Assembly: GCF_000378005.1 (NCBI RefSeq)
Contig: NZ_KB899040.1
Coordinates: forward strand, 919,645 to 983,644
Length of the DNA: 64,000 nucleotides
Direction of reading: 5' to 3'
Origin: Coprothermobacter platensis DSM 11748
Lineage (GTDB): Bacteria > Coprothermobacterota > Coprothermobacteria > Coprothermobacterales > Coprothermobacteraceae
The number at the start of each line of letters is the position of its first letter. The first letter of the stretch is position 1. The notes beneath the pieces are model-generated. The model did no database searches and had not been told where the DNA came from. It was given only the letters and a program-made list of their open reading frames with translations. Below are positions 1-64,000 of the stretch, piece after piece. The position numbers and the translations under genes are program-made.

Positions 1-748
1 TCGCAGCTCCTACAATAGAAGGAACATCCGGAGTTCCAGGGACAATCCTCGAGTAGGCTTGGCTACCGTAAATCGGTCCTTTTATAGGAACACCCTTCTT
101 CACCCACAATGCTGTTATGCCCTTGGGACCGTGTATCCTTTCAATGCTGGCTGTTAGTAAATCAGCCAATGGTGCAAAAGACAAGTTTGGCAAACGGCCC
201 AAACCCCACGTTACATCGTAATGTATTAGTGTATCTGGATTAGCCTCTTTAATAATTTTCGATATCTGTTCTACTGGCTGGATTGTTCCCACCATGTAGT
301 TAACGGCACCCATGGTGACTAAAACCGTATCGTTAGTCACACTCTTTCTGAGCACATCTAAGTCTACAAACCCATTCTTATCTACTGGAATATAAGTAAC
401 CTTTACCTTACCACTTTTCTCCAACTGCTTTACCATGTCCATAGTACTACCATGCTCGATTGCGCTTGTAATTATGTGAGGTGTTTCCAAACTTTTACCG
501 TTTATTGCACCCTGAACGGCTATGTTATTCGCCAAACTATGGCTTTGAGCAAAATGTACTTCGTCAGGTTTCCCTCCAAACAATTTTGCATAAGCCATTT
601 GGCTCTTCTCTATGGCTTCCGCAGCCGTGGTACCTGTGTAGGTAAACGAAGCAGGTGCCCAGTATTTTTCCGTCCACCAAGGAGTCATGGCATCTAAAAC
701 ATCTTTGTCTACATAAGTTGATCTGCAATGGTCAAAATATGCTCTCAC
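1..748 (-). CDS. NifS/IscS-like class V aminotransferase-fold protein, partial, PLP lysine replaced
   Basis: The reverse strand reads open from a GTG at 748 to the window edge (249 residues; the C-terminus is missing). The GTG follows directly on an in-frame TGA and has AAAGGAG upstream, so the start is well fixed. The fold is that of cysteine desulfurases: the SAIEH histidine that stacks on PLP and the aspartate of the HYD segment are present, followed by the GPKG segment. However, the usual SxHK signature before GPKG reads SIER, so the PLP lysine is Arg204 (codon at 137-139), the GATE phosphate-binding motif is SHSL, and the DAxQ glutamine is Trp. A normal desulfurase reaction is therefore doubtful. 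It lies 15 bases after a CstR-like repressor gene, so a sulfur-related role is plausible but inferred. The active-site cysteine region lies outside the window. Confidence 0.85.
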   Translation of the reverse strand, partial: MRAYFDHCRSTYVDKDVLDAMTPWWTEKYWAPASFTYTGTTAAEAIEKSQMAYAKLFGGKPDEVHFAQSHSLANNIAVQGAINGKSLETPHIITSAIEHGSTMDMVKQLEKSGKVKVTYIPVDKNGFVDLDVLRKSVTNDTVLVTMGAVNYMVGTIQPVEQISKIIKEANPDTLIHYDVTWGLGRLPNLSFAPLADLLTASIERIHGPKGITALWVKKGVPIKGPIYGSQAYSRIVPGTPDVPSIVGAA

Positions 749-763
749 TCATCAACACTCCTT

Positions 764-1027
764 TCACTTATTGGTTTTTTCTATCAAAACTTGCAATGCT
801 TGGCTCAGTTCTTCTTCACCCTTAGAAGGAAGGCACTTATCCATGCGGTCTTTTGCGATTAACGATACAGCTTTTTTCATCAACCCCTGAGCAGCAGCAA
901 TTTGCGTTGCTACCTGAGTACAACAAACGCCTTCATTTAACATGCGCTCCACGGCGTTAAGCTGTCCAATGGCCGTTTTCACCATCTGTAAGACATCTTG
1001 ACTGTATGGAGGATTCATATTATCCAT
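764..1027 (-). CDS. CsoR/CstR-family (DUF156) transcriptional repressor
   Basis: A small all-helical DUF156 repressor. Family members bind DNA as tetramers and release it on Cu(I), Ni(II), formaldehyde or persulfide. In copper-sensing CsoR the ligands are Cys36-His61-Cys65; here Cys35/Cys36 and Cys65 are kept but position 61 is Arg. Loss of the histidine with retention of both cysteines is the pattern of CstR persulfide sensors, and the downstream neighbour is NifS-like. An adjacent second cysteine (CC at 35-36) is unusual. The start was set at ATG 1027, with a weak GGTGAT ribosome site; GTG at 1033 and ATG at 1018 are alternatives. It probably autoregulates through the operator at 1048-1072. 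Copper or another metal remains possible. Confidence 0.9.
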   Translation of the reverse strand: MDNMNPPYSQDVLQMVKTAIGQLNAVERMLNEGVCCTQVATQIAAAQGLMKKAVSLIAKDRMDKCLPSKGEEELSQALQVLIEKTNK

Positions 1028-1045
1028 ATTCACATCACCAAGAAT

Positions 1046-1074
1046 ATTATACCCCCCTATGAGGGGGGTATAAA
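1046..1074 (-). promoter_or_regulatory. CsoR/CstR-type operator embedded in the promoter of the repressor operon
   Basis: A perfect inverted repeat, TATACCCCCC-N5-GGGGGGTATA, occupies 1048-1072. Read on the minus strand, a consensus TATAAT -10 box lies at 1046-1051 and a TTTATA -35-like box at 1069-1074, with exactly 17 bases between them, so the repeat fills the spacer. The A/T-flanked C-run/G-run design is typical of CsoR-family operators. Bound repressor would block RNA polymerase; the predicted transcript starts near 1039, giving a leader of about 12 bases. Confidence 0.88.
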
Positions 1075-1102
1075 CATTAGAAGTTCTTTGTTCCGAGGAT
1101 GA

Positions 1103-1678
1103 TTAAGCGTTGAAACCTATTTCAAATGCCTTTATATTTCTTTCTTTATCTCTTGGAAGACTCTGTAACAAGGCATCCTTTATGCAATCTACAGGAAGTA
1201 TCGATTTAAGTACGCTGGCTGACTTACCTAACATAACACTATTAACAAAAATAGTGCTTCCAAGTTCCTTTGAAATGCTCGTAGCGTCAAACATGTAGCA
1301 CGGACCAAAAGATGACAGTGTTTTATGGATGTCCTCAATGGGTGGGTAAGTGGTTGAGCCCAAATTTGCCGACACAGGTACAATCTTGCCCTCATTTACT
1401 ACAAAAGTGGTACCTTTTCTTGCGTAGTTTATATACCTCAAAGACTCCAATGGTTCAAAAGCGATCAACAGATCAGCAGTTCCTTCAGGTACCGTAGACG
1501 CTATCCGGTTTTCAGATATTCTGACAAAACCTATAACAGATCCACCACGCTGCGCTAAGCCATGGATTTCTCCTACTGCTCCATAAAGTCCGTTAAGCAT
1601 GGCAGCTTTACCAAGCACTTTTGCTGCTGTGAGTATGCCTTGGCCCCCTACTCCGCTTAAAACAATGTTGTATACCAT
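1103..1678 (-). CDS. iorB: Indolepyruvate:ferredoxin oxidoreductase, beta subunit
   Basis: This is the small subunit (191 residues) of the enzyme that oxidatively decarboxylates aryl-pyruvates, from transaminated Trp, Phe and Tyr, to aryl-acyl-CoA with reduction of ferredoxin. It has the gamma-type POR domain with the N-terminal GVGGQGILTAAK motif and the GLAQRGGSV segment. The start is ATG 1678, eight bases after GAGG; an upstream GTG at 1687 overlaps that ribosome site. The gene overlaps the end of iorA by 22 bases, so translation is probably coupled. A cytosolic heterotetramer with IorA is expected. Its stop lies 30 bases before the -35 box of the next operon, and no strong terminator is visible between them. 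Confidence 0.95.
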   Translation of the reverse strand: MVYNIVLSGVGGQGILTAAKVLGKAAMLNGLYGAVGEIHGLAQRGGSVIGFVRISENRIASTVPEGTADLLIAFEPLESLRYINYARKGTTFVVNEGKIVPVSANLGSTTYPPIEDIHKTLSSFGPCYMFDATSISKELGSTIFVNSVMLGKSASVLKSILPVDCIKDALLQSLPRDKERNIKAFEIGFNA

Positions 1679-3582
1679 CGCTGCCACCTCTCTTTCACAT
1701 CATCTCTCATCACATTGAAATTCTTTGAGCCTTTTTCATCCATTTCGTAAATGGCGTTGTATGGACAAACTTGGGCACATGCACTACAACCAGCGCAAAG
1801 GTCTTCATCTATGTGTACTTTTTTCATTTCCCTATCGAAGACCAATGCTGGACAACCCAACATGTTGACGCAAATACGGCAACCAGTGCATCGTTCTTCA
1901 TCCACGGCATAAAGAGGAGCATGTTCTCCCCTTCTTGACAATTCTCTTTGTCTGATGAGTGCGCAAGGCTGTTTGGCAACGATAACTGCTACCGTTGCTT
2001 GATTTGCCTCTTTTATAGCTTCCTCTAAGGCACTTAAGTCATAAGGGTCTACTGACTTTACATAGTCTGCACCTAAACCTCTTGCAACGGTTTCGATATC
2101 CAGATGCGTTCCTTTATCACCATCCGCAACAATGCCCGTGGATGGATTTGGTTGATGACCTGTCATAGCAGTTATCCGATTATCCAAGACAATTAAGGTC
2201 ATTTTACTTTTGTTGTAAACAGCATTGACTAATGCAGGAAGCCCCGTATGGAAAAATGTGCTGTCACCTATGGTTGAAATGACACGCTGGTCTTGAGCTT
2301 TTGCCATACCACTCCCTAATCCAACGGAAGCACCCATGGCTATGCATGTATCTATTGCCTTAAGCGGATCCATAGCCCCCAATGTGTAGCAACCGATATC
2401 TGATGGTTTCACCGCTTTTCGCTCCAATTTTTTTATTGCATAGAAAACATTTCTATGAGAACAGCCTGGGCACAATACCGGCGGTCTCGGTGGCAGCTGA
2501 GGAACTTGACTTATGTCAGCATAAGTAATCTGCATCCCAGCCACACGTTCTAAGGCATTCCTCACTTTCCAATAACCAAGCTCATCTACACGAGGCAGAA
2601 CATCCTTACCATGAACAGGTATAGAAACACTTGCGTCAAAGAGTATAGCCTTAATCATTTCTTCAAGGAAAGGTTCCAACTCTTCCACGACCAAAATAAC
2701 ATCCACCGTTTTGGCAAACGCCAAAATCACCTCTTTATCCAAGGGGTAAACCATGTCTAATTTGAGTATGCTCAAGTCTAACCCAAGATCTTTTTGCGCT
2801 TCTTTTACGTACAAATACTCCACGCCTTGGGTAATTACACCAACTTTGCCAAAACCTTCGCGCTTGTTCAATTCATGAACACGGGCGAACTCCAGTGCTT
2901 TTTCTAATCGTTGTAATACAAGTGGGTGGTTCTTCTTCGCATTGGCAGGCAAACTAACAAACTTCGGTATGTCAGGCTTAAAAACTCCCTTCCGCACGTT
3001 TGGTAGTTTTACGTCATCACCAAGCGGACCAAGTGTAACAGGAGCACGTGTGTGGCTCACTCTCGTCGTCGTCCGCATTAAAACGGGAGTTCCAACGAAT
3101 TCACTTAGTTCGAATGAGATCCTTGTTAAATCTTTTGCTTCCTGAGGATCAGAAGGGACAATGACGGGAACTCCAGCAAATTTACCGTATATGCGGTTAT
3201 CCTGTTCATTCTGAGAACTCCACATTCCTGGATCATCAGCTGTTAATATTACTAAACCACCCAATACACCTTGGTATGCTATGGACATAAATGTATCCGA
3301 TGCAACATTTAAACCCACATGCTTCATGGTAGCCATGGCACGCAGATTGGACCATGAAAACGCAGTGGCCACTTCCAACGCAACTTTTTCATTAGTAGAA
3401 TATTCCACATAAACGCCCAGTTTCTTGGCGTATTTGCTCAGCGTTTCTGGAACTTCTGTGGAAGGTGTACCTGGATATGCACTAACGCAAGCAACGTTAG
3501 ACTCTAAAGCCCCCCGAGCAATAGCTTCATTGCCCAGGAGTAGTTCCGAGCCTGTTTCATCCAAAAATGGCATTAATTTCAC
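1657..3582 (-). CDS. iorA: Indolepyruvate:ferredoxin oxidoreductase, alpha subunit
   Basis: At 641 residues this is a full-length IorA. The N-terminal half carries the pyrimidine-binding POR domain (SAYPGTPSTEV near residue 35). The C-terminal half carries the TPP domain with PGCSHRNV, GCYTLGAMDPL and the metal-binding GDSTFFHTG. Two iron-sulfur motifs close the protein: CTGCRICVNMLGCP (565-578) and CAGCSACAQVCP (596-607). The first has the shortened spacing usual for IorA clusters. It starts at ATG 3582 behind GGAGGTGA and is followed by iorB with a 22-base overlap. Together they let the cell gain ATP and reduced ferredoxin from aromatic amino acids, in keeping with peptide fermentation. Confidence 0.97.
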   Translation of the reverse strand: MKLMPFLDETGSELLLGNEAIARGALESNVACVSAYPGTPSTEVPETLSKYAKKLGVYVEYSTNEKVALEVATAFSWSNLRAMATMKHVGLNVASDTFMSIAYQGVLGGLVILTADDPGMWSSQNEQDNRIYGKFAGVPVIVPSDPQEAKDLTRISFELSEFVGTPVLMRTTTRVSHTRAPVTLGPLGDDVKLPNVRKGVFKPDIPKFVSLPANAKKNHPLVLQRLEKALEFARVHELNKREGFGKVGVITQGVEYLYVKEAQKDLGLDLSILKLDMVYPLDKEVILAFAKTVDVILVVEELEPFLEEMIKAILFDASVSIPVHGKDVLPRVDELGYWKVRNALERVAGMQITYADISQVPQLPPRPPVLCPGCSHRNVFYAIKKLERKAVKPSDIGCYTLGAMDPLKAIDTCIAMGASVGLGSGMAKAQDQRVISTIGDSTFFHTGLPALVNAVYNKSKMTLIVLDNRITAMTGHQPNPSTGIVADGDKGTHLDIETVARGLGADYVKSVDPYDLSALEEAIKEANQATVAVIVAKQPCALIRQRELSRRGEHAPLYAVDEERCTGCRICVNMLGCPALVFDREMKKVHIDEDLCAGCSACAQVCPYNAIYEMDEKGSKNFNVMRDDVKERWQRWYTTLF

Positions 3583-3667
3583 CTCCGCTTAACATTGTAC
3601 TACTTTTTGTCATGCATGTTAGAATTTATGATGGTTTAGATAATCCTAACTCACGAGGAGGTACCCG

Positions 3668-5317
3668 ATGGAGCCTTTGCAATCGGTCGGTTTTACCATA
3701 GGGGGCTTAGGTATTTTCCTATATGGTCTACTCATTTTTAGTGATTACCTCAAAGAACTTGCTGGTGTAAGATTACGTACGATCATCACACGTATTGGAA
3801 GTAACGTATGGAGTGCCTTGTTCACAGGCCTGGTTATTACCGCAATATGGCAGGCATCGTCTATAACTACTGTTGTTGCTGTTGCTCTTGTAAACGCAGG
3901 AATGCTTTCCTTCGAGGGGGCATTGGGTTTGATCTTCGGAGCGAACATAGGCACAACAGTAACTGCTCAAATTGTCGCATTTAATATCACGCAGTGGGGT
4001 CTTTTCATTATTCCTGTAGGCTTGCTCATATACATCGCTGGCCGTAAAAAAAGAATCAAGAGCATGGGAATGGCCATTTTTTCATTCGGTCTTATTTTAG
4101 GAGGTTTGTGGCTCATACAAATAGGCTTGGAACCGTTGAAAGATTCGGTATATTTACAAAACCTATTGGTTACATTTAGTGACAAACCGTGGCTGGGTAT
4201 AATTGCAGGAACCATTTTTACAGCTCTTGTGCAATCTTCTTCAGCCACAACGTCTATAGTTGTAGCCCTGGGTAGCCAAGGTCTCATGACGTTTTCAGCG
4301 GCAATTCCCCTTGTTTTAGGAGCTAACATCGGAACGACAATAACGACTCTTATCGCATCCGTTGGAACAAGGTTAAGCGCGCGCAGAACAGCCATGGCAC
4401 ACTTGTTGTTCAACATCATTGGCGTGTTACTCATTTATCCGTTTGTAGTATCAGGCTGGTTCCAGTCTTTAGTCGTCTATGTTTCACGGTTATTAGGTGA
4501 TGCATCCTTGCCCAGACTAATTGCTAACTCACACACTATTTTCAATATTATTTGGTCTGTCTTCTGGGCTTTTCAAGTAAACAATTTCGCAGCTATCGTA
4601 AAATGGCTCGTGCGAGGAGAAGAAAAAGTTTATTCTAAACCAAATTATCTTAGTGAAAAACTACTCTCTGCTCCCTCGCTAGCTTTGGATGCATTGAGAA
4701 GCACACTAAAATACATGGCAGAAGTTAGCTCAAGCATGCTTACTTCTGTGTTTGAAATGATCATGGGTGAAGAGAAATACAACAGCGAAGACATTTGGAA
4801 TATGGAGAATCTGGTGGACGACATGCAGCGAGAATGTCTTGAATATTCTAACAAGCTTTCTCAAAGCCCCTTATCAGAAGATGACGTAGCATATCTTTCA
4901 GCAATAGTACATAGCGTGGATGATGTGGAACGCTGGGGTGACCATGCTACGAACTTGCTGGAGTTTGCTGAGTTTGTACATGAGAACAATGTCAAGTTCA
5001 GCCCCAAAGGGCAGGAGTCATTGAAAGAGCTTTTTGGCTTGGTAAAGGCAAACTTAGATAGAGCTTTACAAGTTATCGATGATGGCTTCTCAGAGAACCT
5101 ATTAGAGATGACTACACTCACCGAAGAACAAATTGATCAGTTGGTAAAAGAGCTAAGAAATGAGAGGACAGAACGGCTCATACAGGGAGAACTTTCTGTA
5201 CAGGCAGCCATCATCTATGTGGATATCCTCACTAACTTGGAACGTGTGGCTGACCACACCCTTAATGTGGTGCAGAATTTTTCACGGACAGAAGGTGAAA
5301 CAATAGCACATGAATGA
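3668..5317 (+). CDS. Na+/Pi cotransporter (NptA/PNaS) family protein with PhoU-like tail
   Basis: This is a 549-residue membrane protein. Two inverted PNaS repeats are visible: GLIFGANIGTT paired with WQASSITT in the first, and LVLGANIGTT paired with ALVQSSSATT in the second. These GANIGTT and QSSSATT motifs form the sodium/phosphate site in the family. About eight hydrophobic segments precede residue 310. The C-terminal 200 residues are helical and acidic like PhoU, with a VERVADH-type motif (LERVADH). It starts at ATG 3668 after GAGGAGGT. Phosphate uptake is the family expectation, but some bacterial members have other or unknown substrates. It overlaps the next small gene by eight bases. 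Confidence 0.93.
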   Translation: MEPLQSVGFTIGGLGIFLYGLLIFSDYLKELAGVRLRTIITRIGSNVWSALFTGLVITAIWQASSITTVVAVALVNAGMLSFEGALGLIFGANIGTTVTAQIVAFNITQWGLFIIPVGLLIYIAGRKKRIKSMGMAIFSFGLILGGLWLIQIGLEPLKDSVYLQNLLVTFSDKPWLGIIAGTIFTALVQSSSATTSIVVALGSQGLMTFSAAIPLVLGANIGTTITTLIASVGTRLSARRTAMAHLLFNIIGVLLIYPFVVSGWFQSLVVYVSRLLGDASLPRLIANSHTIFNIIWSVFWAFQVNNFAAIVKWLVRGEEKVYSKPNYLSEKLLSAPSLALDALRSTLKYMAEVSSSMLTSVFEMIMGEEKYNSEDIWNMENLVDDMQRECLEYSNKLSQSPLSEDDVAYLSAIVHSVDDVERWGDHATNLLEFAEFVHENNVKFSPKGQESLKELFGLVKANLDRALQVIDDGFSENLLEMTTLTEEQIDQLVKELRNERTERLIQGELSVQAAIIYVDILTNLERVADHTLNVVQNFSRTEGETIAHE

Positions 5318-5552
5318 TGAGGAAAACAAAGAAATACGCAAACAGGCTGCACTGCTATTAAAAATCATTGGCGTGATGCTCGTGCTACCAGCTTTCTTGC
5401 TCACAGCGGCATTGGCAATATTTGTTCCAGCGCCCAACGATGGCAAATATGCCAATGCCTTTGTAAGTTTGATAATGCTGGTTATTTTAGTAGCATTCTT
5501 TCAACAAGACATCGTTTCTTTCATAATTAACCTATTTAGAAAGCAACGATAA
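5310..5552 (+). CDS. Small two-helix membrane protein
   Basis: This 80-residue protein has a charged N-terminus (about 14 residues), a first hydrophobic helix (residues 15-37), a short polar loop with PAPNDGKY, a second helix (48-72) and a basic end. I do not recognise a family. Its start codon lies inside the end of the PNaS transporter gene, so it is translationally coupled and may be an accessory subunit; that is inference. Its 3' end overlaps the end of the convergent DJ-1/PfpI gene by 21 bases, and no terminator is visible there. Confidence 0.75.
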   Translation: MNDEENKEIRKQAALLLKIIGVMLVLPAFLLTAALAIFVPAPNDGKYANAFVSLIMLVILVAFFQQDIVSFIINLFRKQR

Positions 5553-6041
5553 AAAAGCCGGTACATTGTAAGGTAGATCATCAGGGATTCTGCTACTAAC
5601 AATGTTCTTATCAACAACTACTGGTTTATCTACCCACTTAGCCCCTGCATTTTCCAAGTCATCTTTTATGGCTGACACCGATGTAATTAGCAACCCGTTG
5701 ACTACTTTTGCTGAAATAAGAACTTGCGGACCATGGCATATAGTCCCAATGGGCTTGTTTTGTTTGAAAAATGCTGCTACAAATTCTTTCACCACATCAT
5801 ACCTGCGCAGTTTATCAGGTGCATGACCACCCGGAATGTAAAGACCAGCGAATTCATCAGATACGTGATTTTTTAATGACTCCTCAATCTGAAAAGAGAG
5901 TCCATTCTTCCCTTTTACCAAGGCAGGTTCAATTCCTAAAACCACAGGCTGAAAGTTTTCCTCTTGCATCCTCAAATAGGGATAAAAGAACTCCAAATCT
6001 TCAAAACCTTCATCAAGTAATATAGCTACTTTTCCCGCCAT
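5532..6041 (-). CDS. DJ-1/PfpI family protein
   Basis: A single-domain (169 residue) DJ-1/PfpI protein. The nucleophile elbow TICHGPQVLIS contains the conserved cysteine and histidine, and GLYIPGGHAPD supplies the oxyanion and glutamate-side loop typical of PfpI-like proteins. The family includes proteases, glyoxalases/deglycases and chaperones; sequence alone does not separate these. It starts at ATG 6041 behind GAGGAGGT and is the last gene of the run descending from the molybdopterin oxidoreductase at 11220. RidA, a detoxifier of reactive metabolites, lies immediately upstream, so a repair or detoxification role fits. Confidence 0.92.
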   Translation of the reverse strand: MAGKVAILLDEGFEDLEFFYPYLRMQEENFQPVVLGIEPALVKGKNGLSFQIEESLKNHVSDEFAGLYIPGGHAPDKLRRYDVVKEFVAAFFKQNKPIGTICHGPQVLISAKVVNGLLITSVSAIKDDLENAGAKWVDKPVVVDKNIVSSRIPDDLPYNVPAFLSLLSK

Positions 6042-6074
6042 TTTCGGACCTCCTCAAAAAAAGAACAGCTCACA

Positions 6075-6446
6075 CTATTCTCTTACGGCTACAAACTCCA
6101 TCTCAAAAAAAGCATTCATCGGAAGCGCAACTACCTGTACCATACTACGAGCTGGACGCTCTTCTCCGAAAAATGCCGCGTATACTTCGTTGAATTTTGC
6201 TGAGTAGGCCATGTCTTTCAAAAACACAGTGGCTTTCATTACAGCACTTTTTTGCAAACCAAGCTCATCAAGTATGGCAGAGATATTATTAAAAAGTTGT
6301 TCCAGTTGAACATCTACGTCATCAGGCAATGTTTCATCTTGTTTGGCACCTAATATACCACTTACAAATATGAGATCATGGCTTTCCGTAGCGTGAACAT
6401 AAGGACCTGTGGGTTTGAATATTCTCTCTACAATGTATCTTTTCAT
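6075..6446 (-). CDS. RidA family enamine/imine deaminase
   Basis: This 123-residue protein has the YjgF/RidA fold. The signature arginine that binds the substrate carboxylate is in PARSMVQVVALP, and the C-terminal FEMEFVAV strand is characteristic. RidA trimers hydrolyse reactive enamine/imine intermediates released by PLP enzymes, protecting other PLP proteins. A GGAGGTGA ribosome site precedes ATG 6446. It lies between an MFS transporter and DJ-1/PfpI in one transcription unit. The usual N-terminal SPAIGPYS-like motif reads KPTGPYVHA here, so its substrate preference may differ. Confidence 0.93.
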   Translation of the reverse strand: MKRYIVERIFKPTGPYVHATESHDLIFVSGILGAKQDETLPDDVDVQLEQLFNNISAILDELGLQKSAVMKATVFLKDMAYSAKFNEVYAAFFGEERPARSMVQVVALPMNAFFEMEFVAVRE

Positions 6447-6487
6447 AAATGTTCACCTCCATGTAACAATATAAACCAAAAACCATT

Positions 6488-7597
6488 TCAATTGCTTCGC
6501 GTTAGTTTGTTATAAAACTGTAAGCCCAACCATATCATCATTGCTGACAATACAAAGAGTACAATCTTATTGCTGCTGTAAATGTAACCACCAACAGCGG
6601 AAGCCAAGCTGTTAAAGGCAGCTATCACTGCCGTTAACAGTGCAAAACTTATATACGAATAATCTGGTGGAATGTTATGGGAAACGCCACTGGTTATGAG
6701 TGAATATGCATTCATGAAAGCGCCCCTAAAAAAGAAAGCCAACCAAAGAAACCATTCATTACCTAAAAGGAGCGCTGTGCCGAGAATTGCACACCAAACT
6801 GAAATGGTGATGACTCGCCTGCGATTAGAAACACTTATTCCCAGATATGTAAGCAAAACAGCTCCTATGGCAGACACACTACCAAGAACACCGAGTAATG
6901 TTCCAGAAAGGTTGTATGTCTCCTTGGCGTACAGAGGAGCATAGGGAACTGTTATCATTAGAGCAAAGCTCATAAAAGCAGCCCACATGAGGCTTCTATA
7001 ATACTTTGGTGTGCCCCTGGGCAGGGCAAGACTTTTCTTAGTAGGCTTGTCTTTTTTAAGAAAGAGCAGAGGTATGGCAGAAAATGCGAAACAAATGGCT
7101 GTAGCATGCATAAGGAGCGTATAACCTCCCACATCCTTTAGAACACCACCGATAAACGGACCAACCATCATACCAACACTGTATGTACTTGCTGTATACA
7201 TACTACCTTTCATAAACTCATCTCCTAATTCTTCAAGAAAGTATGAGTTTATAAGAGGGCTGGCGAAGCTGCTGATAAAACCAAACAATATGCATCCTAC
7301 GTAGACGGTCAAATTACTGCGCCCTAAGACCCACAATATAGGAGCTATGGCACTTCCACCCCAGCTAATGATAAAAAGTGGCTTCTTGGAAAAATGGTTA
7401 CCAAGCCAAGCGCCGACAAAGTAACTTATCACTGCAGCCGCATTTATAAGTGCATTAGCTAATCCAACTTTATCGGGACCACCCAAACGGTATTGTAGAA
7501 ATATCGGCCATTGGGTCGTGTAAAGACCGATAGAGAAACCCCACATAAGATAGCCTATGCCAAGCGCTTTTAACTCTTTACTCATGCTCCAAAACAA
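6488..7597 (-). CDS. Major facilitator superfamily transporter
   Basis: A 369-residue, strongly hydrophobic protein with about eleven or twelve membrane segments, typical of MFS. Charged loops after segments 2 (GNHFSKKP) and 8 (VSNRRRV) are in the positions of the MFS loop motifs. It has an unusually short N-terminus. The best start is TTG 7597 (GGAAG five bases upstream), 20 bases inside the end of the GH13 gene; ATG 7585 is the alternative. Overlap with a glycosidase-like gene suggests a sugar or sugar-derived substrate, but nothing in the sequence fixes it. Confidence 0.9.
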   Translation of the reverse strand: MFWSMSKELKALGIGYLMWGFSIGLYTTQWPIFLQYRLGGPDKVGLANALINAAAVISYFVGAWLGNHFSKKPLFIISWGGSAIAPILWVLGRSNLTVYVGCILFGFISSFASPLINSYFLEELGDEFMKGSMYTASTYSVGMMVGPFIGGVLKDVGGYTLLMHATAICFAFSAIPLLFLKKDKPTKKSLALPRGTPKYYRSLMWAAFMSFALMITVPYAPLYAKETYNLSGTLLGVLGSVSAIGAVLLTYLGISVSNRRRVITISVWCAILGTALLLGNEWFLWLAFFFRGAFMNAYSLITSGVSHNIPPDYSYISFALLTAVIAAFNSLASAVGGYIYSSNKIVLFVLSAMMIWLGLQFYNKLTRSN

Positions 7598-9416
7598 CCA
7601 CGCTTCCAGGCATAAGACGACCAGAAACGTTTACGCCTGCCGACAAAAGTACTTTTTCGTCATACCTGACAACATTCGAAGTATTATTCCATACCATCAT
7701 GGCACCATTGTGCTTGACCATCAATGGCTCTGTGTTACAGATTCTGGCATTCTTATCATAGTGTTTAATTCTTAACCTATTTAGCTGCGTAATAAAACTT
7801 GTAATATCAACACCGTTGTCCCAATGCAACGCATAGTGATCAAAAAATGCTAACTTGCCGTAAAACTCATCGTCCTTAGGGAGCACCCATCTGTCCTCTA
7901 ATGTGGCGTCCAATCCTAAATTCATGGGTTGCTTTTCCATAAGTTCCAAACCAGCATTTACCACAAAGTAGCTGTTAGGTAAAAACGCTGAAAGGATTAA
8001 ACGCTGAAGCGCCTTTTCTATGGGCAGTCGGCCAAAGATTCTCGGCGTATCGGGAGTCTCTACTGCTCCCCATACGGGTAAGCTGCGCTTGGCTGTATCA
8101 GTAAAGGCTTCCGCAATTTTCTCTTCTCGTGGCAACATCCACCAGATATTCCCTATTATGGCATCATAATTAGATTCCTTTGCTCGCACGTCACCTTCTG
8201 GGTTCAGTTCTTCAGCAATAAAAAGAAAGCTTGGCTTTTTATCCAGTGCATTAGAAATCATCTTCTGTTCAAGCTCGCTCGGAAGCGCATGCCCCATATC
8301 TATGCGAGCGCCGTCAATGTCGAAACGTTCTATATAACTCACGATGATATTAGATATGTAGTCCCAAAGCTCGACATTCGGTTTAGAGCCCGGAAACCGG
8401 CTTGACTTTATAACGTCGAACAGTATGTAAGGGGGATAATCTTCGCCCACGAATGTCTTTGCAACATCTGGATGGTCAAGAAACAAACGGTAAAATGTAA
8501 CATCGTCCCATGTAGGCTGAGGATCATTTAGCCAATCGCTGAACCCGGGGGGCGTTATGACATCAAATGTGCGAATAAGTTCGGGTAGGAAGTCTTTACC
8601 TCTATTCTGGCGGACGAAATTCTCCCATTTTTCTGGGCTTGTTATGGATGGAGAGAGGCGAAATGATGTAAGGAATGCACGAACATCTTCTTTTTGATAC
8701 AAATAAGCCATATCTTCATTTGAGAGCTGACGGAAGCCCATCTCAGGTGCCTTTGGAGGTCCATACGTGCTCAAAGACGACACATTGATCCAATAGAACC
8801 AATCTGGGTGCTCAAGAATGAGCGCACTATCTCTCGCTGCCGTTCTGGGAACAAAATCCACTACAACTTTCATACCAATTCTATGGCAGAACTCAACAAA
8901 AGCGCCAAATAGATCCTCCGCAGACATATCGACCAAGGGATCTGCCAAATCTTCTGAAATGCGTAGAGGATCGCTCACGGCATAAGGAGATCCAATAGAA
9001 CCCTTCTTGAATCGGTTGCTGTATGTGCTCACAGGAAGGAGATACATGGTATCAAAATGCATAGATTTCGCATGGACAGCTACAGCGAGCATCTTTAAAA
9101 AGGTTCCCGATTCACGTAATCCCAGTACATCATCAGGCTCAAAAGAACCAAACCCTTTATGGTTATAAGCAGCATTGCTCCTGGGCAAAGAAACATAAAG
9201 GCTGTTAGAGCTCATGCTTGGTTTACCTTCTTCTTCCCCAGATTCCACTTCCAACAAACTGCTGAAAAATTCATACGGATTTACCTTAAAACGTACGCCA
9301 TCAAATGACGCTCTTCCTTTGTAACCGCACGGCATCCACTGCCTGGGAACAAAATAATTTACTGGTGCATTGCCTTTCCCCTTTTCTAACTCTCTCCCCA
9401 ATTGTTCTAAAAACAT
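7578..9416 (-). CDS. GH13 (alpha-amylase superfamily) protein
   Basis: A 612-residue protein with a GH13 barrel. Region I is VVVDFVP (near 184-190), region II GARIDMGH carries the nucleophile Asp (about 373), region III FIAEELN the acid/base Glu (about 402), and region IV ETPDTPR the third Asp (about 456). The usual NHD/SHD of region IV is TPD, so the substrate-binding His is missing. The insert EHPDWFYW near 202-209 recalls GlgE-like maltosyltransferases. A C-terminal beta domain follows. The chosen ATG at 9416 has AAAGGAG nine bases upstream and lies just after the preceding stop; an upstream in-frame start at 9455 would overlap that gene. Amylase, maltosyltransferase or a non-hydrolytic relative are all possible. 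Confidence 0.87.
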   Translation of the reverse strand: MFLEQLGRELEKGKGNAPVNYFVPRQWMPCGYKGRASFDGVRFKVNPYEFFSSLLEVESGEEEGKPSMSSNSLYVSLPRSNAAYNHKGFGSFEPDDVLGLRESGTFLKMLAVAVHAKSMHFDTMYLLPVSTYSNRFKKGSIGSPYAVSDPLRISEDLADPLVDMSAEDLFGAFVEFCHRIGMKVVVDFVPRTAARDSALILEHPDWFYWINVSSLSTYGPPKAPEMGFRQLSNEDMAYLYQKEDVRAFLTSFRLSPSITSPEKWENFVRQNRGKDFLPELIRTFDVITPPGFSDWLNDPQPTWDDVTFYRLFLDHPDVAKTFVGEDYPPYILFDVIKSSRFPGSKPNVELWDYISNIIVSYIERFDIDGARIDMGHALPSELEQKMISNALDKKPSFLFIAEELNPEGDVRAKESNYDAIIGNIWWMLPREEKIAEAFTDTAKRSLPVWGAVETPDTPRIFGRLPIEKALQRLILSAFLPNSYFVVNAGLELMEKQPMNLGLDATLEDRWVLPKDDEFYGKLAFFDHYALHWDNGVDITSFITQLNRLRIKHYDKNARICNTEPLMVKHNGAMMVWNNTSNVVRYDEKVLLSAGVNVSGRLMPGSVVVLEHE

Positions 9417-9420
9417 TGAT

Positions 9421-11220
9421 TTACGCTCCTTTCCCCACAGGCCTGATATCGACAAAATTCCACATGAGCTGGGACCCCATATTTCCTTTCTGTAATGTGG
9501 AATCTATGAGGTCGTTCACATTTGGAGCATCTATGTCTGTCCAAAAACCATGCTCCAATCTAAGAACACCTCGTGGAACACGAGAAGTAACCTTACAAGC
9601 AATGTCAAGGCTGCCTCTTTCATTTTCTATTCTGGCAAGCTCACCATCACAAATTCTTAGCTGTGCGGCGTCATCTACGTTTATTTCCAATATGGGAACG
9701 GCATTAATCTCATTGTCATATTGACTATGCAACCTAAGTCTGGCAACAGGGGTCAAAAGAAGGAAACTTCCTTCTTTTTCTCTATTTAAGTTACTTAATA
9801 CACGACTATCTGATGGCCAATTAGGATGTCCGACTTTTGGAGGTTCTGGAAGAGCGATACGCTTTTTCTCTTTCAAATAGTCATAACTAACATTCAAAGG
9901 TCTCAAAGCACCATCTATGAGTTGAATGTCATTCTCATAAAGCTCTTTATTCTTCAGCCCAAGTTTCTCAGAGAGAGCCCTACTAAGCTCCATATTGCTC
10001 ATGCTGTTTTCCGGAGCACTAAAAGCTATTTCATTGAAACCCAAATATTTGTGCCCATAGGAAGGTATTACATCTTCAAATTCTAGATAGTGCTTGGCAG
10101 GAAAAACCAAATCAGCAGCTTGAGCTGTTTCTGTCATAAACAAATCGTGCACAATAACAAAGTTATCTTCGCTCTTAAACGCTTTAATCAAAGTCCTTCT
10201 ATCTGGAATTGTGTTCAGCGGATTCGCATTTAAAACGAAAAACACTGCTCCATGTTCTCCACGCAGTTCTTCACTTAGTTTCGTCCAACTTATCGATCTA
10301 TTATTTGGTTTTTGCGACCCTAATCGTACATAGTCCACATCGATACCGTAATATGGACGATCAAAATAGAAATGATCTCTTTTCCCTATGACATCTAACA
10401 AAGATACAATTAAACGTACACAAAGGCCACCATTCCACTGACGTTGAAAGCCATAACCTAAAAATACGAATGGATTAGCACTTTTCAGAAGTCCATCACA
10501 TAACAAGTTGACGACTTCTTGACTAACACCTGATATGTCTTCCAAATTAGTGAATTTACTCATATCAAGAGGCACTTCATAACCACGTTTTTTCATTTCC
10601 ATCAAAAGTTGTAATACAAGAGCAACATCACCGCCAGGTCTAACAGGTACGTGGTTGAACGCTGCCGCAGTATCAGTTTGCACGGGATCGATAACAAAAA
10701 CGTTCTTTACCTGCCTTGCCCATGTAAATGCATGTATGGATGAGTAAGCTATATTTGCACCCCAGATTATTAAGAAGTCACTTTCCCTTATCTCGTCTAT
10801 ATCCGATCCATATATAGAACCAAAACCGTCGAGTAATTCGTTGTCTCCTGCTGTAGAGCATATGTCCCACGTTACTTCTGGCGCGCCTAACTGTCTAAAT
10901 AATCGCTGATGGAAAAAACGCGATAAAATGCCCATGTGCCCTGAATAGTCAATTCTGTAAACCTTACCTTTTGAACGGTTCATCTGCTCAGCGGCTATGT
11001 TTAATGCAAGGTCTAAAGTGATTTTTTCAAAGCCGTGAGCAGTTCTTACCATGGGCTTTACCACACGATTTACATCGTTCACTTGCCTTAAGCTTAGTGA
11101 CGCTTTGCCACAGACCAAACCGGACGTAAAAGGATGAGACTTATCACCCTTAAGTTTTCCGTTTTCATAAAGCATCCCACACGTATCGAAACAATCTCGA
11201 GGGCACACATGGTAGCTCAT
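9421..11220 (-). CDS. Molybdopterin (bis-MGD) oxidoreductase with N-terminal [4Fe-4S] motif
   Basis: This is a cytosolic (no Tat signal) member of the DMSO reductase superfamily, about 599 residues. The N-terminus has a 4Fe-4S motif CPRDCFDTC followed by VCGK some 29 residues later. Then come the FLIIWGANIAYS and NPLNTIPDRR cofactor-binding segments and a C-terminal dinucleotide-binding domain containing RLHSQYDN. The segment where the Mo/W ligand usually sits reads CSTAG, so the metal ligand (Cys, Ser or other) is uncertain and no selenocysteine is seen. I chose ATG 11220 because an extended -10 (TGGTATCAT) lies seven bases before it and the family starts just ahead of the first Cys; ATG 11262 is the alternative. 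Its substrate is unknown. Confidence 0.9.
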   Translation of the reverse strand: MSYHVCPRDCFDTCGMLYENGKLKGDKSHPFTSGLVCGKASLSLRQVNDVNRVVKPMVRTAHGFEKITLDLALNIAAEQMNRSKGKVYRIDYSGHMGILSRFFHQRLFRQLGAPEVTWDICSTAGDNELLDGFGSIYGSDIDEIRESDFLIIWGANIAYSSIHAFTWARQVKNVFVIDPVQTDTAAAFNHVPVRPGGDVALVLQLLMEMKKRGYEVPLDMSKFTNLEDISGVSQEVVNLLCDGLLKSANPFVFLGYGFQRQWNGGLCVRLIVSLLDVIGKRDHFYFDRPYYGIDVDYVRLGSQKPNNRSISWTKLSEELRGEHGAVFFVLNANPLNTIPDRRTLIKAFKSEDNFVIVHDLFMTETAQAADLVFPAKHYLEFEDVIPSYGHKYLGFNEIAFSAPENSMSNMELSRALSEKLGLKNKELYENDIQLIDGALRPLNVSYDYLKEKKRIALPEPPKVGHPNWPSDSRVLSNLNREKEGSFLLLTPVARLRLHSQYDNEINAVPILEINVDDAAQLRICDGELARIENERGSLDIACKVTSRVPRGVLRLEHGFWTDIDAPNVNDLIDSTLQKGNMGSQLMWNFVDIRPVGKGA

Positions 11221-11227
11221 AGAACAT

Positions 11228-11236
11228 ATGATACCA
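11228..11236 (-). promoter_or_regulatory. Extended -10 promoter for the oxidoreductase operon
   Basis: On the minus strand TGGTATCAT (TGn plus five of six -10 matches) ends seven bases before ATG 11220. No Shine-Dalgarno sequence precedes that ATG, so a leaderless transcript is predicted. This box would lie inside the gene if the upstream ATG 11262 were used. Confidence 0.5.
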
Positions 11237-11300
11237 AAGGCCTTAAAGAAAAGAGAGTGCATAGAGGTTAAATGTGTGCATAAAGAAGATTAGCTACTTG

Positions 11301-11330
11301 TTGTAACCTTTTTCATTGTCGTATTAAAAT
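11301..11330 (+). promoter_or_regulatory. Promoter of the DapA-family aldolase gene
   Basis: TTGTAA at 11301-11306 and TAAAAT at 11325-11330 are separated by 18 bases. Transcription would start near 11337, just ahead of the AGGAGGTG ribosome site at 11341, which precedes GTG 11357 at normal spacing. Confidence 0.6.
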
Positions 11331-11356
11331 AGAACGAAATAGGAGGTGTCGGTGAA

Positions 11357-12241
11357 GTGTTTAGGGGCATAATCGTACCATTGGTGACATCCTTTTCAAA
11401 TGACTTTTCCGTAGACTTTCAAAGTATGCGCACACATATTCAATACCTGCTTAGCCAAGGGGTAAACGGTATATTTGTCAATGCATCCACATCAGAATTC
11501 TTTTCCATGTCTGCAGATGAACAGATAAGTGTTATGAAATTGGCCACGGAAGAACTTTCCGATTCTGGTGCTGCTGTTTTAACAGGTGTAACAAGCAACA
11601 GCACATCTCATTCCGTAAAACTGGCGAAAATGGCGCGAGATCTGAACTTTGATGGTATTGTTGCAGCTCCTCCATATTACGGAACGTTTAGCGAAAAAGC
11701 GATGTTCCAGCACTTTAAATCTATCGCCCAAGCGTCTCAACTTCCACTCATTCTTTACGATATCCCTGGAGCAACCGGTAATCCTTTGCCACCTTCGCTC
11801 GTCGAAGAGCTGGTAAAAGAAGGCTTGGCAACGGGTATAAAGATTACTCGTGATAGCTTAACATATATTCAGCAAATATTAGCTATTAAGGAACGTTATC
11901 CTTCTTTCTCGGTCCTTGTTGGATTTGACCAATATCTGGCCACAAACCTATTACTTGGTGGAGATGGAGGAATAGTAGCCGGAGCCAACGTTATACCTTC
12001 TGTGTATCTGGCACTCATAAGGGCGTATGAGCAGAGCGATATGGAAGCATTTACCAACTTTGCTCGTCAAATAGGAGTTTTTAGCATGATTTATGACAAA
12101 ACAAATTCTTTTGCAGGCGCCATTAAGGCCGCTGCCCAATGGTTCCAATTACCTATTTCACTAAAATGCCGTCCTCCTCTCATAGCAGATGCACCAGAAC
12201 AGGTGGAAGAAGTGCTACTGAGGGCAGAACTTATCAAATAG
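11357..12241 (+). CDS. DapA/NAL-superfamily aldolase or lyase
   Basis: A 294-residue TIM-barrel class I aldolase of the dihydrodipicolinate synthase/N-acetylneuraminate lyase superfamily. The Schiff-base lysine lies in GIKITRDS and the catalytic tyrosine in LILYDIPGATG. The carboxylate-binding GTTGE motif of true DapA is replaced by NASTSEF, so dihydrodipicolinate synthase is unlikely; a 2-keto-3-deoxy-sugar-acid aldolase or related pyruvate lyase is more probable. It starts at GTG 11357, ten bases after AGGAGG. It is a single-gene unit diverging from the oxidoreductase operon and converging with hemW after an 11-base gap, with no terminator seen. Confidence 0.9.
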   Translation: MFRGIIVPLVTSFSNDFSVDFQSMRTHIQYLLSQGVNGIFVNASTSEFFSMSADEQISVMKLATEELSDSGAAVLTGVTSNSTSHSVKLAKMARDLNFDGIVAAPPYYGTFSEKAMFQHFKSIAQASQLPLILYDIPGATGNPLPPSLVEELVKEGLATGIKITRDSLTYIQQILAIKERYPSFSVLVGFDQYLATNLLLGGDGGIVAGANVIPSVYLALIRAYEQSDMEAFTNFARQIGVFSMIYDKTNSFAGAIKAAAQWFQLPISLKCRPPLIADAPEQVEEVLLRAELIK

Positions 12242-12252
12242 GTCGATGACGT

Positions 12253-13302
12253 TCAAACAAATGACTCTGCTGCCCTGTTAAAGAACAGCCAGTTACTAAC
12301 TTTTATGGAGCTATCGGACACAGAAAGAAACGTATTTCCATTTGCTTGTTTTACCAATGTATCCCATGCACTTGGACCGAATCGGTTTTCCACGTCTTGT
12401 CTGCGTATCCCTTCCTGTAATAGCCTCAAGTTCATAATAGCGTACTCAGACAATTGATCTACAAGCGACATTTCTTCGTATTCTTCATAAGGCGGTTCTT
12501 TGTTTTGTTCAATGCTCTCAATATAGTGTCTTATATTCGAAATCCACTTATAACGTACTCCACCAACATAACCAGCAGCAGATGGGCCCAGAGCGTAGTA
12601 GTCTTCATCATGCCAATAAATTTTGTTGTGTAAACACTGGTAGCCCGGTCTTGCATAGTTCGAGATTTCGTAATGTTCATACCCACGCTCAGTGAGGAAT
12701 TGTTCTATCTCCAACATGAGGTCTGCATCATCCCAATCCCAATCCTTGTAAACACTCCAAAAAGGCGTACCTTCATGGATTTCCAGCGGGTAAACAGAAA
12801 TATGCGGTATGCCTAAAGCAACCACAGATAAGATATCCCTTTTAACATCCTCACGCGTTTGGCGAGGAACACCTATCAAAAGATCAACGCTGATTTGCCA
12901 TTGTGTCTTTAGATCCAGAAGTGTAGAAAAACCCACTTTACTCCGTTTTAGTACAGACAGAACATTGTCAGAAAAAGATTGCACCCCTATGGATAATCGA
13001 GTGAAATTCTCAAGAACAGGCATATTCTCGGGCTTTATATCTTCAGGATTAAGTTCTATAGTCCGCTCTCTAGCTTTAGGCAAGTAGCTGACCAGCCGTT
13101 TCCAATTGCTTACACCCAAGCAGAGCGGTGTTCCACCTCCGGCATAAAGTGTATCTACTTCTTTGGGTACGCCATCCAGTTGCTTTATGATGGCGTCAGT
13201 GTAACGGTCACTCCACTTAGGTGGCATGTGAGATACACTGTAATAATCGCAAAATGGGCATCGTTCGTGGCAAAAAGGAACATGCAAATAAAAACCTGTC
13301 AT
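12253..13302 (-). CDS. hemW: HemW-like radical SAM protein
   Basis: This 349-residue protein begins with the radical SAM CxxxCxxC motif (CHERCPFC) right after FYLHVPF. It has the GGGTP loop, the TIELNPED segment and a C-terminal HemN-like domain (LSEYAIMNLRLLQEGI). That is HemW, a heme chaperone or insertase rather than coproporphyrinogen dehydrogenase: HemW has CxxxCxxC but lacks the extended N-terminus of HemN. The start ATG 13302 is one base after the lepA stop, with no Shine-Dalgarno, so translation is coupled. lepA-hemW is a common pair in Firmicutes. A heme role in this organism cannot be judged from the window. Confidence 0.9.
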   Translation of the reverse strand: MTGFYLHVPFCHERCPFCDYYSVSHMPPKWSDRYTDAIIKQLDGVPKEVDTLYAGGGTPLCLGVSNWKRLVSYLPKARERTIELNPEDIKPENMPVLENFTRLSIGVQSFSDNVLSVLKRSKVGFSTLLDLKTQWQISVDLLIGVPRQTREDVKRDILSVVALGIPHISVYPLEIHEGTPFWSVYKDWDWDDADLMLEIEQFLTERGYEHYEISNYARPGYQCLHNKIYWHDEDYYALGPSAAGYVGGVRYKWISNIRHYIESIEQNKEPPYEEYEEMSLVDQLSEYAIMNLRLLQEGIRRQDVENRFGPSAWDTLVKQANGNTFLSVSDSSIKVSNWLFFNRAAESFV

Positions 13303-13303
13303 T

Positions 13304-15097
13304 TTATGAATCAGAATCTGCCTTCAAAACGGATAAGAACGCTTCTTGAGGTATATCGACTTGGTTGAATTGGCGCATTCGTTTTTTACCCGCTTTCTGT
13401 TTTTCCAAAAGCTTCTTTTTTCTGCTAACGTCGCCGCCATAGCACTTGGCTAAGACATCTTTTCTAAGTGGCTTTACCGTTTCGCGGGCAACTATCTTAC
13501 CGCCAGCTTTTACCTGAATAACTACCTCGACCAGTTGTTTAGGTATGGTACGCTTAAGATTCAATGCAACGCTTCTTGCCGAACGCATAACCTCTTCTTT
13601 AGGAACCAGCAGTGTTATCGCATCGAGCTTTCTACCGTTTATAAAGACTTCTATTTTATCTACATCTGCTTCTCGAAAACCTATATGTTCATAATCAAAA
13701 GAAGCATAACCGCGCGTCATGCTCTTCAATTGATCGTAGAAGTCAGTAATAATCTCTGAAAAAGGTAAATCGTATTTCAAGAGGACCCTGTCCTGAGATA
13801 TATAGTCCATCTGCACCATTTTTCCGCGCCTGTTCTCACAAAGTTGAATAACATTGCCTAAATAAGCAGAAGGTACCACTACAGTACCACGTATAAAAGG
13901 CTCTTCAACTAATTCCACTTCAGAAAAATCAGGAAAATCAGCTGGATTCCTTATTTCAAGGTAATCTCCAGCACGTGTGAGTACATGGTATTCCACATTG
14001 GGAGATGTCAGTATAAGATCCAAATCAAACTCCCGTTCAAGACGTTCTCTGACAATGTCCATATGCAAAAGACCCAAAAAGCCGCAACGAAACCCTGGGC
14101 CGAATGCTTGGCTGTTCTCTGGTTCAAAGGTTAGTGCTGCATCATTTAGTTGAAGCTTCTTCAAAGATTCTCTCAGACGCTCAAAGTCTTCATTCTCTGT
14201 AGGATACATGGATGCAAACACCATGGGTTTCATAGGCGAAAAACCGGGAATAGGATTATCAGAAGGTTGAGATGCCAAGGTCATCGTATCTCCCACCGGC
14301 ACTTCTCTTATGTCTCTAATGTTGGCAGCCACGTAACCTACATCTCCGGCTGTGAGCTTCTCCACTGGAACCATTTTAAGTTCAAACACACCAACTTCGA
14401 TAACTTCTGACACTGTTCCGCCAGACCAGAACTTTATGAGGTCCCCTGCTTTTATTTCTCCATTGAATATGCGTACCACAGAGACAACACCTTTGTAATT
14501 GTCATAAAAGGCATCAAAAACTAACGCTTGTAAAGGCCCATCTTCATTACCGCTTGGTGCGGGTATCTCATTAATCAAACGCTGGATTAATTCATCCACA
14601 CCAGTACCGTCTTTTGCAGACACAAGTACGGGTTCTATGTCATCTTTCCCAAGAAGCTGAGCCATAGCACTTTTTGTGCTCTCTATATCAGCCGAAGGCA
14701 AATCTATCTTGTTTATCACCGGGACGATAGTCAAATTATGCTCCATAGCTTTGTAGGCATGAGCAACTGTCTGAGCTTCCACTCCTTGGGTTGCATCCAC
14801 CAACAGCACTGCGCCCTCACATGCAGCCAAAGAACGGGACACCTCATATGAAAAATCTACATGGCCAGGCGTATCAATAAGGTTAAAAATGTAATCACCT
14901 ATGGTAAGACGAACAGGGTGGCTCTTGATTGTTATACCTCTCTCGCGTTCCAAATCCATGCTGTCCAGCATTTGTTTTTGCAGCTTTTCACGCCTGACCA
15001 ACCCAGAAAGCTCCAGGAACCTGTCGGCTAATGTAGATTTACCATGATCAATATGTGCTATGATTGAAAAGTTTCTGATTTTGCTCTTATCTGACAT
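13304..15097 (-). CDS. lepA: Elongation factor 4 (back-translocase GTPase LepA)
   Basis: A full-length (597 residue) LepA. The P-loop HIDHGKST, the switch II DTPGHVDFSYEV and the NKID motif of the G domain are intact. The EF4-specific C-terminus is present (SRKKKLLEKQKAGKKRM). It is a ribosome-binding GTPase that acts on stalled or mistranslocated ribosomes. Its start ATG at 15097 is 40 bases inside the end of coaBC, a long overlap that fixes the order coaBC-lepA-hemW and implies coupled translation. Confidence 0.98.
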   Translation of the reverse strand: MSDKSKIRNFSIIAHIDHGKSTLADRFLELSGLVRREKLQKQMLDSMDLERERGITIKSHPVRLTIGDYIFNLIDTPGHVDFSYEVSRSLAACEGAVLLVDATQGVEAQTVAHAYKAMEHNLTIVPVINKIDLPSADIESTKSAMAQLLGKDDIEPVLVSAKDGTGVDELIQRLINEIPAPSGNEDGPLQALVFDAFYDNYKGVVSVVRIFNGEIKAGDLIKFWSGGTVSEVIEVGVFELKMVPVEKLTAGDVGYVAANIRDIREVPVGDTMTLASQPSDNPIPGFSPMKPMVFASMYPTENEDFERLRESLKKLQLNDAALTFEPENSQAFGPGFRCGFLGLLHMDIVRERLEREFDLDLILTSPNVEYHVLTRAGDYLEIRNPADFPDFSEVELVEEPFIRGTVVVPSAYLGNVIQLCENRRGKMVQMDYISQDRVLLKYDLPFSEIITDFYDQLKSMTRGYASFDYEHIGFREADVDKIEVFINGRKLDAITLLVPKEEVMRSARSVALNLKRTIPKQLVEVVIQVKAGGKIVARETVKPLRKDVLAKCYGGDVSRKKKLLEKQKAGKKRMRQFNQVDIPQEAFLSVLKADSDS

Positions 15098-16281
15098 ATA
15101 ATCCTTTCACTTAGCCACCAGGATAGGTCTACCTTCGACTGCAAAGGCGCTTCCTCTGTGGTGTTCTTATTTATTAACCAACCGCTATTTGTATCAACAC
15201 CGAATCCCGTATTTTCTTCATCAATTCTATTTGCGAAGATGGCATCCACTTGCTTTCTCGCTAATTTTTCACGCGCTTCTTCCACCACTCCATCGGTACC
15301 GGCAGCGAAAGCCAAATAAAAAACATTAGGGTACTTTTGAGTATATTTAGCTATTACATCAGGGGTAGCCTGTAATGTAAGTTCAAGATTACCTTGCCTC
15401 TTCATCTTACCAGCCACTTTCGATGTTGTAAAGTCACCCACCGCAGCAGCCATTAAGACAGCATGGCAAGAAGGCACTGTTTGATCCATTAATCTTTCCA
15501 AATCAGCTACGGACTCAAATGTTAGCAATTTTACACCGGGTGGAACATCCAAATTTACAGGACCACTAAGCAATGTAACTTCAGCACCTCGAAGTGCGCA
15601 AGCTTCAGCTAACGCATAGCCCATCTTTCCACTGGATGGGTTGGATATGAAGCGTACATCGTCTATGTATTCTCTCGTTGGGCCAGCAGTAACTAAAACT
15701 CGCATACCTGCCATGTCTTGTGGTACTAATGTCTTGGCTACGCTAAAGAGAATGGGCTCTACCTCTGGGAAACGTCCTTTGCCAACCTCTCCATCGGCCA
15801 AGTGCCCTATTTCTGGCTCCACAACGACAACTCCATGATCACGAAGTTTGCTCAAGTTCTCCTGCGTAGCTTTGTTCTCATACATCCTCACGTTCATGGC
15901 CGGCACTACAACCAGCGGTTTGTCAGAACCCAAAACTATGCTTGTAAGTAAGTTATCTGCTATGCCATTGGCTATTTTAGCTAACGTATTTGCCGTGGCG
16001 GGCGCCACGACAATAACATCGGACCATCTTCCCAGTTCTATGTGGAGGCTTCTTAATTTCATGTTCCATAAATCTTCATCCGTATAAGCTACATCATTGG
16101 TAAGGGATATAAAACTGACTGGGCCCACAAAACGCAAAGCAGATTGTGTTAGCACTGTCCTTACATGGGCATCGCATTTTGCTAATGATGATGCCACATT
16201 ACATGCTTTAAACGCCGCTATAGAACCACTTACACCTAAAAGTATGTTCTTTCTACGGAAAACAGAAGATGGAATCCACAT
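15058..16281 (-). CDS. coaBC: Bifunctional phosphopantothenoylcysteine decarboxylase/phosphopantothenate-cysteine ligase
   Basis: This 407-residue fusion makes 4'-phosphopantetheine for coenzyme A. The N-terminal flavoprotein (CoaC) part has GVSGSIAAFKA, the APATANTLAKIA flavin loop and the catalytic-loop PAMNVRMYEN. The C-terminal CoaB part has VTAGPTREYIDDVRFI and AFAAGTD. It starts at ATG 16281, six bases after the rpoZ stop. The order gmk-rpoZ-coaBC is the Firmicutes arrangement. CoA supply is relevant to the many 2-oxoacid:ferredoxin oxidoreductases in the window. Confidence 0.97.
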   Translation of the reverse strand: MWIPSSVFRRKNILLGVSGSIAAFKACNVASSLAKCDAHVRTVLTQSALRFVGPVSFISLTNDVAYTDEDLWNMKLRSLHIELGRWSDVIVVAPATANTLAKIANGIADNLLTSIVLGSDKPLVVVPAMNVRMYENKATQENLSKLRDHGVVVVEPEIGHLADGEVGKGRFPEVEPILFSVAKTLVPQDMAGMRVLVTAGPTREYIDDVRFISNPSSGKMGYALAEACALRGAEVTLLSGPVNLDVPPGVKLLTFESVADLERLMDQTVPSCHAVLMAAAVGDFTTSKVAGKMKRQGNLELTLQATPDVIAKYTQKYPNVFYLAFAAGTDGVVEEAREKLARKQVDAIFANRIDEENTGFGVDTNSGWLINKNTTEEAPLQSKVDLSWWLSERIICQIRAKSETFQS

Positions 16282-16287
16282 AAACCG

Positions 16288-16482
16288 CTAAATGCGTAAA
16301 CTAACCGAAACTTTTCTTTCGGCAATATCTTCTACAGCCTTCTCAACTGGAACTTGATAAATGCCCGTTTGAGCCAATATTTCTTTTTGCATTTTTTTCG
16401 CTGTCAAACCCACCGCAACAACCACAGCATATCTAGGGAGTCCAGTAATTCTCTCCAGCTCTTCTAATGTCACCGGCTTCAT
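16288..16482 (-). CDS. rpoZ: RNA polymerase omega subunit
   Basis: A 64-residue omega protein recognised by the TGLPRYAVVVAVGLTAKKMQ helix region, the equivalent of the conserved RYxLVxxxAKRAxQ segment, and by its position between gmk and coaBC. Omega helps fold and assemble the beta-prime subunit. ATG 16482 has AGGAGG eight bases upstream; a TTG one codon earlier is less likely. Its first 50 bases overlap the end of gmk in another frame. Confidence 0.85.
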   Translation of the reverse strand: MKPVTLEELERITGLPRYAVVVAVGLTAKKMQKEILAQTGIYQVPVEKAVEDIAERKVSVSLRI

Positions 16483-17098
16483 CAAAAATCCCTCCTTTTC
16501 TTAAGGATTCCACCATGGAACGCGCTCTATCTTCGGTTACAACAAAATCTACTAAGGAAAGTATTTTTAAAATATTCTCTACAGCATGTTGTACTTCAAC
16601 GTTAACCACAAAGAAATGATATTCTCTTAAATAATCCAGTTCCTGCAAACTTCTAAGTAGCCGCAATTCCTGCTCGTCCATTTCTTCCGTCCCACGCTTC
16701 ACCAACCTGCGTTTCAACTCATCAAGGGACGGAGGCAGCAAAAATATCAATATCGCATCAGGAAACCTGCGTTTTACTTGCATAGCACCTTGCATATCAA
16801 TCTCAAGGATGACCTTTTTACCTTCCTGTAAATGCTGCATTACAAAGTCCTTAGGCGTACCATAGTAAGAGCCATGTACGTAGGCCCATTCCAGAAGCCT
16901 GTCAGTAGCTACCATTTTCTTGAAGGTGGAATAATCTACAAAATAATAATCCTTACCGTTTACCTCGCCTGGCCTCGGCTTTCTGGTTGTTACAGAAACC
17001 GACAGCACAAGCTCTTGATCTTGCTTGAGGAGTTCGCTTACAACAGTGCCTTTACCTACACCTGATGGACCGCTTATAACAATGAGCCTACCGCCCAC
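16433..17098 (-). CDS. gmk: Guanylate kinase
   Basis: This 221-residue protein converts GMP to GDP with ATP. The P-loop is SGPSGVGKGT, and the GMP-binding SVTTRKPRPGEVNGKDY segment follows. The C-terminus runs about 15 residues past the usual end because the frame continues over the start of rpoZ. GTG 17098 is immediately after the remA stop, with AGAGGA seven bases upstream. A housekeeping function in nucleotide supply. Confidence 0.97.
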   Translation of the reverse strand: MGGRLIVISGPSGVGKGTVVSELLKQDQELVLSVSVTTRKPRPGEVNGKDYYFVDYSTFKKMVATDRLLEWAYVHGSYYGTPKDFVMQHLQEGKKVILEIDMQGAMQVKRRFPDAILIFLLPPSLDELKRRLVKRGTEEMDEQELRLLRSLQELDYLREYHFFVVNVEVQHAVENILKILSLVDFVVTEDRARSMVESLRKGGIFDEAGDIRRAGENYWTP

Positions 17099-17419
17099 TT
17101 ATGATTCCTCTCTCGCTGCAAAGTCGTCCTGTTCTTCATCACCTGAAGATGGTGCTTCCATTTCTTCTGTTTCTTCTACTTCTTCTTCAAGTCGGCTCAC
17201 CAACGTGTCGGGTAGCACGGCAGATAAAACGATAAACCCGCCATCTGTCAAAATAGCGGCCCTCGTCCTACGACCAAATGTCGCGTCAACCAGACGTCCT
17301 TGCTCCTTAGCAAGCCGAATCATACGTCTTATCGGAGCAGAATCAGGCCCCACAATACCAATTATTTTCGAAACAGAGATATATGAACTAAAACCAATAT
17401 TAAGGAAACCACTTTCCAC
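17099..17419 (-). CDS. remA: RemA/DUF370 family DNA-binding protein
   Basis: The first 75 residues match the RemA family: NIGFSSYISVSKIIGIVGP, SAPIRRMI, and DATFGRRTRAAI. In Bacillus, RemA forms rings that bind DNA and activate matrix and osmoprotection genes, and it stands next to gmk as here. An unusual acidic, Glu-rich tail (residues about 77-106) is not typical of the family. The start is GTG 17419. No Shine-Dalgarno is present; instead a perfect TATAAT ends six bases before the GTG, so the operon's first message is probably leaderless. Whether it is a regulator here or only a structural DNA-binding protein is unknown. Confidence 0.92.
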   Translation of the reverse strand: MESGFLNIGFSSYISVSKIIGIVGPDSAPIRRMIRLAKEQGRLVDATFGRRTRAAILTDGGFIVLSAVLPDTLVSRLEEEVEETEEMEAPSSGDEEQDDFAAREES

Positions 17420-17425
17420 ACTTCT

Positions 17426-17434
17426 ATTATATCA
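17426..17434 (-). promoter_or_regulatory. Extended -10 promoter of the remA-gmk-rpoZ-coaBC-lepA-hemW operon
   Basis: Minus-strand TGATATAAT gives an extended -10 (TGn) and a consensus TATAAT at 17426-17431. The gap to the GTG start at 17419 is six bases, which places the expected transcription start on the start codon itself. A TTGACG sequence at 17444-17449 is only 12 bases upstream and is too close to be a normal -35. Confidence 0.7.
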
Positions 17435-17485
17435 TTCAAACACCGTCAAAAGCAGACTCCTCAAGACAGCTATTTGCACAACGTC

Positions 17486-18511
17486 TTACTTAATATTTAG
17501 CACCACCTTGCCGGAATTACCGGACATCATAGCATCGAATCCTTTTTGATAATCTTTGAAATCAAATTGATGAGTTATTACTTTGGTAAGATCAACTTTT
17601 CCGCTGCTGACTAAAGCTAACCCCAAGTCCCATGTTTCCCACAATCTTCTGCCTGTGATTCCATGTATGGTAATGCCTTTGGACACCACATTGTTGGCAA
17701 TATCCAAAGATACGTTATTATCAGGAAGGCCAAGGATGCACATTTCCCCGCCAGGAACAATCATATCCAACCCCTGGTTTAGAGCACTCTGGCTGCCGCT
17801 CATTTCCAAAACAACATCGGCTCCGCCTAAATCATTTACCACTCTCACAGGGTCTTTTTCTTTTACGTTTATGGTTACATCTGCCCCCACGTTTGAAGCT
17901 AATTGAAGCCTGTAGGGAGACAAGTCAGTAGCAATGACCAAAGTGGCACCCAATGCCTTGGCAACAGGTATAGCCATAACACCTATGGGTCCAACACCGG
18001 TGACGACAACCTTTTTTCCTCTAACATCAGCTGACTGAACAGTGTGCACAGCGTTACCAAATGGTTCGAGTACAGAACCTGCCTCTAATGGAACACTGGG
18101 AGGTAATTTCACCAAGTTTTCCTCTGGAATGGCGATATATTCAGCAAAAGCACCATCCATGTGTACACCTATGATTTTTGTATTCTCACAGGCATGATAC
18201 ATATTCCTTCTGCATTCACGACACGTATGGCACACCACATGCGATTCGGCGGAAACGATGTCCCCCTCATGAACTTTGCCCAAGCCACCATTCACTTTTA
18301 GGACTTTACCAACAAATTCATGACCGATAGTAACAGGAGGATTCATACGCTTCTGGGCCCATTCGTTCCACTGGTATATATGAACGTCTGTGCCACATAT
18401 GGATGCTTTCCAGACTTCTACCAGTGCCCATCCTTCCGGCAATTCCTTTGGTTCATCTATTTCGTACATCGCTACACCTTTTGTCGCGGAACCCTTTCTT
18501 ATAGCTAACAT
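17486..18511 (-). CDS. tdh: L-threonine 3-dehydrogenase
   Basis: A 341-residue zinc-dependent medium-chain dehydrogenase that oxidises L-threonine to 2-amino-3-ketobutyrate with NAD+. The segment ICGTDVHIYQWNEWAQ is diagnostic for TDH. GHEFVG and the four structural-zinc cysteines (CHTCRECRRNMYHAC) follow, then the GVGPIGVMAIPVAKALG nucleotide-binding turn. ATG 18511 is chosen because GGGAG lies seven bases upstream; a GTG at 18517 overlaps that site. A 2-amino-3-ketobutyrate CoA ligase (kbl) is not next to it, so its partner must be elsewhere. Confidence 0.96.
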   Translation of the reverse strand: MLAIRKGSATKGVAMYEIDEPKELPEGWALVEVWKASICGTDVHIYQWNEWAQKRMNPPVTIGHEFVGKVLKVNGGLGKVHEGDIVSAESHVVCHTCRECRRNMYHACENTKIIGVHMDGAFAEYIAIPEENLVKLPPSVPLEAGSVLEPFGNAVHTVQSADVRGKKVVVTGVGPIGVMAIPVAKALGATLVIATDLSPYRLQLASNVGADVTINVKEKDPVRVVNDLGGADVVLEMSGSQSALNQGLDMIVPGGEMCILGLPDNNVSLDIANNVVSKGITIHGITGRRLWETWDLGLALVSSGKVDLTKVITHQFDFKDYQKGFDAMMSGNSGKVVLNIK

Positions 18512-18537
18512 ATGCACACTCCCTTCATAACGTCTTA

Positions 18538-18568
18538 ATTATAGCTTAAAACAAACATGCAATATCAA
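18538..18568 (-). promoter_or_regulatory. Putative tdh promoter
   Basis: On the minus strand TTGATA (18563-18568) and a consensus TATAAT (18538-18543) are separated by 19 bases. The spacing is slightly long, but the -10 is perfect and lies 26 bases before the tdh start. Confidence 0.5.
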
Positions 18569-18638
18569 ATTTGAAGAGAATGTGGAGTTTTATGTGATAA
18601 AATCAAGCATGTAATCGGTTTAAGGAGGTGTTTCCCCA

Positions 18639-20003
18639 GTGAAACTCGGTATAATTGGCGCAGGACCCGGTGGATATGAAGCAGCATTGTATGCAGCACA
18701 AAGAGGCGTAGAAGTAACACTGTTTGAGAAACAGTTCGTTGGAGGGACGTGTTTAAACTTAGGATGCATACCTACAAAGACCATTCTAGCCAGCGCTGAA
18801 GTTTTTTCACATATCAAGGCTGCCTCACAATTTGGAATCACAGTGGATAATGCACAGATGAGTTGGCCTCAGGTACAACAACGAATGATTAAAACAGTAG
18901 GTCAGTTAAGAAAAGGCGTGGAGTTTCTGCTAAAAAAACGAAATGTTCAGTTTGTGCATAGTGAGGCACATTATTTAGGCGATCACAAGATAGAAGCAGG
19001 TTCGCAAACATACGAATTCGATAAGGTCATTATCGCAACTGGATCCAGGCCAGCAGAACTTCCAGGGCTGAATACAGATAAGAAATGGATCATAAATAGC
19101 AATCACTTTTTTACGAGAAAAGAACTTCCCAAAAGAGCTTTAGTAGTAGGGACAGGAGCAATTGGCTTAGAACTCAGTGACATGCTTAGGGCATTTGGAA
19201 CTGAGCTCACGGTGGTAGAACTCGTTCCCCAAGTGATGCCTTTAATAGATCAAGATGTTTCAGCCAGCTATTCGAAAATTTTGTCCAGAAAAGGGATAAA
19301 CTTCGTCGTTGGCAATTCGGTAAAGAATATTGAATATTTTGATGATCATATGAAAGTGACCCTTACCAATGACCAACAGTTAGATGTGGACCAAATAATT
19401 GTGGGTGTTGGCAGAGCTTCTAATGTGGAAGTCATACATACTGATAAAGTTGTGTTAGAACGAGGAAAAATAAAGGTAGATAAAACTTTGCAAACATCAG
19501 AAGAAGGCACTTATGCAATAGGAGATGTGGCTTTTCCACCTGTACCAAGAGGTGCCTTAGCTCATGTAGCCTCTCATGAGGGTATATTTGCAGTGAAGCA
19601 CATTTTAGGAGAAAGTAAGGAAATGGATTGGCATGCGGTGCCATGGGTAGTTTTCACAGATCCACCACTGGCCGCTGTAGGCATGATGGAAAAGGAAGCA
19701 AATCAGGCAAACATCGCTGTGAAAACATATAACCTTTCTTACAAGGCATTAGGTGCTGCTTTAGCAAAGAACAGAGCTGAAGGGTTTGCGAAGTTTATTG
19801 TTGATCCAGAGACGACAAGAGTTTTGGGAGCCGAAATAGTAGGCGTGGGGGCCGACCTCATTATCAATGAATTGGCTGTTATCGTCCAGCAAAACATGAC
19901 AATGAAAGAAGTTTCGGAAGTTATACACGCACACCCCACACTTTCTGAAGTAGTCAAAGAATCAGCTTTCGGTATATTAGGTTATCCCATAAACACTCTA
20001 TAG
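18639..20003 (+). CDS. lpdA: Dihydrolipoyl dehydrogenase
   Basis: A 454-residue FAD/NAD disulfide oxidoreductase. GAGPGGYEAALYAA binds FAD, GGTCLNLGCIPTK has the redox-active CxxxxC pair, GTGAIGLELSDML binds NAD, YAIGDVA is the second FAD motif, and the C-terminal HAHPTLSE carries the catalytic His-Glu couple. The protein reoxidises lipoyl groups of 2-oxoacid dehydrogenase or glycine cleavage complexes. No E1/E2 or gcv gene is adjacent; because tdh is the divergent neighbour, a glycine cleavage role is plausible but unproven. GTG 18639 follows GGAGGT by nine bases, and a hairpin terminator follows the stop. Confidence 0.95.
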   Translation: MKLGIIGAGPGGYEAALYAAQRGVEVTLFEKQFVGGTCLNLGCIPTKTILASAEVFSHIKAASQFGITVDNAQMSWPQVQQRMIKTVGQLRKGVEFLLKKRNVQFVHSEAHYLGDHKIEAGSQTYEFDKVIIATGSRPAELPGLNTDKKWIINSNHFFTRKELPKRALVVGTGAIGLELSDMLRAFGTELTVVELVPQVMPLIDQDVSASYSKILSRKGINFVVGNSVKNIEYFDDHMKVTLTNDQQLDVDQIIVGVGRASNVEVIHTDKVVLERGKIKVDKTLQTSEEGTYAIGDVAFPPVPRGALAHVASHEGIFAVKHILGESKEMDWHAVPWVVFTDPPLAAVGMMEKEANQANIAVKTYNLSYKALGAALAKNRAEGFAKFIVDPETTRVLGAEIVGVGADLIINELAVIVQQNMTMKEVSEVIHAHPTLSEVVKESAFGILGYPINTL

Positions 20004-20025
20004 CGTTAGAAAGTTAAATAAGTTC

Positions 20026-20051
20026 AGGGGCAACCTGAAAATGTTGCCCCT
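20026..20051 (+). terminator. Intrinsic terminator of lpdA
   Basis: A nine-base-pair stem (AGGGGCAAC/GTTGCCCCT) with an eight-base loop is followed by TTCTTTT. It lies 22 bases after the lpdA stop and just before the end of the convergent dehydrogenase gene. Confidence 0.88.
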
Positions 20052-20056
20052 TTCTT

Positions 20057-21034
20057 TTATATATACTCTTCTGCTTTCAATATGCCTCTTGGTTGTGCAC
20101 CTTCCAAGAAAGCACGTATGTTTTCCGCAGCCATTTGTGTCGCTTTCAACAATTGCCCAGGCACTTGTCCAGAGTTATGGGGACTACCAATGACATTGGG
20201 CAGGTCCAAAAACGGATAGTGCATCTCAAATTTGCCATGACGGAACGGTTCCACCCACCATGCATCTATGCCGGCTTTGAACTCAGGGTTGTTTTTCAGA
20301 TGTTCAAACAATGCTCTTTCATCGATGATTTCCCCTCGTGCCACGTTAACTAAGATGGCGTCAGGCTTCATCCAAGAAAGCTCCCTTTCACCTATAAGGC
20401 CTCGCGTCGAATTACTAAGCGGCAACGAGATAACCACAATATCGGCATTCCTTAATACATACTCCAAGTTGGACAAAGTGCCGATGAATGCCACATCTTC
20501 GTCAGTTTTACCGCTGGTATTAATAGCCCATATCTGGGCCCCAAATGCCTTCATCAAACGTGCCGTTGCCTTACCGATGCCACCGAAACCCAACACAGCA
20601 CAAATGGAACCTTTTATGGATTTGTTGAGCCCCATTTGATCAAATATGCCTTGTCTTAGTTTCTCAGTGCCGCCTCTCAAATCCTTTGCCAAAGCAAGAA
20701 CCATGGCCATAGCATGCTCTGCCATAGGTTCTGCGTAGGCACCTACATTACCAGCCACTATGAAAGATTGTTGAAAAGCTTGCTTGGGTAAGTGGTCAGC
20801 GCCGGCTGATAACAGTTGCATCAATTTTGCTTTCTTCAAAAGTGCGTATTCGTTTTCGCCCAATTCTCGGGCAGGGTTCCAGCTTAGCACAATATCAGCA
20901 GTGCTCAAAGCCTGTAACCGATCAGGCAAGTCTTCTACGTAAAGAACCTGGCATAAGCCATTTAGTGTCTTCTCGATGATTTGCCTCTGCTCCGAGCTCG
21001 CTTTAAATGTAACCAGAACAGTACAATTCTCCAT
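20057..21034 (-). CDS. D-isomer-specific 2-hydroxyacid dehydrogenase
   Basis: This 325-residue NAD(H) enzyme has the family layout: a split catalytic domain around a Rossmann domain with GFGGIGKATARLM. Catalytic Arg lies in VNVARGEIID, Glu in the AWWVEPF region, and His in GSPHNSGQ. It could reduce 2-oxoacids (for example from amino acids) or oxidise 3-phosphoglycerate-like substrates, but the ACT domain of SerA is absent. ATG 21034 has GGGAGG seven bases upstream; an earlier in-frame start at 21055 lacks one. The GID-AWW residues are unusual in place of the common GLDVF. Confidence 0.93.
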   Translation of the reverse strand: MENCTVLVTFKASSEQRQIIEKTLNGLCQVLYVEDLPDRLQALSTADIVLSWNPARELGENEYALLKKAKLMQLLSAGADHLPKQAFQQSFIVAGNVGAYAEPMAEHAMAMVLALAKDLRGGTEKLRQGIFDQMGLNKSIKGSICAVLGFGGIGKATARLMKAFGAQIWAINTSGKTDEDVAFIGTLSNLEYVLRNADIVVISLPLSNSTRGLIGERELSWMKPDAILVNVARGEIIDERALFEHLKNNPEFKAGIDAWWVEPFRHGKFEMHYPFLDLPNVIGSPHNSGQVPGQLLKATQMAAENIRAFLEGAQPRGILKAEEYI

Positions 21035-21119
21035 ACATATGCCTCCCACAAACATTGTTCTGAGAAAAGTATAATGCCATTATTACTTGTAAGGGTTAAA
21101 AACTACACGTTAATGTAAG

Positions 21120-21146
21120 AAAGGGCCCATCAATCGTGGGCCCTTT
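21120..21146 (-). terminator. Intrinsic terminator of the class I aminotransferase gene
   Basis: A perfect ten-base-pair stem (AAAGGGCCCA/TGGGCCCTTT) with a seven-base loop lies 20 bases beyond the stop at 21167. On the minus strand it is followed by CTTACATT, a weak T tract. Confidence 0.8.
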
Positions 21147-21166
21147 GCAAACTTTGGAAATGGTAT

Positions 21167-22342
21167 TTACTTTACAAGTTGAGGCAGGTATTTTTCTAAC
21201 TGGTCTAAACCGTATTTAATATCATCCATGGAGGCAGCATAAGACATACGTAGATAACCTTCACCAGAAGCACCGAAAGATGTTCCTGTAAGCAAAGCTA
21301 CCCCAGCTTCATTTAGAAGTTTTTCCGCTACATCATCCGACGGTCTATGCAGTTTCTTAATGTTAATCCACGTATAGAAAGCACCTTGCGGTTCTACGCA
21401 GTGCACTAAATCCATAGAGTTTATTCTTGGAACAATATAATCTCGTCTTTTCTTAAACTCTGCAACCATGGCTTTGGGTGCATCTTGAGGACCCTTATAA
21501 GCTTCTATCCCAGCTTTCTGAACAAATGTGGGCGAATGGCTGTACACATTCGTTTGAAGCTTACTAAACCACGGAACCAATTCCGATGGTAAAACACCAT
21601 ATCCGAGACGCCATCCGGTCATAGCGTAGATCTTGGAGAAACCCTCCATGAGTATTACCTTATCCTTGGCTTCTGGGAATTCATACATGGATGGTGCCAT
21701 CTCTCCATTGTAGTAAATACGCTGATAAAGCTCATCAGAAACAACAAACAACTTGTTGCCATCAGCCAAATCCAATATCGCCTTAAGTTCTTCCTTGGAA
21801 AGGACACTGCCAGTAGGATTGTGCGGACTATTGATGATGATAACCTTCGTTTTGGGCGTGACCATTCTCTTAAGCTCGTCCACATCCAGCCTAAAATTGT
21901 TCTCTTCCCTAAGAACGATAGGTTTCGGAACGCCACCTGCAAAACGCACAGCAGAAGAATAAATAGGATACCCTGGATCCGGATAAATCACTTCATCGCC
22001 AGGGTTCACCAGAGCCATCATAGTAAAGAAAATTAATGGTTTAGCTCCAGCTGTTACAATAATTTGTGATGGATCCACAGGCACATTTCTCGTCTTGGAA
22101 ACATACTGTGCAAATGCCTCTCGAGCTTCCGGAAGTCCAAGAGAAGGAACATAATGCGTATATCCATCTTCTAATGCTTGGTATGCGGCTTTTTTTATGT
22201 TTTCTGGTGTGTCAAAATCGGGCTCTCCTATTTCGAAATGAGCTATTTTTTTGCCTTGAGCCTCAAGTACACGTGTTTTTGCCAGTACCTCGAATGCCCC
22301 CTCACTCCCCAAATTGCCTAATCGATCCGCTAACTGTGCCAT
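21167..22342 (-). CDS. Class I PLP-dependent aminotransferase
   Basis: At 391 residues this is a complete fold-type I aminotransferase of the AspC subgroup I-gamma type. PLP contacts are visible: NSPHNPTGS (Asn/Pro loop), VSDELYQRIYY (Asp/Tyr) and the lysine in FSKIYAMTGWRLGY. A C-terminal Arg in LRMSYAAS binds the substrate carboxylate. Likely substrates are aspartate, alanine or aromatic amino acids; sequence does not decide. It would supply 2-oxoacids to IorAB and PorGDAB. ATG 22342 follows AGGAGGAG. Confidence 0.95.
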   Translation of the reverse strand: MAQLADRLGNLGSEGAFEVLAKTRVLEAQGKKIAHFEIGEPDFDTPENIKKAAYQALEDGYTHYVPSLGLPEAREAFAQYVSKTRNVPVDPSQIIVTAGAKPLIFFTMMALVNPGDEVIYPDPGYPIYSSAVRFAGGVPKPIVLREENNFRLDVDELKRMVTPKTKVIIINSPHNPTGSVLSKEELKAILDLADGNKLFVVSDELYQRIYYNGEMAPSMYEFPEAKDKVILMEGFSKIYAMTGWRLGYGVLPSELVPWFSKLQTNVYSHSPTFVQKAGIEAYKGPQDAPKAMVAEFKKRRDYIVPRINSMDLVHCVEPQGAFYTWINIKKLHRPSDDVAEKLLNEAGVALLTGTSFGASGEGYLRMSYAASMDDIKYGLDQLEKYLPQLVK

Positions 22343-22362
22343 GCACGTCTCCTCCTATTATG

Positions 22363-22392
22363 TTAACATTACGTTAAAGTTGATAATATTAT
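22363..22392 (+). promoter_or_regulatory. Promoter of the MagIII-like glycosylase gene
   Basis: TTAACA (22363-22368) and TATTAT (22387-22392) are spaced by 18 bases, each matching five of six consensus positions. The start codon at 22403 lies ten bases after the -10, and no Shine-Dalgarno sequence is present, so the message should be nearly leaderless. Confidence 0.6.
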
Positions 22393-22402
22393 TGTACACT
22401 AT

Positions 22403-23020
22403 ATGAACGAAAAATTGCATACACTCATTGAAAAGTTATTAGAATGGCAAACAGACCCTGACTGGTGGCCAGGTAGTAGTGTATTCGAAATTGCTTCGTC
22501 AGCTATTCTGACACAGAATACTAACTGGAACAACGTAGAAAAAGCGATGCATAACCTACTAGACAGTGGAATAGATTCCTGGGAAAAGCTGCTGTATGAC
22601 GAGGATTTGGAAAAACATATCAGACCGGCAGGCTTTTACCAAAACAAGTCCAGGGCACTCAGAGCTTTAGCTGGCCTGTTTCTCAGTACACCAGAACCCA
22701 CAAGAACTCAATTACTGAATCTAAGAGGCGTAGGACCAGAAACTGCTGATAGCATCTTGCTATATGCATTGAATAAGCCAGAGATGGTCATAGATGCCTA
22801 TACCAGGCGCATATTAGAAAAGTGCAATATCATTACAAAAAAGTGCTCATATGATGAATTAAAAACTATGATACTTGGTGAACTTCCAGCCCATTATGAC
22901 GTAAATACGCTAAAGAGACTTCATGCCGCCTTCGTAGAAATCGGGAAACGTTATTGCAAGAAAACTACTAAATGTAATTGCTGCCCTCTGGAGGCTATAA
23001 AAGAGAGGGGAACCTCCTAA
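22403..23020 (+). CDS. HhH-GPD DNA glycosylase, MagIII-like
   Basis: A 205-residue endonuclease III superfamily protein. The N-terminus WWPGSSVFEIASSAILTQNT is typical of the MagIII/3-methyladenine glycosylase branch. The helix-hairpin-helix loop is LRGVGPETADS (107-117) and the catalytic Asp is Asp131 in VIDAYTRR. The lyase lysine of EndoIII (GVGxKTA) is Glu113, so a monofunctional glycosylase is expected. The C-terminus retains cysteines 185, 191, 193 and 194 but not the C-x6-C-x2-C-x5-C pattern, so a [4Fe-4S] cluster is doubtful. It would remove alkylated bases. The 3' end of the gene forms part of a terminator hairpin. Confidence 0.88.
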   Translation: MNEKLHTLIEKLLEWQTDPDWWPGSSVFEIASSAILTQNTNWNNVEKAMHNLLDSGIDSWEKLLYDEDLEKHIRPAGFYQNKSRALRALAGLFLSTPEPTRTQLLNLRGVGPETADSILLYALNKPEMVIDAYTRRILEKCNIITKKCSYDELKTMILGELPAHYDVNTLKRLHAAFVEIGKRYCKKTTKCNCCPLEAIKERGTS

Positions 23021-23039
23021 GGGCTCCCCTCTCTTTTAT
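22997..23039. terminator. Bidirectional terminator overlapping the glycosylase stop codon
   Basis: A perfect 15-base-pair stem (22997-23011 with 23025-23039) encloses a 13-base loop containing the TAA stop of the glycosylase gene. The A-rich left arm and T-rich right arm give a T tract in both directions, serving also porB, which ends at 23056. Confidence 0.9.
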
Positions 23040-23055
23040 AAGATTTTGATTATGA

Positions 23056-24003
23056 TTACAATGAGTTGCTAAACTCTTCTTTCTTTTGCAAAAGTTCCCA
23101 CTTACTGTTAACCCACTGCTGAAGCTCAGCAACCTTATCTTCATTACCGCTTTTCATTAGGTGAGCAAAACGCCCTTGAAGTTTTAACCAATCTTCTATA
23201 GGTTTCGGATTGCGCGGCTTGAACGTTATATGATACTTACCATTTTCTATTTCGTAAAGTGGCCAATAGTTCGTTTCCACAGCCATACGAGAAACCTTTA
23301 TAGAATCACCCGTATCATTTCTGTGGCCACGATTGCAGTTTGAGTAAACAGCTAAGAATGTTGGGCCCTCATAACTCAGAGCTTTTTGCACTTTCGTCAT
23401 TAAGTCAACATAATGGCTCGGTGAAGCAGTAGCTACGTAAGGAATGCCATGAGCAGCAACAATCTCTACTATGTTCTTTTTAGGTTGTGCCTTACCCACT
23501 TTGGCTGCACCGACTGGAGAAGTCGTAGTCCATGCGAACTCTGGTGTCGATGAAGACCTCTGTATACCTGTGTTCATGTAAGCTTCATTGTCCAACATCA
23601 CATAGAGGAAACTGTGGCCCCTTTCCATAGCACCAGAAAGTGCCTGTAAACCTATATCATATGTTCCTCCATCACCGGCAAAAGCAATGAATTTTATCTT
23701 CTTGTCTTCCGGAATATCACCAAAGCGCTTTAATGCTTTATATGCCGCTTCAGCTCCACTGGCTGCGGCAGCAGTATTCTCAAATGCTTCGTGTAGCCAA
23801 GGAACGCCCCATGAACTGTAAGGATACACAGATGTAGTAACCTCTAAGCATCCGGTAGCATTGAATGCAACTACGTCATACTCGTGAGCAGCCAGCAGTA
23901 CTTGGCGCACAATAGTACCTTCGTTGCAACCAGCGCAGAGTCGGTGTCCACCAACGAACCTCGGTTTTTCATCAGTAAGGCTCTTTATATTTATCACTGC
24001 CAT
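23056..24003 (-). CDS. porB: Pyruvate/2-oxoacid:ferredoxin oxidoreductase, beta subunit
   Basis: The TPP-binding subunit (315 residues). The N-terminal GHRLCAGCNEG motif and a third cysteine in NATGCLEV, with the later CNRGHR, provide the cysteines of the proximal 4Fe-4S cluster known in POR-beta. The TPP metal loop is FAGDGGTYDIG, followed by DNEAYMNTGIQRS. It is the last gene of tyrS-porGDAB; the length and order match the four-subunit enzymes of Thermotoga and archaea. It oxidises pyruvate (or a related 2-oxoacid) to acyl-CoA and CO2 with ferredoxin as acceptor. Pyruvate is the best guess from family similarity. Confidence 0.95.
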   Translation of the reverse strand: MAVINIKSLTDEKPRFVGGHRLCAGCNEGTIVRQVLLAAHEYDVVAFNATGCLEVTTSVYPYSSWGVPWLHEAFENTAAAASGAEAAYKALKRFGDIPEDKKIKFIAFAGDGGTYDIGLQALSGAMERGHSFLYVMLDNEAYMNTGIQRSSSTPEFAWTTTSPVGAAKVGKAQPKKNIVEIVAAHGIPYVATASPSHYVDLMTKVQKALSYEGPTFLAVYSNCNRGHRNDTGDSIKVSRMAVETNYWPLYEIENGKYHITFKPRNPKPIEDWLKLQGRFAHLMKSGNEDKVAELQQWVNSKWELLQKKEEFSNSL

Positions 24004-24010
24004 TTTTTTA

Positions 24011-25189
24011 TCACTCCCTTACTCCAACCCAATTAACCAAAGGCTCAAAAGCGCCTTTTTCCAGGGCTTTATAACCTGTATCGAATATTTGCTTTATTTC
24101 ATCCGTAGTTATGTCACGTCCACCAAGCCCGGTAACAAAATCGCCCAGAAGTGGCTTCTGATTCTGGTTGACCATAGCGGTTGCCACTTCCTCAAAAAGC
24201 GGACCTGCAGGGCCACCAAATGTATAAGCTCTATCCATAACAGCAACAGCTTTTGCGTTTTTCAGCGCTTCCCTGATTTCTTCAACAGGGAATGGCCTGA
24301 ATAATCTTATTTTTAAGACGCCGACTTTCTTACCTTCTTTACGCAAAGCATCAACGGTATCTTTTGCTGTACCAGCGGCGCTGTTCATGGCAACTAAAAC
24401 CACATCTGCATCGTCTAACTTATAGTCTTCCAAAATGCCATACTTTCTACCTGTCAACTTCGCATAAGCGTCCGCTACTTCAAGGACAACATCCTTTACA
24501 TTTTTATAAGCTTCTGCCTGCGCTTTTCTAAATTCCATGTAGTAATCCTGGAGCGCTAAAACACCGAAACTCGTAGGATGTTCTGTATCAAGTAAGCTGT
24601 ACTGGGGTTTTGGTATAGAACCTATGAAATTCCTTACTTGATCATCTTCCAAAATCTCCACTGTTTCCACAGCATGCGATGTGGTAAAACCATCGTAGTT
24701 AACCAGCATGGGGAAACGTACCCTCGGGTCTTCTGCAATCTTTATCGCCTGAATGGTATTGTCGTATGCCTCTTGCGCCGTCTCAGCCCAAAGCTGAAGC
24801 CAGCCGGTATCTCTCGCGCCCATAGAATCAGCATGATCTCCATGAATGTTAATAGGAGCACTCAACGCACGGTTAGCGACAATAGTAACAATGGGAGCGC
24901 GAGAAGCAGCTGCTATGTGAAGCATTTCCCACATAAATGCTAAACCCTGAGATGCCGTAGCAGTCATAACACGTGCTCCTGAAAGAGAAGCAGCCAAACA
25001 AGCAGACATTGCCGAATGCTCACTTTCCACAGGAACAAATTCTGTCCGCACATCGCCATTAGCGACATATTGAGAAAACTCCTGTACTACCTCTGTAGAA
25101 GGTGTAATAGGATAGGCAGCAACCACATGCGGTTCAATCTGCTTCATGGCTAAAGCGATAAGTTGGTTAGTTTCCAAAGCAACTTTCAT
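24011..25189 (-). CDS. porA: Pyruvate/2-oxoacid:ferredoxin oxidoreductase, alpha subunit
   Basis: This 392-residue subunit has the POR-alpha pyrimidine-binding domain. AAYPITPSTEVVQEF near residue 20, EHSAMSACLAASLSGARV and TASQGLAFMWEML are diagnostic. The C-terminal domain, with KIRLFRPFPVEEI and DRAYTFGGPAGPL, is the transketolase-C-like part. It lies two bases after porD and seven before porB. It forms the cytosolic (alpha-beta-gamma-delta)2 enzyme with its neighbours. Confidence 0.96.
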   Translation of the reverse strand: MKVALETNQLIALAMKQIEPHVVAAYPITPSTEVVQEFSQYVANGDVRTEFVPVESEHSAMSACLAASLSGARVMTATASQGLAFMWEMLHIAAASRAPIVTIVANRALSAPINIHGDHADSMGARDTGWLQLWAETAQEAYDNTIQAIKIAEDPRVRFPMLVNYDGFTTSHAVETVEILEDDQVRNFIGSIPKPQYSLLDTEHPTSFGVLALQDYYMEFRKAQAEAYKNVKDVVLEVADAYAKLTGRKYGILEDYKLDDADVVLVAMNSAAGTAKDTVDALRKEGKKVGVLKIRLFRPFPVEEIREALKNAKAVAVMDRAYTFGGPAGPLFEEVATAMVNQNQKPLLGDFVTGLGGRDITTDEIKQIFDTGYKALEKGAFEPLVNWVGVRE

Positions 25190-25191
25190 GT

Positions 25192-25476
25192 CTATCGCTC
25201 CTCCTTCACCATATCGATGACCTTAACAGGGCATACTTCAGCACAAACGCCACACCCTTTGCATGCCTCATAGTCAAATCCGATCATTTTGCCACCTTTT
25301 GCTTCAATAGCATTATCTGGGCACATGATCCAACAAGTCATACAGTGAATGCATTTGTCCAGGTTAACTACAGGTTTAAAGGTTCTCCACCCTGCAACTA
25401 TATAAGAACCCTGTGAATTGCCGCCTTCAGGTATAATTACACCTTCTGGCAGTTCGTTCCATTTTTGCTCTTTCAC
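25192..25476 (-). CDS. porD: Pyruvate/2-oxoacid:ferredoxin oxidoreductase, delta (2x[4Fe-4S]) subunit
   Basis: A 94-residue ferredoxin-like subunit with CIHCMTCWIMCP and CKGCGVCAEVCP, two canonical 4Fe-4S sets. It carries electrons from the TPP subunit to soluble ferredoxin. Translation starts at GTG 25476, which overlaps the TGA of porG by four bases (GTGA). The N-terminal 30 residues, with EGGNSQGSY, are typical for POR delta. Confidence 0.96.
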   Translation of the reverse strand: MKEQKWNELPEGVIIPEGGNSQGSYIVAGWRTFKPVVNLDKCIHCMTCWIMCPDNAIEAKGGKMIGFDYEACKGCGVCAEVCPVKVIDMVKEER

Positions 25477-26036
25477 AGTACCTTCACCTCCTCATATCCG
25501 CGCTTTAGCGCTTTAACGTTACCTTCGACAATCTGCTCATTAAACTTGGCACTGAATTTATGACGTAAACGAGGCTCAAGGTCTTCCAAGGAAACAATTT
25601 CAGAGACCTTTATAAGGGCACCCATTATAGGAATGTTAGGTATAGGTCTGCCGATACAATCCAACGCTATTTGCGTAGCATCTACCGTAGCAACCTTTCC
25701 TTTAAACGTGGGAACTTTTGCTCTATAAACCTCTGGACCTTCGCTGCTGTTCACGAGTAAGATGCCGCTATCTTTAAGGCCGGCAGTAACATCCATTGCA
25801 CCGATCAACGATTCATCCACCACTACAACCACATCTGGAGTCAAAATACCATAGTGAATTCTGATAGGCTCATCACCAATTCTGGTAAAAGCTGCTATAG
25901 GGGCTCCAGAGCGTTCCGCACCATATTCTGGGAAAGCCTGAATATATTTTCCCGTGTCCATAGCTGCTTCAGCCAATAAATAAGCAGCAGTTTTTACGCC
26001 TTGGCCTGCACGTCCATGCCATCTGATTTCTAACAA
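25473..26036 (-). CDS. porG: Pyruvate/2-oxoacid:ferredoxin oxidoreductase, gamma subunit
   Basis: The gamma subunit (187 residues from the chosen start) with the opening LEIRWHGRAGQGVKTAA and the PEYGAERSGAPIAAFTR segment. TTG 26036 has AGGAGG eight bases upstream and gives the N-terminus normal for PorG; GTG 26045 sits inside that ribosome site and is less likely. It is the first por gene, 12 bases after the end of tyrS, so por expression probably depends on the tyrS promoter. Confidence 0.95.
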   Translation of the reverse strand: MLEIRWHGRAGQGVKTAAYLLAEAAMDTGKYIQAFPEYGAERSGAPIAAFTRIGDEPIRIHYGILTPDVVVVVDESLIGAMDVTAGLKDSGILLVNSSEGPEVYRAKVPTFKGKVATVDATQIALDCIGRPIPNIPIMGALIKVSEIVSLEDLEPRLRHKFSAKFNEQIVEGNVKALKRGYEEVKVL

Positions 26037-26048
26037 GGAAATCACCTC

Positions 26049-27245
26049 CTAAATGAACTTGAAGAACTTACGCTTGCCCACTCGAAGCACACTACCTGGC
26101 GTAAGATCCAAGGTAGCCATGGGATCTTCTATTCTCACATCATTTAGCTGAACCCCACCGCCGTTGACTAAACGTTTTGCTTCGCTCCTACTGGACGCTG
26201 CGCCTATGTACACTAAAAGATCTGTTACTGTTTTCACCCCTTCATTATATAACGTTTCTATTTCATATGCATCCATGTATTCAGGAAGCTCACGACGCGA
26301 GAAAATTCTTAAGAATTCTTCCTGTTGTACTGTTGCCTCATCGTCGCCATAAAAGAATGACGTTATGAGCCAGGCGAGTTTCAACTTTGCATCCTTGGGA
26401 TGTCCAGATAATATCTTTTCTATTTCTTTGTCTGTTAAATCTGTTAATAATTTGTAATAACTTGGCATTAAATTATCTGGGATGCTCATCAATTTACCGA
26501 ACATTTCTTTGGGTGGGTCATTAAAGGCAACATAATTGCCCAAAGACTTGGACATCTTTTTTTCCCCATCCAGTCCAACCAGTAAGGGCATTGTCATAAC
26601 AACTTGCGGTTCTTGACCATGACTTTCTTGTAAATCACGTCCCACAAGCAAATTAAAAACTTGATCGGTTCCTCCAAGCTCTACATCAGCATGGATTGCC
26701 ACTGAATCATAACCTTGAAAAAGTGGATAAAGTAGCTCATGAACATATATGGGAACACCACCTTTATAGCGCATGTTAAAATCGTCTCTTTCCAAAAGTT
26801 GTGCAACTGTATAACGTGAAGCTAATTGCAATATGACATCACGCGCGGATAATTTGGCGTTCCATTCACTGTTAAATCTTATTTCCACTAAGGAAGGATC
26901 AAGTACTTTGAATACTTGCTCTTGGTATGTCTTTGCATTCTTCATGACTTCTTCTTGAGTAAGAGCAGGTCTCGTTTTGTTTCTGCCAGTGGGGTCGCCT
27001 ATGCAACCAGTAAAATCACCGATTATGAAGATTATCTTGTGTCCCAGCTCTTGAAACTGCCGCAGTTTCCTCAACACGACAAGATGTCCCAAATGCAGAT
27101 CTGGAGCAGAAGGGTCGGCTCCGAGTTTCACTCGCAGTGGCCTTTTGTCTACAATTGCCTTTTCTATCTTCTTTTGTAAGTCTTCTTCACTTATAAAATC
27201 CACAACGTTTCTTTTTAAGTACTCTATTTGTTTTGATATGTCCAA
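26049..27245 (-). CDS. tyrS: Tyrosyl-tRNA synthetase
   Basis: A 398-residue class I synthetase, TyrRS of the TyrZ-like bacterial type. The HIGH motif is HLGHL, the KMSKS motif KKMSKS, and an S4 RNA-binding domain ends the protein ([18 protein letters not shown]). It starts at TTG 27245, with AGGAGG about 11 bases upstream. Only 50 bases separate it from the divergent PBP1A gene, so there is no room for a T-box leader. It forms one unit with porGDAB, an unusual partner. Confidence 0.96.
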
Positions 27246-27278
27246 GTCTTATAAAACCTCCTGTTTTGGTGAATGCGT

Positions 27279-27284
27279 TATAAT
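27279..27284 (+). promoter_or_regulatory. -10 box of the PBP1A gene
   Basis: A consensus TATAAT ends 11 bases before the ATG at 27296. There is no Shine-Dalgarno sequence between them and no convincing -35. A very short or absent leader is predicted. Confidence 0.5.
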
Positions 27285-27295
27285 GTAATTCTACT

Positions 27296-29557
27296 ATGGC
27301 CAAAGCTAAGAAAAAGCGCCGCATTAGGTGGCTAAGAGTTTTTGGAGCAATTCTGGCGGTTTTGGCGATTATCGCTTCTATCGTCGCTGTATATGCAGTA
27401 AATGTTATAAAAACACTTGCTGCTGATCTGCCGCAACCAGACCAAGTAAAGATTGATATACAAGAACCAAGTGTTGTATATGATCGTAATGGTGTTTTAC
27501 TCGGCTATTTGGGCAGTAACAGTCCTTATAAATATATTTCTTTAGATGAAATGGGTCCCATAGTGCCCAAAGTATTCGTTGGGTCAGAAGATCACCGTTT
27601 TTACCAACATGGTCCTGTCGATTGGGTTGGCATAACCAGAGCTGCTATAACAAATGTACTTCATGGCTCAGTGGAACAAGGCGGAAGCAGCATTACGCAG
27701 CAACTTGCCCGAGTGATGTTTAATTTAGGTATGGAAACATCCATGGACAGGAAGCTTAAGGAGTTTGTTTTAGCTTACAGACTTGAACAGCGTTATACAA
27801 AAAACCAGGTGTTAGAGCTTTACCTAAACATGGTTTACTTTGGTGATGGATGCAATGGTATAGAAACTGCTGCTGAGCATTATTTTGGGAAAACAGCAAA
27901 AGACCTTACCCTATCTGAAGCTGCATTGTTGGCAGGCGTGCTTCCTGCCCCCTCTGTTCGTGCACCCAACAGTAATCTGGATGCAGCTTTGAAAGCTCGT
28001 GATGTGGTCTTAAATAAACTGCTATCTATTGGCTATATAACACAGGAGCAATACGAGCAAGCAAAGTCAGAAAAAATTACACTTTCCAAAGAAACATTGG
28101 CTGAGCAAGATGCGAAAGGTTATGCATTAGATTATATAAGAAGTTTTATGGTGAGTAACTTCGGTTCTGACCTAACTTATAAAGGTGGGCTTTCCGTTTA
28201 CACGACTTTTGATAGCAAGCTTATAGATGGTTTGCAAAAATCATTAGAAGACTATCTCGACTACAGAGACAAAACGATTTCTGGAACTGTAGTCCTTGAT
28301 GATAAAGGCGTCAGGCAGCCTCAGCCCGGTGCAGTAATTGTCGACCCAAGAAACGGAGAAGTGTTAGCCATGGTAGGAGGGCGGAAGTATTCTGAAACCC
28401 AATATAACAGGGCAGTAGCGCCACGCGCAACAGGATCGTCTTTTAAGCCTATCGATTATGCAGCAGCTATACAAATGAACTTGTTAACACCATTTGACAC
28501 ATGGGTTTCTGAACCCATAAAAGTACCTATCCCCGGGGATACGTGGAGCCCTCACGAGTTCAATATGACATGGTGGGGACAGCTCACTGTAAGGGACGCC
28601 ATTGTGCGTTCCTCTAATATAGCAGCAGTGAAGACTGCTCTTCTCGTGGGTATAGACGGTGTACAGTACTACGCCAAAAAGTTTGGTATAACAGAGGAAG
28701 TAAGACTTGTGCCAAGCACTGCTATCGGCGTAAATGAGATTAGCCCGCTTAATCTGGCGCTTTCTTATGCACCATTTGCTAACGGTGGATATGCTGTGGA
28801 ACCTGTAGTCATAAGAGAAATAAAAAATAGCGGTGGTGTAACAATTTACCAGGAGTCTCCTTGGAAATACAGGGTTCTTGATGAATCCAGCGCTTACGTT
28901 ATGAGCGACATGCTTCACAGCATGTTTATGGGTAATGCCTATACGCCAAAAGCAGCTATAGATGGTAGATTCTTGGCTGGTAAAAGTGGGACCACCAGTT
29001 CTTGGAAGGATTCATGGTATGTAGGGTACTCGACCAATTTTGTTTATGCTCTAACTGTTGGCATCGATGCTGACACACCTGAAGTGCAAGGGGCTTATAA
29101 GAACATGACCACGAAACACCCTGGCATGTGGGTTTGGGGCTATACGGCACGCGACTTATTTAAAGAGAATCTAATACCAGCTGGGCCAAAGCTTCAAAAA
29201 CCGTCTAACTTAGTAAGCGTGACAGTGAATTTTAAGGACTCAGAACTTTTGGGTGGCTCTGGCCAAAAAGCCGTTACCAGCATAACCAAACCGGACGCAG
29301 TGCCTTTGCAAGCTTCACCTGTGAATTGGCAAGCAGTAGAGTTGAATAACGACCTCACTGTTACTTATAATGGTGCTTGCTCCACTTTCCAACCAGTAAC
29401 AGTTCTTTGGCCAATACCGACAAGACAGCAACCGCCTTTAGACAACTGCGGGTCAGTAGAAACACCTACAGAAACAGAGACGCCAACAACTGCGACAGAG
29501 CCCATAATTACACCAACTACGAGCACAACACCAGAACCCAATATACCCCATTTATAA
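27296..29557 (+). CDS. Penicillin-binding protein 1A (bifunctional transglycosylase/transpeptidase)
   Basis: A 753-residue class A PBP. A basic N-terminus and one membrane helix (about 14-36) are followed by the GT51 domain: EDHRFYQHGPVDW with the catalytic Glu, and GGSSITQQLARV. The transpeptidase domain has SSFK as the SxxK serine (ATGSSFKPIDYA), SSN, and KSGTTSSWKD for KTG. The tail (about 725-753) is Thr/Pro/Glu-rich, probably an extracytoplasmic linker. It polymerises and cross-links peptidoglycan, which shows that the organism makes a cell wall. It is a single-gene unit ended by a strong terminator. Confidence 0.97.
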   Translation: MAKAKKKRRIRWLRVFGAILAVLAIIASIVAVYAVNVIKTLAADLPQPDQVKIDIQEPSVVYDRNGVLLGYLGSNSPYKYISLDEMGPIVPKVFVGSEDHRFYQHGPVDWVGITRAAITNVLHGSVEQGGSSITQQLARVMFNLGMETSMDRKLKEFVLAYRLEQRYTKNQVLELYLNMVYFGDGCNGIETAAEHYFGKTAKDLTLSEAALLAGVLPAPSVRAPNSNLDAALKARDVVLNKLLSIGYITQEQYEQAKSEKITLSKETLAEQDAKGYALDYIRSFMVSNFGSDLTYKGGLSVYTTFDSKLIDGLQKSLEDYLDYRDKTISGTVVLDDKGVRQPQPGAVIVDPRNGEVLAMVGGRKYSETQYNRAVAPRATGSSFKPIDYAAAIQMNLLTPFDTWVSEPIKVPIPGDTWSPHEFNMTWWGQLTVRDAIVRSSNIAAVKTALLVGIDGVQYYAKKFGITEEVRLVPSTAIGVNEISPLNLALSYAPFANGGYAVEPVVIREIKNSGGVTIYQESPWKYRVLDESSAYVMSDMLHSMFMGNAYTPKAAIDGRFLAGKSGTTSSWKDSWYVGYSTNFVYALTVGIDADTPEVQGAYKNMTTKHPGMWVWGYTARDLFKENLIPAGPKLQKPSNLVSVTVNFKDSELLGGSGQKAVTSITKPDAVPLQASPVNWQAVELNNDLTVTYNGACSTFQPVTVLWPIPTRQQPPLDNCGSVETPTETETPTTATEPIITPTTSTTPEPNIPHL

Positions 29558-29577
29558 GAATTTTCGCAGGCATCACA

Positions 29578-29613
29578 AAAAAAGGTCCGACACCATGGTG
29601 TCGGACCTTTTTT
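29578..29613. terminator. Bidirectional intrinsic terminator, PBP1A / M32 peptidase
   Basis: A perfect 36-base inverted repeat, centred on CCATGG at 29593-29598, runs from six A to six T residues. It lies 20 bases past the PBP1A stop and 22 before the stop of the convergent peptidase gene, and gives a T tract on both strands. Confidence 0.95.
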
Positions 29614-29635
29614 GTAGGAAACAGATCTTAACTGT

Positions 29636-31141
29636 TTATTTTATGTTGTAAACATCTTCCAGTTTTGTCGTCAGGTAATCTACAAAATACTGCGGATTGA
29701 GAGGTTCACCTGTAACCATTTGCACTAATTCTGAAGGGGTATACACAGAACCATGCTTGTGTACCTTTTCTTTTAACCACTCATGAATGGGATTCAAGTC
29801 GCCTTTCTTCAAAAGTTCATCCACATCAATATCTTTCTTCATAGCTTTGAGGAACTGAGCTGCATACAAATTACCCAATGCATACGATGGGAAGTAACCA
29901 ATCATACCACCAGCCCAGTGTGTATCTTGCAAAATGCCATCTTTGTTATCCGATGGTCTTATACCGAGATACTTCTCATACTTGTCATTCCAAACTTCTG
30001 GAGCTTCATCCACAGTAATTTCATCGTTGATAAATGCTTTTTCCATCTCATAACGGATTATGATATGCATTGCGTAAGTAAGTTCATCCGCTTCGGTACG
30101 GATAAGTGATGGTTCTACCGTGTTAACTGCTTTGTAAATGTCTTCAGCGGTAGCATTTTTTAGATTTGGGAAAACATCTATCACAGTATCATAGAAAAAC
30201 TGCCAGAAGCCTTTGCTCCTACCTATCATGTTTTCATAGAATCTGCTTTGAGATTCATGTATACCCATGGAAACGCCAGTTGCTAAACCTGTCCCATAAA
30301 GTGAATCCGAGATATCTTGTTCGTAAAGACCATGGCCACCTTCATGCATAGCACTGAAGAGAGATGAGAGAAAATAACTTTCATCGTAACGGTTTGTAAT
30401 ACGCACATCGCCATTGAAAAACGAGGTGGTGAAAGGATGCGCACTTATATCAACTCTACCTCTTTGAAAATCGAAGCCCATCAGTTGTAGTGCTTTATGG
30501 TTCAGTTCTTTCTGCTTCTCCGTAGGATAATTACCGGCTAAGAAACGCCTATCTGGTTCTTTTCCCTGCTCTTGGAGGCGACGGAGCAATGCCACCAGTT
30601 TATCTCGTAACTCAGAAAACACCTTGTCTAGAACAGCAGTAGTCATGCCAGGTTCATACTCATCCAACAGTGTATCGTATTTGTTCTCTTTGTAGCCCAG
30701 ATAGCCTACAAACTCTTTCTCAAAATCAATTATCTGTTTCAGATAAGGCTTAAACGCTTCATAATCATTGCGCTGACGAGCATCCGCCCATACCGCTTGA
30801 GCCTCAGAAGTCAAACTGGAAAACGCAACATATCGATCAATAGGAATTTTAACCAAACGCTCATAGGACTTTTTCATCTCACGTAGCATTGCCTTTTCCA
30901 CAGGATCATCTAAGTTCTCTTGCTCCATCCAGGAAATGTAATCTCCCACTACATGGTCTGTCATGAGTTTGTACATCTCGCCAGATAAATAACCTAATAC
31001 TTCAGACCTGCCTTTAACTCCTCCTGGGGGAACATTAACTTCTAAATCCCAGCTTAGAACGCCCAATGCATGGCCAAATAGCTCAATTTTTCGCATGTAA
31101 CTTTTGATCTCAGAGATCTTTTCTTCGTGATTCACCTTCAT
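29636..31141 (-). CDS. M32 family metallocarboxypeptidase (carboxypeptidase Taq)
   Basis: A 501-residue zinc carboxypeptidase, close to the size of Thermus and Pyrococcus M32 enzymes. The metal motif is HEGGH in AMHEGGHGLYEQ; the family segment GIHESQSRFYEN follows, and EADELTYAMHIIIRYE is also typical. It removes C-terminal residues (not after Pro) from peptides in the cytosol; no signal peptide is present. GGGAGGG precedes ATG 31141. It would feed the amino-acid fermentation enzymes coded nearby. Confidence 0.96.
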   Translation of the reverse strand: MKVNHEEKISEIKSYMRKIELFGHALGVLSWDLEVNVPPGGVKGRSEVLGYLSGEMYKLMTDHVVGDYISWMEQENLDDPVEKAMLREMKKSYERLVKIPIDRYVAFSSLTSEAQAVWADARQRNDYEAFKPYLKQIIDFEKEFVGYLGYKENKYDTLLDEYEPGMTTAVLDKVFSELRDKLVALLRRLQEQGKEPDRRFLAGNYPTEKQKELNHKALQLMGFDFQRGRVDISAHPFTTSFFNGDVRITNRYDESYFLSSLFSAMHEGGHGLYEQDISDSLYGTGLATGVSMGIHESQSRFYENMIGRSKGFWQFFYDTVIDVFPNLKNATAEDIYKAVNTVEPSLIRTEADELTYAMHIIIRYEMEKAFINDEITVDEAPEVWNDKYEKYLGIRPSDNKDGILQDTHWAGGMIGYFPSYALGNLYAAQFLKAMKKDIDVDELLKKGDLNPIHEWLKEKVHKHGSVYTPSELVQMVTGEPLNPQYFVDYLTTKLEDVYNIK

Positions 31142-31158
31142 CCCTCCCGTGTTTATAG

Positions 31159-32604
31159 TTATTTAACACCAATGAACGGACTTGGGTCCACTGGTTTGCC
31201 ACCGAACCGCACTTCAAAATGGAGATGAGGACCCGTTACGAAACCTGAAGCACCTGTGTAAACAAACGTCTGTCCTTGCACATAATCTTTATCTTGAGGC
31301 AGGCGAAGCAAATGTGCATATACAGTGACACATCCGCTTGTGTTAAAGACGGCAAAATAACCCCATTGAGGACGGTAACCCGTGTATATGACCTCGCCAT
31401 CAGCGGCTGCACGTGCTGGGTATCCTGCCATGGCAAGAATATCGATTCCGCTATGAAGGACATTAACTTTGAGCAATGGGTGCATACGATTTCCAAAACC
31501 AGAGGTTACTATGGGATTAGGTATCGGAGAGATAAGCGAGCACTTCGAAGTCGTTGTATTCTTGTTTGCAGAAGCCGCAACTTGGCTCAGTAGGTTCTCT
31601 GTGTCTTTACGGTCAGCAACCCATTGTCCACTAAAATCTTTACTGTATTCTTCTATTTGGAGTTTCATATTATCCACATGTTCGTAAAGGGCACTAGCCC
31701 TGTTGTCTTTGTCAAATGTTGACCTGTCAAGCAATGATGTTGCAAATTGGTCAATGTAGGTGAAGAGTTCTATTGGTGTATCCTGAACGGTGAAATAGCC
31801 ACCATGTAGCACCAAACTTACCTGAGGAAATGTCTTTGCTCCGAGTTGGGCAGCAACCTTTTGAGGCATGGGAAGTATCACATTGTTACCTTTTATATTG
31901 CCACTTTCGTCCATGACTAGAGACCCGGAAAGCTGGAAACTACGGGACAGGTCAGCATATTTTATGGATGAGAAGGTAAGCGTTTTAGCATCTAAATCCA
32001 CAGTAATTCTTATTTGGTCATCGAAGTTCCAAGATAAGGTGTGACCCGTTTTTTGCACTTGAAAACCATATTGTTTCAATAAACTTAGTGGGATAAAACC
32101 GTCTTTTGATGTAGCGGTACCTACAACTTTAAACGTTGGATACCCTTGGGGCTTTTCATACAAACTCACTTTACCTTGATAATACGAGCCCATAACATAC
32201 ACATCAGCTAAAGAAACACCCATACCCACGTCTGCTGTTGTACTTGTTTTGAAAAAAGATATGTCAGCTGATATTTTTGATGCTTTATCTATGGTAAAAG
32301 GCAGGTTTATTGTCTTACTATTCCAAACAAAAACCACACCATGGCTAATTACGGTAGCGCTTTCTGCATCTTCTTTTAGCGTAATGCTCACCAGTCCAGG
32401 TTTGTTTACCTTCACATTTAAAGAAGCTTCATAGTTTTTCTGGACGCCTTGTACCACAGGAACCGCTACCAAATCACTGCTGACTTTTACATTCCAAGGT
32501 GTGAAGAAATAAAGAAGCACAAACACAACGAGCAATAGCCAAAGAACTCTCCAAGGGAACCTTGCCTTTCTTTTTCTGCGTGGAAGATAATTATAGTTGT
32601 TCAT
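31159..32604 (-). CDS. Membrane-anchored M23 (LytM) peptidase-domain protein
   Basis: This 481-residue protein has a very basic N-terminus (RRKRKARF), one membrane anchor (about 18-37), a long beta-rich region of unknown type and a C-terminal M23 domain. The zinc ligands are visible: the His and Asp of LHSGIDI, and the HxH of GPHLHFE, with VYAHL between. It probably cleaves peptidoglycan cross-bridges outside the membrane or activates another hydrolase. There is no Shine-Dalgarno before ATG 32604; a TACAAT -10 lies nine bases upstream. Its start is only 17 bases from that of the divergent small gene. Confidence 0.93.
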   Translation of the reverse strand: MNNYNYLPRRKRKARFPWRVLWLLLVVFVLLYFFTPWNVKVSSDLVAVPVVQGVQKNYEASLNVKVNKPGLVSITLKEDAESATVISHGVVFVWNSKTINLPFTIDKASKISADISFFKTSTTADVGMGVSLADVYVMGSYYQGKVSLYEKPQGYPTFKVVGTATSKDGFIPLSLLKQYGFQVQKTGHTLSWNFDDQIRITVDLDAKTLTFSSIKYADLSRSFQLSGSLVMDESGNIKGNNVILPMPQKVAAQLGAKTFPQVSLVLHGGYFTVQDTPIELFTYIDQFATSLLDRSTFDKDNRASALYEHVDNMKLQIEEYSKDFSGQWVADRKDTENLLSQVAASANKNTTTSKCSLISPIPNPIVTSGFGNRMHPLLKVNVLHSGIDILAMAGYPARAAADGEVIYTGYRPQWGYFAVFNTSGCVTVYAHLLRLPQDKDYVQGQTFVYTGASGFVTGPHLHFEVRFGGKPVDPSPFIGVK

Positions 32605-32609
32605 ACATG

Positions 32610-32619
32610 TATTATTGTA
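32610..32619. promoter_or_regulatory. Overlapping divergent -10 boxes
   Basis: TATTAT on the plus strand (32610-32615) ends six bases before ATG 32622. TACAAT on the minus strand (32614-32619) ends nine bases before ATG 32604. They share two positions, so the two promoters cannot be used at the same moment. Neither gene has a ribosome site. Confidence 0.55.
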
Positions 32620-32621
32620 GT

Positions 32622-32996
32622 ATGGAAAGGCACATACAGAACCTTATAGATCGTGATATTCTCTTGGAGAACGTAGCTATCTTTTGTTTAGACCATTCGT
32701 TACCGTTGGAAAATTTAGGAGAAGGAATTTTCTTCACGTACGAGAACGCCTATTACATCGTTTCGGAAAAACAACGCCAAAGGGAAATAGCCAAATCTAT
32801 AATGTCTACGGCAAACGAAAAAGACTTGCAACTGTACGTCAAAGACCTTACATTCAGCCACATATGCATAGTGGCACTACATCAAGAGAAAGAGTCCATA
32901 GTGCCAAATTACCGCATACTACCAGCTGCAGAAAGCACCACTTTTACGCAACGCTTAGACATCAAAATTTTTCTCGAAATTCTCTCACAGATATAA
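32622..32996 (+). CDS. Hypothetical protein, 124 residues
   Basis: I do not recognise a family. The protein is soluble, mixed alpha/beta, with one cysteine in each half and no signal peptide. The chosen start, ATG 32622, is six bases after a TATTAT box; an in-frame ATG at 32562 would start inside the divergent M23 gene and adds a cysteine-rich, unlikely extension. It ends five bases before the convergent lipoprotein gene. Its length and position between two cell-envelope genes are the main reasons to think it real. Confidence 0.65.
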   Translation: MERHIQNLIDRDILLENVAIFCLDHSLPLENLGEGIFFTYENAYYIVSEKQRQREIAKSIMSTANEKDLQLYVKDLTFSHICIVALHQEKESIVPNYRILPAAESTTFTQRLDIKIFLEILSQI

Positions 32997-33001
32997 CGTA
33001 A

Positions 33002-33514
33002 TCACTTGCTTTGGTTGCTATCCAAAATTGTTTGCACCAACTGAGCAGACTCCGGCTTGAGAGAGACGAATCCTTCAGTACCAGATGGCCAATAAAGTGG
33101 CTTTTGGGTAGTAGCGTTATCCATTATCTTTTGTAGTTCTTCCTTTTCCACGAAGCCATCCCATACAGCAAGCAACTTGCCGTTTCCATTCGCTAAAACG
33201 ACAATTGGTGTTCCTATGTTCGTATCGTTACATCCTTGTGAACTTAAAACAGAAGCAAGTGAACAAAACTCATTCAACGTTGTTTGCGTCCCTGTAATGG
33301 CCGGATTGATTTCTATGAATATAGTGTTGGTCGCACCAAACATTTCTGTAGACAAAGCCTTCATCTTCTGACAATAAGGACACGATTGAGTACCATAAAT
33401 GTACATTTTATATGAAACACTGTCCGTATCTGCCGTCTTGCTTGAAGTAGAGCAACCTGCAAGCATTATTAACATCATCGCAATAACAGCTACTAAAGAA
33501 GCTGCCTTTTTCAT
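33002..33514 (-). CDS. Thioredoxin/glutaredoxin-fold lipoprotein
   Basis: A 170-residue protein with a lipoprotein signal: basic start, hydrophobic helix and lipobox LAGC with Cys21. After a short linker, YIYGTQSCPYCQKM gives a glutaredoxin/thioredoxin-like CPYC active site (Cys45, Cys48) and GTPIVVLANG is the cis-proline loop. Two further cysteines in the middle (CSLAS and QGC) could form a second disulfide. It probably acts as an extracytoplasmic thiol-disulfide oxidoreductase. The start ATG 33514 is preceded by GGAGGTGC. Confidence 0.9.
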   Translation of the reverse strand: MKKAASLVAVIAMMLIMLAGCSTSSKTADTDSVSYKMYIYGTQSCPYCQKMKALSTEMFGATNTIFIEINPAITGTQTTLNEFCSLASVLSSQGCNDTNIGTPIVVLANGNGKLLAVWDGFVEKEELQKIMDNATTQKPLYWPSGTEGFVSLKPESAQLVQTILDSNQSK

Positions 33515-33619
33515 CTATGTGCACCTCCACGTATAATTAACTTGTTTAGTAACGTTCATTATAATATGATGCAAAAGATACAACGACCTATATATGTTTA
33601 AGTATGTGACAAATGCTTA

Positions 33620-34786
33620 CTACCCGACTACGGCTGGCTCTATTACCAGGGCTCCTTTTTTAAACCGGTCAGGAGATAATGGCCGTAAATCTATATCCAT
33701 CGGCTCCCCCATCATCCACTTGCTTAATTGTTCGGCCATCACTGGGCCAAACATGAAACCATGTCCGGAACCTCCAGCAGCTACCCATAGACCGCTTATG
33801 TCTTCCAGAGGACCAATGGCATGATGGTGGTCTGGTGTCATCTCATAAAGCCCAGCCCATTGCCTAACAACGTTTACACCTTTAAGAAATGGAAGAACAT
33901 TGGTAGCTTCAGAACTCATTCTTAAGAGAAAATCTATGCTGCTTGAAAAATCAAATTCATCAGGCCTGTACCAGTGTCTTGGATCCTCAGGAGGAATACC
34001 CATAATGAACGACCCATGGGGCCTTTGCTGGATGTAATATCCACGTGAGAATGAAATAACCATGGGGCCAAGAAGCCGTTCCCACGGTTCTGTTATAAGA
34101 ATCTCGTGCTTTTCACCCCACAATGGTAAATCAATACCTACTGTTTTCAAAAGCGATGTGGTCCAAGCACCTGCGCATACAAGCACACGCTCTGCATAAA
34201 CAGAACTGCCATCTTGGAGTCTTACACCAGTAATCTTTCCATTTTCTGTTAAAAGTGTGTCTACAGGTGTCCATTCCCTAATTTCTACACCTAACCGTTT
34301 TCCAGCCTCAGCATAGGCAAAGGTGACATGGAATGGATCAGCATGACCATCACGATCATGATATGTGGCACCGTACACGCCTTCCACATTTACGCGAGGG
34401 AAAGCCTTCTTTACTTCTTCTACACTCAGCACATTTGTTTTAAGACCATAGGTGTGCTGAACTTCAACATTTCGCTTAAGGCCCTCAAATTCAGCCTCCG
34501 AATAGGCTAGGACCAAATAGCCACCTTGCCACAACTCGAGGTAGTCATTATCACATTCCAACTCTTTTGCCATGTTTTCAAAAATCTCCAAACTTCTAGC
34601 CATGAGTTTTACGTTGAATGGTGATCCAAATTGCGCCCTTATACCGGCAGCGCAGGAACCGGTAGATCCCCCTGTAAGAAACGTTTTCTCCAAAAGAAGT
34701 ATTTTGCCGGCTCCTCTTTTAGCAAGTTCATAAGCTGTAGCTACACCTTGAATACCTCCGCCAACAATGATTATGTCGTAAGTCAT
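33620..34786 (-). CDS. DAO-family FAD-dependent amino/imino-acid dehydrogenase subunit
   Basis: A 388-residue FAD protein of the glycine/D-amino acid oxidase family (sarcosine oxidase beta, HcnC, PDH beta). The dinucleotide motif is VGGGIQGVATAYELAKRGAG. VCAGAWTTSLL and the C-terminal AAGGSGHGFMFGPVMAEQLS are family hallmarks. It would oxidise the CH-NH bond of the substrate. It is the last of five overlapping genes and is coupled to the BFD-like gene by ATGA. By homology with the Thermococcales dye-linked complex, L-proline is a candidate substrate; sarcosine, glycine or another amine cannot be excluded. Confidence 0.93.
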   Translation of the reverse strand: MTYDIIIVGGGIQGVATAYELAKRGAGKILLLEKTFLTGGSTGSCAAGIRAQFGSPFNVKLMARSLEIFENMAKELECDNDYLELWQGGYLVLAYSEAEFEGLKRNVEVQHTYGLKTNVLSVEEVKKAFPRVNVEGVYGATYHDRDGHADPFHVTFAYAEAGKRLGVEIREWTPVDTLLTENGKITGVRLQDGSSVYAERVLVCAGAWTTSLLKTVGIDLPLWGEKHEILITEPWERLLGPMVISFSRGYYIQQRPHGSFIMGIPPEDPRHWYRPDEFDFSSSIDFLLRMSSEATNVLPFLKGVNVVRQWAGLYEMTPDHHHAIGPLEDISGLWVAAGGSGHGFMFGPVMAEQLSKWMMGEPMDIDLRPLSPDRFKKGALVIEPAVVG

Positions 34787-35064
34787 AAATGAGCCTCCTT
34801 CTCCAGCGCTTTGAATGGTATGCTCCTAAGTGGAGGTCTGATAACGTTTTCTCGCAGATACAATGCTGATAATGGCTTCCCTTTTATAGCAGAAAGTTCT
34901 CTTAATACAAGAAGGCGGCATGTCTTTCCACCGCAAGGTCCCATTCCTATTCTTAGGTAACGTTTCAATTTATCCCAAGAGTCATAACCATCTTCGATGG
35001 CTCCTCTGACATCATGCAATGTAATGTCTTCGCACCTGCAAATAATCACTTTATTGTCATCCAT
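34783..35064 (-). CDS. BFD-like [2Fe-2S] subunit of the dehydrogenase complex
   Basis: About 93 residues with ICRCEDIT at the N-terminus and GMGPCGGKTCRLL some 35 residues later, the CxC...CxxxxC arrangement of bacterioferritin-associated-ferredoxin-like [2Fe-2S] domains. Such a domain is often fused to HcnB/SoxA-type subunits; here it is a separate protein. ATG 35064 has GGAGG eight bases upstream, whereas GTG 35073 lies inside the ribosome site. It probably passes electrons between the two flavin subunits. Confidence 0.9.
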   Translation of the reverse strand: MDDNKVIICRCEDITLHDVRGAIEDGYDSWDKLKRYLRIGMGPCGGKTCRLLVLRELSAIKGKPLSALYLRENVIRPPLRSIPFKALEKEAHL

Positions 35065-35069
35065 CCCAT

Positions 35070-35555
35070 TCACCTCCTCCTGAAAGACCGTACAGTCATT
35101 AGCTCCGACGCAGGTATTTCAAGTGTAATAAGTGTCGTCTTACTGCTTTTATCCAATGAAGGAAGTCTTACTACTCTTATTACATCCGCGTCGCATACGA
35201 ATTGACCATAACGGTCCAGCCCTTGCACCTTATCGCCCTTTTGTGGTACATCAGGCATTTCATAAGGTATGGTTATTTGGGCATGGTTGGCTTTTAACGA
35301 TAATAAAAATATCGCCAAACCAGGACAAGACGCCACACAGTTGCCGCAGCCAGTGCATTTATCAAAATCGATAACGGGTGTGCTGGTCAGTGTTTTCATG
35401 CTAACAGCGCCTACGGGGCAAGCTTCTACACATGGATTGCAAGGAATATCTTGGAAACACTCGTGAACTGCCACAAATCCTTGTTCTAAACGTTCTCTAC
35501 GTGGCATGTTCTTGCCAATGTCTTCCAACGTTGGGACACCATCTACGTCAAGCAT
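35070..35555 (-). CDS. Ferredoxin-like 2x[4Fe-4S] subunit of the dehydrogenase complex
   Basis: This 161-residue protein has CFQDIPCNPCVEACP and CTGCGNCVASCP, which bind two 4Fe-4S clusters. A C-terminal extension of about 65 residues has no recognised motif beyond beta-strand character. It overlaps the upstream flavoprotein gene by eight bases. Equivalent proteins occur in archaeal proline dehydrogenase and related operons and probably link the complex to ferredoxin or another carrier. Confidence 0.9.
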   Translation of the reverse strand: MLDVDGVPTLEDIGKNMPRRERLEQGFVAVHECFQDIPCNPCVEACPVGAVSMKTLTSTPVIDFDKCTGCGNCVASCPGLAIFLLSLKANHAQITIPYEMPDVPQKGDKVQGLDRYGQFVCDADVIRVVRLPSLDKSSKTTLITLEIPASELMTVRSFRRR

Positions 35556-36633
35556 TCAACTCACCCCGCATGCGTTCAATACCCTCCAAAACTTTCTTGC
35601 TCAAGGAACTTGTCCTGAAAATTGACAAAGCTTCCAGGTTATCCTTAACAGCCTGCATATTATCCTGATATCCCAAGTCGTTAGCTGCTGCAAGTCCTGC
35701 TATGGTACCTCCAATACTCGCTGTGGTGGCTTCCTCTATGCCACCCGCATCACCAGCAACAAAGATATCCTTGTTTGTCGTACGCCCACATTCATCGTGC
35801 CATGGAACAAATCCACCTAATTCCGGTACATAAACAGTTTTCACACCCATCATCTGGAAAATATCAGTAAGCGGCATCAACCCAACAGCTAAAGCAACAG
35901 CATCTACATCGTGGCGTTTCTCAGTGCCTGGAATGGGCTGCATCTTTTCATCAACTTTTGCAGTGATTGCACTTTCTACTCTGCTGTTCCCGTACACACC
36001 CAAGACCGTTCGACCCAAAAGGAGGGGAACGCCGAGCCTTTGCACTTTCGCGGCATGTACCCAGTACGCTCCACCAAGCTTAGGCAAAACATCTACAATA
36101 GCATCAACGGTAGCACCTGCCTGCAAGAGTTGATAAGCCAATATGACACCGACATTTCCACTCCCCACTATGAGGAAGCGCTCTGCTGGCAAAACACCGT
36201 ATTCATTCATTAATGTCTGCACAGCGCCTGCTCCCATTACGCCGGGCATGTCGTTATTTTCAAAAAGTATCATACGTTCTGCTGCCCCGGTACATACGAT
36301 AAGTTTTTTCGCCTTTATGGTAATATGGTCACTCCATGAAGCAGCCAAATATGTTCCATCACGGTAAGCTCCTACAACCTCGTAACCCAAAAGAATTTGA
36401 ACGTTATCGTTATTCATAACATCTTCTGATAAACGCTTCGCAAGGTTGAAACCCCTTGTTCCGGCGCCTTTTTCAGCCCACCCAAAAAATTTATGCGTTT
36501 GTTTCACTAATTGACCACCTAAATGTTGGAATTTATCTACCAGCAATACATGAGCGCCACTTTGGGCAGATGCCAGAGCAGCGTTCATACCAGCCGGTCC
36601 ACCACCTATAACTAAAACGTCCGTTTCTATCAT
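35548..36633 (-). CDS. HcnB/PDH-alpha-like NAD(P)/FAD oxidoreductase subunit
   Basis: A 361-residue pyridine-nucleotide-disulfide-type flavoprotein. VIGGGPAGMNAALASAQSGA binds FAD, LIVCTGAAER and VGSGNVGVILAYQL belong to the second nucleotide-binding domain, and the third FAD contact is FVAGDAGGIEE. It corresponds to the large subunit of HcnABC and opine/proline dehydrogenases but without the fused [2Fe-2S] tail, which is separate here. It overlaps the preceding gene by ATGA. It may bind NAD(H) and hand over electrons. Confidence 0.92.
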   Translation of the reverse strand: MIETDVLVIGGGPAGMNAALASAQSGAHVLLVDKFQHLGGQLVKQTHKFFGWAEKGAGTRGFNLAKRLSEDVMNNDNVQILLGYEVVGAYRDGTYLAASWSDHITIKAKKLIVCTGAAERMILFENNDMPGVMGAGAVQTLMNEYGVLPAERFLIVGSGNVGVILAYQLLQAGATVDAIVDVLPKLGGAYWVHAAKVQRLGVPLLLGRTVLGVYGNSRVESAITAKVDEKMQPIPGTEKRHDVDAVALAVGLMPLTDIFQMMGVKTVYVPELGGFVPWHDECGRTTNKDIFVAGDAGGIEEATTASIGGTIAGLAAANDLGYQDNMQAVKDNLEALSIFRTSSLSKKVLEGIERMRGELNA

Positions 36634-36941
36634 GGCATCATCCCCTTGTTAAGCTGCTGCTCTACGGTCATTCCTTCATGAACGGAAGTAATACAAGCAC
36701 GTGTATTGGGAACACCATCGATAATCATTAGACAACTGCTGCAGTTACCTATAGCGCAAAACAGTCCTCTGGGCCGGTGTAAATTCACACTCTGCCTAAA
36801 CACATCAATCCCATTAGCAATCAAGGCAGAAGCCACAGTATCACCATCATAGGCTGGCAATGGTTTACCCTCATAAAAGATGGTTACCTGCGCGCCTTTC
36901 TGAAATTCGATCACAGGATGCACTGTAATACGACGCCCCAC
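36630..36941 (-). CDS. HcnA-like [2Fe-2S] subunit (Fer2_4)
   Basis: About 103 residues with the plant-type [2Fe-2S] ligands GLFCAIGNCSSC and the fourth Cys in TRACITS. HPVIEF at the N-terminus and GVPNTRAC are HcnA/SoxA signatures. GTG 36941 has GGGGAGG nine bases upstream and is preferred; the earlier ATG at 36959 would place that site within the coding region. It opens the five-gene operon. A TAATAT box at about 36966-36971 could be its -10. Confidence 0.9.
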   Translation of the reverse strand: MGRRITVHPVIEFQKGAQVTIFYEGKPLPAYDGDTVASALIANGIDVFRQSVNLHRPRGLFCAIGNCSSCLMIIDGVPNTRACITSVHEGMTVEQQLNKGMMP

Positions 36942-37020
36942 TTCACTACGCCTCCCCATTACTTAATATTACTATCTTAATAATTTAACACAAATTAACA
37001 AAAATGAGATAAATAAAAAA

Positions 37021-37048
37021 GAGGTAAAACCTTTCATGGTTTTACCTC
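37021..37048 (-). terminator. Intrinsic terminator of the MacAB-type efflux operon
   Basis: An 11-base-pair stem (GAGGTAAAACC/GGTTTTACCTC) with a six-base loop is followed on the minus strand by TTTTTTATTTAT. It lies 13 bases after the permease stop. Confidence 0.95.
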
Positions 37049-37061
37049 AAACGGTGCATTG

Positions 37062-38285
37062 CTACTCGTACCTTAGCGCTTCGACAGGATTGAGTAAGCC
37101 TGCCCGATAGGCAGGATAAATGCCAAAGAAAACACCAATTAGCAGAGCGAAAGAAACTGACAGAAGCAAGTTCTGCCATGTTATGAGCATGGGAATAGCA
37201 ATAACTGAGCTTGCAGCAGAACTTAAACCCCAACCTATCAATATCCCAATGACACCGCCACCCAGCGTAAGTATGAGTGCTTCTATGAGAAATTGGAACA
37301 ATATGTCCTTTCTGCGGGCTCCCAAAGCCTTCCTAATGCCAATTTCTCTGGTTCTTTCAGTTACAGAAACTAACATAATGTTCATCACGCCTATTCCGCC
37401 CACCACCAGAGATATACCAGCGATAACAGCTAACACCAAACTTATTACATTCAAAATATTATTCACGGCGTCTAAAGCGGAAACCAATGAACTTGCCTGG
37501 AACCCGTCCTTAACGTGATGCATGTTATTAAGAATATTCACCGCCAGACGACCGTATGTCTCCACTTGGTCTTGAGCGCTAAGAACCACTGCCAAGCTCG
37601 TTATGTTAGAAACCATACCTGAGCTCTTCAGTGTAGTATAAGGAACGTAAACAGTTATGGGTATGTTGTTCTTCGCAGATTCAGGAATGGCGGACATACC
37701 ACCATTTCCACCCACACTAAAGCCACTCTTGATTGTACCGATTATTTTCACGGACAAGATATTCCCATTAACGTTTACTTGAATACGTTTTCCTAAAATA
37801 TTAGGTGGCAAAAGCCCTTGCTCTATGGAATTGGCATCCACAAGCCCAACAGGGTCACCGTTCCTAACGTTGGCATCTGAGAAAAACTGCCCCGCGCTCA
37901 AAGACATACCGAAAGATTGAAAATACTGCTCGTTCGTGCCAAAGACCATTGCCATACCTGTACGGCCACTTACGCTGTAAAATCCTGTGGAATTCTGTAT
38001 GGGAACTACCGACTTCACGTAAGTGGAAGCATTTTTTAGGGCCAACATATCCAGTTCATTAAAAGAAATATTGCCTGCCGAAGGACTTATAGATATTTGT
38101 AGAACACCGCTTCCCAAACGTCCAAGTTCTTGGTTTACAGTACTGGTAACTCCAGAACTCAAAGTCAGAATTGTAAAAACTGACGCAATACCAATTACCA
38201 CACCCAGCACAGTTAAAAAAGAGCGAAGTCGCCCGCGGAGTATGTTCAGCCAAGCCTCTTTTATTTGTAGAAACAACAGATTCAT
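37062..38285 (-). CDS. MacB-type ABC transporter permease (FtsX family)
   Basis: This 407-residue protein has one N-terminal membrane helix (about 22-44), a large external MacB periplasmic-core domain and three C-terminal helices. [30 protein letters not shown] is the family coupling region, of which the central part [14 protein letters not shown] is the hallmark. It starts at ATG 38285, four bases inside the ATPase gene. With its ATPase and HlyD-like partner it forms a mechanotransmission efflux system for peptides, lipoproteins or drugs; the cargo is unknown. Confidence 0.94.
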   Translation of the reverse strand: [407 protein letters not shown]

Positions 38286-38971
38286 GCGTGCGTTTCCTCT
38301 CTTTCCACCAAACCATCCTTTATATAAACGATACGCTGAGCACGTGCGGCTACGTCCATTTCGTGAGTGACCATTACAATGGTGCTGCCAGATCTATGCA
38401 AATCATCGAAAATGTCAAGTATTTGGTAAGATGTAGCCGTATCCAAGTTTCCTGTGGGCTCATCTGCTAATAGCAAACTAGGCTCCATAACGATAGCTCG
38501 TGCAATAGCCACACGCTGCATTTCACCACCAGATATTTGGGTCATTAACCGGTGCCATTTCGCAGACAAGCCAACTTTATCTAAAGCATCCATAGCACGC
38601 TTTCGCGCCGTAGCTCCTGTTATACCAGCATAATACATGGGAACCATGACTTGCTCCATGAGATTTAAATGGGGAAGTAAGTTGAACGCTTGGAAAACGA
38701 ATCCTATCTTCTTATTCCGTATCTTTGCCAATGCGTTGTCAGACATTTGCGAAACATCCTCACCATCTAAATAATAAGAACCAGAAGTGGGTGTATCGAG
38801 GCAGCCCATAATGTGCATGAGTGTTGACTTTCCGGAACCTGATCTACCTGTGATAGCAATATATTCATTTTTTTCCACAGCCAAATTGATACCTTTTAGC
38901 GCTTCAAAAGCTGCGTCTCCCTTACCATAAACTTTTCTTATATCTTTTAACTGAAGTTGTGCTTGTGTCAC
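38282..38971 (-). CDS. ABC transporter ATPase (MacB/LolD type)
   Basis: A 229-residue nucleotide-binding protein. Walker A is GRSGSGKST, the Q-loop [10 protein letters not shown], the signature [14 protein letters not shown], and Walker [13 protein letters not shown], with the switch His in MVTHE. The DEPTGNLD pattern and size are those of the LolD/MacB/FtsE group. It lies between the adaptor gene (three-base gap) and the permease gene. Confidence 0.95.
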
Positions 38972-38974
38972 AAT

Positions 38975-40000
38975 TCACTCCACAATAACTTTCTGGCCAA
39001 CAGGAGTATCTAACTGATCTATTATTACATGTTCTCCAGATTCCAAACCCGAAGTAATTAAAGCAGTCCCAGAAGATTGGCTACCTACTTCAACTGTCTT
39101 TTCTTGAACCACATTATTCTGAACAACTTTTACCGAGTAAGAACCGTCTTCCCCGTAAATGAGAGCGGAAGATGGTATAACCAAACCAATCTTTTTATCC
39201 TTGAGTATTTCCACATCTACAGATGACCCAATAGGAATATTGGTACCATCATCGATGGTCACCTTGACACTAACGGTATTGTTTAAACTTACGGGACTAA
39301 CGAAGGACACGCTTCCACTGAACGTTTGATCACCAAAGAAAATTGTTGCATTATAACCAACTTTGACAGAAATTGCATCTACAGGATTTAATGACAGAGA
39401 AACATTCCTCTTAGAAACGTCATATACGACAACAGCAGGCTGCCCCATAGGTGACGGAGCGCCTTCAGTCACACCAACCGATGCTACAATGCCATTAGCA
39501 GGTGACTTTATCGTATAATCCTTTAGTTTATTCTCTAAAGAAGTAATGTTCAACTTCTGGTTATCGATCTGTATCTCTTGCATCTTAATTTGATCATCTA
39601 AAGATACGCCCCCACTTTGCTGGAGTGCAGCTCCTCCGGAGTTTTTTAGATTCTTATAACTTTGCAGTTGAATTTGTAACACCTGAAGTTGATTCTTCGC
39701 AGCACTCAGCTGTGTCTGAAGATCACTGTCATCAAAACTAACCAACGTCTCTCCTTTTGTAACATTATCGCCTACATCCACCATAACCTTTTCGGCATTC
39801 ATGCCCGTAGGGCCATAGAGCATAAACTGCTCATTCGGCTCTACGTATCCGCTGGCATACACTGTCTCCTCAACGGTTCCAGTTTGGACGGTAGCTGTTT
39901 TAACTTTTGCTTGATTGGAACTGCATCCACTCAGCAGTAATGCTCCAACGACGACAGCTAACGGCAACATAACTACCCTACGCTTGGAATGTATACTCAC
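38975..40000 (-). CDS. MacA/HlyD-like adaptor lipoprotein
   Basis: About 341 residues. A basic start is followed by a hydrophobic helix and lipobox LLSGC, so it is a likely lipoprotein anchored outside the membrane. The lipoyl/barrel-sandwich halves (DVGDNVTKGETLVSFDD and SPANGIVASVGVTEGA) flank a coiled-coil hairpin (about 95-155), and a beta-barrel domain follows. GTG 40000 has AGGAGG seven bases upstream; the in-frame start at 40030 does not. In a monoderm-type setting such adaptors may act on the ABC pump itself. Confidence 0.92.
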   Translation of the reverse strand: MSIHSKRRVVMLPLAVVVGALLLSGCSSNQAKVKTATVQTGTVEETVYASGYVEPNEQFMLYGPTGMNAEKVMVDVGDNVTKGETLVSFDDSDLQTQLSAAKNQLQVLQIQLQSYKNLKNSGGAALQQSGGVSLDDQIKMQEIQIDNQKLNITSLENKLKDYTIKSPANGIVASVGVTEGAPSPMGQPAVVVYDVSKRNVSLSLNPVDAISVKVGYNATIFFGDQTFSGSVSFVSPVSLNNTVSVKVTIDDGTNIPIGSSVDVEILKDKKIGLVIPSSALIYGEDGSYSVKVVQNNVVQEKTVEVGSQSSGTALITSGLESGEHVIIDQLDTPVGQKVIVE

Positions 40001-40043
40001 TATGGTTCCTCCTACTCTCAAAATACTCAAATTATACTAAAAC

Positions 40044-40145
40044 TTATAGAGATTCATCTTCACCAAGTTTTACGTTTCCGAACAGATAAAACCACAACAA
40101 ACTAAGAATCAGCTCCACCATCCAAAGAGTCCAAGCCATACTCAT
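40044..40145 (-). CDS. Putative 33-residue single-helix membrane peptide
   Basis: An open frame from ATG 40145 to TAA 40044 has a strong ribosome site (GGAGG nine bases upstream). The product begins MSMAWTLWMVELILSLLW, is Trp/Leu-rich, has one predicted membrane helix (about 3-22) and a charged tail with GEDESL. It lies 43 bases upstream of the MacA-like gene on the same strand, so it is probably the first gene of that operon. I know no family for it. A small subunit or regulator of the efflux pump is a guess. Confidence 0.65.
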   Translation of the reverse strand: MSMAWTLWMVELILSLLWFYLFGNVKLGEDESL

Positions 40146-40281
40146 TACACACCACCTCCAATTTCTGTTTTTACTCTTCATTAGCTATATACCCTAAAAA
40201 GTACATTTAAGTTGCAAAGAATAGAAATATGGATGAAGTGGTAATATTGTATTTAGATTCACTTAAAAGGAGGGGTAAGAA

Positions 40282-40638
40282 ATGAAGACAAATCAAGTAC
40301 AAAATGACACAAGTAAAACCGAAAAACACACTCCCTACATTGATGTTCCTTCAGAAGTAAAAGTAAATGAACCGTTTCAAGTAACAGTGCAGGTAGGCAA
40401 GGACATTCCTCATCCAAATCTCGTAGAACATCACATTAAGTGGATTCAAGTTTTCTTTGAAGAGGAAGGCAGAGCATTTAACCCCATACATGTCGCAACT
40501 TTTGATATGGGGCCAACTTATGCTGAACCAAAGGTTTCTTTTACAATGAAAGTTCAAAAACCTGGTAAGCTTATTGCTCTTGCATACTGCAATGTACATG
40601 GTTTATGGGAGAATGCAGTAGAAATTAAAGCAATTTAA
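40282..40638 (+). CDS. Superoxide reductase (neelaredoxin type)
   Basis: A 118-residue class II superoxide reductase that turns superoxide into peroxide without making oxygen. The Fe(His)4Cys site is visible: His16 in EKHTPYID, His44, His50 or His51 in HPNLVEHHIKW, and Cys103 and His106 in YCNVHGLW. The Glu14-Lys15 pair near the iron is conserved. The N-terminal desulforedoxin domain is absent. AGGAGGGG precedes ATG 40282. It is followed after 19 bases by a ferritin-like gene, forming an oxygen-defence operon in an anaerobe. Confidence 0.96.
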   Translation: MKTNQVQNDTSKTEKHTPYIDVPSEVKVNEPFQVTVQVGKDIPHPNLVEHHIKWIQVFFEEEGRAFNPIHVATFDMGPTYAEPKVSFTMKVQKPGKLIALAYCNVHGLWENAVEIKAI

Positions 40639-40657
40639 AACAGAAGGAGTGGTAAGA

Positions 40658-41143
40658 ATGGGAGAATTCGCTCGAAAATACAGTATCGGCAATACAGATG
40701 AGTTGTTAAAACTGCTAAACAAAGCCTATGCTGACGAGTGGATTGCCTATTTCTATTACCAGACAGGTGCTGCATTACTCAAGAGTTTGAACGGAAAGAT
40801 AACTGCCGACCAGCTCACGGAAATGGCTGAAGATGAAGAAGAACATAGAAAACAATTATGCGAGAGAATTGTAGAGCTGGGAGGAAAACCCGTATCAGAA
40901 TGGGATGAAATTTCAAAGCAGGCAAATTACCCAAAGATCACCTATCCTATCAGTGAAACCGATTGGCAAGGTTTTTTAAGGGCTGTACTGGATGCGGAGC
41001 GTGGTGCCATAGAAGTGTACGAAAAACTTGTGGAGTTCCTTCGTCAAGGCAACGGCGACCCCGTAACTTTCCACGTGATAAGGCATATCTTGCAAGAAGA
41101 AATGGGACACGAAGAAGAAATCGAAACACTGTTAGGCATATAA
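40658..41143 (+). CDS. Ferritin-like (Dps/DPSL-type) diiron protein
   Basis: A 161-residue four-helix protein. Diiron ligands are suggested by YADEWIAYFYY (Glu), EDEEEHRKQL (ExxH), DAERGAIEVYE (Glu) and EEMGHEEEIE (ExxH). The size and pattern fit Dps-like or DPSL proteins, which store iron and consume peroxide; that would complement the superoxide reductase upstream. ATG 40658 has AGGAG eight bases upstream; a GTG nine bases earlier is less likely. The transcription unit ends at the hairpin beginning at 41158. Confidence 0.9.
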   Translation: MGEFARKYSIGNTDELLKLLNKAYADEWIAYFYYQTGAALLKSLNGKITADQLTEMAEDEEEHRKQLCERIVELGGKPVSEWDEISKQANYPKITYPISETDWQGFLRAVLDAERGAIEVYEKLVEFLRQGNGDPVTFHVIRHILQEEMGHEEEIETLLGI

Positions 41144-41157
41144 AACAAATACACACC

Positions 41158-41197
41158 AAAGGAAAAGAGGGAACAAAAGTGTTCCCTCTTTTCCTTT
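41158..41197. terminator. Bidirectional intrinsic terminator after the ferritin-like gene
   Basis: A perfect 17-base-pair stem (41158-41174 with 41181-41197) and a six-base loop, A-rich at the left end and T-rich at the right. It serves the superoxide reductase operon and the convergent 439-residue protein gene. Confidence 0.95.
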
Positions 41198-41212
41198 TAT
41201 ATGGTTATTCTT

Positions 41213-42532
41213 TTAATCTTCGTCGCTAAACCACGTCGGGTCGAACCATTCAACTTCTCTTGGACCGCCTGATTTCATCCTATTTAATATTAGTCTGGCC
41301 ACTGGCGTATCAAGGTTTTGCAAACGTACTTCAGTGTCAGCCGAACTTTGTATAACTTTCAGTGCATCACTCATAAGATTTTCAAAATCGCCTAACCATG
41401 GAGCATCTTCTGGGACAGAAAGAATGAGTTCGTCCCATATGTCCAACTTAAGGCTCACTGCTACTAATTGCTTTAGCAATGCCATCGTGTCACCAGTATA
41501 TGTCTCTAAGCGTTTCAAAATCTCTTCCATAGCAGCTATGGCAACGTCTAAGTTCTTTGTTCCAGATAAAATACCAAGCAAGCCATACAGACCATTTTCG
41601 CCCGGTAATTCCCTAAGAATTTCCAGAGACTTCTTTGGAAATTTAGCGCCAAGCTCTCTTCCTAAAGCCTGAGCCTGCTTCACAGTAAGCACATTCCCTT
41701 CCTTGTCAAGCAAAATACGGCGTGCTAGTGCTGTGTCTTCTCTTTTTAACACCTCTGCCAAAAGTTTTAAGAGAAGCTTGAAGCGTATAGGTGTTTTCAT
41801 TTTTGCAATGATTTCGTCATATAGGGAACCGAGGTTTTCTGATTTCACTAATAGTTCGTCGAAAGATTGAAGCGCCTTTTCCTCATCTACGTCCATGGAT
41901 GCTTTGAAAGCCGATTTTAGATACTTGATGTCTTGTGTTCTTCTGTAAATTGTCAGATAAACATCAGCTAAATCTTTATCTGATACGAGATTATTCGTAA
42001 TAGCATATTGGAGCAGTTCTTCTAACCTATTGGGAGGCAGGTGCTGTGCTAATGCAATTACCAATGGTCCTATCTTTATTTTCCAATCGTACTTCTGTAT
42101 AGCTGAAAATATCTTTCCTGACTCAAATCGTTTTTTACTGAGGATATCTAAGAGACAATAAATCAAAACGCCGTCCGCACTATCACCAAAAAGTAAATCA
42201 GCATCGTTCCTTGCTCGAATGAGCCTTAAATCATCTACAAGTGAGTATATGTAAGCAATACCAGCACTCATGCCTAACATGGGTTGCCTTTTCCAAATCT
42301 GTTTAATAAGTTCCACAATTCTATTGAGCGTCGCATCGGGAATATCAACTAAACCATAATTCGCTAGAAGAGATAAAAGCGTCTCATAGCGCTGCTCGAG
42401 ATCTCTCTCACCCACCGCATCGCCCAAACGCAGCAAATTAATATACTCTTCTTTGGGCCTCACCAAAGATTGCTTAAACTCATCTTTACGATTTTTCCAA
42501 TTATTCAATAGGGATAGTATCGAAAGTTCCAT
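41213..42532 (-). CDS. Hypothetical all-helical protein, 439 residues
   Basis: I do not recognise a family. The protein is almost wholly alpha-helical with a repeating helix-turn-helix pattern, so a TPR/HEAT-like solenoid is possible. It has no signal peptide or membrane segment, no cysteine and an acidic C-terminus rich in Trp/Phe/Asp (WFDPTWFSDED). ATG 42532 has no Shine-Dalgarno; TATGAT ends 11 bases upstream. It is a single-gene unit ending at the shared terminator. The helical C-terminal motif may be a binding tail; that is speculation. Confidence 0.75.
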   Translation of the reverse strand: MELSILSLLNNWKNRKDEFKQSLVRPKEEYINLLRLGDAVGERDLEQRYETLLSLLANYGLVDIPDATLNRIVELIKQIWKRQPMLGMSAGIAYIYSLVDDLRLIRARNDADLLFGDSADGVLIYCLLDILSKKRFESGKIFSAIQKYDWKIKIGPLVIALAQHLPPNRLEELLQYAITNNLVSDKDLADVYLTIYRRTQDIKYLKSAFKASMDVDEEKALQSFDELLVKSENLGSLYDEIIAKMKTPIRFKLLLKLLAEVLKREDTALARRILLDKEGNVLTVKQAQALGRELGAKFPKKSLEILRELPGENGLYGLLGILSGTKNLDVAIAAMEEILKRLETYTGDTMALLKQLVAVSLKLDIWDELILSVPEDAPWLGDFENLMSDALKVIQSSADTEVRLQNLDTPVARLILNRMKSGGPREVEWFDPTWFSDED

Positions 42533-42583
42533 ATAATAAGTCTATCATAAAAAAGTCACTATAAATTAATAAATCAGCAATGT

Positions 42584-42841
42584 TTAAAGGGTCACTGGGG
42601 GGTAAAAGGTAACAACATCACCGTCCTTAAATGTGGTAGTTGGATCAGAGATAACCTTTCCATGACAGAACGCTAAATAATCTGTTTTTAACTCTGTTCC
42701 ATCGAGTAAGAATTTCCGCAGATCGGGACATGCTTCTGCAACTTTGATGACCAAATCATAAAAATCTTTTGCATCCAACTCCATGTTAGGACAACCTATA
42801 TCCGCGAAATCGCCCATAAAACTAATCTTCACCTTGGCCAT
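42584..42841 (-). CDS. MoaD/ThiS-like ubiquitin-fold protein without C-terminal diglycine
   Basis: An 85-residue protein with the MoaD ubiquitin-like layout: KVKISFMGDFADIG strand, a central helix with DFYDLVIKVAEACPDLRKFL, and FKDGDVVTFYPPVTL at the end. In MoaD the equivalent segment is DGDxVxxxPPxxGG; here the protein stops at PPVTL, so the glycine pair needed for adenylation and thiocarboxylation is missing. ATG 42841 follows AGGAGG and overlaps the kinase gene by 20 bases. It may be a regulator or scaffold derived from a sulfur carrier. Confidence 0.75.
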   Translation of the reverse strand: MAKVKISFMGDFADIGCPNMELDAKDFYDLVIKVAEACPDLRKFLLDGTELKTDYLAFCHGKVISDPTTTFKDGDVVTFYPPVTL

Positions 42842-43724
42842 TAAAGTCAACCTCCTTCAAACGAACCGATTTGCGTAAATAGTCAAAAACAAGCTGGTCA
42901 ACTTCTCCAATGGGCTCAGTGGTAACACTGCTACTCGCAGCAGCAGACGCCCACTTCAGTGCCTCATCCCAGCTTTGCCATCTCCAATAACCATCCAGTA
43001 AATAAGAAAGAAAAACATCACCAGCTCCCACAGAATTCCTTTTTTTGACCTCTGGTACGTCCACCTTTAACCAGCAACCACCATATGGCTTGAAATAAGC
43101 ACCTCGTTGCTGGCATGTTATTCCGGCATTCAAGGAAAGTGCGTTTAGATCTAGTCCTTTCGCTTCAAATTGATTAATCTTTACGAGCCAGGCACTGGGC
43201 AATGCCGCACGCAAAAATTGCGGTTTCGCGTCCAAAACGACTCTTGCGTTAGCTTCGTTGGCAATATGTGCTAAGGCGGAATAATGTTCAGCATCTACGC
43301 CACTGGGAACTGAACCAGCGAACACGATATATGGAAACGATGAAGATAACAAGCGGAAAGTATTAAAAAGTTCAGAAACTTCAAGCTCATTAATTTGTTG
43401 ATGCCTATCTGAAATTACATATTCCTCTGATCCCGACAATAATGTAAGGTTAATTCGGTTATCGTCACTGCATTCAATTGGGTGAACGGTAACGCTTTCT
43501 TTTCTGCATTCATCGACGAGCCAATTTCCAATGCGAGACCCGAAAAAACCTACAACATGGACTTCATGCCCCAAACGTGACAAGAATCGAGCTACATTTA
43601 GCGATTTGCTACCAGCCGTCCGATAACGTCTTGCACTCTTATATATCTTTCCTTCTTCGACCTGGTCATCTAATACATTCACCTGGTCCAGAGCAGGGCT
43701 AAGTGCGACAACCAATACTTTCAT
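42822..43724 (-). CDS. PfkB-family sugar kinase (1-phosphofructokinase/tagatose-6-phosphate kinase type)
   Basis: This 300-residue ribokinase-fold enzyme begins VVALSPALDQV, with the LacC/FruK layout TAGSKSLNVARFLSRLGHEV. The second PfkB signature NSVGAGDVFLSYLLDG contains the catalytic Asp. The first motif has GSKSLN instead of the usual GGKGxN, so substrate binding may differ. It phosphorylates a sugar phosphate in the cytosol. It begins four bases inside the end of the secreted protein gene and overlaps the MoaD-like gene, so all three are cotranscribed. Confidence 0.9.
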   Translation of the reverse strand: MKVLVVALSPALDQVNVLDDQVEEGKIYKSARRYRTAGSKSLNVARFLSRLGHEVHVVGFFGSRIGNWLVDECRKESVTVHPIECSDDNRINLTLLSGSEEYVISDRHQQINELEVSELFNTFRLLSSSFPYIVFAGSVPSGVDAEHYSALAHIANEANARVVLDAKPQFLRAALPSAWLVKINQFEAKGLDLNALSLNAGITCQQRGAYFKPYGGCWLKVDVPEVKKRNSVGAGDVFLSYLLDGYWRWQSWDEALKWASAAASSSVTTEPIGEVDQLVFDYLRKSVRLKEVDFNGQGED

Positions 43725-45619
43725 GGAAGGGTGATTTCCACCTTTCTCGTAGAATCAGACCAAGCAACAGACAACCCCATAGATTCTACGATGAATCTAA
43801 CAGGCACTACCATCACACCATCGATTATCTGTGGAGAAGCGTCCACTTTAAGTGGACCACCATCAACCATAGCTGTGGTGCTATCACTCCATAACTCTAC
43901 GATATGCCCCATACCGCTAATGGTAACCATTTTCTGACTCTCGTCCCATCCCACGCTGTAACCAAACGCTTCTGAAACAACCCTAATAGGCACCATAGTT
44001 CTGCCATTAATTATAGTGGCTGTTACATCCATGTTTTTTGTGACGTCATTAATAGAATAGCTTTTATTACCAACTTGGAATACAACATGCACTTGAGGCA
44101 TTAAACCGTAAACACCATCTTGCGCGAGCAGGAAAATATTGCCATTATCTGATACCATACTTTCTACGTTTTTAGGATAATTTCCGTAAACAATTCCAAC
44201 ATCTTTTATATCACCCGAAGAAACAAGGTAGATAGAAGACGCCGTACGCACTAAAACGCCTTTATCTGAAGGAAGTACTTGTTGTATAGGGCTCTGAAAT
44301 TTATAAGTCTTTGGGCCAACGAGATAATTTCCACTACTGTAATACGTAACGCCGTTAATTATAGCTACATGCTCCGCAGAAAGTTCTGTAGAAATATTAG
44401 AAATAGTACCTAAAGACAGTAATTTTATACTGTCTGCCGTGGAAATAAAATACCCTTCACCTGTGTAACCATAAGACATTATCGCCGTCGTTTGAAACCC
44501 ATAAAGAGGCTTTCCAGAAGAAGCATCTACCACTAAGACACGTGGTCGATTCAAATTGTCTTTCACGCGCACAAGCAAATAACCTTCCTGCATATCGCCA
44601 AAACCATCGAAAATGGTGCCCTTAACCGTCCGAACAGTTCCGTTCCACTCATAACTACTACCACCAGATTCCCAAGACAGCATGCCATTACTACGCAAAA
44701 ACGTTGTTTGTTCATATTGATCAGTCCAGCTGCTTGCAGAATATGTCATTCTGTAACTATCCCAAGCTAAGGCAGGGCCAGGCAATAATTTACCGTTAAA
44801 TGGAGCACGAATCTGGCTTGAGTATTTTGTCAGTGTAGTTCCCTTAAGTTCAAATGTTCCAGAAGGTTGCACCAGAAACCCGCCTTCAAGAAGGGTATTA
44901 GGAGGAACTGTTGCGATATTTACATGCCTTTCTCCGTCAAACGATTGCAAATGGTTCGCAGAAATAAAATAAAGCACGTTTTGATAAAAAGAAACACTGG
45001 TTACATCATTATAAAATTCACCATTACCAACGGAAAGGACATCCGACCTGAGGCAAGCAATTTCATTATTAGAAAGTACCCAAGCCATGTCACAAACACG
45101 CTCATCCACAAGTTGGCACGATGAACCGGTACATTTATTCACCCCTTCAGCAGTAGAAACAATGGCACGTCCAGATGTACCTGTTACGGATATTACTCTT
45201 GCAGGCACGGAAGAGACCTCACTCAAAACCGCACTTTTCTGCGCCGAATAAATGTGGTTACCCTTCCAAACCCAAACGACACCATGATCAAAGGAAATGC
45301 CATCATAAGCTCCTAATGTTTTCCATTGTCCATTTTCCATTACCTTTACGTTGCCTGAATAGTCCTGAAGGAATAGTGTAGAACCCGTCATAGCAACATA
45401 TGAAAAATCATTTCCTTTTAAGGATAGAGTAGCTCCACCAGGAAAGAACACAGTCATGGAAGAATCTAAATAACCTAACTGCCCATTATCGTCGAAAACG
45501 GAGACAACAAAATGATATGGCGTATAGTTGAACCAACGTTGCTCGCCTGACGTTTGCGCAAAGATGGGTTGAGTGCATAACAGTATTAATACAAGGCTCA
45601 AGGATAGAAATTTCTTCAT
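43721..45619 (-). CDS. Secreted protein with copper-amine-oxidase-N1-like domain
   Basis: A 632-residue exported protein with a signal peptide (cleavage after about IFAQ, residue 22). Residues 25-490 are beta-rich, with irregular repeats of about 40-50 residues that suggest a propeller. The last 110 residues hold a Cu_amine_oxidN1 repeat pair, NGRTMVPIRVVSEAFGYSV and GVMVVPVRFIVESMGLSV. This domain is an extracellular module common in Gram-positive anaerobes, probably wall- or ligand-binding, and not an amine oxidase. It follows uvrC by nine bases. Confidence 0.9.
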   Translation of the reverse strand: MKKFLSLSLVLILLCTQPIFAQTSGEQRWFNYTPYHFVVSVFDDNGQLGYLDSSMTVFFPGGATLSLKGNDFSYVAMTGSTLFLQDYSGNVKVMENGQWKTLGAYDGISFDHGVVWVWKGNHIYSAQKSAVLSEVSSVPARVISVTGTSGRAIVSTAEGVNKCTGSSCQLVDERVCDMAWVLSNNEIACLRSDVLSVGNGEFYNDVTSVSFYQNVLYFISANHLQSFDGERHVNIATVPPNTLLEGGFLVQPSGTFELKGTTLTKYSSQIRAPFNGKLLPGPALAWDSYRMTYSASSWTDQYEQTTFLRSNGMLSWESGGSSYEWNGTVRTVKGTIFDGFGDMQEGYLLVRVKDNLNRPRVLVVDASSGKPLYGFQTTAIMSYGYTGEGYFISTADSIKLLSLGTISNISTELSAEHVAIINGVTYYSSGNYLVGPKTYKFQSPIQQVLPSDKGVLVRTASSIYLVSSGDIKDVGIVYGNYPKNVESMVSDNGNIFLLAQDGVYGLMPQVHVVFQVGNKSYSINDVTKNMDVTATIINGRTMVPIRVVSEAFGYSVGWDESQKMVTISGMGHIVELWSDSTTAMVDGGPLKVDASPQIIDGVMVVPVRFIVESMGLSVAWSDSTRKVEITLP

Positions 45620-45628
45620 AATTTCATT

Positions 45629-47416
45629 TTACCCCAATTCGTCGGGATGAAGCGCTCTGTACAGGTTCTCTGCTACTTTGGCTGGTAAGCCACCTTTCTG
45701 AATGAGCTCATCTTTGCTTGCACTTTGCAAGCCTACCATGCCTCCAAAAGTATCTATAAGGTTACGCCGTCTAACTTTGCCGATGCCTGGTACATTCAAC
45801 AATATATCGCCAAAGTCCTCTCTAAGCTTACGATGATATGAATTAACCCATCGATGTGCTTCATTCCTAATGGTCTGAAGAATTTGTTTTCCCACATCTT
45901 CAGGAGGCAATATAATGGGGTCATCTTTCCACGTCACAAAAAATCTATCGTCAGGCTTGGCTATTGCTACAGCAGGAACATGTATTCCAACTTCGTCCAT
46001 GGCTCTTTCTACCACATTAAGATGTTGTTTCCCACCATCTATGAGCATTAGATCAGGTAGCCCTGTATCTTGCTCCTGTAATCGACGTAGAACAACTTCA
46101 TACATAAAAGAGAAATCGTCTTTATAAGAACCTCTTATCCTATAGTGCCTATACCAAGGCGTATAAAACTGCCCATTTATATAAGCTACTTTCCCACCTA
46201 CCCGCTCACTTCCGAAAAGTTGTGCCATGTCGAATCCTTCTATACGTGTAGGCATATGTTCCAGATGAAGTTCCTCTTCAATACGGAGCAAGCCCCGTTT
46301 TATACGTTCGTTACCTTCGTCACGCTCGAGCAAACTCTCAGCATTTTCCTGCGCAACCTTCAACAAAGCATCCCATTCTGGAGGCACCATTTCCACAACA
46401 ACTCCATGTAATAGTGCAACCTCCTTAAGTTTTGATGCTACATCTGATGGCGTGTACACTACTATGTTCTCCTCATGATATACACGCACATAATCTCTAA
46501 AGAAACTATCGATAATTTCATCGAGTGTAACTACAGAACCTGAAGAATACTTTAATCCGAAAACGTTCGTAATCATGCCATCCCTAACAGAAACCACAAA
46601 ACCTGCCCCTATATCATCTTTAAGAGAAAATGCCATGACATCAGCACTCCCTCTTACATTTGCTTCTCTCTGCATGCCGATACGTCTGACAGTGTACAGT
46701 AAATCCCGGAGGTCTATTGCTCTTTCAAAATTAAGGTTTTTAACTGCTTCATCCATCATTTGCCTAACTTTTGACTCAACTTGAGCGGTATCGCCATTCA
46801 AAAACCTTACAAACATTTCCACACGCTGCCGGTACTCCTCTGGACTTATAGCACCCACGCAAGGTGCTGAACAACGCCCTATTTCGTAATACACACAAGG
46901 GCGTGTGCGATTCTTTAGAGTCCCTCTGCATGACCTTATTCCAAAAACTTCTTCTGCAATCTGCATAAGATTCTTCAGATCACCACGGATTTTCCCGGGA
47001 AGATCAGGTACCCTTAAAGGTACAAAGGGACCAAACAATAACTGCCCAGGTTTAGATTTCCTCTGCCTAATGCGTACAATTTCAACGCTGGGATATGTTT
47101 GATTCAAGTCAATCCGTAAGTAACTGTATCCTTTTCCATCTTTGAGAAGGACATTGTAAGGAGGGGCATATTTCTTTATCAGGGTTTCTTCCAGTTCTAA
47201 GGATTGGCGTTCGTTTGCTACAATTATCCATTCCACCGTTTCCGCATTGCTAACGATGAGGTATTCTTTTTGACCTGGCTGACTACGAGCGTAGTCAGCC
47301 AGTCGGTTGTGAAGATCTGCTGCCTTGCCAACATAAATTACCTGCCCGGCTTTACCATGAAAAATGTACACGCCAGGATTATGTGGAGCAGCCTCATGAA
47401 AGTCCTGTTCGATCAT
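45629..47416 (-). CDS. uvrC: Excinuclease ABC subunit C
   Basis: A 595-residue UvrC. The GIY-YIG nuclease domain (PGVYIFHGKAGQVIYVGKA) is at the N-terminus, followed by CRGTLKNRTRPC and CSAPCVGAISPEEY, the UVR domain (about 200-235), the RNase H-like domain with FDMAQLFGSERVGG and DLMLIDGGKQHL, and a C-terminal HhH (VPGIGKVRRRNLIDTFGG). It makes both incisions in nucleotide excision repair. It starts at ATG 47416, overlapping the lytic transglycosylase gene by four bases (ATGA). Confidence 0.98.
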   Translation of the reverse strand: MIEQDFHEAAPHNPGVYIFHGKAGQVIYVGKAADLHNRLADYARSQPGQKEYLIVSNAETVEWIIVANERQSLELEETLIKKYAPPYNVLLKDGKGYSYLRIDLNQTYPSVEIVRIRQRKSKPGQLLFGPFVPLRVPDLPGKIRGDLKNLMQIAEEVFGIRSCRGTLKNRTRPCVYYEIGRCSAPCVGAISPEEYRQRVEMFVRFLNGDTAQVESKVRQMMDEAVKNLNFERAIDLRDLLYTVRRIGMQREANVRGSADVMAFSLKDDIGAGFVVSVRDGMITNVFGLKYSSGSVVTLDEIIDSFFRDYVRVYHEENIVVYTPSDVASKLKEVALLHGVVVEMVPPEWDALLKVAQENAESLLERDEGNERIKRGLLRIEEELHLEHMPTRIEGFDMAQLFGSERVGGKVAYINGQFYTPWYRHYRIRGSYKDDFSFMYEVVLRRLQEQDTGLPDLMLIDGGKQHLNVVERAMDEVGIHVPAVAIAKPDDRFFVTWKDDPIILPPEDVGKQILQTIRNEAHRWVNSYHRKLREDFGDILLNVPGIGKVRRRNLIDTFGGMVGLQSASKDELIQKGGLPAKVAENLYRALHPDELG

Positions 47417-48105
47417 CTTGTCACAGCTTGTGTAACGTCCCGAGCATAAAGTTTTACCCGTGACACATACTCGCTAACAAAGTTGTTACCGTCATAAATT
47501 CTACTGCTATAACCCGAACTCTTGAGTTGTGTGACACCTGTGAGGTAAGAAGCTACTGCGAGATCCAATGCCTCAGATGAACTATCAACGTGCCCGAGCC
47601 AAGCCTCGTAGTTGTCGTTCAAATAGAGTAAGCCAGCGCAAGCATTCTCATAAGGATCAAAAATATCATCCTTTGAAAATAACTTGGGAAATGCTTTTAC
47701 ATAAGTCCTAAAGGTGCTTGACAGCAACTGCATAACGCCCTTAGCTCCAGCGCTGGAAACATCTTTCGGATTAAAATTGCTCTCTGCCTTTATCACACCG
47801 ATAAACACTGCAGCAGACAAATGATTTGGATTACAACTTCTATATGCCTTACCTAAAGCCAATGCAACATTTGCACTGGCCCCTGCTTGCATTGCCATCT
47901 TTTCTACCAAGAACGGCTCATTCCTATTTACTTTACCGCTCGTGGAACTTGCGCTTACGCTTATTTGACAAGAATTTCCTGGCTTACTCATGAGTAGTGC
48001 TTCTTCTCCTACAGGCTTAGCTTCTATCACAGGTGGCAACACAACTAACAGGATAACCATGACGAGTAGTAATAGCACCAGTAGGGACCACATTTGCAAC
48101 GGCAT
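47413..48105 (-). CDS. Membrane-anchored lytic transglycosylase (SLT domain)
   Basis: This 230-residue protein has an N-terminal membrane anchor (about 6-27) and an SLT lysozyme-like domain. The catalytic Glu is Glu108 in GVIKAESNFNP, followed by SSAGAKGVMQLLSSTF. It cleaves glycan strands of peptidoglycan outside the membrane. TAAGGAGGTG precedes ATG 48105. It is the first gene of the SLT-uvrC-secreted protein-kinase-MoaD-like operon, an unusual mixture of functions held together by four-base overlaps. Confidence 0.93.
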   Translation of the reverse strand: MPLQMWSLLVLLLLVMVILLVVLPPVIEAKPVGEEALLMSKPGNSCQISVSASSTSGKVNRNEPFLVEKMAMQAGASANVALALGKAYRSCNPNHLSAAVFIGVIKAESNFNPKDVSSAGAKGVMQLLSSTFRTYVKAFPKLFSKDDIFDPYENACAGLLYLNDNYEAWLGHVDSSSEALDLAVASYLTGVTQLKSSGYSSRIYDGNNFVSEYVSRVKLYARDVTQAVTR

Positions 48106-48146
48106 AATGCTAACACCTCCTTAAAAACTTAAGCTAAGGTCCTTGG

Positions 48147-48155
48147 ATTATACCA
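48147..48155 (-). promoter_or_regulatory. Extended -10 promoter of the SLT-uvrC operon
   Basis: On the minus strand TGGTATAAT gives TGn plus a consensus TATAAT (48147-48152), 41 bases before the SLT start. A normal leader with a Shine-Dalgarno site follows. No strong -35 is seen. Confidence 0.6.
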
Positions 48156-48204
48156 TATGGGAGTATGCCGTATAGTTAAGGGACATAGAAGATTGGATTA
48201 TACA

Positions 48205-49245
48205 CTAAAGACTCGGAGTTATCGTACCTTGGTCACAGATGAGTATGTTGTAATCTCTTCCTAAATTTACTTGATCCCAGCTTTTTGTCGTTGCCGCTAT
48301 AATCTGACGCTCTGGAAGTAGTTTGAGCATGCGCTTCCACCTTATATCGTCCACATTAGCATTAAAGTCATCCAAAAGCAGCAAAACGTAACCATTCTGT
48401 TCATGTACCAACTCTGCTGTTCTTACGAAAATGAACGTAAGCAACGTTTTTAGAAAGCCTCTTGAACCGAACGTATTTACGCTTTTCCCATTTACCAATA
48501 AGGAGATCTTGTCACGGTGATAACCAAACATGGTAAATTTCTTTTGCATTTCCAACTGTAGATTACGAATGTCACTGCGCTCTGTGGAGAAAGAAAACCT
48601 GTAATCCCCTTGAAAAACATAAGCGAACCTAAGGTTTAAGGACGCTTCTACAAGTTGGAGGAACTTTACTCTCTTGTCACGCCACTCTTCTGAAATAGCA
48701 TCAATACGTTCCGTTAGAACATCGTTCAGCGGTTCGTTAAGGAACCCTGAAGACAGCATAGCATTGCGTTCAGCCAGCAATTTCCTATATTCATTTGAAA
48801 GCTTCAAATTCTTTATATCACTAAGCTCCATCAACCGATCAAAGAGCCTGCGTAATCCAGCGGCCGTTTCAACCAAGTTTAAATACTCATCACTATAATA
48901 GAGCACTTGTCCAGCGAGAGGTGTTTCGGCACTGCTAATACGTTCCCCATTTAAGGTAAAACTTCTGGATTTTGGCTCCACAGATGCTCCAAAAAGCAAG
49001 GTAGAGCCGTCAAATTCCAAACCTACCTGAGTTTGATTTTCTCCCCACTTTATAAGATCTGCAACGCTGCGAGTTCTGAATGAACGACCAGTGGAAGCAA
49101 GAAAAACAGCTTCCAAGAAAGACGTCTTGCCCTGCATATTCTCGCCTACGAGAACAGTCAGACCATCAGGAATTTCTACCTGCTGATTTTGCAGGTTTCT
49201 GAAGTTATAAACTCTGAGAGAACGAATTCTCTCCACGTACCACAA
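48205..49245 (-). CDS. recF: DNA replication and repair protein RecF
   Basis: A 346-residue SMC-like ATPase. Walker A is GENMQGKTS (after LRVYNFRNLQNQQ, the family opening), Walker B LLLLDDFNANVD, and the family helix FGYHRDKISLLVNGK is present. RecF helps RecOR load RecA at gaps. It begins at TTG 49245 with AGAGGA eight bases upstream, 41 bases inside the HD-protein gene; GTG 49236 is the alternative. It is not next to dnaA/dnaN, which is its common place. Confidence 0.93.
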   Translation of the reverse strand: MWYVERIRSLRVYNFRNLQNQQVEIPDGLTVLVGENMQGKTSFLEAVFLASTGRSFRTRSVADLIKWGENQTQVGLEFDGSTLLFGASVEPKSRSFTLNGERISSAETPLAGQVLYYSDEYLNLVETAAGLRRLFDRLMELSDIKNLKLSNEYRKLLAERNAMLSSGFLNEPLNDVLTERIDAISEEWRDKRVKFLQLVEASLNLRFAYVFQGDYRFSFSTERSDIRNLQLEMQKKFTMFGYHRDKISLLVNGKSVNTFGSRGFLKTLLTFIFVRTAELVHEQNGYVLLLLDDFNANVDDIRWKRMLKLLPERQIIAATTKSWDQVNLGRDYNILICDQGTITPSL

Positions 49246-49786
49246 GGGATAAATCCTCTCCCAATAAACTACTTACTTCGTCATACAGTTTAAAAAAACG
49301 CTCTGACAACGGAGTCGTATCAAATTTTCGCTTAATATCATCAATAAACTCACTTTTGGACGCCATTCTATCACCAAATGCTAAATTGTCAACAGCAGCG
49401 AGAATCTTTTCTTCCAAAGAAACAGGCACATAAGATCTTACCGGCAAGCCAAAACCTTTCGCTTCTTCCTCTGTCAGACCTGCTCCGATATGGCGTTCTA
49501 CAAGATTAGCCACTTCTTGAGAAAATCCTTCTCTCAAAACAATTTCTGATCCTATGACCCCATGGGAAATATCGTGTGTAACGCTCCGACCTATGTCATG
49601 CAGAAGTGTACCAGTAATTAGCAAATCAACGTCAATATCTACACCCTTTTTTTGAAGAACCGCGATAACGCGAGCCACACCTAAAGCAACCGCCTCGATA
49701 TGGCGCCTTACGTTATCAGGCAAGTTGTATTTGTCATACACAGCATAGATTCGCTCTAAGTCTACGTTCGAATCTATGCTGTGCAA
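49205..49786 (-). CDS. HD-domain hydrolase (TIGR00295-like)
   Basis: A 193-residue metal-dependent phosphohydrolase. His29, the HD pair in LLHDIGRS (63-64) and a later Asp in ILAAVDNLAFGDR are the expected metal ligands. It resembles the archaeal-type uncharacterised HD proteins of about 170-190 residues. Its substrate, perhaps a nucleotide, is unknown. It lies 20 bases after the S1 gene and overlaps recF by 41 bases, so a nucleic-acid or nucleotide role is possible. Confidence 0.9.
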   Translation of the reverse strand: MHSIDSNVDLERIYAVYDKYNLPDNVRRHIEAVALGVARVIAVLQKKGVDIDVDLLITGTLLHDIGRSVTHDISHGVIGSEIVLREGFSQEVANLVERHIGAGLTEEEAKGFGLPVRSYVPVSLEEKILAAVDNLAFGDRMASKSEFIDDIKRKFDTTPLSERFFKLYDEVSSLLGEDLSLVVRGENSFSQSL

Positions 49787-49806
49787 AAGCTCTTCTAACA
49801 GCTCGC

Positions 49807-51486
49807 TCAGAGAGAAACCTCCCTACCGAGCAAATTGCCTAAAATATCCGACAGTGTGAATTTATCGTCACCTTGTTCTGAGAGAAACTCTTGCAGTTCT
49901 TCGCGTTCCTTATCTACATGAATAGCCTTAACGGATAGAGATATGCGTCTTCTCTCTTCATCGATACCTATGACCTTGGCTACGATTTCGTCGCCCTCAT
50001 TAACAGCGTCTTTAGGATCGTCGATCCTTCTAGTAGAAAGCTGTGACACATGAATAAAACCTTCTACACCTTCAGCAATTTCTACAAAAACACCCTGAGG
50101 TATAACGGTTACGACTTTTCCTCTAACCAGTTGTCCGGGCTGTATGTTTTGGGCTACTTCTTCCCATGGATCAGGTTTTGTATCTCGCATGGATAATGTT
50201 ATCTTCCTGTCTGTAGTGTTTATGCCCAATACGATTACTTCGACTTGGTCACCAACTTTGACAATTTCACTAATGTCTTTGAACCGCTTCCAGCTGACAT
50301 AACGGCGCGGAACCAAACCTTCTACACCTGGAGCGAGCTCTACAAACACACCAAAATCTGTTATGTTCACTACGGTTCCCTGGGCATGCGATCCTACTGG
50401 GAAATCCTTTTCCACGTTTTCCCACGGGTCTCCCTGGGCTTCTTTGATGCTCAAAATCAAATCCTGCGTTTCCTCATTAAAGCTGACAATTTTGGCTTTT
50501 ACGTGATCGCCTATTTTGAATAAGTCCTCTGCCTTTGCACCACGTTTCCATGACACTTCTTGAGCGGGAACTAAACCGGTAACCCTATCCACAAGAAGCA
50601 AAAGACCACCACGAAGATATCTAAGCACACGTCCGCTAACAATATCGCCCACAGCATGCTTTTCAGCAAAAAGCTGCCATGGATTCGGTGTGGCTAATCT
50701 AATACTGAGCGTCATTTCTTTCTTCTCATCATCGACGGAAAGAACTTTCGCTCTGACAACATCACCGCGACGAAATACACGAGCGATATTCTTTATAGGT
50801 CTCCAATCAAGTTCATCTTTCGGGACAAAACCTTCTATATGATCACCTAAATCAACGAAAATACCTTCATCCGTTATTCTGCTTACGTGCCCACGGACAA
50901 TGTCACTGTCTTTAAGATGGTCCCAAGATTTCTCAGCTCGTTCCTTCTGCTCTTTTTCCAGTACTTCCCTTTGTGTGAGAATAACTTGGTTTTTCCTACG
51001 GTTAACTCTTAATACCTTCACACGTAATGTATGACCAATATATTTTTTTGTATCACGAACAAATCTAATATCTAACTGAGAAGCAGGTACATATCCAAGA
51101 ATGCCCGAACCAAGATCCACAAAAACACCTTTATCGTCAGCACTCACAGCCTTGAGTTTTCTTACTTCTCCGCTCTTTTCCCATTCCTCAACATCTTTCC
51201 AAAGTTTCCTGTATGCTGCTCTCTTCTGAGAAACAGATATGTACCCTTTATCATCGTTTGTCTTTGTAACGATAACATCTATGCTTGTGGGTACATTTCC
51301 CTCCTGTACTTGATGGATCAATTCACTGGTGCATTCTTCCAAAGGAAGAAAAGCATCATATTTACTCGCAATATCTAACCACAGCCCATCCACATCAGCG
51401 CGTAATACCGTACCTTCTACAAGATCGCCTCTTTCAGCCATTTCTACATCGAATTCTTCGTTGAAATTGTCTTCACGGGGTTCCAC
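49807..51486 (-). CDS. rpsA: Ribosomal protein S1 / six-S1-domain RNA-binding protein
   Basis: At 559 residues, about the size of E. coli S1, it has six S1 OB-fold repeats. Each begins with a GDLVEGTV-like strand and ends near a VGLVP/FVP turn: starts near residues 20, 105, 190, 275, 360 and 450. Repeats 3, 5 and 6 carry the best RNA-binding aromatic patterns (GIFVDLG, GVFVELA, GVFVEIA). S1 helps mRNA bind the 30S subunit, which is relevant to the many genes here without Shine-Dalgarno sites. GTG 51486 follows AGGAGG by nine bases. Confidence 0.92.
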   Translation of the reverse strand: MEPREDNFNEEFDVEMAERGDLVEGTVLRADVDGLWLDIASKYDAFLPLEECTSELIHQVQEGNVPTSIDVIVTKTNDDKGYISVSQKRAAYRKLWKDVEEWEKSGEVRKLKAVSADDKGVFVDLGSGILGYVPASQLDIRFVRDTKKYIGHTLRVKVLRVNRRKNQVILTQREVLEKEQKERAEKSWDHLKDSDIVRGHVSRITDEGIFVDLGDHIEGFVPKDELDWRPIKNIARVFRRGDVVRAKVLSVDDEKKEMTLSIRLATPNPWQLFAEKHAVGDIVSGRVLRYLRGGLLLLVDRVTGLVPAQEVSWKRGAKAEDLFKIGDHVKAKIVSFNEETQDLILSIKEAQGDPWENVEKDFPVGSHAQGTVVNITDFGVFVELAPGVEGLVPRRYVSWKRFKDISEIVKVGDQVEVIVLGINTTDRKITLSMRDTKPDPWEEVAQNIQPGQLVRGKVVTVIPQGVFVEIAEGVEGFIHVSQLSTRRIDDPKDAVNEGDEIVAKVIGIDEERRRISLSVKAIHVDKEREELQEFLSEQGDDKFTLSDILGNLLGREVSL

Positions 51487-51588
51487 CTTTCATTACCTCC
51501 TCAAACTTTTCTTAGAATTTTCACCCTACTATACGAAATGAAATTCTTCACAAATATATACAACAATACATTTTAACACCTAAATAAG

Positions 51589-52452
51589 TTAGCCACTCAC
51601 CTCTTGAAAGCTCACATCTTTCACAACATAGTGACCATTTTCTAAAGAACAGGTAAATGTACCATTAACAAGCACGACGTCACTCGTTAAAGATGAACTA
51701 CCGGAGGAGCTACTGCTAACTCCAACACGCGTATAACTAACGTGAACTTTGTTTTCGTTGGAAACATCGTTTTTATCCAAAACAGGGACAAAGAATAGTC
51801 CTTTCGTTGCAAAGCCCTGGGTAAATTCCAAATCCATGCTGGCAAGAAAATTAGCAAGACCATCATCAGGATTAGATGAAATAACTTTCTTCACATAGAA
51901 CATGTTTCTCGACATTAGCGCGTCTAAGAATGAAAGGACAGCATCTTGAGGGGTGTCAGCAACTACCTTAACGCCACTTACAAAATAATCGTTACCATTT
52001 TTTTCGGTGCTGATGATCCAGTGTATATTTCTACTGACTTCATTTTTGTCATCATAGGCAGAGTACAACGTCACCACACTGCCAGTAACTTCAACCTGAT
52101 TATCTCCAATCGTTTTATAATGAAGTTTCCAGTTAGTCCACTTTAGTGGATCCTCCACAGACGCCACAGGTATGCCCTCGCTATCTGCTGTAACCTGCCG
52201 CATGCTTTCAATAGAACTCAATATAGATTGAAAATAAGCAGTATCCATACCATCTGACATTTCTTCAGTACTAACTTCTTTCATGGCAGCGATATCATAG
52301 TTTGCCCATGCTTCAACGAATTTTTTGGCGGCTTTGGCAGGAGATTTTTGACCAGATAAAAACCATATACCACCGACGATTACCACAACTAAGACAACGC
52401 CTATGACAATGTAAAAAAGTGTGTTCTTTGCTTTACTGTTCCTCTTTTTCAA
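51589..52452 (-). CDS. Membrane-anchored hypothetical protein
   Basis: About 287 residues: a basic start (KKRNSKAKN), one membrane helix (about 11-32) and an extracytoplasmic domain with SPAKAAKKFVEAWANYDIAA, similar in style to NTF2-like/DUF4878 modules. A second such unit may start near TPQDAVLSFLDALMSR. A Ser-rich stretch (SSSSGSSS) precedes the last strands. TTG 52452 has GGAGG eight bases upstream; ATG 52470 would place that site within the gene. It overlaps the NYN-protein gene by 20 bases. The function is unknown. Confidence 0.8.
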   Translation of the reverse strand: MKKRNSKAKNTLFYIVIGVVLVVVIVGGIWFLSGQKSPAKAAKKFVEAWANYDIAAMKEVSTEEMSDGMDTAYFQSILSSIESMRQVTADSEGIPVASVEDPLKWTNWKLHYKTIGDNQVEVTGSVVTLYSAYDDKNEVSRNIHWIISTEKNGNDYFVSGVKVVADTPQDAVLSFLDALMSRNMFYVKKVISSNPDDGLANFLASMDLEFTQGFATKGLFFVPVLDKNDVSNENKVHVSYTRVGVSSSSSGSSSLTSDVVLVNGTFTCSLENGHYVVKDVSFQEVSG

Positions 52453-53404
52453 AATCTGCACCTCCAACATTCACATGCCACCAATGTAATTCATTCCCTA
52501 ACCTGATAAGTGCATCCCAATAATCTTTCCCGCCTCTTATCCCTTGCTTATCCAAGTTTCTTAGTTCTTCCACCAGGCTACTAACGTTATTCATATTGGA
52601 GACCAATTCTTTCACCCTATTCACATCCATCTGAGGCACCACGTAATCGTACTTATCAATATTCTCTGTGGGAACCATTTTCATTTTATTTGAATCAACA
52701 ATCTCCACCAATCCACGTTTTTCTAAGTCTTTAACCAACGCTTTGAAGTTTGGATATCCCCAGTCATGTTCTGTAAAGTCAGGCATAACCATGGTGAGCA
52801 TCTCCTTTAGTATTGAAGGGGATAGCTCATAATTCATAAACTTAATAAAACGTATGATTCCACCTATAGTATTAAAAAAGCCATCAAAATCTTTTCCAGC
52901 TCTGTTTTTAGACAAGTTCTTCAAACCACCCGCAAGTTCACTCAGTGATACAAAAACATCTGCCGAATTTTTCAGCGCTTCAGATGTTATTTGGTCATCT
53001 CCCACAGCTATGACTTCTTTACCTAAAGCCTGAAGTGCCTTTATAGCTGGAATGAAATCTCTGTCAGCAGATACAAAGACAAAACTGCTTATATTGTCTC
53101 TTTCGTAGCCGTACTTCAAAGCATCCACTGTTATCTGCATGTCAGCCATGTTTTTTACAATGTTGCCACTTCTATGCGCATATACAAAAACGACATCATA
53201 ACCCATATCTACAGCAAAAGGAATAAGTGAAGCAAATACGCCCCATCCTGTATAGACTTTCGCTACGTCTATTTTGCCCATAGAATAAAAAACATCCATA
53301 ATCTTCTGCATAAGTTCCTGGGGTGTTTTATCGTATTTTTCGAGACTCTTAGCCAAATTTTCCAGATCGAGGAAAATACCAAAATGTTTGTTGTCAGATT
53401 GCAC
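52433..53404 (-). CDS. NYN-domain (LabA/DUF88) protein with C-terminal winged-helix (OST-HTH-like) region
   Basis: About 323 residues. The N-terminal NYN/PIN-like nuclease domain has the acidic residues of FLDLENLAK, VDALKYGYERDN and FVSADRDFIPAI. The segment LSPSILKEMLTMVMPDFTEH through VKDLEKRGLVEI looks like an OST-HTH/LOTUS RNA-binding winged helix. Such proteins are predicted RNases. GTG 53404 is preferred because AGGAGG lies six bases upstream; an in-frame start at 53431 lacks one. Its partner downstream is a membrane protein of unknown role. Confidence 0.88.
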   Translation of the reverse strand: MQSDNKHFGIFLDLENLAKSLEKYDKTPQELMQKIMDVFYSMGKIDVAKVYTGWGVFASLIPFAVDMGYDVVFVYAHRSGNIVKNMADMQITVDALKYGYERDNISSFVFVSADRDFIPAIKALQALGKEVIAVGDDQITSEALKNSADVFVSLSELAGGLKNLSKNRAGKDFDGFFNTIGGIIRFIKFMNYELSPSILKEMLTMVMPDFTEHDWGYPNFKALVKDLEKRGLVEIVDSNKMKMVPTENIDKYDYVVPQMDVNRVKELVSNMNNVSSLVEELRNLDKQGIRGGKDYWDALIRLGNELHWWHVNVGGADFEKEEQ

Positions 53405-53487
53405 CGTTAACCTCCTAAGATATACAAACAACTCTTCACGTTAAATCGCTTCTATAAATGATAACATCTGCGAATAATAAACTGGGT

Positions 53488-53493
53488 TATAAT
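53488..53493 (+). promoter_or_regulatory. -10 box of the YibE/F gene
   Basis: A consensus TATAAT ends nine bases before ATG 53503, and no ribosome site lies between. It supports ATG 53503 over an in-frame ATG at 53458. Confidence 0.5.
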
Positions 53494-53502
53494 ACCGCTC
53501 AT

Positions 53503-54651
53503 ATGACTAAGTTCGTTCCTTGGATAAAACGCGTTATTGCAGTGTTACTTCTTGTTATTTTGTGGAGGGTTTCACCTTGGGTAGTACCTACGAACGGCGC
53601 ACAGGAGGAAGGTTACTATAGAGGCATCGTTCAATCCGTTGTCCAAGAGCAACCTCAACAAACGACAACAGTACAGCTTGTTTCTGTAAAGTTAATCGAA
53701 GGACCATTGAAGAATCAAGAAATCTATGCCCAGAATATATACGATCCATCGATGTATGGTTCATTTATGGTCAAGCCTGGAACAAAAGTATTCATTTATG
53801 CCATCATGGACAACGGCAAAGTTTCGGATGCGTACGTACAGGATTTAGATAGGCTTTCAGGAATGATAACAGTGATTGTCGCATTTGCAGTGATTGTACT
53901 ATTGGTAGCTTACGGCAAAGGTTTAGACGCACTTCTGGGGCTGCTGATTACTGGTTTGTTTATTTGGAAGATCGCTATACCCATGATAGCGAATGGTTAT
54001 AACCCCATTTGGACATGCTTGCTTACGGTCTTAGTAGGTACCTTAGGAACTATCACGTTGGTAATGGATACGTTTGATAAAATCATCCTTTCTACAGCAG
54101 GAACTTTACTCGGTATAGGAAGTGCTTATATTTTCGGCATATGGGCGTCTCATGTTACCTCCGTCCACGGGGTAACATCTGAGATTTTTTCTTTCTTCCA
54201 ATTTTCTACAACGTTGAAAAACCTTAACCCTCTTTCCCTGTTTTTTGGAGCCATAATGATAGCAGCCTTAGGAGCAACCATGGATGTTGCCGTTTCTTTG
54301 GTATCCTCAGCGCGGGAAATAAGACTCCAGCAACCTGACATAGGTTTCTTTCAACTGTTTTCAAGCTTAACAAGAATTGGCAGAGACATGATAGGGACCA
54401 TGGTTAACACGCTTATATTTGCTTATGCAGGTTCTGAATTAGGCTTATTGGTTTATCTTTATAGTTCCGGAGAAAGTGTGGCCATCAAGTACATCACTGG
54501 TGAGTTTTTTGTGGGTGATGCCATAAGGGCAGTTGCAGCATCCGCAGGATTAATCTTGGCAATTCCGCTTACAGCCTTAATGGCCAGTGCGTTTTACTCA
54601 GGAAAGAATAAACGGACATTGGAAAAGAATAGCCGTAATCAAGCAGATTAG
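53503..54651 (+). CDS. YibE/F family membrane protein
   Basis: A 382-residue protein with an N-terminal membrane helix, an external beta domain (YYRGIVQSV through VFIYAIMDNGKV) and about seven further helices. GAIMIAALGATMDVAVSLVSSA is the conserved YibE/F segment, also seen as ALGATMDVA plus INxIGxDM-like residues (LTRIGRDMIGT). The family is widespread in Firmicutes; function unknown. It is a single gene whose end lies one base from the end of the convergent exonuclease gene, with no terminator visible. Confidence 0.93.
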   Translation: MTKFVPWIKRVIAVLLLVILWRVSPWVVPTNGAQEEGYYRGIVQSVVQEQPQQTTTVQLVSVKLIEGPLKNQEIYAQNIYDPSMYGSFMVKPGTKVFIYAIMDNGKVSDAYVQDLDRLSGMITVIVAFAVIVLLVAYGKGLDALLGLLITGLFIWKIAIPMIANGYNPIWTCLLTVLVGTLGTITLVMDTFDKIILSTAGTLLGIGSAYIFGIWASHVTSVHGVTSEIFSFFQFSTTLKNLNPLSLFFGAIMIAALGATMDVAVSLVSSAREIRLQQPDIGFFQLFSSLTRIGRDMIGTMVNTLIFAYAGSELGLLVYLYSSGESVAIKYITGEFFVGDAIRAVAASAGLILAIPLTALMASAFYSGKNKRTLEKNSRNQAD

Positions 54652-54652
54652 T

Positions 54653-55408
54653 TTACTTCTCCAACACACATATTAACGGTGCATGGTCAGAGGGGGTAGG
54701 TTTGCGCCGTTTTCTCAAACTTGTCATTACATAGATATCTTTTAGCCTATTAACAAGCTGCTCGCTAACCAAAGCATAATCGATCCTCATGCCTTGGTCT
54801 TTCCAAACTCTTCCTTCTTTATAGTCCCACCATGTAAATTGTGTTTTATCAGGATATAACGACCTAAACGCATCAGTAAACCCTAAGTCCAGTATGTTCT
54901 TGAAAGCTTTTCGCTCTTCGTCATATGTTCCTATGGTGTCCTTAAGCAAGACTTCATCCCATACATCTCTATCTTCCACAGCAACATTAAAATCTCCCAT
55001 GAGAAGTATATTGGGATAACGTTTCAGCAGGTCGTCGATACGATGAGCAAACTCCTCATACCACTGTAACTTTTGAAAAAAGCGAGCTGCTCCACGTACA
55101 TCTCCATGAGGAGCATAAACACTAACTATCAGCAAGTCATCCAGAAGAACACCCAGAGTCCGGCTTTCTACTTCATCTAATATTTCAACAATATGGCATT
55201 CGTTTCTTGAACAAATGGCAACACCGTTATACCCTTTTTGGCCGTTAACATAGCAGTGAAACCCGTCAAAAACAGTATATGGAAACAAATCGTTTTCACA
55301 TTTTATTTCTTGCAAGCAGACCACATCAGGTTGCTCTTCTTCCAGCAGATCCTTTACGGGCTGAACACGAGCCCGAATACCGTTTACATTGAACGACGCG
55401 ACCTTCAT
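54653..55408 (-). CDS. xth: Exodeoxyribonuclease III (AP endonuclease, Xth)
   Basis: This 251-residue enzyme cuts DNA at abasic sites and has 3'-5' exonuclease and 3'-phosphatase activity. The motifs are intact: FNVNGIRAR, LQEIKCEND (metal Glu), MGDFNVAVEDRDVWD (Asp/Asn), RIDYALVS and SDHAPLI (catalytic Asp-His). It would act after glycosylases such as the MagIII-like protein at 22403. It starts four bases inside the alr gene (ATGA). Confidence 0.97.
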   Translation of the reverse strand: MKVASFNVNGIRARVQPVKDLLEEEQPDVVCLQEIKCENDLFPYTVFDGFHCYVNGQKGYNGVAICSRNECHIVEILDEVESRTLGVLLDDLLIVSVYAPHGDVRGAARFFQKLQWYEEFAHRIDDLLKRYPNILLMGDFNVAVEDRDVWDEVLLKDTIGTYDEERKAFKNILDLGFTDAFRSLYPDKTQFTWWDYKEGRVWKDQGMRIDYALVSEQLVNRLKDIYVMTSLRKRRKPTPSDHAPLICVLEK

Positions 55409-56451
55409 ACAAGAACCCGTGGTATCTTATGAGAAATGCCTGTTAATACCTCATAAGGTATTGTGTCTAATAGATTTGCCATGTCATCTGCCCAAAAATG
55501 ATCACTTCCCCACGCCCCCAGTAGAGTAACTTCATCACCTACTGCAACGTCTCCAGGTGCTTCGAACATGGTAAAATCCATGGTCACCGCACCAACCTGG
55601 GGTAAAGTGTAATTCTTAACGCCAGCTTTTGCTTTATTGCTAAGCCTTCTACTGTAACCGTCACCGTAACCCACAGGAACTGTCACAATATGCGATAAAC
55701 CCTGAGATTTCCATAACCAGTCATATGAGACGCCTTCATTGTCGATAAGTGTGTGCTCATGTACTATGCGAGCTTTTAAAGAAAGGACAGGCTTAACGCC
55801 ATTGTAGCCATAACCGTATAATGCAATTCCAGGTCGGTAGTGTGTAGCATAAGGCATAGAACCGCTTATGAGAGAACCTGAATTAGACAAATGTACCATT
55901 ATCCCGTCTGGAACCAGAGAAAGCACATTCCTAAAACGTTCTTCTTGAACTTTAAACAGATTAGACGTAGGAAGTTGAGAAGACATATGCGAACAGACGC
56001 CTTCTAACTTATCACCCACAACATGACATATTTCCTTTATGGTTGATCCATCATCCCAAGGAATACCTTCTCTATGCATGCCAATGTCCACAAACAAATG
56101 CAGCTTTAGTGGTAAATCTAACAGGCCTTTCTCCATCCACCTCTTGTCTGTGATGCAGAATCTTATACCCCTGCGTGCGAACTCAGAAGCCATATCTGGC
56201 ATGGGCAAATCATCCAATACTAAAATCCATTCTGCCCCAAGTTCGGAGAGCATGAGGGCGTCATCTGCGCACACAACGGCAAACTTCTTTACACCCAGCT
56301 TTAGCAATTCTGGTACTACTATCCCCATATCGTGCCCATAAGCATCGTCTTTAACAACCGCTATAGGTTCTAATGAAGGAAGTGAATCAGTTAGCAAAGA
56401 GACATTATGCTTTAAGTTTTGTTTAGAAATTTCGACCCATTTGTTCCACAT
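55405..56451 (-). CDS. alr: Alanine racemase
   Basis: A 348-residue fold-type III PLP enzyme that makes D-alanine for peptidoglycan. The PLP lysine is in AVVKDDAYGHD, the catalytic Tyr in GVSYDW (usually VSYG), and the VPVGYGDGYSR segment is conserved. THYRPGIALYGYGYN is the metal/phosphate region. It is slightly shorter than usual (360-390 residues). AGGAGG precedes ATG 56451. It is paired with xth without evident functional logic. Confidence 0.95.
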   Translation of the reverse strand: MWNKWVEISKQNLKHNVSLLTDSLPSLEPIAVVKDDAYGHDMGIVVPELLKLGVKKFAVVCADDALMLSELGAEWILVLDDLPMPDMASEFARRGIRFCITDKRWMEKGLLDLPLKLHLFVDIGMHREGIPWDDGSTIKEICHVVGDKLEGVCSHMSSQLPTSNLFKVQEERFRNVLSLVPDGIMVHLSNSGSLISGSMPYATHYRPGIALYGYGYNGVKPVLSLKARIVHEHTLIDNEGVSYDWLWKSQGLSHIVTVPVGYGDGYSRRLSNKAKAGVKNYTLPQVGAVTMDFTMFEAPGDVAVGDEVTLLGAWGSDHFWADDMANLLDTIPYEVLTGISHKIPRVLV

Positions 56452-56485
56452 TGTTTATCCTCCTAAATAAAAGAACTTAACATTT

Positions 56486-58489
56486 TCACAGGTAGTTGCG
56501 TTTTAAAAAGTGAACAAACTGTGCCGCTAAATACGGATCAAATTGTGTACCACCACACTTTGCTATTTCATCGATAGCTTCATTTAAGCTCTTGCCTTTT
56601 CTATAAGGTCTATCAGTACTCATAGCATCAAAAGCGTCGGCTAAAGCTAAAATCCTTCCTTCTATGGGAATTTCTTCGCCAGAAAGACCCCTGGGGTAAC
56701 CATTACCGTCCCAACGCTCATGATGAGCACCTACCCATTTAGCGTATTTCTTCAGAGTATCGCTTTGAGACAAGATTTCTTCAGAAAATACTGGATGCTT
56801 CTTCATTTCGATGTACTCTTCTGGTGTCAAAGAACCTGGCTTTTTCAACACATAATCTGCAACCCCAACTTTTCCGATATCGTGAAGTATGCCAGCCCAG
56901 TAAATATCTTCAACATTACTGCCAGTGTATCCAATGAAACTTGCAAAGTCTGAAGCAATTTTTGCTACCCTTTCCGAATGCCCAGCTGTGGATGGATCTC
57001 TGAATTCCAGCGCTTTAACTAAAATCAAAATGATTTCTTTTAAAAATTTACTTGCAGTCCGCTCATGTACTTTCAATGCAGTAAATGCACTAGCTAAGCT
57101 ACTTAGAGAATCAAACAACTCAAGGGACTGTTGGCTGAACTCTACTTCTTCAAAACTGTCAACAAATATAGAACCATACCACTGCTTGTTAACGAGCAAA
57201 GGGGCAGCCAATGAAACAGCAATAGGTTCTGGTCTAGCGCTGTTAAACACTGCTGCCACGTCGGGAGGCATATTACTGTCGTTTAGGGCTTGTACAACTT
57301 CTACCTCCGTAGGGTGGTAAATCCATTCCGGTTGCATGTCTAATGTTTCTAAGAGATTACTATATCCGACCAATGCCTTAAAACGTACCAATCCATCATC
57401 GTCCATGATAAGAATGGAGCCTGCTTGAGCCTCTGGAACCAGATTCAGTGCCAAATTCAAGAGGTATGTGTAAAATGTTTCGTCTTCCACATCTGGGCGT
57501 AACTGTCCCATCAAACTTAAAAGATTCTTTTCTTTCCCGCGCAAATCCTCTAATTCTTTGTTTACATTAAGTATTTCTTCATAAGAAGCTGTAAGTTGCT
57601 GATTTTCTGCAGCCAATTGTTCATAAGCTGCCCCTAATTCTCTTTTACTTAAACGCAGCATACGTAAAATCCAATAAAAGACCAAAGCCGCAGCCACAAC
57701 CCCAAAGAAAACACCGATGGCGACATTTCTTACCAACGAACTTACAAACTCTGAACTCAGATCCGCAGTCGCAAACCAGCGTTTGATCAATTCATCATAC
57801 TTGCCAGAGCTTTTAAGTTGAAGTAGTGCTTGATTTATCTGGCTCTGCAAAACAACATTCTTAGGGTTTACTCCGATAACATATTGAGCCAATTGGACTT
57901 TTTCGGGAAGTGTCTTTGTATCTTTTATGTTTGAATTCTGTACAAAATACTTATAACTCTCTTCGCTCATGAAGGCCGCGTTTACACGATTTGATTCCAA
58001 TGCATCGATAACTTCCTGCTGATTACCAAAGGAAATAATGTTTTTAAAATTGTGCATGGCAAGATATGTCTCCATGGTAGTTCCATCCACAACCGCAATC
58101 GTTTTCTGTTTGAGATCATCTACGGAATATGAACTGTCTTTTTTCACCACAATCACGTAATAAGGATAAAAGTAAGGGTCAGTGGGAAGTAACGTTGTAC
58201 TCGCGTTTTCGTAAAATCCCATCAACAATACGGCATCAGCTTTTCCCTGTTTTACTGCGTCAACGGCATCTGACTGATATGCCGTAGGCAGAAAATCAAC
58301 TTTTTGTTTAAGAACCTTACCAATTTCTTTGGCCAAGTCTACAGAAAAACCTTGAAGTTTGCCCGACTGCATATAGGCAAAAGGTGGATTATAAGCATGA
58401 ACCGAAAAAACAATATCGGCTTTTGCTCCCACCGGTATCAGGAACAACAGCAATGTTATAGACAGGCATACCTTCGCTTTTCGTGTCAC
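56486..58489 (-). CDS. Periplasmic-sensor GAF/HD-GYP cyclic-di-GMP phosphodiesterase
   Basis: This 667-residue protein has a signal sequence (about 1-24), a solute-binding family 3 domain (25-245; FSVHAYNPPFAYMQ, GFSVDLAKEIG), a membrane helix (about 253-273), a coiled coil (280-320), a GAF domain (about 330-480) and a C-terminal HD-GYP domain. HDIGKVGVADYVL, HHERWDGNGYPRGL and LALADAFDAMSTDRPYR are intact, so phosphodiesterase activity is expected. An amino-acid-like ligand outside would set c-di-GMP levels inside. The start is GTG 58489 with only a weak AAAGG upstream. No c-di-GMP synthase or PilZ gene is adjacent. Confidence 0.94.
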   Translation of the reverse strand: MTRKAKVCLSITLLLFLIPVGAKADIVFSVHAYNPPFAYMQSGKLQGFSVDLAKEIGKVLKQKVDFLPTAYQSDAVDAVKQGKADAVLLMGFYENASTTLLPTDPYFYPYYVIVVKKDSSYSVDDLKQKTIAVVDGTTMETYLAMHNFKNIISFGNQQEVIDALESNRVNAAFMSEESYKYFVQNSNIKDTKTLPEKVQLAQYVIGVNPKNVVLQSQINQALLQLKSSGKYDELIKRWFATADLSSEFVSSLVRNVAIGVFFGVVAAALVFYWILRMLRLSKRELGAAYEQLAAENQQLTASYEEILNVNKELEDLRGKEKNLLSLMGQLRPDVEDETFYTYLLNLALNLVPEAQAGSILIMDDDGLVRFKALVGYSNLLETLDMQPEWIYHPTEVEVVQALNDSNMPPDVAAVFNSARPEPIAVSLAAPLLVNKQWYGSIFVDSFEEVEFSQQSLELFDSLSSLASAFTALKVHERTASKFLKEIILILVKALEFRDPSTAGHSERVAKIASDFASFIGYTGSNVEDIYWAGILHDIGKVGVADYVLKKPGSLTPEEYIEMKKHPVFSEEILSQSDTLKKYAKWVGAHHERWDGNGYPRGLSGEEIPIEGRILALADAFDAMSTDRPYRKGKSLNEAIDEIAKCGGTQFDPYLAAQFVHFLKRNYL

Positions 58490-58543
58490 CTTTACATTTT
58501 ACAGCCATTGTAAGAAAATAAAAACGTGAGGAATACGAATGAT

Positions 58544-58966
58544 ATGTTTTTTCTTGGCACTTTCTTGGGAAAGGCTACACCATTAAGCGCGGGCTATGAT
58601 TTAGCCATATGTGAGGATGTAGATATACCATCTCATGATATTGTTCTGGCACGCACAGGTTTGAGAATCGCTTTGCCACGTGACAGTGTAGGGCTGATTG
58701 TACCCAGATCCAGTTCACCCTTAAAATGGGGTGTGACATTAGCCAATTCACCAGGCATATTGGATGCCGACTATCGCGGTGAAATCAAACTTATATTGCT
58801 TAATATAACAAACCATCATACGCACATACCATCAGGTACAAGGCTGGCACAGCTTGTTGTAGTGCCAGTTCTTAAAACAGAGCCCTTGCCTTTCGACGGA
58901 TCCATAGAGCAGTTCGAGCAGTCAAGCGATAGAGGATCAAATGGGTTCGGAAGTTCAGGAAGTTAG
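58544..58966 (+). CDS. dut: dUTP diphosphatase
   Basis: A 140-residue trimeric dUTPase that keeps uracil out of DNA. All five motifs are present: SAGYDLAI, PRSSSPLKWG, GILDADYRGE (catalytic Asp), GTRLAQLVV and the C-terminal RGSNGFGSSG. ATG 58544 has GAGGAA ten bases upstream; a GTG at 58526 has none. Its last four bases overlap the end of the convergent folKC gene. Confidence 0.95.
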   Translation: MFFLGTFLGKATPLSAGYDLAICEDVDIPSHDIVLARTGLRIALPRDSVGLIVPRSSSPLKWGVTLANSPGILDADYRGEIKLILLNITNHHTHIPSGTRLAQLVVVPVLKTEPLPFDGSIEQFEQSSDRGSNGFGSSGS

Positions 58967-60513
58967 ACTTTTGGACAGGCGTTTAAATGCCTAAGTACAG
59001 GTCCAGCTAAGTAGAAAGAGCCCGCTACCAATGTGGGGACTGGTTCTCTCAGAGCATCGAATAAGTCTTCTACAAGAGGCAGTCCTTCTATGGATGCCAA
59101 TGCTCTTTGAGAAAATGGAGGATAGTAAGCGATATCGCTACTTATACGCGATAAATATTTTATTGCGCTTTTTACATCTTTTCCCTGGACCAAACCGAGA
59201 ATAACACGGATATTGTAAATATTAAGTGATTCCATGTTTTCTACAAGCGAACGAAAAGCTGGCTCATTGTGACCGCCATCGACAATAAGAAGCGGGTCCT
59301 TTCTCGCCACCTGAAAGCGAGCCGGTAAAAAGACATCTTTTACTTTAGAAAAATCTGGTTTTTCATGCGTGGCGTGCTCATACGCTTCACCGGCCAGCAG
59401 AATATTCCAAATCTGTTGAAGGCCAACCATTTTTGTATGTATTTCACCCACATCTTTTACGAAAGCGCTTGTCCCATCAAGTGTGGTATCAAATTTTCTT
59501 ACTATGTACTTATCTTTTACAGGTTCGCAAATCAAACCAGGTACTGGTTCCATACATACAACATCACCACTTACACTCTGTCGGATTTGTTCTAAATATG
59601 AATCGAAATCTTCAAACACATCGCTATGGTCTAAACCTAAGCTACATATAACAGTTAGGTCATGTTCCTTCACATTCGTAGCGTCACCCTTGGATTCCAA
59701 CCCTGTCTCCACGATAGCCCAAGGAACCTTTTCCTCCGAGAAAGACAAGTACGCTGCACCAGTTATCACTTCAAAGGGAGTTAACTCCAAAGAAAGGTCA
59801 TGGCTTACTGATATTATTTTCTGTTTGTAGGTAGAGAGGTTAACAGCGTTCCCTTTTATGGAAACCATCTCTGCAGGATCGCACACATAAGGCGAAAGGA
59901 ACAACCCAACCTTCTCATTGAATAATGAGGCTAAGAAGGAAGCTACAGAACCTTTTCCAGAAGATCCTGTTACATATATGGTTTTCATATTGTCTTGCGG
60001 ATTCCCAAGTGCAGATAAGACCATTCTTAGATTATTATTCTCTAATACAGTTGGCATGCGTGTAGTAAGATCATCCAAAAGTGAGCAAGCATCTTTGGCT
60101 AAAACGGGATGACGCCATTCTGGAAAATACTCGCAAAGCAACGTTAACAGAAAATCTCTATTATGCAAATCAGGATGAGGCAGTGTTAACGTACTACTTT
60201 TTTGAACCACATCGTCATAAGTAAGGATGTCCAAATCGATAGTCCTGGGCCCCCACCTTACATCTCGCAGCCTTCCCAAAGATCGTTCGACTTCTTGCAA
60301 ATTCTTGAGAAGCTCTTCTGGCATTACGGACGTTTTTCCTTTTCCAATAGCGTTCAAGAAAGGTGGTTGGTCCGTTTTACCATATGGAGATGTTTCCACG
60401 ATAGGTGTTATCTTTTCCCACTGTATAAACGTACCGCACATGCTAATAGCACGGTGTATGAAATTGGTACGATCTCCTATATTGGAACCAAAGGATATAT
60501 AAACTGTTGCCAT
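58963..60513 (-). CDS. folKC: FolK-FolC fusion: HPPK and folylpolyglutamate/dihydrofolate synthase
   Basis: A 516-residue fusion. Residues 1-150 are 6-hydroxymethyl-7,8-dihydropterin pyrophosphokinase: YISFGSNIGDR and RDVRWGPRTIDLDIL are diagnostic. Residues 160-516 are a Mur-ligase-fold FolC with P-loop VTGSSGKGSV (181-190) and VDGGHNEPAF (usual DGAHNP). The FolC half is divergent: the EKAGI segment is missing, and the domain is short. Together with FolP just upstream it covers three folate steps: pterin activation, dihydropteroate formation and addition of glutamate. It starts one base after folP ends. Confidence 0.93.
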   Translation of the reverse strand: MATVYISFGSNIGDRTNFIHRAISMCGTFIQWEKITPIVETSPYGKTDQPPFLNAIGKGKTSVMPEELLKNLQEVERSLGRLRDVRWGPRTIDLDILTYDDVVQKSSTLTLPHPDLHNRDFLLTLLCEYFPEWRHPVLAKDACSLLDDLTTRMPTVLENNNLRMVLSALGNPQDNMKTIYVTGSSGKGSVASFLASLFNEKVGLFLSPYVCDPAEMVSIKGNAVNLSTYKQKIISVSHDLSLELTPFEVITGAAYLSFSEEKVPWAIVETGLESKGDATNVKEHDLTVICSLGLDHSDVFEDFDSYLEQIRQSVSGDVVCMEPVPGLICEPVKDKYIVRKFDTTLDGTSAFVKDVGEIHTKMVGLQQIWNILLAGEAYEHATHEKPDFSKVKDVFLPARFQVARKDPLLIVDGGHNEPAFRSLVENMESLNIYNIRVILGLVQGKDVKSAIKYLSRISSDIAYYPPFSQRALASIEGLPLVEDLFDALREPVPTLVAGSFYLAGPVLRHLNACPKV

Positions 60514-60514
60514 A

Positions 60515-61708
60515 TCAGTATGTGCCGTGTTTTATTGCATTTATGGCTTTAACAGCATCTACGTTTTCTTTTGTATCATGAACACGAACAATGTTGATAC
60601 CCTTCCATGCAAGGTATGACGTCCAGGCTACAGTACCGAACAGCCTTCCTTCAGGTGGTGCTCCATCTAATATCTTTCCCAGCGTACTTTTCCTACTATG
60701 TCCAACAAGTACTGGAAACCCCAAAGAAAAAAGTTCTTCTATACGTTTCATAATCTCTAGATTGTGTTCTGGTGTTTTTGCGAACCCGATACCCGGATCG
60801 AGAATGATCTGATCTTCTTTAATACCATTTCCCAAGGCAAAATCGATAAGTCTTTTTAGATGATCTAATAGTTCTTTCATTATGTCATCGTAGTTAGCAA
60901 AATCGCCCATCGTTGAAGGTGTTCCTCTCATATGCATAAGCACCACTGGGACCCCAGTTTCAGCAATCACTTTAGCCATATCTTTATCTTGTTGGAGCCC
61001 ATAGATATCGTTTATCAAATCTGCGCCGTTGTCTAAAGCTTGTCTTGCCACACTCGCCCTATATGTATCAACAGAAATGAACAAATTGGTAGCTTTACGA
61101 ATTTGTCGCAACAATGGGATAACCCTACTTATTTCTTCATCTTCTGTAATAGCAGAGGCACCTGGCCTAGTGCTTTCACCACCAATATCCAAAAATGTGG
61201 CTCCATTCATTTCAGCATCTACGGCTCTATCCACACCTGACTGTAGGTCCACTCGCGATGCAGCAAAGAAAGAATCAGGAGTTACGTTCAGTATGGCCAT
61301 TATTTTGGTATCACTTATATTTACATCGCCATGTGGCATATGCAATACAAAGTTCTTTTGCGGACTGAATATGGGAAGAGAAAGAATACCCTCCGCTATA
61401 TGCGGAAGACCCCAATATGGCATACGTTTGACCTTTTCGGCTATACAGCGTAATTGATTTACATTTGCCATGATCAACACGGAAGAAGTGTCCACTTTTC
61501 CAGTAATTACATGCTTATGAACAGCAGCGTCTGCTCCACAAGAAAGGCACTCCTGTTTAATAACCGATGCTGCAGCGAAGTGGACGTTGTCAATCCAAAC
61601 GCGTACATGTTCGTCTTTGCCAAAAAAGATAGGATAACTCGCTAAATCGCAGCCTATATTACGAAGTAAAGTTTTTAATTCTACATCAGAGGAAATCAGC
61701 CTAACCAT
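60515..61708 (-). CDS. folP: Dihydropteroate synthase with N-terminal extension
   Basis: About 397 residues. The C-terminal 270 form the pterin-binding TIM barrel: MAILNVTPDSFF, FLDIGGESTRPGA, DLINDIYG, DPGIGFAKT and GHSRKST. About 120 residues precede it, an extension found in some thermophilic and clostridial FolP proteins and of unknown purpose; it contains CLSCGAD. ATG 61708 is chosen because a perfect TATAAT ends six bases upstream and no ribosome site exists, suggesting a leaderless message; an ATG at 61732 would lie upstream of the -10 box. Confidence 0.94.
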   Translation of the reverse strand: MVRLISSDVELKTLLRNIGCDLASYPIFFGKDEHVRVWIDNVHFAAASVIKQECLSCGADAAVHKHVITGKVDTSSVLIMANVNQLRCIAEKVKRMPYWGLPHIAEGILSLPIFSPQKNFVLHMPHGDVNISDTKIMAILNVTPDSFFAASRVDLQSGVDRAVDAEMNGATFLDIGGESTRPGASAITEDEEISRVIPLLRQIRKATNLFISVDTYRASVARQALDNGADLINDIYGLQQDKDMAKVIAETGVPVVLMHMRGTPSTMGDFANYDDIMKELLDHLKRLIDFALGNGIKEDQIILDPGIGFAKTPEHNLEIMKRIEELFSLGFPVLVGHSRKSTLGKILDGAPPEGRLFGTVAWTSYLAWKGINIVRVHDTKENVDAVKAINAIKHGTY

Positions 61709-61714
61709 TCTTCT

Positions 61715-61741
61715 ATTATATAGGCAGTGCACTGTTAAAAT
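61715..61741. promoter_or_regulatory. Divergent folP / TPR-ligase promoters with central palindrome
   Basis: Minus-strand TATAAT (61715-61720) serves folP, and plus-strand TAAAAT (61736-61741) lies eight bases before ATG 61750. Between them, at 61725-61734, is the perfect palindrome CAGTGCACTG. Its symmetric position suits an operator that controls both genes. Neither gene has a Shine-Dalgarno sequence. Confidence 0.55.
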
Positions 61742-61749
61742 ATGAACAT

Positions 61750-63063
61750 ATGGTTATAAATTTTCTCGGAAAGGTCATGGACTTTTTGGGTTTTAAGCGA
61801 AGGGCTATGGAGATGTTTGCCTTTGATCCCGGTAATGACTACACATCTTTTTGGGGAACATTGCACTTAATATTATCAGGACGTGAGGATTTAGCTAAGG
61901 AGATATTAGAGCAAAAAGTCCAAAAGGGAAAATACCCCCGATGCAAACGTTTATTAGCAACGTTGTATTTACGCACAGACCCGCAAAAAGCTGAACAGTT
62001 GTACCTACCACCAAAAGGCATATGGGAAGAGATCTACCTTGGTGATATAAGATATTACTTTTTGAATGATGTGGGCGGTGCTTTAGAGTGTTGGCAGAAT
62101 GCTTTTGAAAATGTTGATTGGTCTAAAGCACGGGAATGGGATAACCCCGGGCGACACCTTTTGAAGCGGCTTTATAGTGTCACAAAAGATCCTGAACTTC
62201 TGGAAAAATGGGCAAAAATAGACGTAGACAATTTCAAACAGGCTGAAATGGATGCTTATATCAGATTTCTGTACGGAAACGGCCAAAAAGAAGAAGCTCA
62301 GCAGATGTTGGATTGGTCTTTTTATCTATATAGAGAAGATCCTATACTGTTGCGCACGGCTGAAGAGTTAGGCCTTAACATTCCTCAGTATAAGAAAAAA
62401 GAACCAAATATTAGTAATTTTAGGAGAAAAGCCGTAAACACCGGACTACTCAAAGAAGATACCGATCCTTTTACTCTCATAAAAGCGGTGCATGAATTAC
62501 ATCCCGATGGGATTATAACGTTGGCTTCGTCTGTCCTCTCCATAATGGAAGGAACGCTGCTATGGGCGGGCACCTTTAAGCCATGCTGGCTTGCCAGAAC
62601 CTTAGGGCCCTTTACAGAACATGCGAAAGGTCCAGTAATACACTTTTATACATACCCTATAGTTGCTGATTGGAAAGTACAAGCTTATTTAGAACTCAGT
62701 GGCACATTGCCTGTGCTTGTAGGTGCAATGGCCTCGGCCTTAGGAAAAGTGTTAAAACGATCTGGGTGGTTTTATAGTGTTATAGGAAGTGTGGCCAAAG
62801 CAGTAGATAGCGATAAAATTGCCCCATACGATGCATGCCTGGTTCCAGGTCCTTTAAATGCTCCTCTTTTCACAAAAAAGCTCTGTAACGATGGAGTGCC
62901 ATTCGCCATTGTAGATGTTAATTCCCTATATGGAGCTGAGGTTGTAAACCATTGCAGAAACCTTGATGCCGTTTGGATCGCTGAAGCATTGTCAGATAAT
63001 CCAGCTGGAAACGATGAATCAATGACTCCGATAGTAATTTTGTGGAACACAGAAAAAAGGTAA
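61750..63063 (+). CDS. TPR-like protein fused to a CofE-like (F420 gamma-glutamyl ligase family) domain
   Basis: A 437-residue protein with two parts. Residues 1-215 are helical with a TPR-like pattern (GTLHLILSGREDLAKEIL, RLLATLYLRTDPQKAEQLY). Residues 225-437 resemble the F420-0:glutamate ligase family: LARTLGPFTEHAKG, FYSVIGSVAKAVD, VPFAIVDVNSLYG (usual VDANDLG) and SDNPAGNDESMTPI (usual DNPxGQxxExTPI). CofE adds gamma-linked glutamate to F420; bacterial relatives without F420 have no known role. It shares a promoter region with folP and faces FolC, another glutamate ligase. The ligand residues are partly changed, so activity is uncertain. Confidence 0.78.
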   Translation: MVINFLGKVMDFLGFKRRAMEMFAFDPGNDYTSFWGTLHLILSGREDLAKEILEQKVQKGKYPRCKRLLATLYLRTDPQKAEQLYLPPKGIWEEIYLGDIRYYFLNDVGGALECWQNAFENVDWSKAREWDNPGRHLLKRLYSVTKDPELLEKWAKIDVDNFKQAEMDAYIRFLYGNGQKEEAQQMLDWSFYLYREDPILLRTAEELGLNIPQYKKKEPNISNFRRKAVNTGLLKEDTDPFTLIKAVHELHPDGIITLASSVLSIMEGTLLWAGTFKPCWLARTLGPFTEHAKGPVIHFYTYPIVADWKVQAYLELSGTLPVLVGAMASALGKVLKRSGWFYSVIGSVAKAVDSDKIAPYDACLVPGPLNAPLFTKKLCNDGVPFAIVDVNSLYGAEVVNHCRNLDAVWIAEALSDNPAGNDESMTPIVILWNTEKR

Positions 63064-63069
63064 GACCAT

Positions 63070-63345
63070 ATGAAGAGCTTTCGGGCCATATTAAAAGGAT
63101 ATGTTCAAGGCGTTGGTTTTAGGTATTACGCAATGCGCATGGCACAGCGCTTCGGAAACATAAAAGGTTTTATAAGGAACTTGCCAGACGGAAGCGTAGA
63201 AGTAGTAGCAGAAGGTCCAGATGAGGCATTGGAATCTTTCTTAGATTCCATAAAACAAGGACCCAGCGCAGCTATCATTGAACGGGTAGAGGTAGAGTGG
63301 TTACCTTACACAGGTCAGTACCGAGATTTTACAGTAAAATACTGA
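63070..63345 (+). CDS. acyP: Acylphosphatase
   Basis: A 91-residue protein that hydrolyses acyl phosphates. The anion-binding loop KGYVQGVGFRYY holds the conserved Arg, and GFIRNLPDGSVEVVAEG the catalytic Asn. It begins six bases after the TPR-ligase gene and is probably cotranscribed. The size is normal for the family. Gamma-glutamyl ligases pass through acyl-phosphate intermediates, but a functional link is speculative. Confidence 0.96.
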   Translation: MKSFRAILKGYVQGVGFRYYAMRMAQRFGNIKGFIRNLPDGSVEVVAEGPDEALESFLDSIKQGPSAAIIERVEVEWLPYTGQYRDFTVKY

Positions 63346-63365
63346 TTAATTAGGAGGGGATGTGC

Positions 63366-64000
63366 ATGTACGGGATTGTAACGGTTGCTTTACTAATGTT
63401 ATTGGGGTTAGTTGTTGGTTTACTTTTAGGATTCTTGATTTGGAGGCCTAAAGCACCAAAGGACATCTTACTTTACTTTGAGAATCTGGATAAATTGGAT
63501 TTGACTTTAAAAACACCATCGCGCAATAGCGGTATGTGGTCAAGAATCCTACGCCCCTTGGAGAAGTTTGCACAAACAATTAGGATTTATGTAAGGGATA
63601 CGTTCTTCTCCTTTAGAGACGGCGCGTCTAACGTCCACCGAGCGCAGTTTTTACTCCAAGATTCCATGCGTGTAGCTTTTGACAACATGGAGATAGCAGA
63701 ACAGATAGCTGACCGTGTACAGAACTTAGCAGCAGGTGGAGAAGAAATAAGTGCTTCAACACAAGAATTGGCAGCTTCGAGTAGCACTGTTTATGACAGC
63801 GCTGTACAATTAGATGATTTAACCAGAGCAATAAAAGAAAATGTCGAGAAACAGATAAGTAATATTTCTAATGCCGTAGACAGTTTTGACCAAATTTTTT
63901 CTAAAGTCACCACCGTCCAGGAAGTCATGGATAAACTGGAGGATCTATCAAAGCACATTTCAGGTATCGTTGAAACCATATCCAGCATATCCGAACAAAC
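63366..64000 (+). CDS. Methyl-accepting chemotaxis protein-like signal transducer, partial
   Basis: An open frame from ATG 63366 (AGGAGGGG upstream) runs off the window after 211 residues. It has one N-terminal membrane helix (about 4-26) with almost no external part, a cytoplasmic linker, and heptad coiled-coil helices rich in Ala/Ser/Glu/Gln. GEEISASTQELAASS and HISGIVETISSISEQ are typical MCP methylation-helix and lead-in sequences to the kinase-control hairpin, which lies beyond the edge. With no sensory domain outside, it probably senses an internal or membrane signal. Confidence 0.85.
   Translation, partial: MYGIVTVALLMLLGLVVGLLLGFLIWRPKAPKDILLYFENLDKLDLTLKTPSRNSGMWSRILRPLEKFAQTIRIYVRDTFFSFRDGASNVHRAQFLLQDSMRVAFDNMEIAEQIADRVQNLAAGGEEISASTQELAASSSTVYDSAVQLDDLTRAIKENVEKQISNISNAVDSFDQIFSKVTTVQEVMDKLEDLSKHISGIVETISSISEQ

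Follow-up and report, generated by a model that had tools for sequence, protein, structure and literature searches.

In Coprothermobacter platensis DSM 11748, the window (the whole 64,000-nucleotide stretch of DNA that was analysed) begins within an operon encoding an IscS homologue, IscS*, in which the lysine that holds pyridoxal phosphate (PLP) is replaced by arginine. The reading favoured here, with reasonable though limited confidence, is that this dead IscS remains the partner of an IscU-SufT fusion in what appears to be the only recognised Fe-S assembly system of its bacterial order, where clusters would be made from sulfide with Cys328 as a ligand. Since an IscS without the lysine and most of the PLP pocket belongs to the sole system found, cells of this thermophilic order probably build Fe-S clusters straight from sulfide. 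More tentatively, and with doubt slightly outweighing belief, the order may make all of its Fe-S clusters from inorganic sulfide via an IscS without PLP chemistry, as the end point of an IscU-SufT-linked subfamily that has been drifting away from desulfuration. If this were true, the conserved job of IscS would be docking and provision of the loop Cys, not cysteine cleavage; the data suggest that these two functions make up the core that IscS retains, and that cells living without oxygen and with ample sulfide can do without cysteine cleavage.

IscS* starts with GTG at position 748 and overruns position 1 of the window (Table 1); with the flank read from the genome, the complete ORF (G000:C1:919211-920392, equivalent to L002:5567-6748) encodes 393 amino acids. 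The protein is homologous to IscS/NifS over its full length (TIGR03402, 329.7 bits across residues 4-386; Pfam PF00266, 167 bits) and scores under every NCBIfam equivalog cut-off. Among solved structures, the nearest are those of A. fulgidus IscS (4EB5, 4EB7 and 4HVK, with Asp at the Lys; E=1e-78) and its Lys-bearing form 4R5F. An AlphaFold2 model made from two homologues was too poor to interpret (pLDDT 49).

Table 1. Position of the operon and of the replaced active-site residues of IscS*. Plain numbers are window positions; E. coli IscS numbering is used for the residues replaced.
Feature	Position	Strand	Basis	Remark
Window	G000:C1:919645-983644			In a 1.42 Mb genome
Lys-less IscS (IscS*), 5' part, residues 1-249	1..748	-	ORF and flanking genome sequence
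Arg204, codon AGG	137..139	-	Alignment	Replaces PLP Schiff-base Lys (Lys206 of E. coli IscS)
Trp181	206..208	-	Alignment	Replaces Gln183 (sister family: Arg); DAxQ becomes DVTW
Tyr151	296..298	-	Alignment	Replaces active-site Asn155; NNE becomes NYM
QSHSL, residues 68-72	533..547	-	Alignment	Replaces phosphate-binding SG(A/G)TE motif (GATE)
CsoR-family repressor, CstR type	764..1033	-	Pfam PF02583; four-species alignment	First gene of the operon
Perfect palindrome TATACCCCCCTATGAGGGGGGTATA	1048..1072	.	Kept in four species	CsoR/CstR-type putative operator in operon promoter
IscU-SufT fusion gene	L002:4921-5559			Beyond window, next gene after IscS*
Flavodoxin gene	L002:4410-4931			Beyond window, after IscU-SufT

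The first-pass annotation, made from the window alone, had placed an arginine on the PLP lysine and described changed GATE and DAxQ motifs, and these observations hold: SIERIHGPKG of IscS* aligns with SSNKIYGPKG and SAHKLYGPKG, anchored by GPKG, so that Arg204 falls exactly on the SxHK lysine. It had also described the PLP-stacking His and the Asp as remaining, and His99 and Asp178 are indeed present in IscS*, but in the second family of the order (f2) Ala takes the place of His99. The catalytic loop, which lay outside the window, is whole in the complete gene (DTGSACANPFLEANH), and its Cys328 (GSAC) is invariant in six sequences. In E. coli IscS, a change at His104, Asp180, Gln183, Lys206 or Cys328 each abolishes activity (PMC9978102). 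The equivalents of Asn155, Gln183, Lys206 and the GATE Glu are missing throughout the six sequences of the order, position 71, a PLP-contacting Thr, varies among Ser, Ala, Thr and Val, and family f2 has also lost the equivalents of His104 and Ser203. Among 55 positions that are nearly invariant in Lys-bearing IscS, the IscS* clade retains GSAC, Asp178, Arg354 and Arg381 and is without the Lys, the Gln, the Asn-Glu and the GATE Glu. Because residues indispensable in E. coli IscS are lost, it is very improbable, as judged from the sequence, that IscS* acts as a cysteine desulfurase.

The IscS* orthologues have 83, 82, 72, 51 and 49% identity and come from two families and three genera. All six sequences of the order have Arg at position 204, encoded by three different codons (AGG, AGA and CGC), and selection on the gene is purifying (pN 0.05-0.18 vs. 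pS 0.63-0.87). Sequencing error, chance and gene decay are excluded by this conservation of Arg through differing codons in intact orthologues with pN far below pS. The motif losses, taken alone, would fit a decaying or mis-sequenced gene, a reading made negligible by the six intact orthologues, the strong purifying selection and the retention of Arg through synonymous codon changes. The purposeful pseudoenzyme envisaged in the first-pass annotation is supported by the same conservation and selection, together with the loss of the Lys206 and Gln183 equivalents essential in E. coli IscS; for its alternative suggestion, a different cofactor, no evidence was found. Across 386 genomes, the score falls from 757 to 314 bits at the next best homologues, so IscS* is a distinct clade, and it was seen in this order only.

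Lys is missing in 24 of 135 IscS/NifS-type homologues, which were chosen by similarity from a sample without archaeal genomes, such that this fraction is not a prevalence; the loop Cys is present in 135/135. The 24 sequences have R (8), Q (7), D (4), T (2), V, S or H at the Lys position. In the best tree, calculated with the motif columns removed, Lys changed four times (bootstrap range 4-4) and IscS* is split from A. fulgidus IscS. A single clade of all Lys-less IscS is rejected (p 0.018); however, joining the IscS* clade with A. fulgidus IscS (p 0.24) is not rejected, nor is shared ancestry with a large bacterial Lys-less clade (p 0.15), so the count of four losses belongs to the best tree only. 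Of the 17 other genomes with a Lys-less IscS, at least 10 also have a Lys-bearing copy, as read from their loci. Three bacterial IscS of family f71 (L073, L079, L117) have Asp at the lysine (SSND(I/M)) and group with A. fulgidus IscS, and their genomes also carry a Lys-bearing copy.

The erosion of the pocket extends beyond IscS*. A branch with support 97/78 sets apart 19 rows, of which 18 are IscS genes that adjoin IscU-SufT; none of the other 58 rows is such a gene. These 18 partners, which are kin and therefore not independent counts, keep Asn155 in 1, Gln183 in 6, Lys in 11 and Cys in all 18, whereas the corresponding numbers for 100 Lys-bearing IscS without the fusion are 97, 99, 100 and 100. 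Pocket erosion is thus a trait of the IscU-SufT-linked subfamily, with the IscS* clade as its extreme. Eight IscS (L063, L076, L080, L072, L069, L102, L134 and L159) keep Lys with Asn155 gone, and often Gln183 or His104 as well; all except L080 adjoin IscU-SufT, and they may be desulfurases whose activity is changed or lost. At two other loci (L193 and L196, in G227 and G085), IscU-SufT lies behind an Rrf2/IscR-like regulator with no adjacent IscS gene.

A search for SUFBD found none in nine genomes of the phylum and was positive in 14/14 controls. Each of the six genomes with IscS* has a single NifU_N, which is always the IscU-SufT gene, and no second IscU was found in this order; G002, 78% complete, has neither IscS* nor NifU_N. 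The order also yielded no Lys-bearing IscS-type copy, and no desulfidase of the CyuA/serine-dehydratase type was found. In G004, G005 and G006 (95, 93 and 87% complete), no class-V aminotransferase apart from IscS* scored above 34 bits, where intact desulfurase-like proteins of the phylum score 285-330 bits. Assembly completeness was 68-99% overall and 87-99% in the cases that count. There is no SUF scaffold, no second IscU and, in three genomes, no other desulfurase, so the PLP-dead IscS would serve the sole recognised Fe-S assembly system in the order, "recognised" being the scope of the searches, which would miss scaffolds of unknown type. Coprothermobacter itself has a second, Lys-bearing desulfurase, of the EF2568 type (TIGR01977, above cut-off; G000:C1:94094-95191, L003), followed by a YedF-like gene; the genome carries SelA, SelB and SelD, and the pair probably acts in selenium or general sulfur mobilisation. 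In another order of the phylum (f3), neither SUFBD nor NifU_N was found in G007 and G008, both with Lys-bearing desulfurases, which leaves both, G008 being 93% complete, without any recognised Fe-S scaffold.

In the first family of the order (f1), the operon runs from a CsoR/CstR-like repressor through IscS* and the IscU-SufT fusion to a flavodoxin, and IscS* and IscU-SufT are also paired in f2. When fused IscU proteins are aligned, the IscU part of the fusion has all three Cys, the Asp and LPPVK; it matches PF01592 with 146 bits and falls short of the NCBIfam equivalog cut-offs. The C-terminal domain matches PF01883 (SufT/DUF59/CIA2) above cut-off, here and in relatives. Under the favoured reading, IscS* would form no PLP aldimine and desulfurate no cysteine; its dimer would dock two IscU domains, and Cys328 on the mobile loop could serve as a transient fourth ligand at the IscU site, comparable to Archaeoglobus IscS-IscU. 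A [2Fe-2S] cluster would then be assembled from Fe2+ and free sulfide, the presumed source, and the fused SufT-like domain would subsequently help to pass it on. The flavodoxin may be the electron supplier, and the CstR-like repressor would raise expression upon reactive sulfur. Several findings run against this reading. Arg354, Asp178 and, in one family, His99 persist, and the pocket may still bind something; the EF2568-type desulfurase could supply sulfur in Coprothermobacter; and 11/18 IscU-SufT partners keep Lys, therefore the fusion does not need a dead IscS.

The main rival is a persulfide relay, in which Cys328 would take sulfane sulfur from another donor (the EF2568-type desulfurase, a YedF/TusA-like or rhodanese protein, or polysulfide) and hand it to IscU, with the flavodoxin as reductant. 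The full conservation of the mobile Cys loop is consistent with such a relay, as are the flavodoxin in the f1 operon, the position of the EF2568-type desulfurase next to YedF, and the response of CstR-type sensors to persulfide in other bacteria (PMC5016687). However, G004, G005 and G006 keep IscS* with no other desulfurase found, and the f2 neighbourhood holds no candidate relay gene; we regard the relay as unlikely. IscS* could instead still work with PLP but by a changed chemistry, perhaps with Arg204 and Arg354 binding another substrate and PLP held non-covalently. Asp178 and Arg354 are retained, sister lineages have Lys in a changed pocket, and the E. coli IscS variant K206A is inactive yet retains some PLP, with absorbance near 430 nm (PMC9978102); but the joint disappearance of the GATE segment, Gln183 and Asn155, and in f2 of the His104 and Ser203 equivalents too, renders this quite improbable. 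A regulatory decoy that restrains IscU and takes no part in assembly would suit a gene sharing its operon with IscU and a repressor of sulfur-sensing type, but it would leave the sole scaffold without a positive partner and has no need of an invariant Cys loop, and we give it very little credence.

In A. fulgidus IscS, Lys is replaced by Asp and desulfurase activity is lacking (Marinoni 2012, Yamanaka 2013 and Pagnier 2014, as described in PMC7585200 and PMC9769115); the same sources name its Cys321 as a ligand of the [2Fe-2S] cluster in IscU. IscS* follows this pattern, with Lys replaced, the Cys loop kept and IscU adjacent, and the likeness extends to full-length homology, an IscU with three Cys and an anaerobic thermophile as host. 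However, A. fulgidus IscS has Asp where IscS* has Arg, keeps GATE, His and NNE, has Leu at the position of Arg354, and is drawn with PLP in structure 4EB5 (PMC9769115). SmsCB occurs in A. fulgidus as well (PMC12192291), whereas the Coprothermobacter phylum is without a SUF-type scaffold, and the IscU of IscS*, unlike that of A. fulgidus, is fused to SufT. IscS1 of Methanosarcina acetivorans, likewise Lys-less and part of a two-gene iscSU module (MIS, MisS-MisU; PMC7585200), coexists with two more, Lys-bearing, IscS and with SufBC, whereas IscS* stands alone with its fused partner. MIS is defined as an IscS-IscU pair only, with a working desulfurase; the operon described here has a Lys-less IscS, a fused IscU, a regulator and a flavodoxin. 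Known SufT proteins are free-standing apart from one reported Nfu-SufT fusion (PMC4982691), and no mention of an IscU-SufT fusion was found in the literature searched. Methanogens have been shown, or proposed, to take the sulfur from sulfide and do without a desulfurase (PMC7585200, PMC12192291). What is new relative to known Lys-less IscS is the Arg, the far more eroded pocket, the fused partner and the status of sole system. Archaea with an Archaeoglobus-type dead IscS also own SUF-type scaffolds or active IscS copies, which has made it hard to judge whether dead IscS really makes clusters in the cell. IscS* carries more weight than those cases because it is alone in its order; since it seems to be the sole option there and some of these bacteria are in culture, the role of a dead IscS becomes directly testable.

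In four species, Cys36/37 and Cys67 of the repressor are conserved and the metal-site His is missing, a pattern that we take to be that of CstR, and the likeness includes a G-tract palindromic operator. Known CstR proteins control sulfide-oxidation genes, unlike the repressor here, which sits on an Fe-S assembly operon. The palindrome in the repressor promoter is perfect over 25 bp (TATACCCCCC-TATGA-GGGGGGTATA), and 0/100 shuffles contained one of this kind. The CstR-type Cys pair and the conserved CsoR-family operator argue for sulfur-responsive control, as predicted in the first-pass annotation. Genome-wide, the operator pattern matched as often as a reversed control, so the claim extends to its conservation in place and not to a wider regulon. 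A second CsoR-type palindrome, ATACCC-TATA-GGGTAT (L002:3598-3613), lies in the promoter of a neighbouring protein disulfide oxidoreductase gene and at the same place in G001, G003 and G004, four species in all, which suggests a small CstR regulon, although across the genome the matches are just as many as in the control. Directly upstream of the operon and in the same orientation are iorA/iorB (indolepyruvate ferredoxin oxidoreductase; window positions 1103-3582), a placement common to every family f1 genome examined.
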